The notes below the pieces were generated by a model that worked only from the letters and a program-made list of their open reading frames with translations, did no database searches and was not told the DNA's origin. A DNA stretch of 37,531 nt. Source: an uncultured Pseudomonadota bacterium (GTDB taxonomy: Bacteria; Myxococcota_A; Bradymonadia; Bradymonadales; Bradymonadaceae). The stretch is taken from positions 1-37,531 of the forward strand of contig CATLTV010000030.1 of the NCBI GenBank assembly GCA_950059285.1, read 5' to 3'. The translations under genes and the position numbers were made by a program. Numbering within the stretch: position 1 is the stretch's first letter; each line of letters begins with the position of its first letter. This document shows positions 1 through 37,531 of this stretch, piece by piece.

Positions 1-2759
1 TCGTTCATTGCCATGTCCACACCTCGCTGCACGAGGTCTGATACATCGACCTTCTCCTTCGGGTCACCTTGCAATTGGCGCGCACGCTCAAGACCCTGTG
101 TGATCTTCTGCATGCTGCTTGGCAAGGGTTTTGAGGAGAAGAACGAACGCGAATCAATCGCCAAAAACTCGGCGACATTCTTCTGACCAACGCGAGCCTC
201 AAGGCTCTCGGCGGTGCGACGCATATCATCTTTCTCAAACGATTGAAGTTGCTTAAACAGATGTTCATAGGCAGCCTGAGCATCATCTGCCTTGGATGGT
301 TCAATGTGCTTGAACACAAGCCAGGTGTTGAGCGCAACCCACACATGCCAGCGCTCAGGGCGACTCGTCTTGGAAGAGCTGCTAAAGAAACCTCTGACAT
401 TTTTGGCCCAGGCCCTGGTGTCACCACCCGACATCTTCTGTGCACCAATGCTCTGCTCAAATCCTTCCATCGCCTCATGAATCAGGTCACGTGCACGTGC
501 GCTCATCCCAAGGTTTGCAAGAATCCTCGCCAGGGATGCCTTCGATGAATGGAAGATCTTCTTGGTCTGAAGCTGGCCTATCGCCTGCTCCACAACCTCA
601 ATGTTCTGAAGCACATAGTTTGTGTCCGTACCATCTTCAAGCTCTTCATCGGCTAACTCAAGCTCGGGGTCTTTCAGGATGCGCTCACGCAAGAATGTGG
701 CTGCGTCTTGCGTCAACAGACCATTCTTGTTGAGCTCGCCAAGCAAGCTCTCCCTGATCTCTTCCTGTGTCCTGACATCCTGAGTTGCAGACAAAATATC
801 GCGCCAGGCAAGCCACCTGACCTTCTTCCCAAGACGCTCCTCTACACTTCGCAACTCGTTGGCAACATTCATCAATTCACCAAGAGCCATATCCGAAGAA
901 CCCTCGCTCTGATGAGCAAAGACTTTGCTCACAGGCAACAGCTCTTTTGGCTCCTGGTTGGCCTCTTGAAATGCAGCGAGGAAGCCATCCTTGAAGAGCT
1001 TGACCTCATCGTCCTTGACGGTGACCACGGCACCATCAAGCGGATATTGAACCGTCCAGAGCCCCTCAATTGCGCATGTAATCGCATCGCTCCACTGGCG
1101 GCGACGATGCTTGACCACACCCAGGTCTTGCCACAGCTCAACCTGTGGGCCATGACGCACAAGATCTCGCTCAAGATCAGCTTCCAACAGCTCAAGTTCA
1201 GAGGGAGTGTCTGCGACCTTGGCTGTCGCGTCTTCTGCTTTCACCTCATCGACCTGACGTGCCTGAAGCTCAAGGCGACGAGCGCGCTGCTTTTTGGCGC
1301 GATCGATGCGTTGCTGCATACGATCACCCTTGTTTTTGGCGTTTGCATTCTCCTTGGGCTCTGCCTTCTCCACTTTTTTGCGCTTTGTTTTACTCTCGGT
1401 CATCCCTGCTCTGGATGGCGCATCCTTGTACACGCCCAGATCAAAAATAGAGTCCTGAAGGATGTCCTCCAACGCCTCGCGTTCAAAGTGCACCACATAA
1501 TCTACAAAGTTTTTAAGCGGTTCAAAGGAGCTCTTCAACACACGCACATGCTTTGCATCTTCCACGGAGCTACCATGACGCCCCGTAGCAGCATCATAAT
1601 CGGGCACCACAAAGCTCAACACGGCAGGTCTTAGTTCGAACAACTTCTTGTACTGATCTCGCCTGAGCTGTGGCTCAAGCACGAGGTTGTTGGGCAAGAA
1701 AAGGTTGTCAAAGCCCTTGTAACGGGCAAAGGGCACACCACCCACGTGCATCAACAAGGTGCCATCGCTCCCACGATGCTTTTCCCTGAGGAAATACCAC
1801 TGTTTACCCTCATCATCGCGCACCGCAGATAACTCCAGACGCTCGATGTCCGCATCATCAGCCATGGAGAAATAATCTTCCAGACGATCGCGATCATCCT
1901 CACGCAACAGGAGCACTTCCACAGGAGCAGGCTCATGCCTTGGGGCAAGATTCAAGCTCACCTGAAAACGATCCTCACCATGAGAGAGCTGCTCCCATGC
2001 ATCAACATCATCAATGTTGATGGAGAAATCAGTAAGCTCGTAAATACTTCTCCACTCTGGCTTTTGCGTCACCTGGAAGTGTGCATTGGCAGGGAAGAAT
2101 ATCCAACGATCCTGATGCTCGGAGAAGGATCGACGCCAGAGCTCAGCCAGTGGGTGTCTATAACCCCATTGCACATAGAGGCCAGGACCATCCGTCATCG
2201 GCACGAACAACGTCTGACGTTCTGGGTCTTGCTCCTGACACCAGGTCAGCAGGTAGTATGATGGTGACTCGATGCGTATAAGCGTCACCTCCTCACCCTC
2301 ATGTGTAAAGCTTGCAAGGCTGATGCGATCGTTGTTCAAATACAACGATCGACGCACAATCTCTGGCATCAATGACTTGTCCTTGAGCCAAAACACCACG
2401 CTCACATCATGATCTTCCTCCTGACCATGATGCACCTGTGTAGGTTCAATCAGCTCTTCAAGTCTTGGCGCGCTCTCAAAACCAAAGATCTCAAGTTGCT
2501 CTTTTCTCTTGTCATTGTACAAGAAAAGATCGCCATTTTCTGAGCTTACATGAATTTCACGCCCAACATTCTCGGGCAGTGGAGCCTTGAGAGAATTACT
2601 TGATACACCAAGCAAAATAAGCGCCTGACGTGCCTTGTATTCAGGGTGGCGTACACGATACGCAGTGAACAGCCCATGCGCTGACTCTTTCGGTGTCTGA
2701 TTGACCTTGAACAGATCAGCGAGGGCGCGCACATCCTCAATTAAATAAGCGTAAACCAT
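1..2759 (-). CDS. Giant FtsH-system protein, truncated at the left edge (>919 aa)
   Basis: The reverse strand is open without a stop from an ATG at 2759 to base 1, giving at least 919 residues; the C-terminus lies outside the window. The first ~450 residues look globular and beta-rich with many aromatic and acidic residues. A Lys/Arg/Glu/Ala-rich linker follows at about residues 455-515, probably helical. The last ~400 residues are mainly predicted helix. I see no signal peptide, membrane segment or recognisable catalytic motif. It starts 7 bases after the stop of the 87-aa gene, with an AAGGGA-type ribosome site overlapping that stop, so it belongs to the same operon as the FtsH-like protease. 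I infer it is one of the large 'X' components of an FtsH-centred ternary system, possibly a substrate-recognition or scaffold part. The function is not known to me. All rightward ORFs overlapping it are shadows. Confidence 0.85.
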   Translation of the reverse strand, partial: MVYAYLIEDVRALADLFKVNQTPKESAHGLFTAYRVRHPEYKARQALILLGVSSNSLKAPLPENVGREIHVSSENGDLFLYNDKRKEQLEIFGFESAPRLEELIEPTQVHHGQEEDHDVSVVFWLKDKSLMPEIVRRSLYLNNDRISLASFTHEGEEVTLIRIESPSYYLLTWCQEQDPERQTLFVPMTDGPGLYVQWGYRHPLAELWRRSFSEHQDRWIFFPANAHFQVTQKPEWRSIYELTDFSINIDDVDAWEQLSHGEDRFQVSLNLAPRHEPAPVEVLLLREDDRDRLEDYFSMADDADIERLELSAVRDDEGKQWYFLREKHRGSDGTLLMHVGGVPFARYKGFDNLFLPNNLVLEPQLRRDQYKKLFELRPAVLSFVVPDYDAATGRHGSSVEDAKHVRVLKSSFEPLKNFVDYVVHFEREALEDILQDSIFDLGVYKDAPSRAGMTESKTKRKKVEKAEPKENANAKNKGDRMQQRIDRAKKQRARRLELQARQVDEVKAEDATAKVADTPSELELLEADLERDLVRHGPQVELWQDLGVVKHRRRQWSDAITCAIEGLWTVQYPLDGAVVTVKDDEVKLFKDGFLAAFQEANQEPKELLPVSKVFAHQSEGSSDMALGELMNVANELRSVEERLGKKVRWLAWRDILSATQDVRTQEEIRESLLGELNKNGLLTQDAATFLRERILKDPELELADEELEDGTDTNYVLQNIEVVEQAIGQLQTKKIFHSSKASLARILANLGMSARARDLIHEAMEGFEQSIGAQKMSGGDTRAWAKNVRGFFSSSSKTSRPERWHVWVALNTWLVFKHIEPSKADDAQAAYEHLFKQLQSFEKDDMRRTAESLEARVGQKNVAEFLAIDSRSFFSSKPLPSSMQKITQGLERARQLQGDPKEKVDVSDLVQRGVDMAMN

Positions 2760-2766
2760 TGTATAT

Positions 2767-3030
2767 TTATCCCTTCTCTGTCTCCGCCTCTCGACCTGGT
2801 CCTTCTGTCACTTGCTCTCGTTTTGCAGGCTCTGGCCTCACGCGACCCACCTTGATCTGACCCACATCATCAGGGTCAAGAATGCCCTGTCCAAGCAACT
2901 GCTCCACGATGTCATGATGATCTTGCTCATGCTCATAAGGGAGCGCATCATCCTCGGACTCATAATCAATAAATATATCTCGCTTGCCTGTCTTGGGGTT
3001 GGACACCAACCTGATCGTCATCTCAGCCAT
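2767..3030 (-). CDS. Small acidic protein of the FtsH-like operon (87 aa)
   Basis: The ATG at 3030 has an excellent AAGGAG ribosome site seven bases upstream. The 87-residue product begins with a short beta-strand-like stretch (MTIRLV) and then a G-K-R-D-I-F-I-D-Y turn-strand. An acidic/His patch around residues 25-40 (EDDALPYEHEQDHHD) and a charged tail follow. There is no signal peptide or membrane segment. The gene lies between the protease gene (59 bases upstream) and the giant gene (7 bases downstream), so co-transcription is likely. I do not recognise the family. The small size and compact N-terminal strands would suit an adaptor or ubiquitin-like/beta-grasp fold, but that is only a guess. 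Confidence 0.8.
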   Translation of the reverse strand: MAEMTIRLVSNPKTGKRDIFIDYESEDDALPYEHEQDHHDIVEQLLGQGILDPDDVGQIKVGRVRPEPAKREQVTEGPGREAETEKG

Positions 3031-3089
3031 CGCTTTGCTCCTTTGTAAAATAATAAAATACGTTTATTTTAAAGCCACTTGCAGCACCA

Positions 3090-5312
3090 TCAATCGTCAT
3101 CATCCTCGTCGTCCTCGTCCTCACGAGGTCGCAGCGTGTTGCCCTCGGGGTGGACTTTGAAGGACTTGCCCCCAAAGATCTCCTTCATCTCATCAAGGCC
3201 AATGGTCTTCTTCTCAATGAGAAGCTCAACGAGGGTGTCAAACTCGGCGCGATATTTTTGCAAGGTTTCAATGCATCGTCTCTGCTCGTCCATGATGATG
3301 CGGTTGATCTCGACATCAAGTCTGGCAGCGGTCTCATCCGCGATGTCACGACCAATGTTGATCTGGCTGTGTTGCTGTTGATCAAGCCTGTAGGCGCGAA
3401 GCCCCATCTCGGTGCTCATACCAAACTGCTCGACCATCATGGATGCAATGGAGGTTGCCTGCTGAAGGTCGTTCCAACATCCACTTGAGACGTCTCCCAG
3501 AATCAACCACTCGGCCTCTCGACCACCTAGCGCCACACAAATCGAGTCCAGCAACTCTGAACGCGTGCGTACATGCTGATTTCGTGCGGTGGCATGCATC
3601 ACATAACCAAGATAGGCTTCCTCCTCGCTGGCGATGGTGATGCGTTCCACAGTAGGACAGTGTGGCAAACAGTAAGCAAGAATCGCGTGACCTGCCTCGT
3701 GTACAGCAACCGTGCGACGCTCACTCTCTTCAAGAAAGACACGCGTCTTCTTGCGAGAGCCCATCACGCTGTCCACATCCTTTTGTGTGACCTCCATCGA
3801 TTTTGCACCACGACGTAACTGCTCACGCTTGAGCCCCCTCATGATTGCGTAAAGGTGGTCACCGCTGTAACGCACACCCTTGACCGCATCCACAAAACCC
3901 TGTGTTTGCTTGACCATATGATCCATCACATCGTCAGCGATCTGGAGGTTGAACTTCTTGGCGTAAATGTCGAAGATCTTCTTGCGGTCCTTCTTGTTTG
4001 GATAGGGAATTTCGATCGCCAACTCAAAACGCCCAGGACGCATCAACGCCTGATCCAGGGACTCCACAAAGTTTGTTGTACCCACAACAAACACAAGCTC
4101 CTCTTTCCTGAAGCCATCCATCTCGGTCAGCAACTGGTTGACCATGGAGTGCTCCACACCACTTCCCGTGTATGTGCCACGCGCCGAAGCAAAGGAATCA
4201 AGTTCGTCGAAGATGATGATGGATGGTGCGCTCTTACGCGCCAGTGCAAAGACCTTCCTCAGATTTTCTTCGCTCTCACCTACCCACTTTGACTTGAGTT
4301 CAGGACCAGACACAATGCTCACGGTCGCGTTCAGTGCTGTCGCAATCGCCTTGGCAAAGAAGGTCTTACCCGTACCAGGAGGACCATGGAAAATCATCCC
4401 CTTGGGCACGATCTCCTCGATGCTGCGAATGTCATCAGCGCTGTCCATGCCCTCCTTGGCGAGCAACAGGTCGAGAATTTCCTTGCGGATCTTCTTCTTC
4501 ACCTTGTCGTAGCCACCAATATCATTGTCCAGACTAACGTGCGGAACCTCAAGATCACCAACAAGTGTAAGCTTTCGAATATCCTGGTAAATCAGGTCCA
4601 CACTTCCAGGCATATTTGGATCAAAATCAACGCGTGATTCAAGCTGGTTTAACACCTGCCTCGCGCGCACTGCGTTCAAACCTGAGAGATACTTGTAGAG
4701 GTCGTAGGGGTTAAAGCTGTGCACTCCAAACTTGCGCGCTTCACGCTGCAAGATGAGCTGAGGCAACTTGTCACGACCAATGCCCACGATGGAGTACTTG
4801 ACCGTAAACACCTTCTCGATAACCTCGGGGATCTCAAAGTTTGGATCTGTAAATCCAAGGAACACAAGATCAGGGTTTTCATACATGATCGCGGCAGCTT
4901 CACGCGCCTCCACACCCAACGAACTACGTGTTGTTGTCGTCAATATATCGAGGTGTGTGATCGCAAAGACACCATCTGTGCGTGCGCCATAAATTGCCTC
5001 ACGCAGCTCATCAAGCAAACGCTGTGTCAACGTGGCATTGGCCTGCATCGGGTTAGGATCATCAGGAGCGACCGCGCGTGGATGCCCTGAAAGTAGACGC
5101 AATGAAGGGCCTCCCGACGCGCGAAACCTCTTGCGGAGCGCCTTGTAAATGTAGTTTGAAAGCTGCTTATCACACTCGATTAACACCGAGAGACGCGCCC
5201 TTAACTTCTCCTCTATCCAGTCCAGATCCTCACGATAAGCAGCCTCAACGGCTTCATCGTAACTTAACTGTGTGGGGAGCTGTTCGATCGCTACAGAGAG
5301 TTCACTACTCAC
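3090..5312 (-). CDS. Soluble AAA ATPase-M41 metallopeptidase (FtsH-like) with N-terminal degenerate AAA-like domain
   Basis: This 740-aa protein is an ATP-driven zinc protease. The active AAA module has Walker A GPPGTGKT at 310-317, Walker B FDELDS at 368-373 and an arginine-finger segment MRPGRFE at about 424-430. The peptidase has HEAGH at 538-542 and the third zinc ligand as Asp615 in the GCWNDLQQAT segment, so the M41 site looks intact. True FtsH has two N-terminal membrane helices and a periplasmic loop; here there are none. Residues 100-200 instead look like a second AAA domain lacking Walker A. The pore-loop segment KWVGESE (342-348) is of the CDC48/Vps4 type rather than FtsH's FVGVGAS. 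The tail (731-740) is almost all acidic. Translation starts at GTG 5312, with AAGG seven bases upstream. It is the central enzyme of the operon, inferred to degrade or remodel substrates delivered by the neighbouring proteins. Confidence 0.95.
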   Translation of the reverse strand: MSSELSVAIEQLPTQLSYDEAVEAAYREDLDWIEEKLRARLSVLIECDKQLSNYIYKALRKRFRASGGPSLRLLSGHPRAVAPDDPNPMQANATLTQRLLDELREAIYGARTDGVFAITHLDILTTTTRSSLGVEAREAAAIMYENPDLVFLGFTDPNFEIPEVIEKVFTVKYSIVGIGRDKLPQLILQREARKFGVHSFNPYDLYKYLSGLNAVRARQVLNQLESRVDFDPNMPGSVDLIYQDIRKLTLVGDLEVPHVSLDNDIGGYDKVKKKIRKEILDLLLAKEGMDSADDIRSIEEIVPKGMIFHGPPGTGKTFFAKAIATALNATVSIVSGPELKSKWVGESEENLRKVFALARKSAPSIIIFDELDSFASARGTYTGSGVEHSMVNQLLTEMDGFRKEELVFVVGTTNFVESLDQALMRPGRFELAIEIPYPNKKDRKKIFDIYAKKFNLQIADDVMDHMVKQTQGFVDAVKGVRYSGDHLYAIMRGLKREQLRRGAKSMEVTQKDVDSVMGSRKKTRVFLEESERRTVAVHEAGHAILAYCLPHCPTVERITIASEEEAYLGYVMHATARNQHVRTRSELLDSICVALGGREAEWLILGDVSSGCWNDLQQATSIASMMVEQFGMSTEMGLRAYRLDQQQHSQINIGRDIADETAARLDVEINRIIMDEQRRCIETLQKYRAEFDTLVELLIEKKTIGLDEMKEIFGGKSFKVHPEGNTLRPREDEDDEDDDD

Positions 5313-5339
5313 ATTAAAACCTTAGTCTATTCAAACAGT

Positions 5340-5398
5340 TAAAACCGATTAATCGGCAGAGGAGGCGAACCTTACTGCGGTCAGGTTCGCCTCCTCTG
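5340..5398 (-). terminator. Internal hairpin between the 188-aa gene and the protease gene
   Basis: A perfect 15-bp stem (arms 5357-5371 and 5384-5398, 12-base loop) is followed, in the leftward direction of transcription, by a small palindrome CCGATTAATCGG and then TTTT. This is a terminator-like structure inside an operon. It may be an attenuator or an RNA-processing site that sets the ratio of upstream proteins to protease. Confidence 0.6.
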
Positions 5399-5455
5399 GT
5401 TGGATGCACACGATAAAGTGTGGATGGGAGTGGTCAGGTCGTGCGTCATATGCGC

Positions 5456-6022
5456 TCAAACCTCAATCTTGATCACCAGCTCATACTCACCCGCTTCGTT
5501 GGTGCCCTCGTACTCCTCGACCACATCGCCAAGACGTCGCGCCTTGCGCTTGAGCGCCTCGGAGTACACATCTTGAAGCACCTGATTCATCTCCTCGAGA
5601 CGATCGCTTTCACCAGCAGCAAGCCTGGAGCTGACATCGCTCTGAGCATCCTTCTGACCACGCTCAAGCAAGGCATTGGCCTGCTGTTGTGCGCGGTTCT
5701 CTGCCTGGCGCTTTGCTGCGGCACGCGTCTCTGCATCACCCCAGGAATCCACCTTGCCAGATACGGTCTTCTCGACCTCAAGCTCGGCCGTCAACTCCAG
5801 AGACTCCATATCCACAGTGATCATCTCACCTGAAGCACCTTCCTTGACGAGCTTCTTGCCCTCTTCTTCCTCTTCAAAACCTTGCTCGACCAGGCGCGCG
5901 CGCAAGAGGTCTTTCATCTCATCCTCTGGCAGGACATCTCTTAGATCAAGCTGGTGAACTGTCTTGTCATCTGCCGAGACGACTTCGCACACCTTTAGTG
6001 ACACACGATATGCTAAACTCAT
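5456..6022 (-). CDS. Acidic coiled-coil-like protein of the FtsH-like operon (188 aa)
   Basis: I chose the ATG at 6022 because AGGAGA lies seven bases upstream; an in-frame GTG 11 codons earlier has no comparable site. The protein begins with a strand-rich segment (MSLAYRVSLKVCEVVSADD) and is Glu/Asp-rich. A long Ala/Gln/Arg-rich helical stretch of coiled-coil character spans about residues 95-160. It ends with a strand-like segment (YELVIKIEV). There is no signal peptide or membrane helix. It follows the 373-aa gene by 36 bases and precedes the protease gene after a hairpin. I do not recognise a family; an adaptor or structural subunit is plausible from context only. Confidence 0.8.
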   Translation of the reverse strand: MSLAYRVSLKVCEVVSADDKTVHQLDLRDVLPEDEMKDLLRARLVEQGFEEEEEGKKLVKEGASGEMITVDMESLELTAELEVEKTVSGKVDSWGDAETRAAAKRQAENRAQQQANALLERGQKDAQSDVSSRLAAGESDRLEEMNQVLQDVYSEALKRKARRLGDVVEEYEGTNEAGEYELVIKIEV

Positions 6023-6058
6023 AATGGTTCTCCTGTTTTTGTGTTGTGCTCCCACATG

Positions 6059-7180
6059 TTACGCTCCAATAACTCCCCTGAGTGTATTGGAGAACACATG
6101 GGCGCGGTGTGCAATTTCAGCAAAGGGTTCCTGCTCGTAGGTGCTCATAAACACCTTGTCGCCAGCCTCACGATCAATGGGGTGAATCTGACGAATATCC
6201 TCATACTCCGTCCTGATGCGCTGACATAAATCAACCCATCTGGACCACATCTGGCGATAGGAGTCGCGCTCCGAGAGCTTGAGCTGTCTGGCTATCTTGT
6301 TGAATGAGTTGAGCTGATTCTTCTCATATGGAATCTCTGCACCGTTCTTTTGAACAGCGAGCACATCCCTGAAGAACTCAATAAAAACGAGAAGATAGTC
6401 TTTTCTGCTCCTCTGTTCTGCCAACGTAAATAACGCCTCGCCAAAGTGAGCAAGACCACGATTGAGTTTATCAAATCTGTCCAGACTTTCCCACCTTGAG
6501 AGCAATTGATAACTCCAATAGTTGGCCACATATTTCGTAAGCCATGGCCAGGAGGGCTCAAGGTCATCCTGAAACAACCGATTCACCACGGCCAATGCAT
6601 CCTCTTCCTCGGGCATATTCAATGTCACGAGTCTGGTCAGAGGATTACGGCCAAAGCTCTGAAGCGCCACATCAGCAATACGAAAGTTGGCGTCATCAAG
6701 ACGCTTCCACACAATGTGTGAAGCCAACAGATCACCATTTAACTTCGTACTCGGATGCACGCTCTTGGGGTAATTACGCGTCTTGGGGACAGGCATCCCA
6801 CTGGCAAAACACATCGCGTTGTACGCAAAGATCACGCTCTCGATCGAATGCTTGCTAAACGCCAGTCGACGCCCTGCTCCCCTCCACTGCTCCTGGCCAA
6901 TGCCACGTTGATTATGACGTGGATCATCCCTGCCAGTGTCCGCAACCATACGTTTTTGCCAGGCTCCCTGACGGCTTAAAAACGCCAGCGTACCTCGCTC
7001 AATCGAGGCAGCGAGCGCGTCCACAACCTCGCGTGTTAACACCTCGGGATCGCCCAGTGGTAACGGCTTGGAGTGCCTTAATTGCAAGGGCGAGTTTTGA
7101 AAAATATCCACGCCAAAGGGCAACATGTGAAAGGCTGCGATTTCCTGCAACCTGTTGTCTGATATCGTCTTTCTTGACAT
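6059..7180 (-). CDS. Unknown cytoplasmic protein of the FtsH-like operon (373 aa)
   Basis: ATG at 7180, 24 bases after the stop of the radical-SAM gene; the ribosome site is weak. The protein is mostly alpha-helical, with many Trp/Arg/Phe residues and a short invariant-looking stretch HSIESVIFAYNAMCFASGMPVPKT cut here into its key parts: HSIES, AYNAMCFASG and PVPKT at about residues 111-134. No nucleotide-binding, zinc or protease motif is evident, and no signal peptide. Its place between the radical-SAM enzyme and the acidic coiled-coil protein, all on one strand with short gaps, indicates a dedicated component of the same system. I do not recognise the family. Confidence 0.85.
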   Translation of the reverse strand: MSRKTISDNRLQEIAAFHMLPFGVDIFQNSPLQLRHSKPLPLGDPEVLTREVVDALAASIERGTLAFLSRQGAWQKRMVADTGRDDPRHNQRGIGQEQWRGAGRRLAFSKHSIESVIFAYNAMCFASGMPVPKTRNYPKSVHPSTKLNGDLLASHIVWKRLDDANFRIADVALQSFGRNPLTRLVTLNMPEEEDALAVVNRLFQDDLEPSWPWLTKYVANYWSYQLLSRWESLDRFDKLNRGLAHFGEALFTLAEQRSRKDYLLVFIEFFRDVLAVQKNGAEIPYEKNQLNSFNKIARQLKLSERDSYRQMWSRWVDLCQRIRTEYEDIRQIHPIDREAGDKVFMSTYEQEPFAEIAHRAHVFSNTLRGVIGA

Positions 7181-7204
7181 AAACCATACGCAGCTAAAAC
7201 TAAG

Positions 7205-7867
7205 TTACTTTGACTTCGCTCGGATCGATGCTCGGGATAACTCCACGATGCTCTCCTCAGGAAATCCATTGATGGAGATCTGATCTCCCACCATACGCAG
7301 CTCAATCGTATTGGGCTCCTCGGCCCATCCTGAACTGGTCTCGGCCAGGTGCTTGTAACGCTCTGTTAAAAAATGAACCTGCTGGTTGGATGAACCAATC
7401 CATCTCCTGTCATTGACATGCATGGACTTGATATAGGGGCCATCCACCAAGAGGTCGATCTGCGATAAAAATGCGCTCCAATCATCCCGATTCTCTCGCT
7501 TTATACGTCGCATTGTCAAACCTGAAAAGACCATCACGCCAAGTCCTCTGGACCTCACCTCGCGCGCAACCTCAGCGAGCGCTTCAGCTTGCCAGAACGG
7601 CTCCCCTCCAATGAAGGTCACACCCTCTATCCCCTCCGTGTTGACGATCCTCTCCACCACATCATCCACATGACATAACTCCATTCTCTGATCCTCCAAC
7701 ATGTGCGGGTTACAACACCCCTTGCACCTCAAAGGACACCCCTGCACCCATAGCGCATAACGCACACCTGGCCCCTCAGCCTCTGTACGTGGCACCTCGT
7801 TGGCCACGTTGACCCACGCTGCACCCATCTCTGTTGAACTTGTAAACTCAGGGGCTTCACCCTTCAT
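7205..7867 (-). CDS. NrdG-like radical SAM activating protein
   Basis: This 220-aa protein has the radical-SAM 4Fe-4S motif C-x3-C-x2-C at Cys44, Cys48 and Cys51 (GCPLRCKGCC) and the SAM-binding GGEP at 87-90. It is the size of a minimal single-domain activase such as NrdG (anaerobic ribonucleotide reductase activation) or PflA. Family knowledge: such enzymes cleave S-adenosylmethionine to a 5'-deoxyadenosyl radical and usually install a glycyl radical on a partner. No NrdD- or PFL-like glycyl-radical protein is present in the window, so a new partner within this operon is possible. The start is firm: AGGAG lies six bases before ATG 7867. It is the first gene of the leftward operon, and the regulator gene diverges from it. 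Confidence 0.9.
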   Translation of the reverse strand: MKGEAPEFTSSTEMGAAWVNVANEVPRTEAEGPGVRYALWVQGCPLRCKGCCNPHMLEDQRMELCHVDDVVERIVNTEGIEGVTFIGGEPFWQAEALAEVAREVRSRGLGVMVFSGLTMRRIKRENRDDWSAFLSQIDLLVDGPYIKSMHVNDRRWIGSSNQQVHFLTERYKHLAETSSGWAEEPNTIELRMVGDQISINGFPEESIVELSRASIRAKSK

Positions 7868-7978
7868 TGGACTCTCCTAATCGACAAGAAACGACAAATA
7901 ACCCATCATTCACAACAACTTAAACCAAACAAAAACAAACATCAGAACACTCCACCTTACCTATGAAACCTCCTCACC

Positions 7979-8035
7979 TGCAAGTGCATTCCAATCGACT
8001 CAATCATGTCATCACGATCATTGTTATCACTTGCA
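7979..8035. promoter_or_regulatory. Candidate operator: inverted TGCAAGTG pair in the divergent intergenic region
   Basis: TGCAAGTG at 7979-7986 and its exact complement CACTTGCA at 8028-8035 lie between the radical-SAM gene and the divergent XRE-type regulator gene. The placement suits an autoregulatory operator controlling both. No strong sigma-70 boxes could be picked with confidence. Confidence 0.3.
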
Positions 8036-8108
8036 TTTGGGGGTATCTTCACTTAAAACTTGCTTCATCTCCTCTAATCTCCCTCAACACACTTCAAAGG
8101 GTGGGATC

Positions 8109-8366
8109 ATGAGCACTCCTTGGCAAATTGAACTGGGTCAAAAACTTCACAATCTCCGCATGGAGCAGGGCCTCAAACTGCGCGAACTCGCTCAATCCGC
8201 AAACATGTACTGGATTGAGTTGGATCGTTATGAACGCGGTGAACAAACACCTGACCTCCACAAGCTCTACATGATCGCTGAGATCCTCAACGTCTCCCTT
8301 CATGAGATCTTACCTCCTCATGCCAAGGAACCTGAGGAATACACCCACGAACAAGATCAAAACTAA
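8109..8366 (+). CDS. XRE/Cro-type helix-turn-helix regulator (85 aa)
   Basis: A single HTH_3 domain is visible: a LGQKLHNLR first helix, GLKLRELAQSANM as the turn-helix, WIELDRYERGEQTPDLHKLYMIAEILNVSLHEIL as the remaining helices (quoted by parts: YERGEQTPDL at about 40-50). A short charged tail follows. I chose ATG 8109 over an upstream in-frame start because residue 1 there begins directly before the domain and AAGGG/GGG lies just upstream. The gene diverges from the FtsH-like operon across 241 bases, so it probably represses or activates that operon and itself. No ligand or peptidase domain is fused to it. Confidence 0.88.
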   Translation: MSTPWQIELGQKLHNLRMEQGLKLRELAQSANMYWIELDRYERGEQTPDLHKLYMIAEILNVSLHEILPPHAKEPEEYTHEQDQN

Positions 8367-8446
8367 AGAATCAAAGATATCAACATGAAAAACGGCGTCG
8401 GTGATCTATCACCGACGCCGTTTTTCATGTTGATATCTTTGATTCT
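8367..8446. terminator. 39-bp perfect inverted repeat filling a convergent gene gap
   Basis: Arms 8367-8405 and 8408-8446 are perfectly complementary with a 2-base spacer. The left arm begins immediately after the XRE stop codon, and the right arm ends one base before the stop of the leftward beta-helix gene. A/T tracts inside the arms make it a natural bidirectional terminator, though the stem is far longer than usual. Confidence 0.85.
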
Positions 8447-8447
8447 A

Positions 8448-10712
8448 CTAACTCAGCTTGAATCGCTTTGCTTCAACTCTACCACGCATTGAACGCACGC
8501 GCTCTTCACCCTTCCAGATCACTCGCAATGCCCCATCCTGAGCATCCAAGCCACCGCCCTTGACGTGGTTGGAACGCAGCGAGAGCCTGTCTGAGAGCTC
8601 AACGCCCATCGTCATCACACTCTGCTTGTGGTTCACATCACCGATGCCCACCGCGCTTGGCTCCTCCATCGCCAAGTTGCCTGTACACTCCACATCCAAC
8701 AACTTGACCACAAAGGGTAACTTCAACTCACCATTACCAATCGCTTCCTCCACAAAGGAAGACACCTGCACGCCCGCATACATCGCACCGCAACTCTCAA
8801 GCTGCGCCACATTATCCTGAAACACACAACGATCCTTCAGGCGTATCGAACCGTTCACACTTGCAACGCCTCCTCCCATTGACGCTTCATTGGCTCGCAC
8901 AAGTAACTCTGTCCCCAATAGCTCTGCGCCATGAAGCAAATACACCGCCCCACCCAGACTGCTAACATCATCACCCTTGTTATACTCAAAACCCACGTTG
9001 CTCGCCTGAATCACGCTGCCACCCAGCGCCAACAACGCACCTCCCCCCTTCTGACCAAAGTTCTTCTCGCACTCCACAAAGGAGAGCTTGACGATGCTTC
9101 GTGTCTCCTCATCATACCCACCCACAGCCAGAATAGCTCCGCCTGAACGTGAGCGATTGTCCTTCATGACCAGAGGTTTTGCCCTGTCCGTACCCTGCAT
9201 CAACATGCGGCTCGCAATACAGGCGATCGCACCACCTGACATACTCGCGCCATTACTTCGAAACTCACAGTCCACAATCTTGATCTGACTGGAACCAACC
9301 CAGATTGCACCACCTGTCCCCTCTTGCTCTTCCCATCGCGCGGGCTCAAGATCCTCCAAAGCTTCCACAGGTAAGTGCTTGACCTGGCTCTTGTTTTCAA
9401 GGAACTCACTGGTTGTTACCGAGCACATGCCACGCATTCCCCAGAAACAAAGCGCGCCTCCGCGCTTGGATCGGTTGCGTTCAAACAAACAGCTCTCAAC
9501 CTTCACCGCACTCTCGGTCGCGGCAATCGCACCACCCTCGGGAGACTTGTTGTCCCTGAAGATACTGCCCACAAACCGAATACCGCCCACGCTGATATCC
9601 GAACCTGAAAGCTCAACAAAGGCACCACCCTGGTCAAACTGTTCAACAACACAGCTCACCACAGAGACCTTCTCTCCACGGCTCAAACGAATCCCTACCT
9701 GACCTGCCTTGCCTCGTCCCACAATGTGACAACCAAAGATCCCCTGCCCTCCACCTGGATCAAAGCGGACGCCAATCTTCTCCATACCTGGAATCAAAAT
9801 CGTGACACGATCCACATCGCCCACATCACGTTGTCCCTGAAGCCACCTCAATCGCTCCTCAGGACCTCCTTCAGCGGGCATCCTGTGGTTCACAATCGCA
9901 ACCTGTGGAGGAAGCACCACGTGCTCCTTGTACACGCCAGGCATGACACGAATCTGCACGCCTCGCTGCGTCTCGCGGACGAGCTGACGGGCACGAATAA
10001 TCGCATCTTTGATGGTTGAATATGGAACCTCACGACTACCTTGCTCGCCCTCATCAAGACTGAACCCTGCCATGTCATGCTCGGGGTCCACATACAACAC
10101 AGGCAAACGACTCATCCCCGAAGGCGAGAAGAAGCCGTCGATGGTCGCCTCCTCTTCCTTGATGATTGCCTCCATTCTACGCGTTTCGCTAATCTGGATG
10201 CCCACCTGATCCATCAATGTCTGACCTTGCTCCTGATCCTCTTTTGAGGTCGAGCGCCAGCTCTCAACTTTCTCCCCTTCAGGCTTTAGAATATTGGCAA
10301 GTCCTTCATCTTCAAGCTCAATTTCAATCCCTTGCTCAAGCTCTCTTTGCGTAACTTTGGTGCTTCTCATCGGCTCACGAACAGGTCGGTGACGTACTCT
10401 CGCTTCTTGCTCAAGACGCTCTGGCAATGCCGCTCTTCTATCCCGGGGATTGCCAAGCATCGACATGATTGCACCCACGAGCAATGCACCCATACCTGAC
10501 ACAAAACCTTCTCTTGAGGCCCACACAGGATGCGCGTCCCAACACAATCCAGCGCCGCTCATCGATGCGCTCAAATCCTCCTGGCCCAGTGCAATCCTAA
10601 GATCAGAAATGTTGCCTGGAAATTCCAGCGCACAACTGATCCATGGCACAAACGACGCCAGAAGGATCACGACACCTATCAATACTAATATTTTCCCTAC
10701 GTTACGAATCAT
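8448..10712 (-). CDS. Membrane-anchored right-handed beta-helix protein (754 aa)
   Basis: Two hydrophobic segments at the N-terminus (about residues 5-27 and 70-85) flank a small Cys-containing loop. A charged Glu/Arg-rich linker follows (about 90-200). The C-terminal ~550 residues carry many GGA(I/L/V) and FxxN-type elements (GGAIAAT, GGALCFW, GGAIWVG, GGAIACI, GGAILAV, GGGALLAL, GGAVYLL). These are typical of parallel beta-helix proteins and chlamydial polymorphic-membrane-protein-like repeats. A 'VDPEH...STIKDAI..A' start like DUF1565/pectate-lyase helices precedes them. ATG 10712 is preferred over a TTG two codons earlier; neither has a clear ribosome site. The topology is unusual because the helix domain follows membrane helices rather than a cleaved signal. 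Function unknown; surface binding or polysaccharide recognition are possibilities. Confidence 0.85.
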   Translation of the reverse strand: MIRNVGKILVLIGVVILLASFVPWISCALEFPGNISDLRIALGQEDLSASMSGAGLCWDAHPVWASREGFVSGMGALLVGAIMSMLGNPRDRRAALPERLEQEARVRHRPVREPMRSTKVTQRELEQGIEIELEDEGLANILKPEGEKVESWRSTSKEDQEQGQTLMDQVGIQISETRRMEAIIKEEEATIDGFFSPSGMSRLPVLYVDPEHDMAGFSLDEGEQGSREVPYSTIKDAIIRARQLVRETQRGVQIRVMPGVYKEHVVLPPQVAIVNHRMPAEGGPEERLRWLQGQRDVGDVDRVTILIPGMEKIGVRFDPGGGQGIFGCHIVGRGKAGQVGIRLSRGEKVSVVSCVVEQFDQGGAFVELSGSDISVGGIRFVGSIFRDNKSPEGGAIAATESAVKVESCLFERNRSKRGGALCFWGMRGMCSVTTSEFLENKSQVKHLPVEALEDLEPARWEEQEGTGGAIWVGSSQIKIVDCEFRSNGASMSGGAIACIASRMLMQGTDRAKPLVMKDNRSRSGGAILAVGGYDEETRSIVKLSFVECEKNFGQKGGGALLALGGSVIQASNVGFEYNKGDDVSSLGGAVYLLHGAELLGTELLVRANEASMGGGVASVNGSIRLKDRCVFQDNVAQLESCGAMYAGVQVSSFVEEAIGNGELKLPFVVKLLDVECTGNLAMEEPSAVGIGDVNHKQSVMTMGVELSDRLSLRSNHVKGGGLDAQDGALRVIWKGEERVRSMRGRVEAKRFKLS

Positions 10713-10852
10713 AACCAAGTCACTGTGAAGTCAATTTGTTCAGGAGTTTTCATGTCCCCACGCTCACTCTAACCCACCATCCGCACCTTGCCTAGAAAAC
10801 TGCCTTATCCTATCCTCTCCACGTATTTAGAACATCCATCTCATGAGGTACC

Positions 10853-11803
10853 ATGGAAGCCAGACCACTCAAGTTTGCTGTCGTGCGTGAAGACTCTCTT
10901 CTTGAACAACACATCATCTCCTCACTTCATTGCTCAAAACCTCTGCTTGTCGCTTCAGGTGGCTGCACATTACTTGATCTCAAGACAGCTTTTCCATCAA
11001 TGGAACTCTCTGGTTTTGACTTCAACCCCACGCAAATAAACCACATAAAACTAAAGCAAAACGCTGTAAAACAAGGGAATTTATCAAGACTCAATATCAA
11101 TGATGCCTCCTCACAAGGTCTGAATCAGTGTGGAGAGTTTGAATCCCTGTTTCGCATCTGGAAAACAGCGTTTCTGGAGCTCGTCTCCTCTCCTCAGGAC
11201 ACACTTAACTTCTTCCTGACTCCAGACCACTCCCATAGACTTGCCATGCTTGAGTCATGGAAACAAAACCCCTACTGGAACCTCACATTTGACCTCCTCA
11301 TGCATCACCCCATGCTTGATACGATGTTCGGTCCAGAAGCCACTCAGCACGCAGAGCAAGGCTCCTATCCTGCCTATTTTAAAGCGGTCTTTGAACGCGG
11401 CCTTGCGCAAAAAGACGCCCATAACAACCCATTCCTCCAACATATCCTGCTTGGTTACTACCTCCCACACTCCGCCCCCGCATACACTCGGGCTCACACT
11501 TTTCTTGACCTGAACCTGATGCTTGGCTCGCTGACCGATATCCCCAACCTGAGCCGCTATGACTTTGTACAGCTCTCCAACATCTTTGACTGGTCTGATG
11601 ATGCGCTCATCTCATCTTGGGCTGATGCGCTCCAGAACCTCAAACAAGGCGCGGTCATTCTTATTCGACAACTCAACAATACGCGTGACTTGAAACCCTT
11701 CTTCGCCCCACATTTCTCCTTTGATCACGCCCTCGCCAAAACACTGCTCCAACACGATCGGAGCCTCTTTTACAATCACATCGAAGTAGGAATCCGCGCA
11801 TGA
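10853..11803 (+). CDS. DUF3419 / BtaA-like aminocarboxypropyl transferase
   Basis: The 316-aa protein has the glycine-bearing SAM-binding start ASGGCTLLDL (about 34-43) followed by the LSGFDFNPTQINHIKLK segment (about 54-70). This matches the 'D-x-N-P-x-Q' motif of DUF3419 proteins such as BtaA. Family knowledge: BtaA transfers the 3-amino-3-carboxypropyl group of S-adenosylmethionine to diacylglycerol in betaine-lipid synthesis. Here no BtaB methyltransferase follows. The acceptor is probably different, given the GNAT-like and oxidase genes downstream. ATG 10853 has GAGG four bases upstream. Its stop overlaps the next start (ATGA), so the two genes are translationally coupled. Confidence 0.85.
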   Translation: MEARPLKFAVVREDSLLEQHIISSLHCSKPLLVASGGCTLLDLKTAFPSMELSGFDFNPTQINHIKLKQNAVKQGNLSRLNINDASSQGLNQCGEFESLFRIWKTAFLELVSSPQDTLNFFLTPDHSHRLAMLESWKQNPYWNLTFDLLMHHPMLDTMFGPEATQHAEQGSYPAYFKAVFERGLAQKDAHNNPFLQHILLGYYLPHSAPAYTRAHTFLDLNLMLGSLTDIPNLSRYDFVQLSNIFDWSDDALISSWADALQNLKQGAVILIRQLNNTRDLKPFFAPHFSFDHALAKTLLQHDRSLFYNHIEVGIRA

Positions 11804-12726
11804 GCTCTATCACTCTTGAAATCATCGACTCCTGGGAGATTTACCCCTACATTGATGACCTCCATGAACTTGAACAACACATGGTTTATCCTGTTGATGA
11901 ATCTGATAATTTCATCATAAGCCATGGTTCACATTATCACCCATTCTTCTCCGATCTTGGCGCTGCAAAATTCCTGCTTCTCAAGGAAAAAAGCAAGGTC
12001 CAGGGCATTCTTGCAGGCGTCTGGAGAACCATTGACATTCAACAACAACAGGCACGCGCACTCTACCTTGGCGACCTCAAACTTGCCCCGCACCTGCGTG
12101 GCAAGAACCTCGTCGTGAACATGATCTGGCATGGCATCAAACAACTCTTCAAGCGCGCTGACCTTGGCACATGGAGCGTCGTCTATGGCGTCGCCATGCG
12201 TGGCGAAAAAGGTGATGTGTTGCGCTCCATGGACCAACCTCTTCACCCCTCCAAATGGCTTGATTATCACGCACAATTTAACCTCTATTTTGTTCCTCCC
12301 ACGCAGCTCCTGGAACTCCCTGACAACTCCCCTGCTCCTAAGCCATCTCCCCACGTCAACTTCTCGCCCGATCGTGCACAATCCCTCTTTACCACACGAG
12401 GCACCAAGGACTTTATCCTACAATCCACCAACGCTCCCTGGTCTTTGGTCCACCTTGACCTCGCAAGCCAACCTTCACTCGCATTACATGAAGCGCTGAA
12501 GTCTGGCGCACAGGACGCTGTACACTCCCAACCTGCGGATGCATTAGCCTGCTTTGCCATCGACAAAAAGCGGCGCGACCAGATCGACTGGCTCGCCAAT
12601 CATGGCATCTCATCCACCTCCACCTGTACGCTCTACGCCATGCAGGTTCACAACCGCTGGATGTCTCCCCAAAATCCCTTGTTACAACAGATGCACCACG
12701 CTTACCTGGCCACATCAACAATATAA
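11800..12726 (+). CDS. GNAT-like acyltransferase
   Basis: The 308-aa protein contains a GNAT-style core around residues 65-125: a strand ending in ALYLGDLKLAPHLRG, followed by KNLVVNMIWHGIKQLF. This resembles the beta4/acetyl-CoA-binding loop and helix. The C-terminal ~130 residues may be a second, degenerate GNAT-like half (SWSLVHLDL-type strands). It overlaps the BtaA-like gene by four bases and lies 14 bases before the oxidase gene. It may acylate an amino group produced by the aminocarboxypropyl transfer, which is inference from context. The family is assigned with moderate confidence because the core motif is short. Confidence 0.65.
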   Translation: MSSITLEIIDSWEIYPYIDDLHELEQHMVYPVDESDNFIISHGSHYHPFFSDLGAAKFLLLKEKSKVQGILAGVWRTIDIQQQQARALYLGDLKLAPHLRGKNLVVNMIWHGIKQLFKRADLGTWSVVYGVAMRGEKGDVLRSMDQPLHPSKWLDYHAQFNLYFVPPTQLLELPDNSPAPKPSPHVNFSPDRAQSLFTTRGTKDFILQSTNAPWSLVHLDLASQPSLALHEALKSGAQDAVHSQPADALACFAIDKKRRDQIDWLANHGISSTSTCTLYAMQVHNRWMSPQNPLLQQMHHAYLATSTI

Positions 12727-12740
12727 AAGGATCAACCATT

Positions 12741-13484
12741 ATGGATACTTACATCAAGGAACTCAAAGCTCGTTTGGACCTCGAAAACCACCCTTATTTT
12801 CAACAACTTGAGCAGAAAAACTTCGATCGCGATGACTTCCTCGAAACACAGATCCAGTTCATGTTTGCTGTGGTCTTCTTCTCACGCCCCATGGCTGTCC
12901 TTGCTGCACGACTTCCTCGCCCAGAGATGCGTCTTAACATCATTCACAACGTCTTTGAGGAGCACGGCGAGGGCAACCTCAAACTCTCACACGAAAAGAC
13001 ATTCCTGACCTTGCTTGCAGGGTTTGGGATCACCTTTGAAGACCTCGACACACGCGCCATGTGGCCCGAAGTGCGCGCCTTTAACACCACCCTCGCAGGA
13101 CTCTGCAATCATGACGACATCCTCACAGGTGTCGCCACGCTCGGCATCATTGAGGACCTCTTCTCAGGCTTCTCCGCTCGCCTGGGTCGCGGCATCCTTG
13201 AGAATGGCTGGCTCTCAAAAGATGCGCTCGTACACTATGGTACCCATGAAGAACTCGACGAGGAACATGCCGAAGAGTTCTATGAAATCATTCGTCCGTT
13301 TTATGCTGAGGATCGCGCAAAATATCAGATTCAACAAGGGCTTGAACTCGGTGCGTATATCTTCACAAGACTCTATCGTGACCTGTATCAAGCTCGCAGC
13401 AGAAGATGGCACCGAGATGTACGTGGCCCTCACAGCACATCAGAAGGGTGGCAGCTGTCCAGAACATGGATGGTAGAAAGTTAG
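12741..13484 (+). CDS. Haem-oxygenase-like di-iron oxidase (CADD/PqqC-like fold)
   Basis: The 247-aa all-helical protein carries the ligand set expected of haem-oxygenase-like di-iron enzymes. Glu74 lies in FEEHGEG, His84 in KLSH, Glu138 in GIIEDLF, and His169, Asp173 and His176 in the HEELDEEH segment. Family knowledge: such enzymes (UndA, SznF, BesC, CADD types) use O2 to oxidise amines, fatty acids or amino acids. ATG 12741 has AAGGA nine bases upstream. It is the last gene of the BtaA-like/GNAT operon, and its stop codon abuts a 35-bp hairpin. Substrate unknown; an aminocarboxypropylated and perhaps acylated metabolite is the contextual guess. Confidence 0.85.
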   Translation: MDTYIKELKARLDLENHPYFQQLEQKNFDRDDFLETQIQFMFAVVFFSRPMAVLAARLPRPEMRLNIIHNVFEEHGEGNLKLSHEKTFLTLLAGFGITFEDLDTRAMWPEVRAFNTTLAGLCNHDDILTGVATLGIIEDLFSGFSARLGRGILENGWLSKDALVHYGTHEELDEEHAEEFYEIIRPFYAEDRAKYQIQQGLELGAYIFTRLYRDLYQARSRRWHRDVRGPHSTSEGWQLSRTWMVES

Positions 13485-13556
13485 GGAAAAAAAGACAGGG
13501 CAGGGGGCGAAAATTGACGCAGTCAATTTTCGCCCCCTGCCCTGTCTTTTTTTCCC
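13484..13556. terminator. 35-bp perfect hairpin after the oxidase gene
   Basis: Arms 13484-13518 and 13522-13556 are perfectly complementary around a 3-base loop. The outer stem has a seven-A/seven-T tract, so it can end transcription in both directions between the convergent oxidase and hydrolase genes. Confidence 0.88.
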
Positions 13557-13583
13557 GTAGATTTTTCTGGAAGAAAAATCTAC
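13557..13583. terminator. Second hairpin overlapping the hydrolase stop codon
   Basis: A 12-bp perfect stem (13557-13568 and 13572-13583, 3-base loop) directly abuts the 35-bp hairpin and contains the hydrolase stop codon. Its A5/T5 tracts fit a terminator for the leftward operon. Confidence 0.6.
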
Positions 13584-14392
13584 TCCATCTCCATAATGAA
13601 ATCTTCCACGGCCTGATTAAACTTCTCGGGCTGATCCCAGTTTAACATGTGACCACTGTTGGTGATGACCTCAACCTTGATGTAGTTCAACATCTTGATA
13701 AAACCCGAAATTTGCCTGTTTGTCGCCTTGTTATCAGAGGCAACAAGCAATAACACAGGAAGCTTGAGGTGTCGCAACCAGGGGCGGCTGTCAAACTTGA
13801 AGACCGCGTTTAACATGCCTTTCAAGGCTTCCTTGTTCTCGCCATGCTCCATCATTTGTTTGTAGATCATCGGCCCCACATCCACACGACGACCCGACAA
13901 CTGACGCGCACTCATTTTGGCGAGCTTTTCGGTCGAGGCGAGAGAAAAGACGCCCTTTGCAAGCACACTCTCGGCCATCTCTCGGACCGAGCTACGCGTG
14001 CTGTAGGTTGTGTCCGCCAATACAAGTGCCTTGAATGTACGGGGAGCAAGGTAAGCAAGTCGCTGTGCGACCATGCCTCCAAGCGAGTGACCAATACAGA
14101 TGACAGTGGTGATGTTAAGTTGTTTTAAAAACTCAAGGATATCACGCGCAAAGAGGTTCACATCGTAACGTGAAAGAAGGCGCGTGGACTGACCATGGCC
14201 TGGCAAATCAAGATAAATAGAGCGCCACTTTGTGTGGCGGAAATGATCGCGCTGAGGTTCCCAGGACTCACTTGTGACATAACCTCCATGCAACCATAAC
14301 AGCACGGGGAGGTCTTCATTGAGATCAGAAGGAGTGTCATCAACGTAGGCAAACTCAACAAGTCCTACACGCTCTCGTTGAACAGTACGCAC
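13580..14392 (-). CDS. Alpha/beta-fold hydrolase
   Basis: This 270-aa protein has a complete alpha/beta-hydrolase layout. The oxyanion region is LHGGY (about 34-38), the nucleophile elbow GHSLGG puts Ser103 at its centre, the acid is Asp220 in VASDNKATN, and the catalytic base is His248 in NSGHMLNW. No signal peptide is seen, so it is probably cytoplasmic. The start is GTG 14392 with AAAGG six bases upstream. It is the last gene of the leftward ABC-transporter/LolA-like operon, 32 bases after the LolA-like gene. The substrate cannot be inferred; an ester or thioester linked to lipid handling would suit the context. Confidence 0.9.
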   Translation of the reverse strand: MRTVQRERVGLVEFAYVDDTPSDLNEDLPVLLWLHGGYVTSESWEPQRDHFRHTKWRSIYLDLPGHGQSTRLLSRYDVNLFARDILEFLKQLNITTVICIGHSLGGMVAQRLAYLAPRTFKALVLADTTYSTRSSVREMAESVLAKGVFSLASTEKLAKMSARQLSGRRVDVGPMIYKQMMEHGENKEALKGMLNAVFKFDSRPWLRHLKLPVLLLVASDNKATNRQISGFIKMLNYIKVEVITNSGHMLNWDQPEKFNQAVEDFIMEME

Positions 14393-14424
14393 AAAAAACC
14401 TTTACAATAAAGAAACTTAACAAC

Positions 14425-15228
14425 CTATCGACTCTTACTCTCAAGCCATGCTTTTGTGAAGATGTTATCAGGTAACTCTTCAAGCTCGACCTTTTGCATC
14501 ACAATGGTGGTGGAGGTTCCTTTCTCAACCTCATCAAAGATGCGGATCTCCTTGGGGAAATACACCTCGGAGCCCTTCTCCTCGTTTTTCACCTTCGACC
14601 ACTTGGGATAATACGAGGTTCGCATCAGCTTTCCAGACAGCGCAAACTCTTGCACTTTCAGGACACTATTGGTCTTGCCATCAATCCAGACCTGAAGCTT
14701 TGGATAAGCGACTTCAGCCCCTTTTTTGGCGTTAAGTTCAATCTGATGCACCTCAAATTTACCAAGTTTATCCTCTTTCACATAGGTGGGATCGTAATTT
14801 TTTGCATATTGTGAAGAGTCAAAGTCACGACGTTGAGAGCCTGTTCCACCAATGTTTTCACGGTCCGTGCGTCGCTCCCACTTTCCCACGCTGGGGTCAT
14901 ACAGAAAGAGGTTATCCTCAAGCCTCAAGTATCCCTTACCCGCCTCACTCTTGGGCTTCAGGAACATGATTAACAGCTTGCCCTCCTTATCTCGCCTGTA
15001 AATCACGCTCTCATACACAAGGTCGGACTTTCCTTTTTGCTTCTGCTCAATGTAAGCCAGCGCCTTGTAATCGCCCACGCTACGTTGACGCTCATCGATC
15101 TCCACCAGAAGATCTTGCATCTGCTTTTTGGACAGAGACTCAAGCGCAAACACGCCTTGAATGCCTGACAGCAGACAGAGCAACACCATTGAAAGTCCGA
15201 CACAATAACGAGACAGCGTATGATTCAT
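14425..15228 (-). CDS. Outer-membrane lipoprotein-sorting (LolA-like) periplasmic protein
   Basis: I chose ATG 15228, preceded by AAAGG, giving 267 residues that begin with a signal peptide (hydrophobic core GLSMVLLCLLSGIQGVFA, cleavage near residue 28). An upstream in-frame start would bury that signal. The rest is a single-domain beta protein of the COG2834 type: YIEQKQKGKSDLVYESVIYRR, then IMFLKPKSEAGKGYLRLEDNLFLYDPSVGKWERR in outline, then strands ending VWIDGKTNSVLKV and a Tyr/Lys-rich end. Family knowledge: these proteins carry lipoproteins or lipids across the periplasm from FtsX-type ABC exporters. Its position in an operon with such an exporter supports the role. Confidence 0.85.
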   Translation of the reverse strand: MNHTLSRYCVGLSMVLLCLLSGIQGVFALESLSKKQMQDLLVEIDERQRSVGDYKALAYIEQKQKGKSDLVYESVIYRRDKEGKLLIMFLKPKSEAGKGYLRLEDNLFLYDPSVGKWERRTDRENIGGTGSQRRDFDSSQYAKNYDPTYVKEDKLGKFEVHQIELNAKKGAEVAYPKLQVWIDGKTNSVLKVQEFALSGKLMRTSYYPKWSKVKNEEKGSEVYFPKEIRIFDEVEKGTSTTIVMQKVELEELPDNIFTKAWLESKSR

Positions 15229-15331
15229 AAAGAGTGACCTTTGAAAGACTTTTTTAACATGAGCACACCACGTAAACCCGAACATGGGCACAACGTGTTA
15301 CAAGACGAGTATATTCGCGAGGTGATATAAA

Positions 15332-15955
15332 TCAGGGGCAGGGGTCAAGCTGCACGGTCACCTGGTTTCCGCAACGATCCGTGGCGCTGCACACACCACA
15401 CTTATCAGCACAGCTTGCGTCATCCGTAGCAGGATCACCAATGCACCCAATATCAAACCTCATCGTAGGAACCTCGGCCAAACCATTGGCGCCCAGGTTG
15501 TCGTCATAGCGCATATTTCTCAACACACCTGTCATGCTTTGACCATCAAAATCCGAGATGGTCACTGTGCCTCGAGAACCTCTAAACGAGTAATATTCAT
15601 TGCGAGCATCTGCGCTGCGTTGACGCTCGTAAAACCAGCTCACCACACCTTCCGCGCTCTGATAATTCCACACCTGAGGAGCAGCCTCCTGTGCAGCTTC
15701 TGACAGAGTTAACTCCACGTAAAAGTCGGGTTTGTCACGAAATGAACGCTTGGCTTCAAGAAACATCTTGAGCTGGCCATTTGGCAAACGATACGCGCGT
15801 GAGGACTCGATCATTGTCGTATCACCACAACGCACCTTTCCATTTGGACTCAGGTACTCCGTACAGAAGGTGTCTTCTTCCTCGGAAGAACCTCCACACG
15901 CAACAGACACAAAAGCCATAATACATATGGACTTACATAACAGAAATCGTCTCAA
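15332..15955 (-). CDS. Cys-rich lipoprotein (207 aa)
   Basis: A lipoprotein signal ends at the lipobox VSVAC (Cys20). The start is TTG 15955, supported by AAGGTG six bases upstream; the next in-frame ATG would remove most of the signal. The mature protein has eight or more Cys residues, including a C-terminal cluster (CIGD..C..KCGVC...CG...C) likely to form disulphides, and a beta-rich middle. I do not recognise a family. It sits between the second permease gene and the LolA-like gene of the exporter operon, so it may be a client or partner of that exporter. Confidence 0.8.
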   Translation of the reverse strand: MRRFLLCKSICIMAFVSVACGGSSEEEDTFCTEYLSPNGKVRCGDTTMIESSRAYRLPNGQLKMFLEAKRSFRDKPDFYVELTLSEAAQEAAPQVWNYQSAEGVVSWFYERQRSADARNEYYSFRGSRGTVTISDFDGQSMTGVLRNMRYDDNLGANGLAEVPTMRFDIGCIGDPATDDASCADKCGVCSATDRCGNQVTVQLDPCP

Positions 15956-16031
15956 TCTATCACCTTAAACTATCGTAAATTGTTGTAGAACAGGAGCTTC
16001 TCCACATTCTTACAGGTTTTTTAACACAAAT

Positions 16032-17384
16032 CTATTCGGACTGTTGAATTGCCTCAACAGGTTGCAAATTGGCAGCTTTAAATGCGGGCCACATCGCAGA
16101 GAGTGTCGTGAAAAATGTCATCACTCCCACAGCATTAAACACCTGATCTGGCTTGAGGCTCAGGTTCAATGTGTCACTTAACAGGATCGCTCTGACAGCA
16201 TCCACAGGAATGCGAATTTCAAGCGCATTCACAGTCAGCACCACGAGCGCGCCACACAGCACACCCACCAACGCGGCGATCAAGCCGAGCAGGGCGGCTT
16301 CACTAATAAACAGCCACCACACACGCGACTTGCTCATACCCACCGCACGTAATGTACCAATCTCGGTGGTACGTTTTCGCACCGAGATCCACATGGTGTT
16401 CATCACGCCAACCGCAATGATTGCCACCAAAATACCAATCAACCCAAAGGACACTGTATCAAGCGCGGTCAGAATCCAGGTCAGAAACTCGATCTCATCT
16501 GACCACATCGTCAGGTCGAGCTTCTGTCCTGTCCAGTCCTCACCGCTGACTGTCCCAAACTTGGCGAAGTAGGGCGCAGGCTGATATTCCATCAGCTCGT
16601 ATCCTTCCTTGTGAAGCACCTCACGCAAGCGAGCCATCACCACGGCAGACTTATCAATATCATGCAAATAAACGTAGATGGCGCCCGATGTATCTGGCTT
16701 GAGTTGGTACAGCTCCTGTATCACCTCAGAGGGCACAAACATACTGAAATTACTTAACAATCCAATATCACGTGCGACGGCAACAATCGTCACATCCACG
16801 GTATTTGCCATGCCTGTAAAGCTTTGCACGCGCAACGTGAGGCGATCACCCACACCAACCTCCAGACGTTCTGCCTGTGTCGCAAAGATGATCACTGAAT
16901 TGGGGTCTTTGAGCTTCTGCACATCCCCCTTGATAGTATCGCTCCCACCTTCCTTGTAAAACGACTCGGGAGCAGACTCCAGCACATCGAGAAGGGCAGG
17001 CTCTTGTTCAAGATCAACACCAGCGAGCAGAGAGGAGAGGGCGCCCGTTTCAGAGGTCACACGCGCAAAGCCACGGCCTCTGCTCACCACATAATCCACC
17101 TCGGGGATCGACTCTTCGACGATCGCCTTGAGCTTGCTTGTATCCGTAATCAGGGGTGATGAATCCGAAGAAGTCGCCTTGTAAAACCCTGCCACATTGA
17201 CATGACCTGTGGTGAGCGTTGTGGCCGAGTGGATCATATTATCGCTCATCCCTTGTGACAGCGCCATCAACAGCACAAGCAAGGTCGTCACAATGGACAG
17301 CGCACCACCCAGAAAGAGGCTCCTGCGACGTGCCATCCACAGGTTGCGGACCGCAATAAGAAGGATCATCTTGATCGTTGCCAT
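16032..17384 (-). CDS. FtsX-type ABC transporter permease (second, 450 aa)
   Basis: ATG 17384 is preferred (GAGG eight bases upstream) to an in-frame start 12 codons earlier. The protein has a MacB/LolE layout: one N-terminal membrane helix (about 20-42, LFLGGALSIVTTLLVLLMALSQG in part), a periplasmic domain of ~230 residues, then three C-terminal helices. The FtsX signature lies in the region MNTMWISVRKRTTEIGTLRAVGMS (key residues RKRTTEIGTLRAVG). It pairs with the 703-aa permease and the ATPase upstream. Predicted role: inner-membrane extraction or mechanotransmission for envelope lipoproteins. Confidence 0.92.
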   Translation of the reverse strand: MATIKMILLIAVRNLWMARRRSLFLGGALSIVTTLLVLLMALSQGMSDNMIHSATTLTTGHVNVAGFYKATSSDSSPLITDTSKLKAIVEESIPEVDYVVSRGRGFARVTSETGALSSLLAGVDLEQEPALLDVLESAPESFYKEGGSDTIKGDVQKLKDPNSVIIFATQAERLEVGVGDRLTLRVQSFTGMANTVDVTIVAVARDIGLLSNFSMFVPSEVIQELYQLKPDTSGAIYVYLHDIDKSAVVMARLREVLHKEGYELMEYQPAPYFAKFGTVSGEDWTGQKLDLTMWSDEIEFLTWILTALDTVSFGLIGILVAIIAVGVMNTMWISVRKRTTEIGTLRAVGMSKSRVWWLFISEAALLGLIAALVGVLCGALVVLTVNALEIRIPVDAVRAILLSDTLNLSLKPDQVFNAVGVMTFFTTLSAMWPAFKAANLQPVEAIQQSE

Positions 17385-17454
17385 CACACAAACCTCACAT
17401 AAGAAACTGATATTGAACACATTTTCACAAAACCATCACAATACAACCTCATGT

Positions 17455-19566
17455 CTAATCCCTCCCTCTCATCGCCACAACAGGCTGAATGCGGGTGGCG
17501 ATCAATGCAGGATAGAGCGTGGACAGCAGGCTCACCACAAAGATGACTCCCGCAGCAATCAACACATTGCTCAAGCTCACGTGAGGGTAGAGCCGTGGTC
17601 CTGCAAAAATGAATCGTACGATCTCATTGGCAGCAGGAATGCCCCACACGCCAAGGATCTCGATGATGCCAACGCCAAGCAGTGCACCCGTGAACCCTGC
17701 GCCAAGACCAAGCACGAGCGTCTCGAGCATGAAGAGCACCAGGATAAACCCACGTTGGGCACCGATAGCGCGCATTGTGCCAACCTCTGCCATGCGTTCG
17801 GTGGTCGCCATCACCATCGAGTTATTGATGATCACTAGAGCGACCAAAAAGATAATAAATATAGCCACATAAAGGACGATTTGAATCACAACAATGAGCT
17901 GACCCACAAGACCTGCGGCCTCTTTCCAGTCAACCACCTTTAACTTCAAATCATCCTGTTGAATTTTTTGGTTTATCAACGCTCGTGTGCGCTGAATGTC
18001 GTCAGGGTCTTCGAGAATCACAGCCGCGTTCAGAGCAAGACCCTGTTCAAGCTCTTGCTGGGAGTAGGTCAGGTTCTCTACCTGTTTGATGCGATCCTCT
18101 CGGGCCATCACCTCGACATCCTGGAACTCATCAAATGACTCCTGGCTATCCTGCTCGACAATGGCAATCTCATCGGAGCCACCAAAGAGATCATCCTCGG
18201 CTGAGTCACGAGAGATATCCTCCACACCAATGCTGTCACGTAGCGCTTCAAGCTCGGCACGTTGAGCGCGCGTCATCTTGCCATAAAGCTCTCGAAAGGT
18301 GAGCAAGTCCGAGATGTTAACCACACCAGCAAGATCGGAATCTTCAATGCCCTTGAACTGAAATGTACCCCAGATCTTGACGTTCACCGCCTTGACATAA
18401 CCTCGACGTGTAAAGGACTGCAAAGGCACCACATCACCCACATTCACACGATAGAGCTCAATCATGGGGGCGACCTGCGCGTAAAAGAAGTCGTAACGCG
18501 CATCAAAGTTGCTGTGATCGACATGAAGGAACTTCTGAATCAACTCCTTGATGGAGTCTTTTGCGCTGGCCTCGGAGCCAAGGATGTCGCGAAGTTTCGG
18601 CTCAAGCTGTGCCACCTCAGAAGGATCGAGCTGGAAGGTTACGCGACGATACTGTCGTGAGAGACGTCGTGCTCGAGCTTGCAGAAGCTCATCATCTTCA
18701 AGGCTTCGCCCCTCAAGCTCGATCTCACGCTTGATACGATCGAGCTCACGCGCGACACGATGCTTGAGGAAGCGTTCATGAGTACGCTTACTGATGAGCA
18801 CGCCACGCTGACCAGGAGGAATCATCTCACCCTTGACGACTTCAAACCTGTCAAAGTGTTGCTTGAACGCCTGTGGGTCAGTGCCAAGAATGCGCATGAA
18901 GAAGCGCCGACCATTGTTTGCAAGTGGGGCGATTTTAGTGTCGAGGAAGAGCAGGCGTTCCTGTGAGTTTTGCGTAAAGTCTTGCCAGAACGCATCTTTT
19001 TGCACCTCCTCAAGGGCGGCGCGCTCTTTATCCAACCTGTTTAAATCATTGGATATTTTCTCTTTATCCGCATACTCCTCCAGAAGAGAACCTGCAATTT
19101 CACGCACTTGACCCGAGAGAGAGGCGACGGTTTGAGCATCGTTGTTTGAGGCCGCGTCACGGAGTTGTCGCAGCACCTCATCGATATCGTTTCCGCTGGA
19201 GCCAGTGGAGACGGTCAAGCCCATCGGTACAACAGCCTGCACATTGGGGACCTCTTCGAGGCTCGATTTAATTCGCGAAAAGTCTTCGATCTCGCCAATT
19301 TCTGGGAGACTGGCTGTGAGGCCGCCAAACAAGGCGAGCTCGTCTTTACCCTGGCTGGAGTAAACTTGAAGTTGACCTGTGAGAGAGCTTGTCACGACCT
19401 TTTGCATGGACGACTCGACGCTATCGAGCAGAGCCGTCCCCACGACAAGCAGCATGGTACCAAAGACCATGATGGAGGCGACGATCGAGCTTTTCACCTT
19501 GTTGCTCATGATATTACGCATGGCAATCAATGAAATCATGCGTAGTGAGGACTGGGTCTGGCTCAT
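17455..19566 (-). CDS. FtsX-type ABC transporter permease with long coiled-coil periplasmic insert (703 aa)
   Basis: The protein has the FtsX/LolE topology: an N-terminal membrane helix (about 28-50), a very large periplasmic region (about 50-560) and three C-terminal helices. The FtsX segment ATTERMAEVGTMRAIGAQRG lies between the first two of those. Typical members are ~400 aa; the extra ~300 residues include Arg/Glu/Leu-rich stretches of coiled-coil character (about 190-300 and 430-520). It overlaps the ATPase gene by four bases (ATGA) and is the first permease of a two-permease exporter, as in LolCDE where LolC and LolE differ. Confidence 0.92.
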   Translation of the reverse strand: MSQTQSSLRMISLIAMRNIMSNKVKSSIVASIMVFGTMLLVVGTALLDSVESSMQKVVTSSLTGQLQVYSSQGKDELALFGGLTASLPEIGEIEDFSRIKSSLEEVPNVQAVVPMGLTVSTGSSGNDIDEVLRQLRDAASNNDAQTVASLSGQVREIAGSLLEEYADKEKISNDLNRLDKERAALEEVQKDAFWQDFTQNSQERLLFLDTKIAPLANNGRRFFMRILGTDPQAFKQHFDRFEVVKGEMIPPGQRGVLISKRTHERFLKHRVARELDRIKREIELEGRSLEDDELLQARARRLSRQYRRVTFQLDPSEVAQLEPKLRDILGSEASAKDSIKELIQKFLHVDHSNFDARYDFFYAQVAPMIELYRVNVGDVVPLQSFTRRGYVKAVNVKIWGTFQFKGIEDSDLAGVVNISDLLTFRELYGKMTRAQRAELEALRDSIGVEDISRDSAEDDLFGGSDEIAIVEQDSQESFDEFQDVEVMAREDRIKQVENLTYSQQELEQGLALNAAVILEDPDDIQRTRALINQKIQQDDLKLKVVDWKEAAGLVGQLIVVIQIVLYVAIFIIFLVALVIINNSMVMATTERMAEVGTMRAIGAQRGFILVLFMLETLVLGLGAGFTGALLGVGIIEILGVWGIPAANEIVRFIFAGPRLYPHVSLSNVLIAAGVIFVVSLLSTLYPALIATRIQPVVAMRGRD

Positions 19567-20318
19567 GAGCCTACCTCCCCACGACCATCAGTAGCTTCCA
19601 CGACACCTTCAATGCCGTCGTTATCAAGCACAATCTCACCATCCACAAGACGTATCACCCTGGAGGCCTGACGCATGACCTTGGGGTCATGTGTGGAGAA
19701 GATAAAGGTTGTTTTCTGTGTGGCATTGAGTTCTTTCATCAACTCAATGATCGTATTTCCTGTCACGCTGTCGAGGTTTGCGGTGGGCTCATCTGCAAGC
19801 ACGAGGGCAGGGTTTGTGACGAGCGCTCGCGCGATGGCAACACGTTGGCGCTGTCCTCCTGAAAGCTCGTTGGGGCGCTGCCTTAGCTGGTCACTCAAGC
19901 CAACACGCGCGATGATCTCCTTGACACGAACAGCACGTTCAGAGGCGCCAAGCTCACCTTGCAATAACAAGGGAAGCTCGACGTTTTGAAAAACGTCGAG
20001 CACAGGAACAAGGTTAAAGCTCTGAAAAATAAAACCAATCTTCATCAAGCGCAGGTGCGTAAGCTCCTTATCGCTGAGGTTGGTTGTCGACTGACCTGCG
20101 ATCTGCACATCGCCCGAGGAGGGGACATCCACACACCCAATGAGGTTGAGCACGGTGGTCTTACCACTGCCTGAAGGCCCTGCGATGGTCGTGAATTCGC
20201 CTCTGGAAATATTGAGGTCAATGCCTCGTAGCGCCTGAACTTTGAGCTTCCCAAGTGGGTACTCCTTGATGACCTGACTCATCTTGACGATGAGGTCCTC
20301 GGAACCTGAATCACGCAT
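19563..20318 (-). CDS. ABC transporter ATP-binding protein (LolD/MacB type)
   Basis: The 251-aa ATPase has Walker A GPSGSGKT (47-54), Q-loop FQSFNLVPVL (about 98-107), signature LSGGQ (152-156), Walker B LVLADEP (172-178) and the switch His in FSTHDP. The sequence around the signature matches the LolD/MacB/FtsE clade that drives FtsX-fold permeases. ATG 20318 has AGGAGAG five bases upstream. It is the first gene of the operon, translationally coupled to the 703-aa permease. The C-terminal ~25 residues are an acidic extension. Confidence 0.96.
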   Translation of the reverse strand: MRDSGSEDLIVKMSQVIKEYPLGKLKVQALRGIDLNISRGEFTTIAGPSGSGKTTVLNLIGCVDVPSSGDVQIAGQSTTNLSDKELTHLRLMKIGFIFQSFNLVPVLDVFQNVELPLLLQGELGASERAVRVKEIIARVGLSDQLRQRPNELSGGQRQRVAIARALVTNPALVLADEPTANLDSVTGNTIIELMKELNATQKTTFIFSTHDPKVMRQASRVIRLVDGEIVLDNDGIEGVVEATDGRGEVGS

Positions 20319-20410
20319 TTACTCTCCTCTTTCACGATAACAGGGGTCTTGCATCATGTACTCAAGGTAGATTGAGCACGAGCATGGCAAGGTGCAAGGA
20401 AATTAGCAGA

Positions 20411-20426
20411 TGTTTCATGTGAAACA
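20411..20426. promoter_or_regulatory. parS-like ParB-binding site (one-base variant)
   Basis: TGTTTCATGTGAAACA differs from the parS consensus TGTTTCACGTGAAACA by one central base. It lies in the intergenic region between the exporter ATPase gene and the DUF2252 gene. Read as protein it gives the MFHVKH string often seen where parS falls in an open frame. Confidence 0.7.
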
Positions 20427-20555
20427 TTCGCATGACATCTTGGAAACATCACCGCAAACACTCTTTAAGTGGGCTTGCCGTGCCCTACATTCGCAGGCAC
20501 AAAGGCGGCAAGATGACAGTCAAAGCAATGCTCTCACGTTGGAAGATAGCTCAAC

Positions 20556-22103
20556 ATGTACCACAAGCACACCCTTACTCCACTCATACCACTGCTCCTA
20601 TTTTCTGGATGTATGCGTGAACCTCAGCCCCCCATGAGCGATGAGTTGTTTGGAGAACCCGTCGAGATTGAACAGGGTAGGGGAGAGCGCGCCAGGTGGT
20701 GTCGTGAGCAGATTATTCAAGACAACCGCGACCTGTTTGAGCGGGAGCCCGCGTTGACGCGAGGAAAGCTACGCAAGATGGCCTCCTCACCTTACGCTTA
20801 CTTCAGGGGCACAGCGAGCCTCTACTGGCAAGATATGCTCACACCAGGTGAGCACAGAATGCCCACACAGTTTGCCAACGCAGACACATCACACATCTTG
20901 CTTGTGGGCGATGCTCACCCAGAAAACATTGGCACATTCAAGGATGCTGATGGCGTTTTCCACACCACATTCAATGACTTTGATGCTGCAACATACGGAC
21001 CTTATCATATTGAATTAAGGCGACTTTTACTCGGAATGTCGATCTTTTTTGAACACGCAGGTTCTTCAGAGGAAGAGGTCAGCGAGCTCACCAGAGCTGG
21101 TGTGACAGCGTATATTCACACAATCCACAACACATCCACATCATTTGCAGAGTTCACCTCGAACACACGTCAACCTCGAGTGATTCAAGATTTGCTACGT
21201 CGTGCCCAACGCGATGGAGACATCAAGGAAGAGCTACAGGAGTATGCTCCACTACATAAAGAACAGCAGAACAGACAGATGTTCATCGGGGAGCTTGAGC
21301 CTCGGGATGAACGCTTTGATCTCTTTCGTGACACGTTAAGAGAGCTCCCCACACAGACCTACGCCGAACTTGAAGACGCGCTCATTGAGTACACCTCAAC
21401 GACCCTTCACCCAGACACTCATGGGACTTTTTTTACCATGAAAGGCGCATCACAAAGGCTTGGTGCAGGGGTGAGCAGTTATCCCGTGAAACGCTACTAC
21501 GTGCTGATAGAGGGAGACACCACTGAACCTGAAGATGACATCCTCCTTGAGTTCAAGGAGACTCTGCTCCCCCCTCAGAGCCTCGCCAAAATCAACACGC
21601 TCAATCCACCACAATACCCAAGCAGCGCAGCACGTGTGGTGAGTGCCCAACGCGCGTTACAGTCCAATAACACGCTAGATCCGCTGCTTGGACATGCGAC
21701 CACGAGCTCTGCCACGCGCTCCTGGAAGGTGAGGACACGCACCAAATATCAGAAGGGAATCGACCGTGAACGCTTCGCTGAAAAGCGTGCAGAAGGTGAG
21801 TGGACACATCAGGACATGATTGAATTTGCGCAGTTTGCAGGTCAGCTGCTGGCACATACGCACATCCAGGCACCAAGCCTGTCACCACGCTCTTTTCAGG
21901 ACGCATTGATACAGCTGACACACGAAAAGCAAGACAAATTCATCGATGAAAACATTTTATTTATAGAGACTTACAGCAACACACAAAAACAAGACTATGA
22001 ACGCTTCAGGGCGTTGCTCAGCATCCATGGGGATGATCTGGGCTATCGCATCCAGTCGAGTTCACCAAGGTCCTTTGGACCACGTTCAGGAGGGGCCTTA
22101 TGA
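20556..22103 (+). CDS. DUF2252-family lipoprotein
   Basis: The 515-aa protein starts with a lipoprotein signal ending in LLLFSGC (Cys19). DUF2252 hallmarks are present: an early YAYFRG segment (80-85), GDAHPEN at 118-124 and NDFDAATYGP at about 140-149. The last two resemble the catalytic loop and metal-binding Asp of aminoglycoside-phosphotransferase-like kinases. A strand pair RYYVLIEG (313-320) with Lys334 in EFKET resembles a kinase N-lobe, but it comes after the catalytic loop. Most DUF2252 proteins I know of lack an export signal, so this periplasmic or outer-membrane location is unusual. Its stop overlaps the porin start (ATGA), so the two are coupled. Confidence 0.88.
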   Translation: MYHKHTLTPLIPLLLFSGCMREPQPPMSDELFGEPVEIEQGRGERARWCREQIIQDNRDLFEREPALTRGKLRKMASSPYAYFRGTASLYWQDMLTPGEHRMPTQFANADTSHILLVGDAHPENIGTFKDADGVFHTTFNDFDAATYGPYHIELRRLLLGMSIFFEHAGSSEEEVSELTRAGVTAYIHTIHNTSTSFAEFTSNTRQPRVIQDLLRRAQRDGDIKEELQEYAPLHKEQQNRQMFIGELEPRDERFDLFRDTLRELPTQTYAELEDALIEYTSTTLHPDTHGTFFTMKGASQRLGAGVSSYPVKRYYVLIEGDTTEPEDDILLEFKETLLPPQSLAKINTLNPPQYPSSAARVVSAQRALQSNNTLDPLLGHATTSSATRSWKVRTRTKYQKGIDRERFAEKRAEGEWTHQDMIEFAQFAGQLLAHTHIQAPSLSPRSFQDALIQLTHEKQDKFIDENILFIETYSNTQKQDYERFRALLSIHGDDLGYRIQSSSPRSFGPRSGGAL

Positions 22104-23254
22104 GGATCAAAGAACTATCACTACTGGGGGCGGTGTACATGGTGCTCTGTAGCACTGTGGCACAAGCTCAGGAGGCAGAGCAGGGGAGTGAAGTCACAGA
22201 AGAGGCGCTCGCCAGCAAATCAGAGTTTCAGCTCCAGGCCTTTGGACAGTTGTTCACAAACTATGGACATTACACAAGTGAGGCCGAGAGTTTTCAGGCC
22301 TTTGAACTTGAGCGTGCAGAGCTTGGGCTTGGTTTTCTGTACAAGGAACGCCATGGTTTTGTGGTCAACACCGAGGCGATTCGTTCGGCAGGCCCACGAA
22401 GCACCTTTGGCATTGATAATAACTCGCTGGTATTACGCATCAAACATGCGTTCTTTTCGAGCACTCCAGAGCTCCCCATTCCCGGTGAGTTGACCGTTCA
22501 AGCGGGTATGATTCCTGATATCTGGGTGCAAACGGTGGAGCAGAGCTATGACCTGCGTGGCATTGCGCCTGTGGGTGCGGAGTATGTGGGGTTTTATCAA
22601 TCCTCGGATCTTGGCGCGTCGTTGTCCTACAAGGTTCTTGATGAGCGTGTGTGGTTACGTGTCGTGATCAACAATGGGGAAGGGCGCAACCAGGTTGAGC
22701 TAAACAATGGTAAAAACACAACATTATCAGCAAGTTTCAAGCAACCCATGGGTAAGCTCAGGGGGCATCCACTCAAGGTGGGGGGGCATCTCAGTTATCG
22801 GGATGGCTCCGAGGGAGTCAGCAGCATCGCATCCCACCGCACATCTGCCGCGCTGACCGTGGAGCACCCCGCGCTGTTTCTTGGGGGAGAAATTACACGC
22901 GCTCGCGGCTACGCACAGCGAGGTGATTTGCGCGCACAACAGATTGGGTTCTGGGTCAACACAACGCCGTATAAACAGTGGTTAGGGTTGTATTTACGTG
23001 CGCAACAGCTCACTCCCGACACGAGCAATGCTTCCTCACATCAGAGGGCGTTCTTCTCGGGGTTATACCTCGATCTCATCCCTGCTCAGGATGCGCCTCG
23101 TAGCGTGCTTGGCTTTCCTCGTTTGAGGACGTATCTGGGCTATTATTATCAATCCTCAGATGCAGATGCTGCGACCATTACAGGAGCAGCAGACACATCC
23201 ACACAACATGCTGTCATGCTTACATTATCAGCAAGAGGAAGCGGTATTTTGTGA
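22100..23254 (+). CDS. OprP/OprO-like outer-membrane porin
   Basis: A signal peptide (cleavage near ...STVAQAQEA, residue ~24) precedes a 360-residue beta-rich domain. It opens QLQAFGQLFTNY and continues with alternating amphipathic strands such as FELERAELGLGFLYK and SDLGASLSYKVLDERVWLRVVINNGEG (in parts), as in phosphate-selective porins. The last residue is not the usual Phe; it ends GSGIL. Translation is coupled to the DUF2252 lipoprotein. The stop codon lies inside a long hairpin. Substrate unknown; anion or phosphate passage is the family default. Confidence 0.8.
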   Translation: MRIKELSLLGAVYMVLCSTVAQAQEAEQGSEVTEEALASKSEFQLQAFGQLFTNYGHYTSEAESFQAFELERAELGLGFLYKERHGFVVNTEAIRSAGPRSTFGIDNNSLVLRIKHAFFSSTPELPIPGELTVQAGMIPDIWVQTVEQSYDLRGIAPVGAEYVGFYQSSDLGASLSYKVLDERVWLRVVINNGEGRNQVELNNGKNTTLSASFKQPMGKLRGHPLKVGGHLSYRDGSEGVSSIASHRTSAALTVEHPALFLGGEITRARGYAQRGDLRAQQIGFWVNTTPYKQWLGLYLRAQQLTPDTSNASSHQRAFFSGLYLDLIPAQDAPRSVLGFPRLRTYLGYYYQSSDADAATITGAADTSTQHAVMLTLSARGSGIL

Positions 23255-23298
23255 TGATTTCACACGTGAAATCATCACAAAATACCGCTTCTCCTCTT
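23233..23298. terminator. Long hairpin containing the porin stop codon
   Basis: A perfect 25-bp stem (23239-23263 with 23266-23290, 2-base spacer) is extended by six more pairs (23233-23238 with 23293-23298) after a 2-base bulge. It spans the porin stop and lies 38 bases before the next rightward gene, so it probably separates the two transcripts or stabilises the porin mRNA. Confidence 0.75.
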
Positions 23299-23335
23299 CA
23301 ACCATTCATTCACACTCAAGAGACACGAGATAACC

Positions 23336-24469
23336 ATGATGAAACATATCGATCTTCAAAAACTCCGCAGCGCTCTTATTGTCCTGACACTCCTTGGCTC
23401 CGCATGCTCTGGCGCGACCACAGAACCAGAGAACAACAAGACCTCAGAGGTGAACAATGCCACACCCGAGGATGACATGGGGAGCATGGTTGACGAGGAC
23501 ATGATGACCACAACACCACAGGACTACTCCGGGTTAGTGCTCAATGAGGTTGTGGCCGCAGGCGATCCTGCTGACTGGGTTGAGCTTGTAAACGCCTCGG
23601 ACACAGCGATTGATCTCTCTGGGTGCACATATACAGATGATGCAACCTCGCCAGACAAGGCCACATTTGCCGCAGGGACGACCATTGAAGCCAGGGGCAG
23701 GCTCGTGGTGGAGATCTCCGATGAAACGGCTGGGTTCAAGCTTGGAGGAGAGGAGGAGTTTGTAATTTTTTCCCCAACAGGAGAGGAGCTTGTAAGCACA
23801 TCATGGCTTGAGGGAGAATCCCCCGCAGGAGGTTCATACGCGCGTCTTCCTGACATCACAGGAGAGTTTCAAAGCACAGGAGAGGCGACACGAGGTGAGG
23901 TCAACAAATCGTCTGATTTGCCGATTGACGTGTGTGGTGATGGAGTCATTGATCTGGAGGCTAATGAAGCATGTGATGGCGCAGAGTTAGGAGACGCGAC
24001 ATGCGAGGCGATGGGTTTCACGGGCGGCACATTATCCTGCAAGGACGACTGCACACTGGACACAGCAATGTGTGAGACAGCGGCAGAAGTAGCCATCGTC
24101 ATCAATGAGGTGACCTCGGCAGGCGATGATCAGATTGAACTCTACAACGCTGGGGATTCAGCGCTTGATTTGAGTATGTGGTTTGTTGCTGACAGCAATT
24201 ATCCTGCTGAAGTGGACAGTCGTTATATCTTTGCCGATGGCACCATGATTGGCGCAGGTGAATTTCTGGTGCTCACCAAGGATGTTGAGCATACCTTTGG
24301 CGTGGGAAAGGATGACACCATCACATTGTATGATGCATCGGGTGCGGCCATGGACCAGGTGAGTATTCCAACTGATGCTGCCGAGGTGTCGTACTGTCGT
24401 CAGCAAGATGGCACGGACAGTTGGGCAAGTTGTGATGAGGCGACATTTGGCGAAAGCAACGCGCAATAG
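23336..24469 (+). CDS. Lipoprotein with two lamin-tail domains and a Cys-rich module
   Basis: The 377-aa lipoprotein (lipobox LLGSAC, Cys24) has an acidic/Thr linker to residue ~63. A first lamin-tail domain follows (VLNEVVAAGDPADWVELVN..., about 66-170). A central CGDGVIDLEANEACDG...C...C...DDC...C module (about 195-245) resembles the Cys-rich DUF4215 repeats of myxobacteria. A second lamin-tail domain (IVINEVTSAGDDQIELYN..., about 253-365) ends the protein. Such proteins are surface-exposed in related bacteria, role unknown. ATG 23336 is followed by a second in-frame ATG; GAGA just upstream suits either. Confidence 0.85.
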   Translation: MMKHIDLQKLRSALIVLTLLGSACSGATTEPENNKTSEVNNATPEDDMGSMVDEDMMTTTPQDYSGLVLNEVVAAGDPADWVELVNASDTAIDLSGCTYTDDATSPDKATFAAGTTIEARGRLVVEISDETAGFKLGGEEEFVIFSPTGEELVSTSWLEGESPAGGSYARLPDITGEFQSTGEATRGEVNKSSDLPIDVCGDGVIDLEANEACDGAELGDATCEAMGFTGGTLSCKDDCTLDTAMCETAAEVAIVINEVTSAGDDQIELYNAGDSALDLSMWFVADSNYPAEVDSRYIFADGTMIGAGEFLVLTKDVEHTFGVGKDDTITLYDASGAAMDQVSIPTDAAEVSYCRQQDGTDSWASCDEATFGESNAQ

Positions 24470-24495
24470 TAACGACGATGCGTAGTCGTGATCGA

Positions 24496-24529
24496 AGGGG
24501 GGCAAGGGGGGAAATGAAATGGCCCCCCT
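24496..24529. terminator. G/C-rich hairpin between convergent genes
   Basis: AGGGGGGC (24496-24503) pairs with GCCCCCCT (24522-24529), and a second G6 run (24506-24511) offers an alternative fold. It lies between the convergent lamin-tail and TPR lipoprotein genes and is a candidate terminator; there is no T tract. Confidence 0.45.
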
Positions 24530-24552
24530 CCCATACGCTATGAATTCACGCG

Positions 24553-25842
24553 CTAGATCTTGGTCTTTTTGGCATCCGCTTCAAGTTCATCTCGAGCAGA
24601 GTCGAGCGCCTCATCGATCACATCCTTCGCCATCAAGGAAGGGTTCCAGAGGTCATCAAGAGGACGGCCCTGAATCACAAGACGCTCTGCACGTCGTTGT
24701 GTAAAGGGGTCATCAAGGTAAGACTTGAGGCGTTGCAAGTGCACATCCGATGCGTTTGCCCACTCACTGTCTGAAGGGGACTTTGCAAGTCGCTTGGACA
24801 GCGAGAGGTTCTTTTCATAGACCTGAATTGCGCGCACCATGAGGGGGCGAAGCTGCTTTCTGAGCTCTTCAAAGTAGAGTGAGATTTGCTCATCAGTAAG
24901 AGATTCAGGGATTTCTGCCGAGAGGATGTCCAGATAGAAGTCCTCGTAGAGACGACCGATCATATAACCTGCTGCGACAGACCATTGAGGGTGATGAACA
25001 CGCAGGGCCTGAATGTAAGCGGACTGCGCCTTTAAAAAGAGGTTAGCCTTGGTTTCGAGGTCTTCTCCCATCTTCTCGGTGGGCAAGACGAGCGCGATTT
25101 GCAGCACCTGGAGGTGGAGCGCGCGGCCCATACCAAACTGAGCCTGCACAATGTATTCGGCGCTGTCGTTGAGCCTCTGGCTGATGTCAGCTTCTCGGTT
25201 AAGCTGCAAGAGGATGCGGAAACCATCTTCAGCCTCGTTGTACTGGCCAAGTTCAAGCAGCGCCATACTACGCCTTGCATGACCTTCAATACGGTCAAAG
25301 TGTTCAACATCTGAGCGGAGCATCACCTCGGTCATCAGGTCGACGATTTCTTTGTTTTTTCCGAGCTTTTCGTAGACATTGGCGAGCCTGAAGTAGGCGT
25401 CCTTGGCATCAGATTTGTCGGGAGAGGTCTCGATGATTCGGAGGTAGTTTTGAGCCGCAGTATCCCAGCGCTCAAGCTTTTCATTGGCAAGTCCGCCGTT
25501 AAAGAGGGACGGCACATAGAAGCGTGATTCAGGGAAGTATTTAATGATGACCGCATAGTGGGAGAGGGCATCCTCGTAACGTCGCGCAGCATAGGCGGTG
25601 TATGCCTTCTGAAACACCTCATCTGCATTGACAGAGAGCCCCTCTTTACCATCGGGTCCCACGGTCACGAGCATGGGATCAAGATCGATGTGTTGTGAGG
25701 GCTGATTGGAGTCACTCAAGCCATCGAGGCCATCGTTTTTCGATGATGTTGTTTTACAGGCAAGAATCTGGCTGGAGAATAGAAGCGAAGTGAGGAGCAG
25801 GGCAGGGGTAAGTTTTTTACGCGAACGGTTAATCGTGAACAT
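24553..25842 (-). CDS. Tetratricopeptide-repeat lipoprotein
   Basis: The 429-aa protein has a lipoprotein signal ending SSQILAC (Cys29) and a Ser/Asp linker. TPR units follow: KAYTAYAARRYEDALSHYAVIIKYFP, then SLFNGGLANEKLERWDTAAQNYLRII, AYFRLANVYEKLGKNKEIVDLM and MALLELGQYNEAEDGFRILLQL (key residues quoted in pieces: ARRYEDALSHY, EKLERWDTAAQNY, LGQYNEAEDGF). The C-terminal half is helical without clear repeats. ATG 25842 has GGAG nine bases upstream. Outer-membrane TPR lipoproteins (BamD-, GltE-like) act as assembly scaffolds; the specific role here is unknown. Confidence 0.88.
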   Translation of the reverse strand: MFTINRSRKKLTPALLLTSLLFSSQILACKTTSSKNDGLDGLSDSNQPSQHIDLDPMLVTVGPDGKEGLSVNADEVFQKAYTAYAARRYEDALSHYAVIIKYFPESRFYVPSLFNGGLANEKLERWDTAAQNYLRIIETSPDKSDAKDAYFRLANVYEKLGKNKEIVDLMTEVMLRSDVEHFDRIEGHARRSMALLELGQYNEAEDGFRILLQLNREADISQRLNDSAEYIVQAQFGMGRALHLQVLQIALVLPTEKMGEDLETKANLFLKAQSAYIQALRVHHPQWSVAAGYMIGRLYEDFYLDILSAEIPESLTDEQISLYFEELRKQLRPLMVRAIQVYEKNLSLSKRLAKSPSDSEWANASDVHLQRLKSYLDDPFTQRRAERLVIQGRPLDDLWNPSLMAKDVIDEALDSARDELEADAKKTKI

Positions 25843-26082
25843 CCTTGTTTATCTCCTTCATCAACCAGATAGCCATTGGGGGGTGTTGATGTGCTGGACC
25901 ACACCACACGTTGGAACACAACGTTCTTTCAAGTTTGACATCGACACAAGATATAAAGTTCCTCAACAGTCAAACATTTCATCTCGCTGTTCTTACTGGA
26001 GCTTGCTATAAGCATAGTTCTCGCATCATAAAACGGTCTTTTTTACACGTAAAGAAACACTCCAAAGTAGGGGCTAAAGCAT

Positions 26083-26514
26083 ATGCTTAAACTCAAAAAT
26101 CTCGTTGCAATAACAATCACATGCACACTCATTTCAGCGTGCGACAAAAACTCAAGTGTACCCGCAGAAGAGCCTACCGAACCAATAAGCGCGGCACAGG
26201 AAACTGAACAGGCCAGCGAGCCTGCGGAAGAAGCTCCAGTTGAAGCAGAGCCAGAAGAAGAGAAGGAGGAGCAGACTCAACTTCCCGAGGCCACAGCAGA
26301 GGAACTTGAGCGCCTCAAGGAGACCTGCGCCAAGCTTGAGCAACCCACACAGGATGCCTGCAAAGTGTTGCATATGCGTGTGATGACAAAGGAGCAGGAC
26401 GCCATCAAGGATATGCACCTTGTCTTTGAAGGTACACGCGTTGTTCAAAACATGGTGTACCTTGAAGAAGCTGTCGCCAAGACCATTGAGAGCAAATACG
26501 GCTCAGAGCAATAG
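26083..26514 (+). CDS. Small Glu/Pro-rich lipoprotein (143 aa)
   Basis: A lipoprotein signal ends at TLISAC (Cys20). A highly acidic Glu/Pro/Ala linker runs to about residue 75, followed by a helical C-terminal domain of ~65 residues with two Cys (C in KETCAKL and QDACKVL) and no family I recognise. AGGGG lies nine bases before ATG 26083. It is a single gene that converges on the small leftward ORF at 26519. Confidence 0.75.
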   Translation: MLKLKNLVAITITCTLISACDKNSSVPAEEPTEPISAAQETEQASEPAEEAPVEAEPEEEKEEQTQLPEATAEELERLKETCAKLEQPTQDACKVLHMRVMTKEQDAIKDMHLVFEGTRVVQNMVYLEEAVAKTIESKYGSEQ

Positions 26515-26518
26515 AATA

Positions 26519-26731
26519 CTACTGAGGTTGTATCGTAACAGCCTGAAGGAGCACATCCTCGTCTTGAGCATCGAGGATGTGCTCAAGCAACACCTCAAGT
26601 TGCTGTATGGTACATGACGCAAGAAGCTCTTCACGCGTTGGAGATGGCCCGAACTTCAAGGTCATTAACTTCATGGAAGTCTCAACCATCGTCTCTTTTG
26701 CGACCTTTTCTTCGACCAGCTCTTTCTCCAT
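26519..26731 (-). pseudogene. Probable C-terminal remnant of an Rpn/PD-(D/E)XK-type protein (DUF4351-like)
   Basis: A 70-codon ORF from ATG 26731 encodes a helical peptide with the pattern LKFGPSPTREELLAS...QQLEVLLEHILDAQDED. This resembles the C-terminal DUF4351 tail of Rpn-family recombination-promoting nucleases/putative transposases ('FG.L......I..A...QLE.WL..ILDA'). The catalytic domain is absent; the DNA directly upstream holds the polA terminator. The ribosome site is weak. Either a decayed fragment of a mobile-type gene or a short independent gene. Confidence 0.45.
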
Positions 26732-26751
26732 CACGCTCTAATATCACGACA

Positions 26752-26782
26752 ATGGAGACCAACGTATCACGTTGGTCTCCAT
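26752..26782 (-). terminator. Terminator hairpin after polA
   Basis: A perfect 13-bp stem (26752-26764 with 26770-26782, 5-base loop) begins eight bases beyond the polA stop codon in the direction of transcription. No T tract follows closely, so this may be a weak or Rho-assisted terminator. Confidence 0.55.
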
Positions 26783-26789
26783 CATGCGG

Positions 26790-29648
26790 CTATTTTGCAT
26801 CAAGCCAGTTGTCACCCACGCTTGGCTCTGCCTTGAGTGGTACCTTGAGCTTGACCACGTTCTCCATACAATCTGATACCAAAATCTTGGCCTCTTCAAG
26901 GAAGTCTGGAGCGACCTCAAAGAGGAGTTCATCGTGCACTTGCAAGAGCATATGCATGGGCAGGTTGCCCTCATCAATACGACGTTGGACCTCAATCATG
27001 GCAAGCTTGATGATGTCTGCGGCTGTACCCTGAATAGGCGTATTTTTGGCAACACGCTCTGCAAACGCACTATCCCTGCCCGAGCTGTTGATCTCGGGAA
27101 TGTGACGCACTCGCCCGAACATGGTGTGTACTTGCTCAGTTTTTCGAGCGTCCTCAACAAGTTCATCAAAGAACTCATTGATGCGTGTGTACTTGTTAAA
27201 GTAGTTCTCAATGTAAGTCTTTGCTTCGGTCTGCGTCACCTTGAGCGTCTTGGCAAGGCGTTGTGAACCCACACCATAAATCACAGCAAAGTTGACCGTT
27301 TTTCCCTTGCCACGTTGCTCACTTGTCACCTCCTCAAGAGGCACGTGGAAGATGTTCGATGCCGTAAGAGCGTGGATATCTGCATCTTCTTGGTAAGCCT
27401 TGATCATCAAGGGCTCCTCGGACATGTGGGCAAGAATACGCAGCTCAATTTGAGAGTAATCCGCCCCAAGAAGCTTCCAACCTTTTTGTGGCACAAACGC
27501 CTTGCGAATCTGACGTCCTCGGTCGGTACGAATCGGAATGTTCTGGAGGTTTGGGTTACTTGATGAGAGACGGCCTGTGGCAGTCACAGCCTGATTGAAG
27601 TCTGTGTGAATGCGTCTTGTGTTTTTACGGACCAGCGAGGGGAGGGCGTCTACATATGTGTTCTTGAGCTTGGCAAACTTGCGGTACTCTAGAATCAAAT
27701 CGGGTAGTTCGTGCTCACTGGCAAGCTCTTCAAGGACGGCTTGATTGGTCGAGGGGCCAGACTTGGTCTTCTTTTTGACAGGCAAACCCAACTTCTCAAA
27801 GAGAACCTCACGCAACTGCTTGGGACTATTGGGGTTCAAATGCCCTTCATTTTCAACATCTTGACCTGCGCTTTCATCAATTGCTTTTTGAAGCTCCTTG
27901 AGCTCCTCATCAAACTCCTTGCTCATCACACCCAACATGGCGCTGTCAATGCAGACGCCTTGCAACTCCATGCGTGCAAGCACCTCTGACAAAGGTAGCT
28001 CCATCTCATCGTGAAGCTTCAACAAACCTTGCTCTTCAAGCAGGGGCTCGAAGAAATTGGCGAGCATCAGCGTGATGTCAGCATCCTCAGAAGCGTAGTT
28101 TGTGGCGATGTCGATAGGAACCTGGGAGAAGATGATTTGTTTCTTGCCTTTGCCAGCAACCTCTTCATACGAGATGTTCACATGGTGCAAGTAATCAAGC
28201 GCCATGGCATCAAGGCCGTGTGAACCTCTGCTTGGATCAAGGAGGTATCCCATCAACATCGTGTCATACAGGATGCCCTTGTAATGAATGTCATACTTGT
28301 GGAGCACCATGCGCTCGTATTTCACATGCTGGCCTACTTTCGTACGTGCCTCGTCTTCCAGGAGAGGCTTGAGCTTTTCCAATACATACTCTCTGGAGAG
28401 CTGCTCTGGAGCATCCTCGTAGTCGTGTGCCACAGGAATATACACGCCTTGATTCTCAGCCCATGAGAAGGAGAGACCCACAATTTCAGCATCCAGTGAA
28501 TCAAGGCTCGTGGTTTCAAGGTCAAAACCATAACGTGCAGCGGACTTGAGTTGATTGAGCACATCCTCAAAGTCTTCCTCTGTGAGCACAACCTTGTAGT
28601 CCTTGCCTGGTCGGCTAAAATCAGGCGCAGCAGCAGACTCTTCCTTGTGACGAGGTGTGGAGGTTGAGGATGCAAACAAGAGCTGTTGGCCTGACAGCTC
28701 CTCGTGCTGTTGTGCGGCAGCAAGCACTGCGGGAGTCCAGCCACGACGCTTGATCCAGGCGTTGAGGCTCTTCAACGTGGAGTGAAACTCCAGCTCCACA
28801 AGAAGCTCGGTCAAGGCCTTGGTATCAGGTTTGGAGATGACGAGTTTATCCAGATCAAACTCGACATCGCAGTCCTCCTTGAGGGTCACAAGCTCAAGCG
28901 AGAGCCTCGCTTGTTCCGCGTAGGTTTCAAGGTTCTCGCGGCGTTTCTTGGCCGTGATTTTGTCTGTATTCGCAAGGAGTGTTTCAAGATCTCCCCATTC
29001 ATCAATCAATTTGCCCGCAGTCTTCTCACCAATTCCAGGCACACCAGGGACGTTATCACTGGTATCACCAGCCAGGGCGAGCACATACTTGACGCGCTCA
29101 GGCTCCACATTAAACCGCTCCAGCACCTCGGCCTTGGTGAAGGTCTTGTCTCGCATGGTATCAATCATGCGCACGTGCTCATCGGTCAAAAGCTGCATCA
29201 AGTCCTTATCTGCGCTGACAATGCAGACATCAAGCTCCTGCTCACGAGCCTTTTTGGTGAGCGTGGCGATGACATCATCGGCCTCCACTCCAGACTGAAT
29301 TAATACAGGGATATTAAGCGCCTCGATGAACTTACCAAAATAGGGGACCTGTGTTCTGAGATCCTCGGGCATTTCGCTACGGTTGGCCTTGTACTCCGAG
29401 TAAAGCTCATGTCGAAAGGACTTCCCATCATCCTCTTCATCGTAACGATCGAACGTCACGGCGATGTAGTCAGGATCTTCTTGCTCGATCAATTTCTTGA
29501 TCATGTTGACAAATCCATACAACGCATTGGTCGGCAGCCCCTTTGAATTTGAGAGGTGTCGTACAGCATAGAATGCGCGATAGATATACGCAGATCCATC
29601 CACAATATAGAAGATTGGGTTATCTTGAGATGAGGTTTGATTGGCCAT
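26790..29648 (-). CDS. polA: DNA polymerase I
   Basis: This is a full-length 952-aa Pol I with three domains. The 5'-nuclease (1-300) has VDGSAYIYRAFYA, EADDVIA and ADKDLMQL. The 3'-5' exonuclease (about 350-560) has Exo I as FDLET (Asp376, Glu378) and Exo III as Tyr518/Asp522. The polymerase has DYSQIELR (Asp730), the O-helix KGKTVNFAVIYG and HDE with Asp906. Exo II reads VGQHVKYE, with Glu445 where the metal-binding Asp of GQNLKYD is expected and His441 for Asn. The 5'-nuclease and polymerase residues appear intact. ATG 29648 follows a weak AGAG site. It acts in Okazaki-fragment maturation and repair. Confidence 0.98.
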   Translation of the reverse strand: MANQTSSQDNPIFYIVDGSAYIYRAFYAVRHLSNSKGLPTNALYGFVNMIKKLIEQEDPDYIAVTFDRYDEEDDGKSFRHELYSEYKANRSEMPEDLRTQVPYFGKFIEALNIPVLIQSGVEADDVIATLTKKAREQELDVCIVSADKDLMQLLTDEHVRMIDTMRDKTFTKAEVLERFNVEPERVKYVLALAGDTSDNVPGVPGIGEKTAGKLIDEWGDLETLLANTDKITAKKRRENLETYAEQARLSLELVTLKEDCDVEFDLDKLVISKPDTKALTELLVELEFHSTLKSLNAWIKRRGWTPAVLAAAQQHEELSGQQLLFASSTSTPRHKEESAAAPDFSRPGKDYKVVLTEEDFEDVLNQLKSAARYGFDLETTSLDSLDAEIVGLSFSWAENQGVYIPVAHDYEDAPEQLSREYVLEKLKPLLEDEARTKVGQHVKYERMVLHKYDIHYKGILYDTMLMGYLLDPSRGSHGLDAMALDYLHHVNISYEEVAGKGKKQIIFSQVPIDIATNYASEDADITLMLANFFEPLLEEQGLLKLHDEMELPLSEVLARMELQGVCIDSAMLGVMSKEFDEELKELQKAIDESAGQDVENEGHLNPNSPKQLREVLFEKLGLPVKKKTKSGPSTNQAVLEELASEHELPDLILEYRKFAKLKNTYVDALPSLVRKNTRRIHTDFNQAVTATGRLSSSNPNLQNIPIRTDRGRQIRKAFVPQKGWKLLGADYSQIELRILAHMSEEPLMIKAYQEDADIHALTASNIFHVPLEEVTSEQRGKGKTVNFAVIYGVGSQRLAKTLKVTQTEAKTYIENYFNKYTRINEFFDELVEDARKTEQVHTMFGRVRHIPEINSSGRDSAFAERVAKNTPIQGTAADIIKLAMIEVQRRIDEGNLPMHMLLQVHDELLFEVAPDFLEEAKILVSDCMENVVKLKVPLKAEPSVGDNWLDAK

Positions 29649-29716
29649 GATAAAGACGCTCTAATAAGTGAATAATGTTCGAGATTTTGAGAGCTATGCG
29701 CTCATGTCTGGTCGCC

Positions 29717-29745
29717 TGTATAGATTGTGTCATGTCCAAGGTAAA
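29717..29745 (-). promoter_or_regulatory. Candidate sigma-70 promoter for polA
   Basis: On the reverse strand TTTACC (29740-29745) and TATACA (29717-29722) are separated by 17 bases, each matching four of six consensus positions, about 70 bases upstream of the polA start. Confidence 0.35.
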
Positions 29746-29798
29746 CATGGCCACAAAAAACAACTCTGCACAATGATCGTAAAACGGTCACTGAACGC

Positions 29799-29815
29799 AT
29801 TGTAAGCTTTACAAT
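29799..29815. terminator. Short inverted repeat downstream of the FliO-like gene
   Basis: ATTGTAA and TTACAAT (29799-29805 and 29809-29815) flank a 3-base centre, 12 bases beyond the FliO-like gene's stop codon. A weak terminator or a protein-binding dyad. Confidence 0.3.
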
Positions 29816-29826
29816 CATGACGTAAA

Positions 29827-30315
29827 TCATTCAATGGGATCTTCAAGTTCAAGCGAAAACTCTCGGCTCACTTGAGCGTTGCTGAGCTTTTCTGGCTGTG
29901 TTGAGGATGCGTGTGTCAACATATCTGCATCAACATCCTCGAGCTCTATGAGAAAGGATATCCCCTGCTCACTGCTCGCCAAAAGCACATGTTTTGAAGC
30001 TACTTTGACGACAAGTAGCGCTCGGCGAGGCTCGATGGGTTGCCTGAGAACAACCTCGATGTGTGAGCTTTGTTGAGAGGAGGGCATGAATCGCTTTAAC
30101 CCGTAACGAATCACCACGTAGGCAAGGATGACAACGGCCAACATTCCCAGGACCATCTTGAGGAGAAGGGTGCCATAGCTCTCGGGTTTGGGCCGTTGGC
30201 GTGACTCCAGTGTGGTTGATATCGTTGAATCTTTGGGCTCCACATCCTGAGCGTACAATGAGGTTGATATCCCTGTGACACAGAGCAACACAATCATAAA
30301 CAATGCTTTTTTCAT
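29827..30315 (-). CDS. FliO/MopB-like membrane protein
   Basis: I chose ATG 30315 (GAAGG just upstream), giving 162 aa; a 16-codon-longer start would precede the signal peptide. A signal (MKKALFMIVLLCVTGIST, cleavage near residue 22) leads to a ~25-residue Ser/Thr/Lys region. A membrane helix follows (about 49-72, LLKMVLGMLAVVILAYVVIR). The cytoplasmic FliO fold comes next: HIEVVLRQPIEPRRALLVVKVASKHVLLASSEQGISFLIEL in outline (key pieces: IEPRRALLVVKV and HVLLASSEQGISFL). Family knowledge: FliO helps assemble the FliP/R core of the flagellar export gate. No other flagellar gene is nearby. Confidence 0.75.
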   Translation of the reverse strand: MKKALFMIVLLCVTGISTSLYAQDVEPKDSTISTTLESRQRPKPESYGTLLLKMVLGMLAVVILAYVVIRYGLKRFMPSSQQSSHIEVVLRQPIEPRRALLVVKVASKHVLLASSEQGISFLIELEDVDADMLTHASSTQPEKLSNAQVSREFSLELEDPIE

Positions 30316-30522
30316 ATTACCTTCGCGATTTATCATAAGTATCGAACACATGTACCAGAACATGACACCATGTGTTATCGAAGAACTTCACCCAAATTTT
30401 GCTTAAAAGTTTCTATTGAAACTCATTTCATAGAACGCTATGACTTTTCTAGCGAATCAAACGACATATCACCACATCACAGATGTGTTCCACAGCAACA
30501 CCCTCATCACAAAAGTTCTCCC

Positions 30523-31554
30523 ATGAACATGGTCAAAACAATCTCCTCAGTTGGAATGGCAAGCCTTTTCCTTCTTTCACTTGGCGCTTGCTCCTCGGAG
30601 TCATCAGAACCTGCTGCCACTGTCACATCACCCAAACGCGTCTCTCTTGCAGAGGGCGATGAAGGAAAATTTGATGAACCCACACCAGGAAAGATGACCA
30701 CGCTGTTTCTTCATGACTTGCTTAATCTTGATGAACGTATTCCTCTTGAAGCAAGCGGACTTGCGATCGCCTTCGATGACACTTTTGAAGCCCCCGTACA
30801 TGTGGTCTTTGATCACTTTGAAGCTGTCGCCACACTCCCCATTAACCTCGGTACTGCAACGCTTACAGGCGATGAGGACATTGATGAGGGCTACGAGGGC
30901 CTGACCTACGATGCCAGCACAGATACGCTTTACGCACTGGTCGAAGCCGTAGAAAAGAAGAAACACAATGAGCCCGAGATTCATGTCTATGACAGGGACT
31001 GGAACAGGCTAGCCAAGCACCAGGTTGACTTTGAGCTTGATGACTTCAACAAGGGCATGGAAGGGCTCGCGCACACGTACATCGCAGACACGTTGTACCT
31101 CCTGATGCTCTGTGAAGGCAATGAGTGCAAGACCAATGGTGAGAAAGGGGAGGGGAGGATTCAAGCCTTTACTCTTGATGAAGAAGGTGAGGAATGGCTT
31201 CACGTTGACACCATCAAGTTGCCTGAATCACTTCACTTTGAAGACTACTCGGGCATCGACCTCAGAGGCGACTCTTTGATTATCACCTCTCAGGAAGAGA
31301 GCGCCATCTGGATGGGTTCTCTCACACTTGAACTGGATGAGAACGGGGAGCCTGACTGGAAGATTCAGGATGAAGGCACCATCTTTGAACTCCCCAGAAA
31401 CAACGACGACAAAAAAATCTACTGCAACGTTGAAGGTGTCAGCTTCTCTGATGATGGCAAAAGTATTTACCTTGCCTCCGATCGCCGCAAGCCAGACCAA
31501 AACAAGCGCTGTGAAAAAGGTGATCAGGCGCTTCATCAAATCCTGTTGCCATAA
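30523..31554 (+). CDS. Propeller-like lipoprotein (SdiA-regulated / esterase-like phytase type)
   Basis: Started at ATG 30523, giving 343 aa with a clean lipobox LSLGAC (Cys23); the longer in-frame start adds 51 residues with no signal character. The mature domain has repeated propeller-blade signatures: YEGLTYDASTDTLYALVEA, GMEGLAHTYIADTLYLLML, YSGIDLRGDSLIITSQEES and VEGVSFSDDGKSIYLASDR. These resemble SdiA-regulated or esterase-like phytase propellers. A GKFD element at 48-51, soon after the lipidated Cys, is similar to the GKAD of the next two lipoproteins. Role unknown; probably envelope-exposed. Confidence 0.8.
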   Translation: MNMVKTISSVGMASLFLLSLGACSSESSEPAATVTSPKRVSLAEGDEGKFDEPTPGKMTTLFLHDLLNLDERIPLEASGLAIAFDDTFEAPVHVVFDHFEAVATLPINLGTATLTGDEDIDEGYEGLTYDASTDTLYALVEAVEKKKHNEPEIHVYDRDWNRLAKHQVDFELDDFNKGMEGLAHTYIADTLYLLMLCEGNECKTNGEKGEGRIQAFTLDEEGEEWLHVDTIKLPESLHFEDYSGIDLRGDSLIITSQEESAIWMGSLTLELDENGEPDWKIQDEGTIFELPRNNDDKKIYCNVEGVSFSDDGKSIYLASDRRKPDQNKRCEKGDQALHQILLP

Positions 31555-31566
31555 ATGTGGCCAGTA

Positions 31567-31602
31567 GTCATGCCATGGCAACTTGAGTTGCCATGGCATG
31601 AC
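31567..31602. terminator. 16-bp hairpin after the propeller lipoprotein
   Basis: A perfect 16-bp stem (31567-31582 with 31587-31602, 4-base loop) lies 13 bases beyond the stop codon. A-rich rather than T-rich sequence follows, so it is not a canonical intrinsic terminator. Confidence 0.5.
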
Positions 31603-31778
31603 AAAAACACAAAACGAAACAAAATCAACAACTTAAACCAAGCACATCAACATCTGTTTTTTGGCCTCTAATTTGCAAAAGTCAAAAGACTGTTGGTTTA
31701 CCTCAAATATCAAGTACGTCAAAACTACACAAAACCCGCACGGTTTGTCGGGTCTTCTACACAAAGGATGTGTGATTT

Positions 31779-32966
31779 ATGTCCAGAGAACTGATTAAAA
31801 ATGCCCTGTTCTGTATCGCTGTTTCTACCTCATTGACCGCCTGCCAGGGTGCAGAGGACACCGAAGGTTCAAAAGATGTCCAGGAAAATGCCTGTGGTAT
31901 CACCGTCTGTGCAAACCCCGATGTGGAAGATTCCTATGACGTGGACAAGCTCCCAAGCGAAACGTTCAACGGTAAAGCTGACGCTGTGGAAGAAGTACAG
32001 CTCAAAATCGATGAAGTCAGCCAGGATATGGTCATCGATGTCCTTGACATTCAAGATATCTTTGAAGAAATGGGCAACAAGGTCAGCGTCGATGAAATCC
32101 GTGCTGTGGGTAAACTCCTGCGTGAAAAGCCCGACCTCTTTGAGCCAAGTGCCATTGAGCTGACAAAGCGCCTCGCTGTGACGGCAAACATTGATGGAGA
32201 AGAGCGCGATCTTCTTCTTTCTGGCAAAACCTTCGCAGGCACAGAAGTACCTGACGCGGTCAAAGAAGTCATCGCCACTGCACGCCTCAATGGCGCTGTC
32301 GCTTACGATGTCAATGAGCAGGATGATGATGGCGAAGGCGTGTGGAGCCCATACCCCTCCATCACACCTCCTACAGGGAACATGACCTTTGAATACACAG
32401 AGATCACTCCCGAGGTCCTCAAGGCTGACATTGAAGATACCGACGTGGAGTACAACATGATCGTGGGTACAACCACCGCGACCACCTGGTGGGGACAGGA
32501 GTACAAGACAGCCAAGTACGAAGTAGCCAAGGGCGGTACAGGTAACATCGCAGCACACTATGATGAAGTCTACCACGAGGACATCTACGCACGCGGTCGT
32601 CAGGGCCAAAAGTGGGCAAACAACTGTGCCATCCTCGCGGACGGAGCGCTCCACTGTCTCCCTGCTGCACGTCGCTCTGAAGCTCAAGACCTGATCCTCA
32701 CAAACCCTGCACTCGCTCGCCGTGACAAGCACATGCTTTACAATGGTCACATCGAAGTAAGCAATGGTGTGGTCACTGGCGTTGAGATGTCAGGACGCCT
32801 GAGCAAGCTCGCGGCACGTGGCAAGGCCACCTTCGTGGACCCCATCGCTGTCCTCAAAGCATGGGGATTTGAGATCTCTCCCGGAGTACGCATTCGTTAC
32901 GGAAACACCTCCAGAGGCATTCCTGTCCAGGTTGAAGATCAATACGTCATTCGTGAAGCAAACTAA
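31779..32966 (+). CDS. GKAD-motif lipoprotein (395 aa)
   Basis: A lipoprotein signal ends STSLTAC (Cys22). An acidic linker with two extra Cys follows, then the GKAD element at 65-68. About 55 residues of predicted helix come next (LQLKIDEV-like, then VIDVLDIQDIFEEM), and a beta-rich C-terminal half (about 180-395) with two more Cys (NNCAIL, LHCLP). No enzyme motif is recognisable. GGATG lies upstream of ATG 31779 (spacing longer than usual). It is 85 bases from the next, similarly built lipoprotein, so the two are probably co-transcribed and functionally linked. Confidence 0.8.
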   Translation: MSRELIKNALFCIAVSTSLTACQGAEDTEGSKDVQENACGITVCANPDVEDSYDVDKLPSETFNGKADAVEEVQLKIDEVSQDMVIDVLDIQDIFEEMGNKVSVDEIRAVGKLLREKPDLFEPSAIELTKRLAVTANIDGEERDLLLSGKTFAGTEVPDAVKEVIATARLNGAVAYDVNEQDDDGEGVWSPYPSITPPTGNMTFEYTEITPEVLKADIEDTDVEYNMIVGTTTATTWWGQEYKTAKYEVAKGGTGNIAAHYDEVYHEDIYARGRQGQKWANNCAILADGALHCLPAARRSEAQDLILTNPALARRDKHMLYNGHIEVSNGVVTGVEMSGRLSKLAARGKATFVDPIAVLKAWGFEISPGVRIRYGNTSRGIPVQVEDQYVIREAN

Positions 32967-33051
32967 TCTCTGACACTTCACGACAACAACGCAATTGACA
33001 CAACCAGCGCTCCTTAAAACGGAGCGCGAACCCGAAAAAAAAGAGAATCAA

Positions 33052-35385
33052 ATGATTGATATCAAAAGAAATATTTGCACAGCATTGCTCTTCAGCCTGA
33101 CCATTTTTGGCGCCGCTTGTGGTGGCACAAACGATGACGGCACAACAGAAGATACAGGCGTGCTTGATGACGAAAACGCTTCCTTTGGCGCAGCAGGCAA
33201 GGCTGACTCCACATTCTCGGGCTGCGAACTTCGCGAGGTCCTTGAGTTTGTCAACGAAGACACCACCACCATTGATGTCCTCAAAGATGAAGCAGGCGTG
33301 CACACCAAGGCAGCCAAGGCAATTCACGCACACCGACTTGGTCCAGATGGCGTGGAAGGCACAGGCGATGACGACCTCTTTGAAACACTCGAAGAGCTTG
33401 ATAACGTCACATATGTTGGCCCCAAGGCTCTCAAAGCCTTCGCAAACTTTGTCTCCGATCGTTGCCTCAACGACCTCGACAAGCGCCCCTACATCGACGC
33501 CACAACCTTCGCAGGTCTCCCCAACGCAGGTGGATTTAGCCGTGATACCATCGAGCTTGAAGCCACCATGCGTATCACCAACGTCAAGGGCCGCCTGTTG
33601 AACGAGATCATGAACACTGAAGATGATCGTGGCCGTCGTGGTCTTAACCGTATTCGCCGCGCAAAAATCATGGAAGCCTTCTCATTCAACTACAACCTTG
33701 ATGAGATCCCATGGGGCAGCGATGAGCATGATGCCAGGGAACAACTTCCCTACACCTCATACTCCATCGAGAGCGGCAACTATGAAATCGACTCTCAGGA
33801 CGGCGAGCGTGAGCTTGATCTTGGTACTGATTATATGTTCGATCGTTACTACGATACACCTGACTACACATTGCTTCAGAACGGCATCCAGCTTCGTGGC
33901 CGTATCCGCTGGGATACAGTTGATGTCGTGCGTCGACTCCTGATCGCCGCAAAGTTCGACAGCACCGTGGGCGATGACGGCCTCAAGCGCGCTGCAAAAA
34001 TGGACACACGTACAGAAGGGGGCCGTTACCTCGGAACTCTTGATGACGATATTCGTAATGGCAAGGTCTCCTGGAGTGGCTCTCCTGCTCCTGTGGCAGC
34101 CATCCGCGCACTCTATGATGTCCTCGTGGAGCGTCAGGTCCTTCCTACCATCGATGGCAAGGAGAACGTGCTCTTGCTCGATCCACGCGCTTACTTGCGC
34201 AGCGAGCGTAGCCGTTACCACCTCGATGAGACCAAAACCGACGCGCTCAGCAAGGTCTACAGAAACGGTAAAACGCAAATCGAAGCTGTCGTGAAGCAAA
34301 TCGACACCGCCATCGCAAGCGGTAAGCTTACTGGCGCTGACCTCGAAGCTGCTGAAATGGTCAAGGCTCAGGCAGAAACTCTCCTTGATGACTCTGCTGT
34401 CCGCGAGCGCGCTCGTCAGAAGCTCATGGGCTCAAACTTTGACGCCGACATGTTGAGCTTGCCCAACAGCTTTGGTTCTGCTTCAAACATCGATGAGCTT
34501 GAAGCCCTGCACGCCATGGCTGAAAGCACCAGCGAAGTCTATCACGAGTTCGCCGAGCTTGTGGATGACGCCGACCGCGCCATCACACAAACGGACGACC
34601 TCCCACATGATGACTATGTAGACATGTTCATCAGCTGGCAAAAGCAGGTCAATGGCTTCCTTCGTCCCAAGCAGGTCGCGCAACCTTTCCTCTCCAAATG
34701 GGAAGACTTGAACGCTGACGACATGGCCCGTACACAAGCGATGGAAGAGTTCGCAACCTTCTGCAAAATGATGCAAGATGGCGATGACAAGGACTTCAAA
34801 GACTTTGAAGGCGTGGATGAAACCATCTGGGCAAACCTTGGCGCGCACCTCCGCTTTGAAGCCATGAAAATCTCTCAACGCCAGATCGAAGCCGCTGGTA
34901 CAATCAGCTTCTCTCTCTGGTTTGACGTTGCACGTAGCTACTACTTTGAAGGCTCTCGCCGCACCTATGGCAACTTCATGATCGATACCCTCGACTTGAC
35001 CGAAATGCTCACCCCTGAAATGTGGCACAGCATCCCCGAGCAAGATCGTCGTGCGGATAAAGTCCTTCCTCCCGAGAAGGTCTTCCACACCACCTTCGTG
35101 AACGAAGTCCAGATCGAGCTCACTCAGGTCGAAAAATACATCGACCACATCAACGAACTTGAAGAAAAGCTTAAAAATGGCGAAGACGTTGAACGTGAAC
35201 TCAACGGTGCCAAGGCTATCCTCAAGCACTTCACGGACTCCCTTATCACACTCTCCGAAATCAAAGGCGAAGACATCATTGATGAAACTCGCGACTTCGG
35301 TGGACCTCGTGAAACCGACTGGGAGCCTGCTGAATACTCCAAGGGTAAAACAGCCCTCAAAATCCTCTCCGAAGGCGTTCAGTAA
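33052..35385 (+). CDS. Lipoprotein with HhH and CYTH-like domains (777 aa)
   Basis: ATG 33052 is preferred to an in-frame TTG 19 codons earlier because the lipoprotein signal (IFGAAC, Cys23) then lies at the right distance. GKAD follows at 49-52. Residues 58-138 form a helix-hairpin-helix pair: LREVLEFVNEDTTT...AAKAIHAHR and FETLEELDNVTYVGPKALKAF, like ComEA-type modules in outline. Residues ~235-325 look like a CYTH/triphosphate-tunnel half: DRYYDTPDYTLLQNGIQLRGR with Lys301 in AAKFDS. The C-terminal ~400 residues are helical and acidic with no known domain. The HhH in an exported protein could bind DNA or protein. An antisense 335-codon ORF over it is a shadow. Confidence 0.82.
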   Translation: MIDIKRNICTALLFSLTIFGAACGGTNDDGTTEDTGVLDDENASFGAAGKADSTFSGCELREVLEFVNEDTTTIDVLKDEAGVHTKAAKAIHAHRLGPDGVEGTGDDDLFETLEELDNVTYVGPKALKAFANFVSDRCLNDLDKRPYIDATTFAGLPNAGGFSRDTIELEATMRITNVKGRLLNEIMNTEDDRGRRGLNRIRRAKIMEAFSFNYNLDEIPWGSDEHDAREQLPYTSYSIESGNYEIDSQDGERELDLGTDYMFDRYYDTPDYTLLQNGIQLRGRIRWDTVDVVRRLLIAAKFDSTVGDDGLKRAAKMDTRTEGGRYLGTLDDDIRNGKVSWSGSPAPVAAIRALYDVLVERQVLPTIDGKENVLLLDPRAYLRSERSRYHLDETKTDALSKVYRNGKTQIEAVVKQIDTAIASGKLTGADLEAAEMVKAQAETLLDDSAVRERARQKLMGSNFDADMLSLPNSFGSASNIDELEALHAMAESTSEVYHEFAELVDDADRAITQTDDLPHDDYVDMFISWQKQVNGFLRPKQVAQPFLSKWEDLNADDMARTQAMEEFATFCKMMQDGDDKDFKDFEGVDETIWANLGAHLRFEAMKISQRQIEAAGTISFSLWFDVARSYYFEGSRRTYGNFMIDTLDLTEMLTPEMWHSIPEQDRRADKVLPPEKVFHTTFVNEVQIELTQVEKYIDHINELEEKLKNGEDVERELNGAKAILKHFTDSLITLSEIKGEDIIDETRDFGGPRETDWEPAEYSKGKTALKILSEGVQ

Positions 35386-35392
35386 CATCTTC

Positions 35393-35462
35393 GGCATCTG
35401 ACAAGACAAAGGAGGCGCCTGTTGACATGTCAACAGGCGCCTCCTTTGTCTTGTCAGATGCC
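35393..35462. terminator. 70-nt perfect palindrome beside parS
   Basis: Bases 35393-35427 are the exact reverse complement of 35428-35462, with no spacer at all, beginning seven bases after the HhH/CYTH lipoprotein stop and ending 12 bases before the parS site. As RNA it can form a near-35-bp stem. No T tract follows it on either strand. Probably a terminator of the type repeated in this window, or an RNase-processed stabiliser. Confidence 0.7.
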
Positions 35463-35473
35463 TTATGGCACAC

Positions 35474-35489
35474 TGTTTCACGTGAAACA
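35474..35489. promoter_or_regulatory. parS centromere site (perfect consensus)
   Basis: TGTTTCACGTGAAACA is exactly the 16-bp ParB-binding parS consensus, in the gap upstream of the NHL-propeller lipoprotein gene. Family knowledge: ParB loads at parS and spreads, organising the origin-proximal chromosome for segregation. Confidence 0.92.
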
Positions 35490-35517
35490 TTTGCCCCTTT
35501 CAACGTCAGGTTAACAC

Positions 35518-36747
35518 ATGCATAAAAAACACACCAAAGCCACTGTAATTACTCATATTTTATCAGCACTACTCGTACTCAACGCGTGCTCCAATGAACC
35601 GACAACCTCCCATGAGGTCGTCGATATGCACCAAGGCACCACAACACAGGACATGGACCAGAGCAAGGATCTTGACGACACACAAGAACCTGACGCACAT
35701 CAGGACGCTCAACCTGATACCACAGACATGGCCCAGGACATGGCCGACCAGGGCAACACAGCCGTCACCGCTGACACCATCTTTGCACAGTACGCCACGC
35801 TCTCTACCATCGCAGGCACGGCGCTCATCTCTGACAAGGGTGTCAACGGCTGGAAACCAGAGTTTGAAGGTGCTGATGCCACAACCGCCGAGCTATCTCG
35901 TCCTCATATCGCGCTTGCAAACACCGCAGGAGAGGTCTTTATCGCGGATAAAGACGCTCATGCCATTCGTAAAGTATCCACGGATGGCACCATCAGCACC
36001 TTTGCTGGCACAGGTGTCGCGGGCTCAACATCCGATGAAAGCACACCTGCGACCTCATCAAAACTTAGCTCTCCCAATGGGCTCTGGATTAACTCCAATG
36101 GCACCGTCTATGTACTCGACCTTGGCAACGATCGCGTCGTCAAAGTGGACGAGCAAGGCATGATGACCACTCTGTTTCGCATCGGTGGCGCTGGCGCTGG
36201 TCGCGGGCTCTGGGTCTCGGATGACGAATCACTCGCTTACATCAGCGCAGGAACCATCCTCAAGACCTGGACGCCAGAGCAGGGCGTGACGACGCTCGCA
36301 AGCGGCTTCTCCTCTCTGGGGAATCTACACGTCTCTCCATCAGGTCAACTCGCGGTCACTGACCGTGGAGGAAGCAAGGCTTATCTCATTGATAAAAATG
36401 GAGAAAAAACACACATCGCGGGCACAGGTTCAGGGCGAGATGCAGACACAGGAATGCTCGCCCTGGAGGCTGGGCTGGATGAAGTTCGAGGCATCTGGTT
36501 TCACCCACAGGGTGGCTACTTCCTCGCCACACACAAGGGCGGGCAGATCTGGTACGTCGACACACAAGGCGTCCTCCACCGCTTTATTCACGGCGACAAG
36601 GACGACGATCACGCAGGCGATGGTGAACCATTCAACTCATCAGGTAAAAAAATCAGCGAGCCAAGAGCGGTCACCATGACTCCCTCGGGTGAAGTCCTCA
36701 TTACAGAACATGATGGCGGTTACATTCGGTTGGTGAGCAAAAAGTAG
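35518..36747 (+). CDS. NHL-repeat beta-propeller lipoprotein
   Basis: The 409-aa protein has a lipobox VLNAC (Cys24) and a ~70-residue Asp/Gln/Thr-rich linker. An NHL-type propeller fills the rest: ELSRPHIALANTAGEVFIADK, HAIRKVSTDGTISTFAGTG, SSPNGLWINSNGTVYVLDLGNDRVVKV, LGNLHVSPSGQLAVTDRGG, and EPRAVTMTPSGEVLITEHDGGYIRLV in outline. Each blade shows the 'P.G...G..yv.D....I......G' pattern. No catalytic motif is seen, so a binding or scaffolding role at the envelope is likely. ATG 35518 has AGG eight bases upstream; parS lies 28 bases before it. The stop falls inside a 36-bp hairpin. Confidence 0.88.
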   Translation: MHKKHTKATVITHILSALLVLNACSNEPTTSHEVVDMHQGTTTQDMDQSKDLDDTQEPDAHQDAQPDTTDMAQDMADQGNTAVTADTIFAQYATLSTIAGTALISDKGVNGWKPEFEGADATTAELSRPHIALANTAGEVFIADKDAHAIRKVSTDGTISTFAGTGVAGSTSDESTPATSSKLSSPNGLWINSNGTVYVLDLGNDRVVKVDEQGMMTTLFRIGGAGAGRGLWVSDDESLAYISAGTILKTWTPEQGVTTLASGFSSLGNLHVSPSGQLAVTDRGGSKAYLIDKNGEKTHIAGTGSGRDADTGMLALEAGLDEVRGIWFHPQGGYFLATHKGGQIWYVDTQGVLHRFIHGDKDDDHAGDGEPFNSSGKKISEPRAVTMTPSGEVLITEHDGGYIRLVSKK

Positions 36748-36812
36748 AGGCGACAAAGGGGCGGCCAAAAATCTTCGATTTTTGGCCGCCCCTTTGTCGC
36801 CTCTACTTTTTG
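36738..36812. terminator. 36-bp perfect hairpin at a convergent gene end
   Basis: Arms 36738-36773 and 36777-36812 are perfectly complementary around a 3-base loop. The left arm contains the last codons and stop of the NHL gene. A5/T5 tracts in the arms fit a bidirectional terminator against the leftward deacetylase gene. Confidence 0.88.
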
Positions 36813-36828
36813 CGTCCAGCACAGAGCG

Positions 36829-37531
36829 CTACAATGAGCGCACACCTTCCAGAAGCGTATCAAATCGGTAATGCTTCTTGAGCGCCCTGAAGATTGCACT
36901 GTAGCGCTCACGCTTGACCTCCCATGGAATGCTCAAATCAGGCTGATGGCCCACAAGATCATCCACGCCCTCATCGTGCCTGTCCATAAAGTCAATGGAG
37001 TGAAACTCAAGCTGAAAGAGGTCAGGATGTGCTCGTCGTAACAATGGCATCATCGCCTGAAAACCTTGCTCCTTCACAAGGTGCAAGCTCGTGCCAATCA
37101 AAGGAAACCTCACCCCTGGGACAAGACACATGGGCACTTGCCACGGTCGTGTAGATGCCTCATCTGCTCGCCAAATTGAGCGCGCCGATGGTCTGTAAGG
37201 AGTAATGGGAGCAAGCAGGGTAGAGGGGGGCGTCATCGCACTGCGGCTAGGATTTCCCCTGAGCTTGAGCATCGTCATCACCAATCCCTTGGCCACATAA
37301 TAAGGAGGGCAGGGGAAGATGGACGAATCATACGCGTAGCCACGGTCTTCAATCAGATGATAGAGCCAGTCGTCAATGTTGTAGCCAGGTGTACGAAACC
37401 CAAGCGGCGCAGCGCCTGTAATTCGCTCAATCGCATCCTCTCCTCGCTGCATATCATCGAGGATCTCGGGCTCGGAGAGCGTACGCAAATTGTAACGGTG
37501 ATAATAGGTGTGATTGCCAAGCTCATGGCCC
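36829..37531 (-). CDS. Polysaccharide deacetylase (NodB-type), truncated at the right edge
   Basis: The reverse-strand frame remains open to the window edge, so the N-terminus is missing; 233 residues are visible. It begins GHELGNHTYYHRYN: the H-x4-H pair that holds the metal in carbohydrate-esterase family 4. FRTPGYNIDDWLYHLI (motif 3) and YDSSIFPCPPYY follow, and LEFHSIDF near the C-terminus supplies the catalytic-histidine motif. Family knowledge: such enzymes remove N-acetyl groups from chitin-like polymers, peptidoglycan or exopolysaccharide. The start codon, any signal peptide and motif 1 (catalytic Asp) cannot be seen. Transcription ends at the shared hairpin with the NHL gene. Confidence 0.88.
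   Translation of the reverse strand, partial: GHELGNHTYYHRYNLRTLSEPEILDDMQRGEDAIERITGAAPLGFRTPGYNIDDWLYHLIEDRGYAYDSSIFPCPPYYVAKGLVMTMLKLRGNPSRSAMTPPSTLLAPITPYRPSARSIWRADEASTRPWQVPMCLVPGVRFPLIGTSLHLVKEQGFQAMMPLLRRAHPDLFQLEFHSIDFMDRHDEGVDDLVGHQPDLSIPWEVKRERYSAIFRALKKHYRFDTLLEGVRSL

What the first reader, a model, noticed from the sequence alone, without database searches (positions are those of the whole stretch)
1..8366. FtsH-centred multi-gene conflict-type system with radical SAM, giant protein and divergent regulator
Six same-strand genes with short gaps join an AAA-M41 protease to a radical-SAM activase and four proteins I cannot assign (373, 188, 87 and >919 aa), with an XRE regulator diverging at the head. 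From memory this matches predicted FtsH 'ternary' conflict systems, but no experimental role is known to me. The likely theme is ATP-driven surveillance and proteolysis under tight transcriptional control, possibly antiphage.
Basis: partly seen in the sequence, partly recalled or inferred. Interest (0 to 1): 0.8.

Follow-up and report, generated by a model that had tools for sequence, protein, structure and literature searches.

The report
Split FtsH ternary system
This is a predicted but untested bacterial conflict ('immune-like') machine built around a soluble protein-shredding enzyme; it belongs to a family already described by computation, and its two switch genes sit about 20,000 bases away instead of next door.

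Summary
Six same-strand genes (3-7867) encode a NrdG-like radical SAM protein, a divergent fvmX6, fvmX5, a soluble AAA-M41 protease, fvmX3-analog and fvmX7, with an XRE gene diverging at the head. These are the proteins of the predicted 'FtsH ternary system' (Kaur et al. 2020, PMC7159879), simpler type. The protease forms a clade apart from housekeeping FtsH (100/100 support), lacks transmembrane helices, keeps its ATPase and HEAGH motifs, and has a degenerate N-terminal AAA domain. The same cassette, usually with MoxR and vWA genes appended, occurs in Myxococcota and Planctomycetota. Base 1 is a contig end. The missing tail of the giant protein lies at the end of contig C5 of the same genome. 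On that contig, about 20 kb further on and in convergent orientation, lies the genome's only vWA gene of this family, paired with its MoxR. So the system is complete but split, with NAD-synthesis and other ordinary genes between. The XRE regulator is confined to this genome and its nearest sampled relative. Antiphage function is plausible but untested here, and I found no experiment on this family. I rate it a new member of a known, uncharacterised kind.

The parts
3..2759 (-). fvmX7 protein, first 919 of ~1,120 aa; rest on contig C5 (67229-67836, -)
   Evidence: PF20005 E 1.8e-15; 54% identical to the 1107-aa X7 of G007; C-terminus at G000:C5:67238-67828, 75% identical; aa 105-460 modelled at pLDDT 85.6
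2767..3030 (-). fvmX3-analog, 87 aa, conserved S..DALPxEHExxH core and a hydrophilic variable tail
   Evidence: PF20002 E 5.6e-25; alignments A1/A7
3090..5312 (-). Soluble FtsH-type protease: degenerate AAA, active AAA, M41 peptidase, 740 aa (GTG start)
   Evidence: Pfam AAA and Peptidase_M41; motifs and no TM helix; alignment; tree
5456..6022 (-). fvmX5, 188 aa
   Evidence: PF20003 E 2.4e-22
6059..7180 (-). divergent fvmX6-type protein, 373 aa
   Evidence: PF20004 weak, E 0.005; same position as X6 of other loci; HHalign 99% to the X6-position proteins of the sister family
7205..7867 (-). NrdG-like radical SAM protein, 220 aa, CxxxCxxC
   Evidence: Fer4_12 E 7e-33; NrdG model 95 bits, cut-off 126; conserved in five aligned loci
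8109..8366 (+). divergent XRE regulator, 85 aa
   Evidence: HTH_3 E 4.6e-8; an ortholog at the same place in G007 only
8368..8445 (.). 78-base near-perfect palindrome, a bidirectional terminator that closes the XRE side of the locus

Best explanation
The genes are the core of a predicted FtsH ternary system of the simpler (radical-SAM) type. It is complete in this genome, but its MoxR-ivWA pair is displaced by about 20 kb. Most likely working (inferred): the soluble tandem-AAA FtsH forms a cytosolic unfolding protease; X7, X5, X6 and X3-analog make a scaffold and adaptor complex around it; the MoxR ATPase with the divergent vWA protein remodels that complex when an intruder or stress is sensed, which releases or redirects FtsH proteolysis; the radical SAM protein modifies one partner, most likely X6 or a still unknown peptide. 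Shown here: identity of the parts, intact catalytic motifs, co-occurrence, conserved order, split layout. Inferred: complex formation, gating, substrate, antiviral purpose. I put the identity at about 0.95 and the gating mechanism at about 0.4.
For: Pfam hits. Protease separate from 26 housekeeping FtsH at 100/100, without TM helices (max hydropathy 1.3-1.5 against 2.2-3.2 in full-length housekeeping copies) and with GPPGTGKT and HEAGH; degenerate first AAA. Contiguous rSAM-X6-X5-FtsH-X3a-X7-MoxR-ivWA in L021 and L029 and in many myxobacteria. X3-analog and ivWA co-occur: 13 genomes both, 4 and 2 single, 124 neither of 143 (Fisher p 2.5e-13). The only ivWA of the genome, with MoxR bearing the GxxxTAKS P-loop, is on the contig that holds the X7 tail. 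Unlinked copies are kept together in several genomes, which argues for joint function.
Against: No biochemical or phage data here, and none found in the papers searched. The 20-kb separation departs from the usual cluster. X6 is below the Pfam cut-off. Surrounding genes are ordinary, not a defence island, and X7 is absent from the plasmid and phage collections. Identities to relatives are close to those of housekeeping FtsH, which suggests long vertical keeping rather than fast arms-race turnover. The C5-C30 junction rests on protein homology across a gap of about 12 bases. The Fisher test ignores relatedness of the genomes.
Confidence: 0.6

Rival explanations
1. A housekeeping quality-control or development machine: a soluble FtsH with adaptors that clears particular cellular proteins, with MoxR-vWA as an ordinary assembly chaperone, unrelated to phage.
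For: Core components are constant, there is no obvious variable toxin or effector in the window, identities track those of housekeeping genes, and neighbours are ordinary genes.
Against: Patchy presence (17 of 143 relatives; 3 of 21 in the family), so not a core function; related systems in the source paper carry clear effectors (PMC7159879).
Confidence: 0.3
2. The window genes work alone: the FtsH core is independent of MoxR-ivWA in this lineage, and the distant pair serves something else.
For: The pair is about 20 kb away and on another contig in G007; four genomes have the X3-analog with no ivWA found.
Against: The pair holds the only ivWA in the genome; its MoxR is 75% identical to the one joined to the cassette in G006; the four genomes lacking ivWA are only 65-92% complete; the split pair is retained in several genomes.
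Confidence: 0.12
3. The radical SAM protein is an ordinary class III ribonucleotide reductase activase that merely neighbours the cassette.
For: Best known match is NrdG (95 bits).
Against: Below the NrdG cut-off; found inside the cassette in 27 of 44 well-covered loci, always with X6 (34 of 34 loci with enough upstream sequence).
Confidence: 0.08

Closest known systems
FtsH ternary system, simpler type (Kaur, Burroughs, Iyer, Aravind 2020, eLife 9:e52696, PMC7159879)
   Same: Tandem-AAA FtsH with an inactive first AAA, divergent vWA with helical N-terminus, MoxR with GxxxTAKS, stand-alone radical SAM protein, fvmX domains
   Different: MoxR-ivWA about 20 kb away and convergent; XRE regulator at the head; NEFF1 not looked for
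FtsH ternary system, Ubl type (same paper)
   Same: FtsH, MoxR, divergent vWA; X3 and X2 look like sister families of X3-analog and X5 by weak Pfam hits
   Different: No Ubl, E1, E2, RING, JAB or caspase gene among the genes inspected here
Housekeeping FtsH
   Same: AAA plus M41 peptidase with HEAGH
   Different: Separate clade, no TM helices, extra degenerate AAA domain
Cdc48/p97
   Same: Soluble tandem AAA; top PDB sequence matches with two stretches
   Different: First AAA degenerate; protease fused in cis

Membership tests
FtsH ternary system, simpler type | FtsH-type protein with two AAA domains, the first inactive | tested here: met
   one Walker A only; the first AAA region has no P-loop; two matched stretches to Cdc48-type proteins
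FtsH ternary system, simpler type | MoxR AAA protein | tested here: met
   G000:C5:44178-45194, bpMoxR E 1.5e-59, GKPGTAKS
FtsH ternary system, simpler type | divergent vWA with helical N-terminus | tested here: met
   G000:C5:45360-46943, ivWA 73.9 bits, cut-off 35; helical part 24.5 bits, just below cut-off 27
FtsH ternary system, simpler type | stand-alone radical SAM gene | tested here: met
FtsH ternary system, simpler type | fvmX accessory domains | tested here: met
   X7, X3-analog, X5 above cut-off; X6 below cut-off but linked by HHalign and position
FtsH ternary system, simpler type | MoxR and vWA genes in the same gene cluster (layout, not composition) | tested here: not met
   about 20 kb apart with ordinary genes between; joined relatives exist (L021, L029)
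FtsH ternary system, simpler type | NEFF1 effector gene | not tested
   the paper names it as one of two effectors seen in this type; no search was made
FtsH ternary system, simpler type | conflict or antiviral function | not testable with these tools
   prediction in the paper; no experiment found
Housekeeping FtsH | groups with housekeeping FtsH and has TM helices | tested here: not met
IetAS / viperin defence (PADLOC) | specific match to the system's proteins | tested here: not met
   only partial AAA or radical SAM similarity; no partner found
Ycf46-Ycf35(DUF1257)-DUF2997 cluster | X3-analog related to DUF2997 and X5 to DUF1257 | tested here: not met
   HHalign 0.1% and 2%

The most novel reading that the evidence does not exclude
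The X3-analog is a small tag or adaptor: a conserved S..DALPxEHExxH core with a disordered, often glycine-ended tail that delivers targets to a dedicated soluble FtsH. MoxR-ivWA and the radical-SAM/X6 pair control its loading. That would be a bacterial tag-and-shred switch without ubiquitin enzymes.
Probability: 0.1. Interest if true: 0.75.

Novelty: new member of a known kind. Interest (0 to 1): 0.38.

Why it matters
The family rests on computation, and I found no experiment on it. This work shows that its two modules can be physically uncoupled yet kept together in a genome. This suggests that FtsH core and MoxR-vWA act as one machine, and gives two ready-made modules for reconstitution. It also narrows the radical-SAM question: the enzyme always travels with X6, and the X3-analog shows no radical-SAM-specific signature.

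Tried and rejected
Relation of X3-analog to DUF2997 and of X5 to DUF1257 (suggested by the AAA-Ycf35-DUF2997 cluster seen in relatives): not supported by HHalign. X3-analog structure: low confidence (pLDDT 58), no PDB fold match. X7 aa 105-460: good model (pLDDT 85.6) but no significant PDB fold match (best E 0.005 with TM about 0.13). X3-analog as a typical cysteine-type radical SAM substrate: only 4 of 57 have any Cys beyond the first residue, and conservation is alike with and without the rSAM gene. Defence-system library: no specific match. Mobile context: X7 absent from plasmid and phage collections, GC even along the window. An operator-like inverted repeat between rSAM and XRE: none with exact arms of 6 or more and a loop under 12. 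An early reading that MoxR-ivWA was simply elsewhere in the genome was corrected.

Full report
What is there. The window starts at base 1 of contig C30 of its genome. Six minus-strand genes run from 7867 down to the contig edge, and an XRE gene diverges at 8109-8366. Pfam names fvmX7, fvmX3-analog, AAA plus Peptidase_M41, fvmX5, a weak fvmX6 and a radical SAM domain. The weak fvmX6 protein sits where X6 sits in other loci. Its profile aligns at 99% HHalign probability to the proteins at that position in the sister family; the match to the typical fvmX6 group is weak (33%), so I call it fvmX6-type.

The protease. It keeps GPPGTGKT and HEAGH, has no hydrophobic helix, and carries about 270 residues before the active AAA that look like an AAA domain without a P-loop. 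Its best PDB sequence matches are Cdc48-type tandem AAA proteins, then FtsH. In a tree, 12 ternary-type FtsH lie on one side of a 100/100 branch and 26 housekeeping FtsH on the other. All 17 genomes with the X3-analog carry such a second, lower-scoring FtsH, whereas four family members without it carry only housekeeping copies.

The missing end and the switch pair. In two relatives (L021, L029) the cassette runs rSAM-X6-X5-FtsH-X3a-X7-MoxR-ivWA without a break. In the nearest sampled relative G007 (L022) the cassette stops after X7 and unrelated convergent genes follow; its MoxR-ivWA pair is on another contig. In the window's genome the only ivWA gene and its MoxR lie on contig C5 at 44178-46943, plus strand. 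A search with the C-terminus of G007's X7 found the missing tail at C5:67238-67828, minus strand, at the very end of that 67,836-base contig, 75% identical. Reading both edges against G007's protein leaves a gap of about four residues. So C5 joins C30, the X7 protein is about 1,120 aa, and X7's stop is about 20.3 kb from ivWA's stop, in convergent orientation. The interval holds NAD-synthesis genes (pncB-, nadE- and pncA-like), a ribonuclease-Z-like gene, an M23 peptidase, mscS and others (gene names by inspection of the sequences), with no recognisable mobile gene. The M23 and metallo-beta-lactamase-fold neighbours recur beside MoxR-ivWA in G007, so the split is probably older than the two genera. 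G127 and G134, from another family, also hold FtsH core and MoxR-ivWA on different contigs; in G127 both lie well inside long contigs.

Distribution. The X3-analog is in 17 of 143 relatives and none of 14 control genomes. A scan of the GTDB species genomes gave 130 relatives; the 80 listed are mostly Myxococcota and Planctomycetota. Of 44 loci with at least 7.5 kb on both sides, FtsH is near in 42, X5 in 39, X7 in 35, X6 in 34, rSAM in 27, MoxR in 27, ivWA in 21 and XRE in none. The radical SAM gene never occurs without X6 (34 with both, 7 with X6 only, 16 with neither). X3-analog and ivWA co-occur across genomes (13, 4, 2, 124; p 2.5e-13; relatedness not corrected).

How it likely works. I follow the published reasoning for ternary systems: MoxR with vWA remodels a complex, after which an effector is deployed (PMC7159879, sections 21 and 35). 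Here the effector that can be named is the FtsH protease itself. X7 has an alternating alpha/beta N-terminal region of unknown fold relation and a TPR-like stretch further on (weak Pfam hits), which suits a scaffold or sensor. X3-analog is a small protein with an invariant S..DA.P.EHE..H core and a variable hydrophilic tail, which suits an adaptor or tag. The radical SAM protein is NrdG-like but below that family's cut-off; its constant partner is X6. These roles are inferences.

What is known. The system is the simpler FtsH ternary system of Kaur et al. 2020. Searches of the held papers found no experiment on it. The new points are the split yet complete layout, the lineage-restricted XRE gene, the strict rSAM-X6 link and the tree.

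Noticed in passing
window 8448-10718 (-): Chlamydia-PMP-like beta-helix protein next to the XRE gene; a homologue lies at the same place in G007 (L022:13692-14447).
   Followed up: partly
window 8368-8445: 78-base palindrome with arms of about 38 bases, a very strong bidirectional terminator between two convergent genes.
   Followed up: partly
L025:3678-7226 and L026:12448-15990: Ternary FtsH of about 1,180 aa with some 450 extra residues between the AAA P-loop and the M41 motif.
   Followed up: no
L059 and L035 (genome G111): A different split: X3-analog and X5 on one contig, FtsH-X7-MoxR-ivWA on another.
   Followed up: partly
L160, L165, L177 (Gemmata-type loci): Two X7-type genes in a row and no MoxR within the stretch held.
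   Followed up: no
L178-L192: Conserved AAA-DUF1257-DUF2997 cluster in many relatives, similar in layout to the FtsH core; profile comparison found no homology.
   Followed up: yes
L170 (BNCN01000003.1): Record named Comamonas sp. KCTC 72670 holds a Myxococcus-like cassette; probably misnamed or contaminated.
   Followed up: no
window 10853-13484 (+): Three-gene run: DUF3419/methyltransferase-like, an unassigned protein, and a haem-oxygenase-like redox enzyme (Haem_oxygenas_2).
   Followed up: no

Follow-up and report, generated by a model that had tools for sequence, protein, structure and literature searches.

The FtsH ternary systems were described by computational analysis (Kaur et al., 2020; eLife e52696, PMC7159879), and in the literature searched the phrase is used in that paper alone. 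The known set consists of a vWA protein, a MoxR protein and an FtsH component, together with the accessory proteins X3, X5, X6 and X7 and a radical-SAM enzyme. As described there, the MoxR protein carries the motif GXXXTAKS, and the third component joins an inactive N-terminal AAA domain to an active second one, both labelled FtsH-type; the terms 'M41' and 'CDC48' are absent from the main text of the paper. A role in biological conflict was argued from effectors and from an enrichment among multicellular bacteria (63 of 79 organisms; Kaur et al., 2020). The literature searched yielded no experiments on any FtsH ternary system, and no biochemistry or genetics of the protein considered here.

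That protein is encoded in a 37,531-nucleotide stretch of DNA, referred to here as the window. The first-pass annotation had seen in it a machine distinct from membrane FtsH. Distinct it is, but the architecture is not new, being that of the third component of FtsH ternary systems (Kaur et al., 2020). The protein is very probably the FtsH-like component of such a system, most likely working as a cytosolic hexameric ATP-driven protease.

The protease gene and its domains

The gene begins with a GTG codon that is supported by relatives aligning from their first residues (Table 1). A plus-strand reading of the same interval was rejected, since that frame contains stops. Other Myxococcota have full-length relatives with 38-74% identity, so the gene is not a chance open reading frame; the closest named relatives are metagenome-assembled Myxococcales and Lujinxingiaceae (order Bradymonadales) records.

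Table 1. Features of the protease gene and its neighbours in the window
Feature	Position	Strand	Size and basis
fvmX7 protein, cut by the contig end	3..2759	minus	919 aa read; Pfam E 2e-15
fvmX3-analog	2767..3030	minus	87 aa; Pfam E 6e-25; conserved directly after FtsH in relatives
Double-AAA M41 protease gene	3090..5312	minus	740 aa, GTG start; third component of FtsH ternary system
Peptidase M41, residues 527-712, HEAGH 538-542 and Asp615	3177..3734	minus	Pfam, alignment, motifs
Active AAA ATPase domain, residues 254-520, CDC48-like	3753..4553	minus	Pfam, alignment, trees, profile scores
Pore loop SKWVGE, residues 341-346	4275..4292	minus	Alignment; intein site in five relatives
N-terminal AAA-fold domain (predicted), residues 18-250, without Walker A	4563..5261	minus	Predicted structure and motif survey
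fvmX5	5456..6055	minus	199 aa; Pfam E 3e-22; relatives' neighbourhoods
fvmX6-like protein	6059..7180	minus	373 aa; Pfam weak, E 0.005, below cut-off; relatives' neighbourhoods
Radical-SAM protein, NrdG-like	7205..7867	minus	220 aa; profile matches; relatives' neighbourhoods

Pfam places an AAA match at residues 306-437 (E 1e-40) and a Peptidase_M41 match at residues 527-712 (E 3e-46), leaving residues 1-250 without a match. The KWVGESE, MVNQLLTEMDG and HEAGH segments and the Asp615 singled out in the first-pass annotation are all present in the minus-strand frame, and its assignment of the peptidase to family M41 is borne out by the Pfam match, the HExxH motif and the Asp ligand. The Walker A, S[KR]WVGE pore loop, Walker B and RPGRF motifs of the second domain are kept, along with HExGH, in 32 of 32 distinct family proteins, and D615 is invariant in an alignment of 14 sequences. 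The lack of membrane helices, also claimed at the outset, agrees with hydropathy: the highest 19-residue Kyte-Doolittle mean is 1.32, whereas the genome's two ordinary FtsH proteins peak at 2.9 and 2.8.

Two variations were observed among the relatives. In five of them the active AAA domain has an intein (Intein_splicing and LAGLIDADG_3) inserted in its pore loop, between SKWVGE and SEENL; the carriers (L044:8449-11991, L045:9178-12726, L161:4242-7718, L162:4397-7993 and L163:3362-6952) fall into two family groups, f2 and f27. Four others (L109, L035, L104 and L112) have a putative extra N-terminal stretch of ~200-300 residues ahead of the AAA-like domain. An extra domain in a subset of FtsH components is mentioned by Kaur et al. 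(2020).

Neighbouring genes and MoxR-vWA partners

The accessory fvmX proteins and the radical-SAM gene of the FtsH ternary system accompany the protease gene, the X6 match being weak. In a locus of the window's own family (L183) the gene order is rSAM-X6-X5-FtsH-X3-X7-MoxR-vWA, and relatives share the order of the window with bpMoxR and ivWA added. The window retains the series from rSAM to X7 and stops inside X7 because it is a whole contig (C30); the fvmX7 protein is longer in three relatives (L032, L033 and L044).

Some features of these neighbours deserve mention in their own right. The X3 protein and the relatives listed with it keep an E/H/D-rich motif resembling DALPxEHExDHRxLVE, which may bind metal. 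Although small and conserved, X3 has a variable C-terminal tail, and it is not proposed as a peptide substrate of the radical-SAM enzyme. PADLOC links the radical-SAM protein weakly to prokaryotic viperin (E 2e-6), the NrdG match being stronger. Adjoining the system, positions 8448-10718 encode a large protein with matches to Chlamydia-type polymorphic membrane protein repeats and to beta-helix folds.

The MoxR and system-specific vWA genes are in the same genome as the protease but on contig C5 rather than C30. The only ivWA of that genome forms a pair with its top bpMoxR match in the interior of C5, and the P-loop of this MoxR reads GKPGTAKS. The closest relative (G007) likewise has its MoxR-vWA pair on another contig, and linkage of MoxR/vWA to FtsH is seen in L183, L037, L044, L184 and L041. 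Components rather than linkage are taken here to define an FtsH ternary system, linkage having been the route of discovery in the published work.

The N-terminal module was found in 42 of the 377 Myxococcota genomes searched. An ivWA accompanies it in 34 of these 42 and occurs in none of 38 sampled Myxococcota genomes without the module, which come mostly from the window's own family and class and are not a matched sample (Fisher p 3e-15, ignoring relatedness); in the remaining 8 no ivWA was seen. Module and ivWA share one contig in 14 of the 34 genomes and lie on different contigs in 20. Fragmentation is not the full reason for this separation, since the FtsH contigs of G366 and G247 measure 454 and 304 kb. 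One genome (G043) has two double-AAA proteases (L037 and L042), one beside MoxR-vWA and the other without the pair in the stretch read, and another (G322) has two modules, each sharing a contig with an ivWA. A search of plasmids and phages for relatives of the N-terminal module gave no match, and a scan of genome contigs with the protein found, beyond close relatives, ordinary AAA or FtsH loci only.

The assignment to an FtsH ternary system rests on the adjacent Pfam FtsH-ternary families, the gene order of relatives and the co-occurrence of ivWA, as well as on the P-loop of the C5 MoxR, which fits the published GXXXTAKS (Kaur et al., 2020).

Proposed activity and role

The motor and peptidase motifs are intact in all 32 family proteins and the predicted tandem aligns in the manner of D1-D2; the protein is best explained as a probable ATP-driven two-ring protease. 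Six subunits would assemble into such a particle, in which the second AAA ring may pull substrate through the SKWVGE pore loops and feed it to the M41 zinc peptidase for degradation. The first, ATP-dead ring would stack on top like CDC48 D1 and could offer partner proteins a docking or gating platform, replacing the membrane anchor of ordinary FtsH. The MoxR-vWA pair would control the protease, and the whole may serve in biological conflict, as proposed by Kaur et al. (2020).

The system could, however, have a role other than conflict. It is a substantial possibility, somewhat short of even, that it acts as a maturation or quality-control machine whose protease clears failed products, after the fashion of other MoxR-vWA pairs. 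Such an assignment draws on what Kaur et al. (2020) quote about the roles of RavA-ViaA and further MoxR-vWA pairs, and is consistent with the window, where the genes scanned include no other evident defence genes and PADLOC returned general AAA matches and the weak viperin match only. The published argument from effectors and multicellular hosts speaks against it and for conflict (Kaur et al., 2020). As for the ATP-driven protease itself, the family provides soluble full-length proteins for a system so far predicted from sequence. Since their ATPase and peptidase residues are intact, the protease step predicted for FtsH ternary systems can be tested in vitro.

Ancestry of the active AAA domain

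Three trees bear on the origin of the motor. The first contains 87 rows, including 29 double-AAA and 26 FtsH rows, CDC48 D1 and D2 and single-AAA proteins; the second contains 83 rows, with four long or odd rows left out; and the third contains 65 rows after thinning, with 12 PAN-like rows added and nine long or odd rows left out. In the 87-row and 83-row trees, L044 and L045 carry intein residues replacing the first part of the domain. In the 87-row tree the 29 double-AAA rows (100/100) and the 26 FtsH rows (100/97) each form a clade, and the double-AAA proteins together with CDC48 D1/D2 are split from the FtsH and single-AAA rows at 99/82. Double-AAA proteins again group with CDC48 at 99/96 (83 rows) and 97/94 (65 rows), and their nearest neighbour in the free trees is CDC48 D2 (91/58, 93/78 and 98/85, the last in the 65-row tree). 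Profile scores of the double-AAA group are 427 for CDC48 D2, 327 for CDC48 D1, 322 for FtsH and 319 for PAN.

A position of the active AAA within bacterial FtsH, which would have refuted the first-pass reading, was rejected beside either of two FtsH subsets (AU p 0.0006 and 0.0007), and the domain is outside the FtsH clade. Placement with CDC48, nearest its D2, is the best-supported though not the sole acceptable one, in line with the CDC48-type core suggested by the first-pass annotation, on a stem that is very long (2.23 in the 87-row tree). If this placement is true, AAA motors and M41 peptidases have been united more than once.

The long stem suits a different history, in which the active AAA would be a fast-diverged FtsH domain, sister to all FtsH, with CDC48-like motifs arising by convergence, a single ancestral AAA-M41 protease having doubled its AAA domain and shed the membrane part. 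The AU test did not reject a grouping of the double-AAA proteins with all FtsH (p 0.085 with 83 rows and 0.20 with 65 rows), the M41 domain has no close kin besides FtsH in the searches made, and both AAA domains are labelled FtsH-type by Kaur et al. (2020). This history is to be taken seriously but is rather doubtful, as the free trees unite the double-AAA proteins with CDC48, the profile score to CDC48 D2 exceeds that to FtsH and a position inside FtsH is rejected (p ~0.0007). An independent AAA-M41 origin, a tentative reading with nearly an even chance, would start from a CDC48-like tandem unfoldase whose first ring became ATP-dead, which lost its N domain, captured an M41 peptidase and came to be switched by MoxR-vWA. 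If true, this origin would have produced a soluble protein that unites CDC48 and protease in a single chain. Relative to the published FtsH-type label, the CDC48 placement is a modest refinement of motor ancestry.

The N-terminal ATP-dead domain

The first-pass annotation had located a second AAA domain at residues 100-200, with a Walker-B-like run but no Walker A. An AAA domain is indeed predicted there, but it extends over residues ~18-250. Its lack of Walker A is general, with a P-loop in 0 of 32 distinct family proteins, and the place resembling a Walker B is degenerate, H-L-D (residues 120-122) instead of D-E-x-D, with HLD occupying it in 31 of the 32.

AlphaFold2 models of the whole protein (mean pLDDT 81.5, from 14 window and relative sequences) and of residues 1-259 alone (mean pLDDT 83.2, from 13 sequences) provide the fold check proposed at the outset, and the latter predicts a full AAA domain with lid (Z ~13), so that the non-AAA fold named as refuting the first-pass reading did not appear. 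Strands and helices follow one another across residues 18-250 of the model as in an AAA core and its helical lid. Its top Foldseek match is p97 (E 2e-6, probability 1.00), and VIA-align gives Z 12.2-13.2 over ~201-215 residues, from model residue 19 to ~250 and covering core and lid, with mostly 26S Rpt subunits and p97 or Cdc48 D1 as partners. In the full model the tandem aligns with D1-D2 of Rix7, AFG2, NVL, p97 and Cdc48 over 374-462 residues.

Profile-profile comparison of residues 1-250 with five AAA groups gave nothing significant, an M41 control scoring alike, in a setup that returned 100% probability between true AAA groups. The assignment is thus structural: residues 18-250 are predicted to be an AAA fold without nucleotide-binding motifs. 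The absent profile and Pfam matches would also fit a Rossmann-like, non-AAA domain, which is very unlikely given the Foldseek match to p97, the Z scores across both core and lid, and the D1-D2-like arrangement in the full model.

Comparison with known systems

In an M41 tree that is unrooted and has no outgroup, double-AAA proteins and ordinary FtsH split at 100/100; two rows labelled FtsH (L018 and L019) are pieces of double-AAA proteins. The score against the CDC48 model TIGR01243 is 196.4 bits, below its cut-off of 802.65. Identity with an ordinary housekeeping membrane FtsH, for which the M41 and AAA matches might be taken, is refuted by the score in the FtsH equivalog TIGR01241 (314.5 bits against a cut-off of 600), by hydropathy and by the AU test against nesting, in a genome that already has two ordinary FtsH genes elsewhere.

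The locus resembles the FtsH ternary systems as published in its first AAA domain without P-loop and Walker B and its active second one, its GXXXTAKS MoxR, its divergent vWA with a helical N-terminal region, its radical-SAM gene and its Pfam fvm families (Kaur et al., 2020). It differs from them in that the MoxR-vWA pair lies on another contig, and the free trees, by grouping the active AAA domain with CDC48, depart from the published FtsH-type label of both AAA domains.

Like the FtsH, m-AAA and i-AAA proteases, the protein places an AAA domain before an M41 domain carrying HExGH and, further on, an Asp ligand; unlike them, it is without membrane helices, has an extra AAA domain and is not nested in FtsH by its AAA. 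With CDC48, p97, Rix7 and AFG2 it shares the tandem AAA arrangement, an active AAA near D2 and the KWVGE pore loop, whereas its first AAA lacks nucleotide motifs, the N domain is absent and the C-terminus carries a fused peptidase. The Ycf2-FtsHi motor, a Foldseek match, is comparable as a large FtsH-related complex with altered subunits. In that motor the FtsHi subunits are peptidase-dead, whereas the present protein keeps its peptidase residues and it is one of its AAA domains that is dead.
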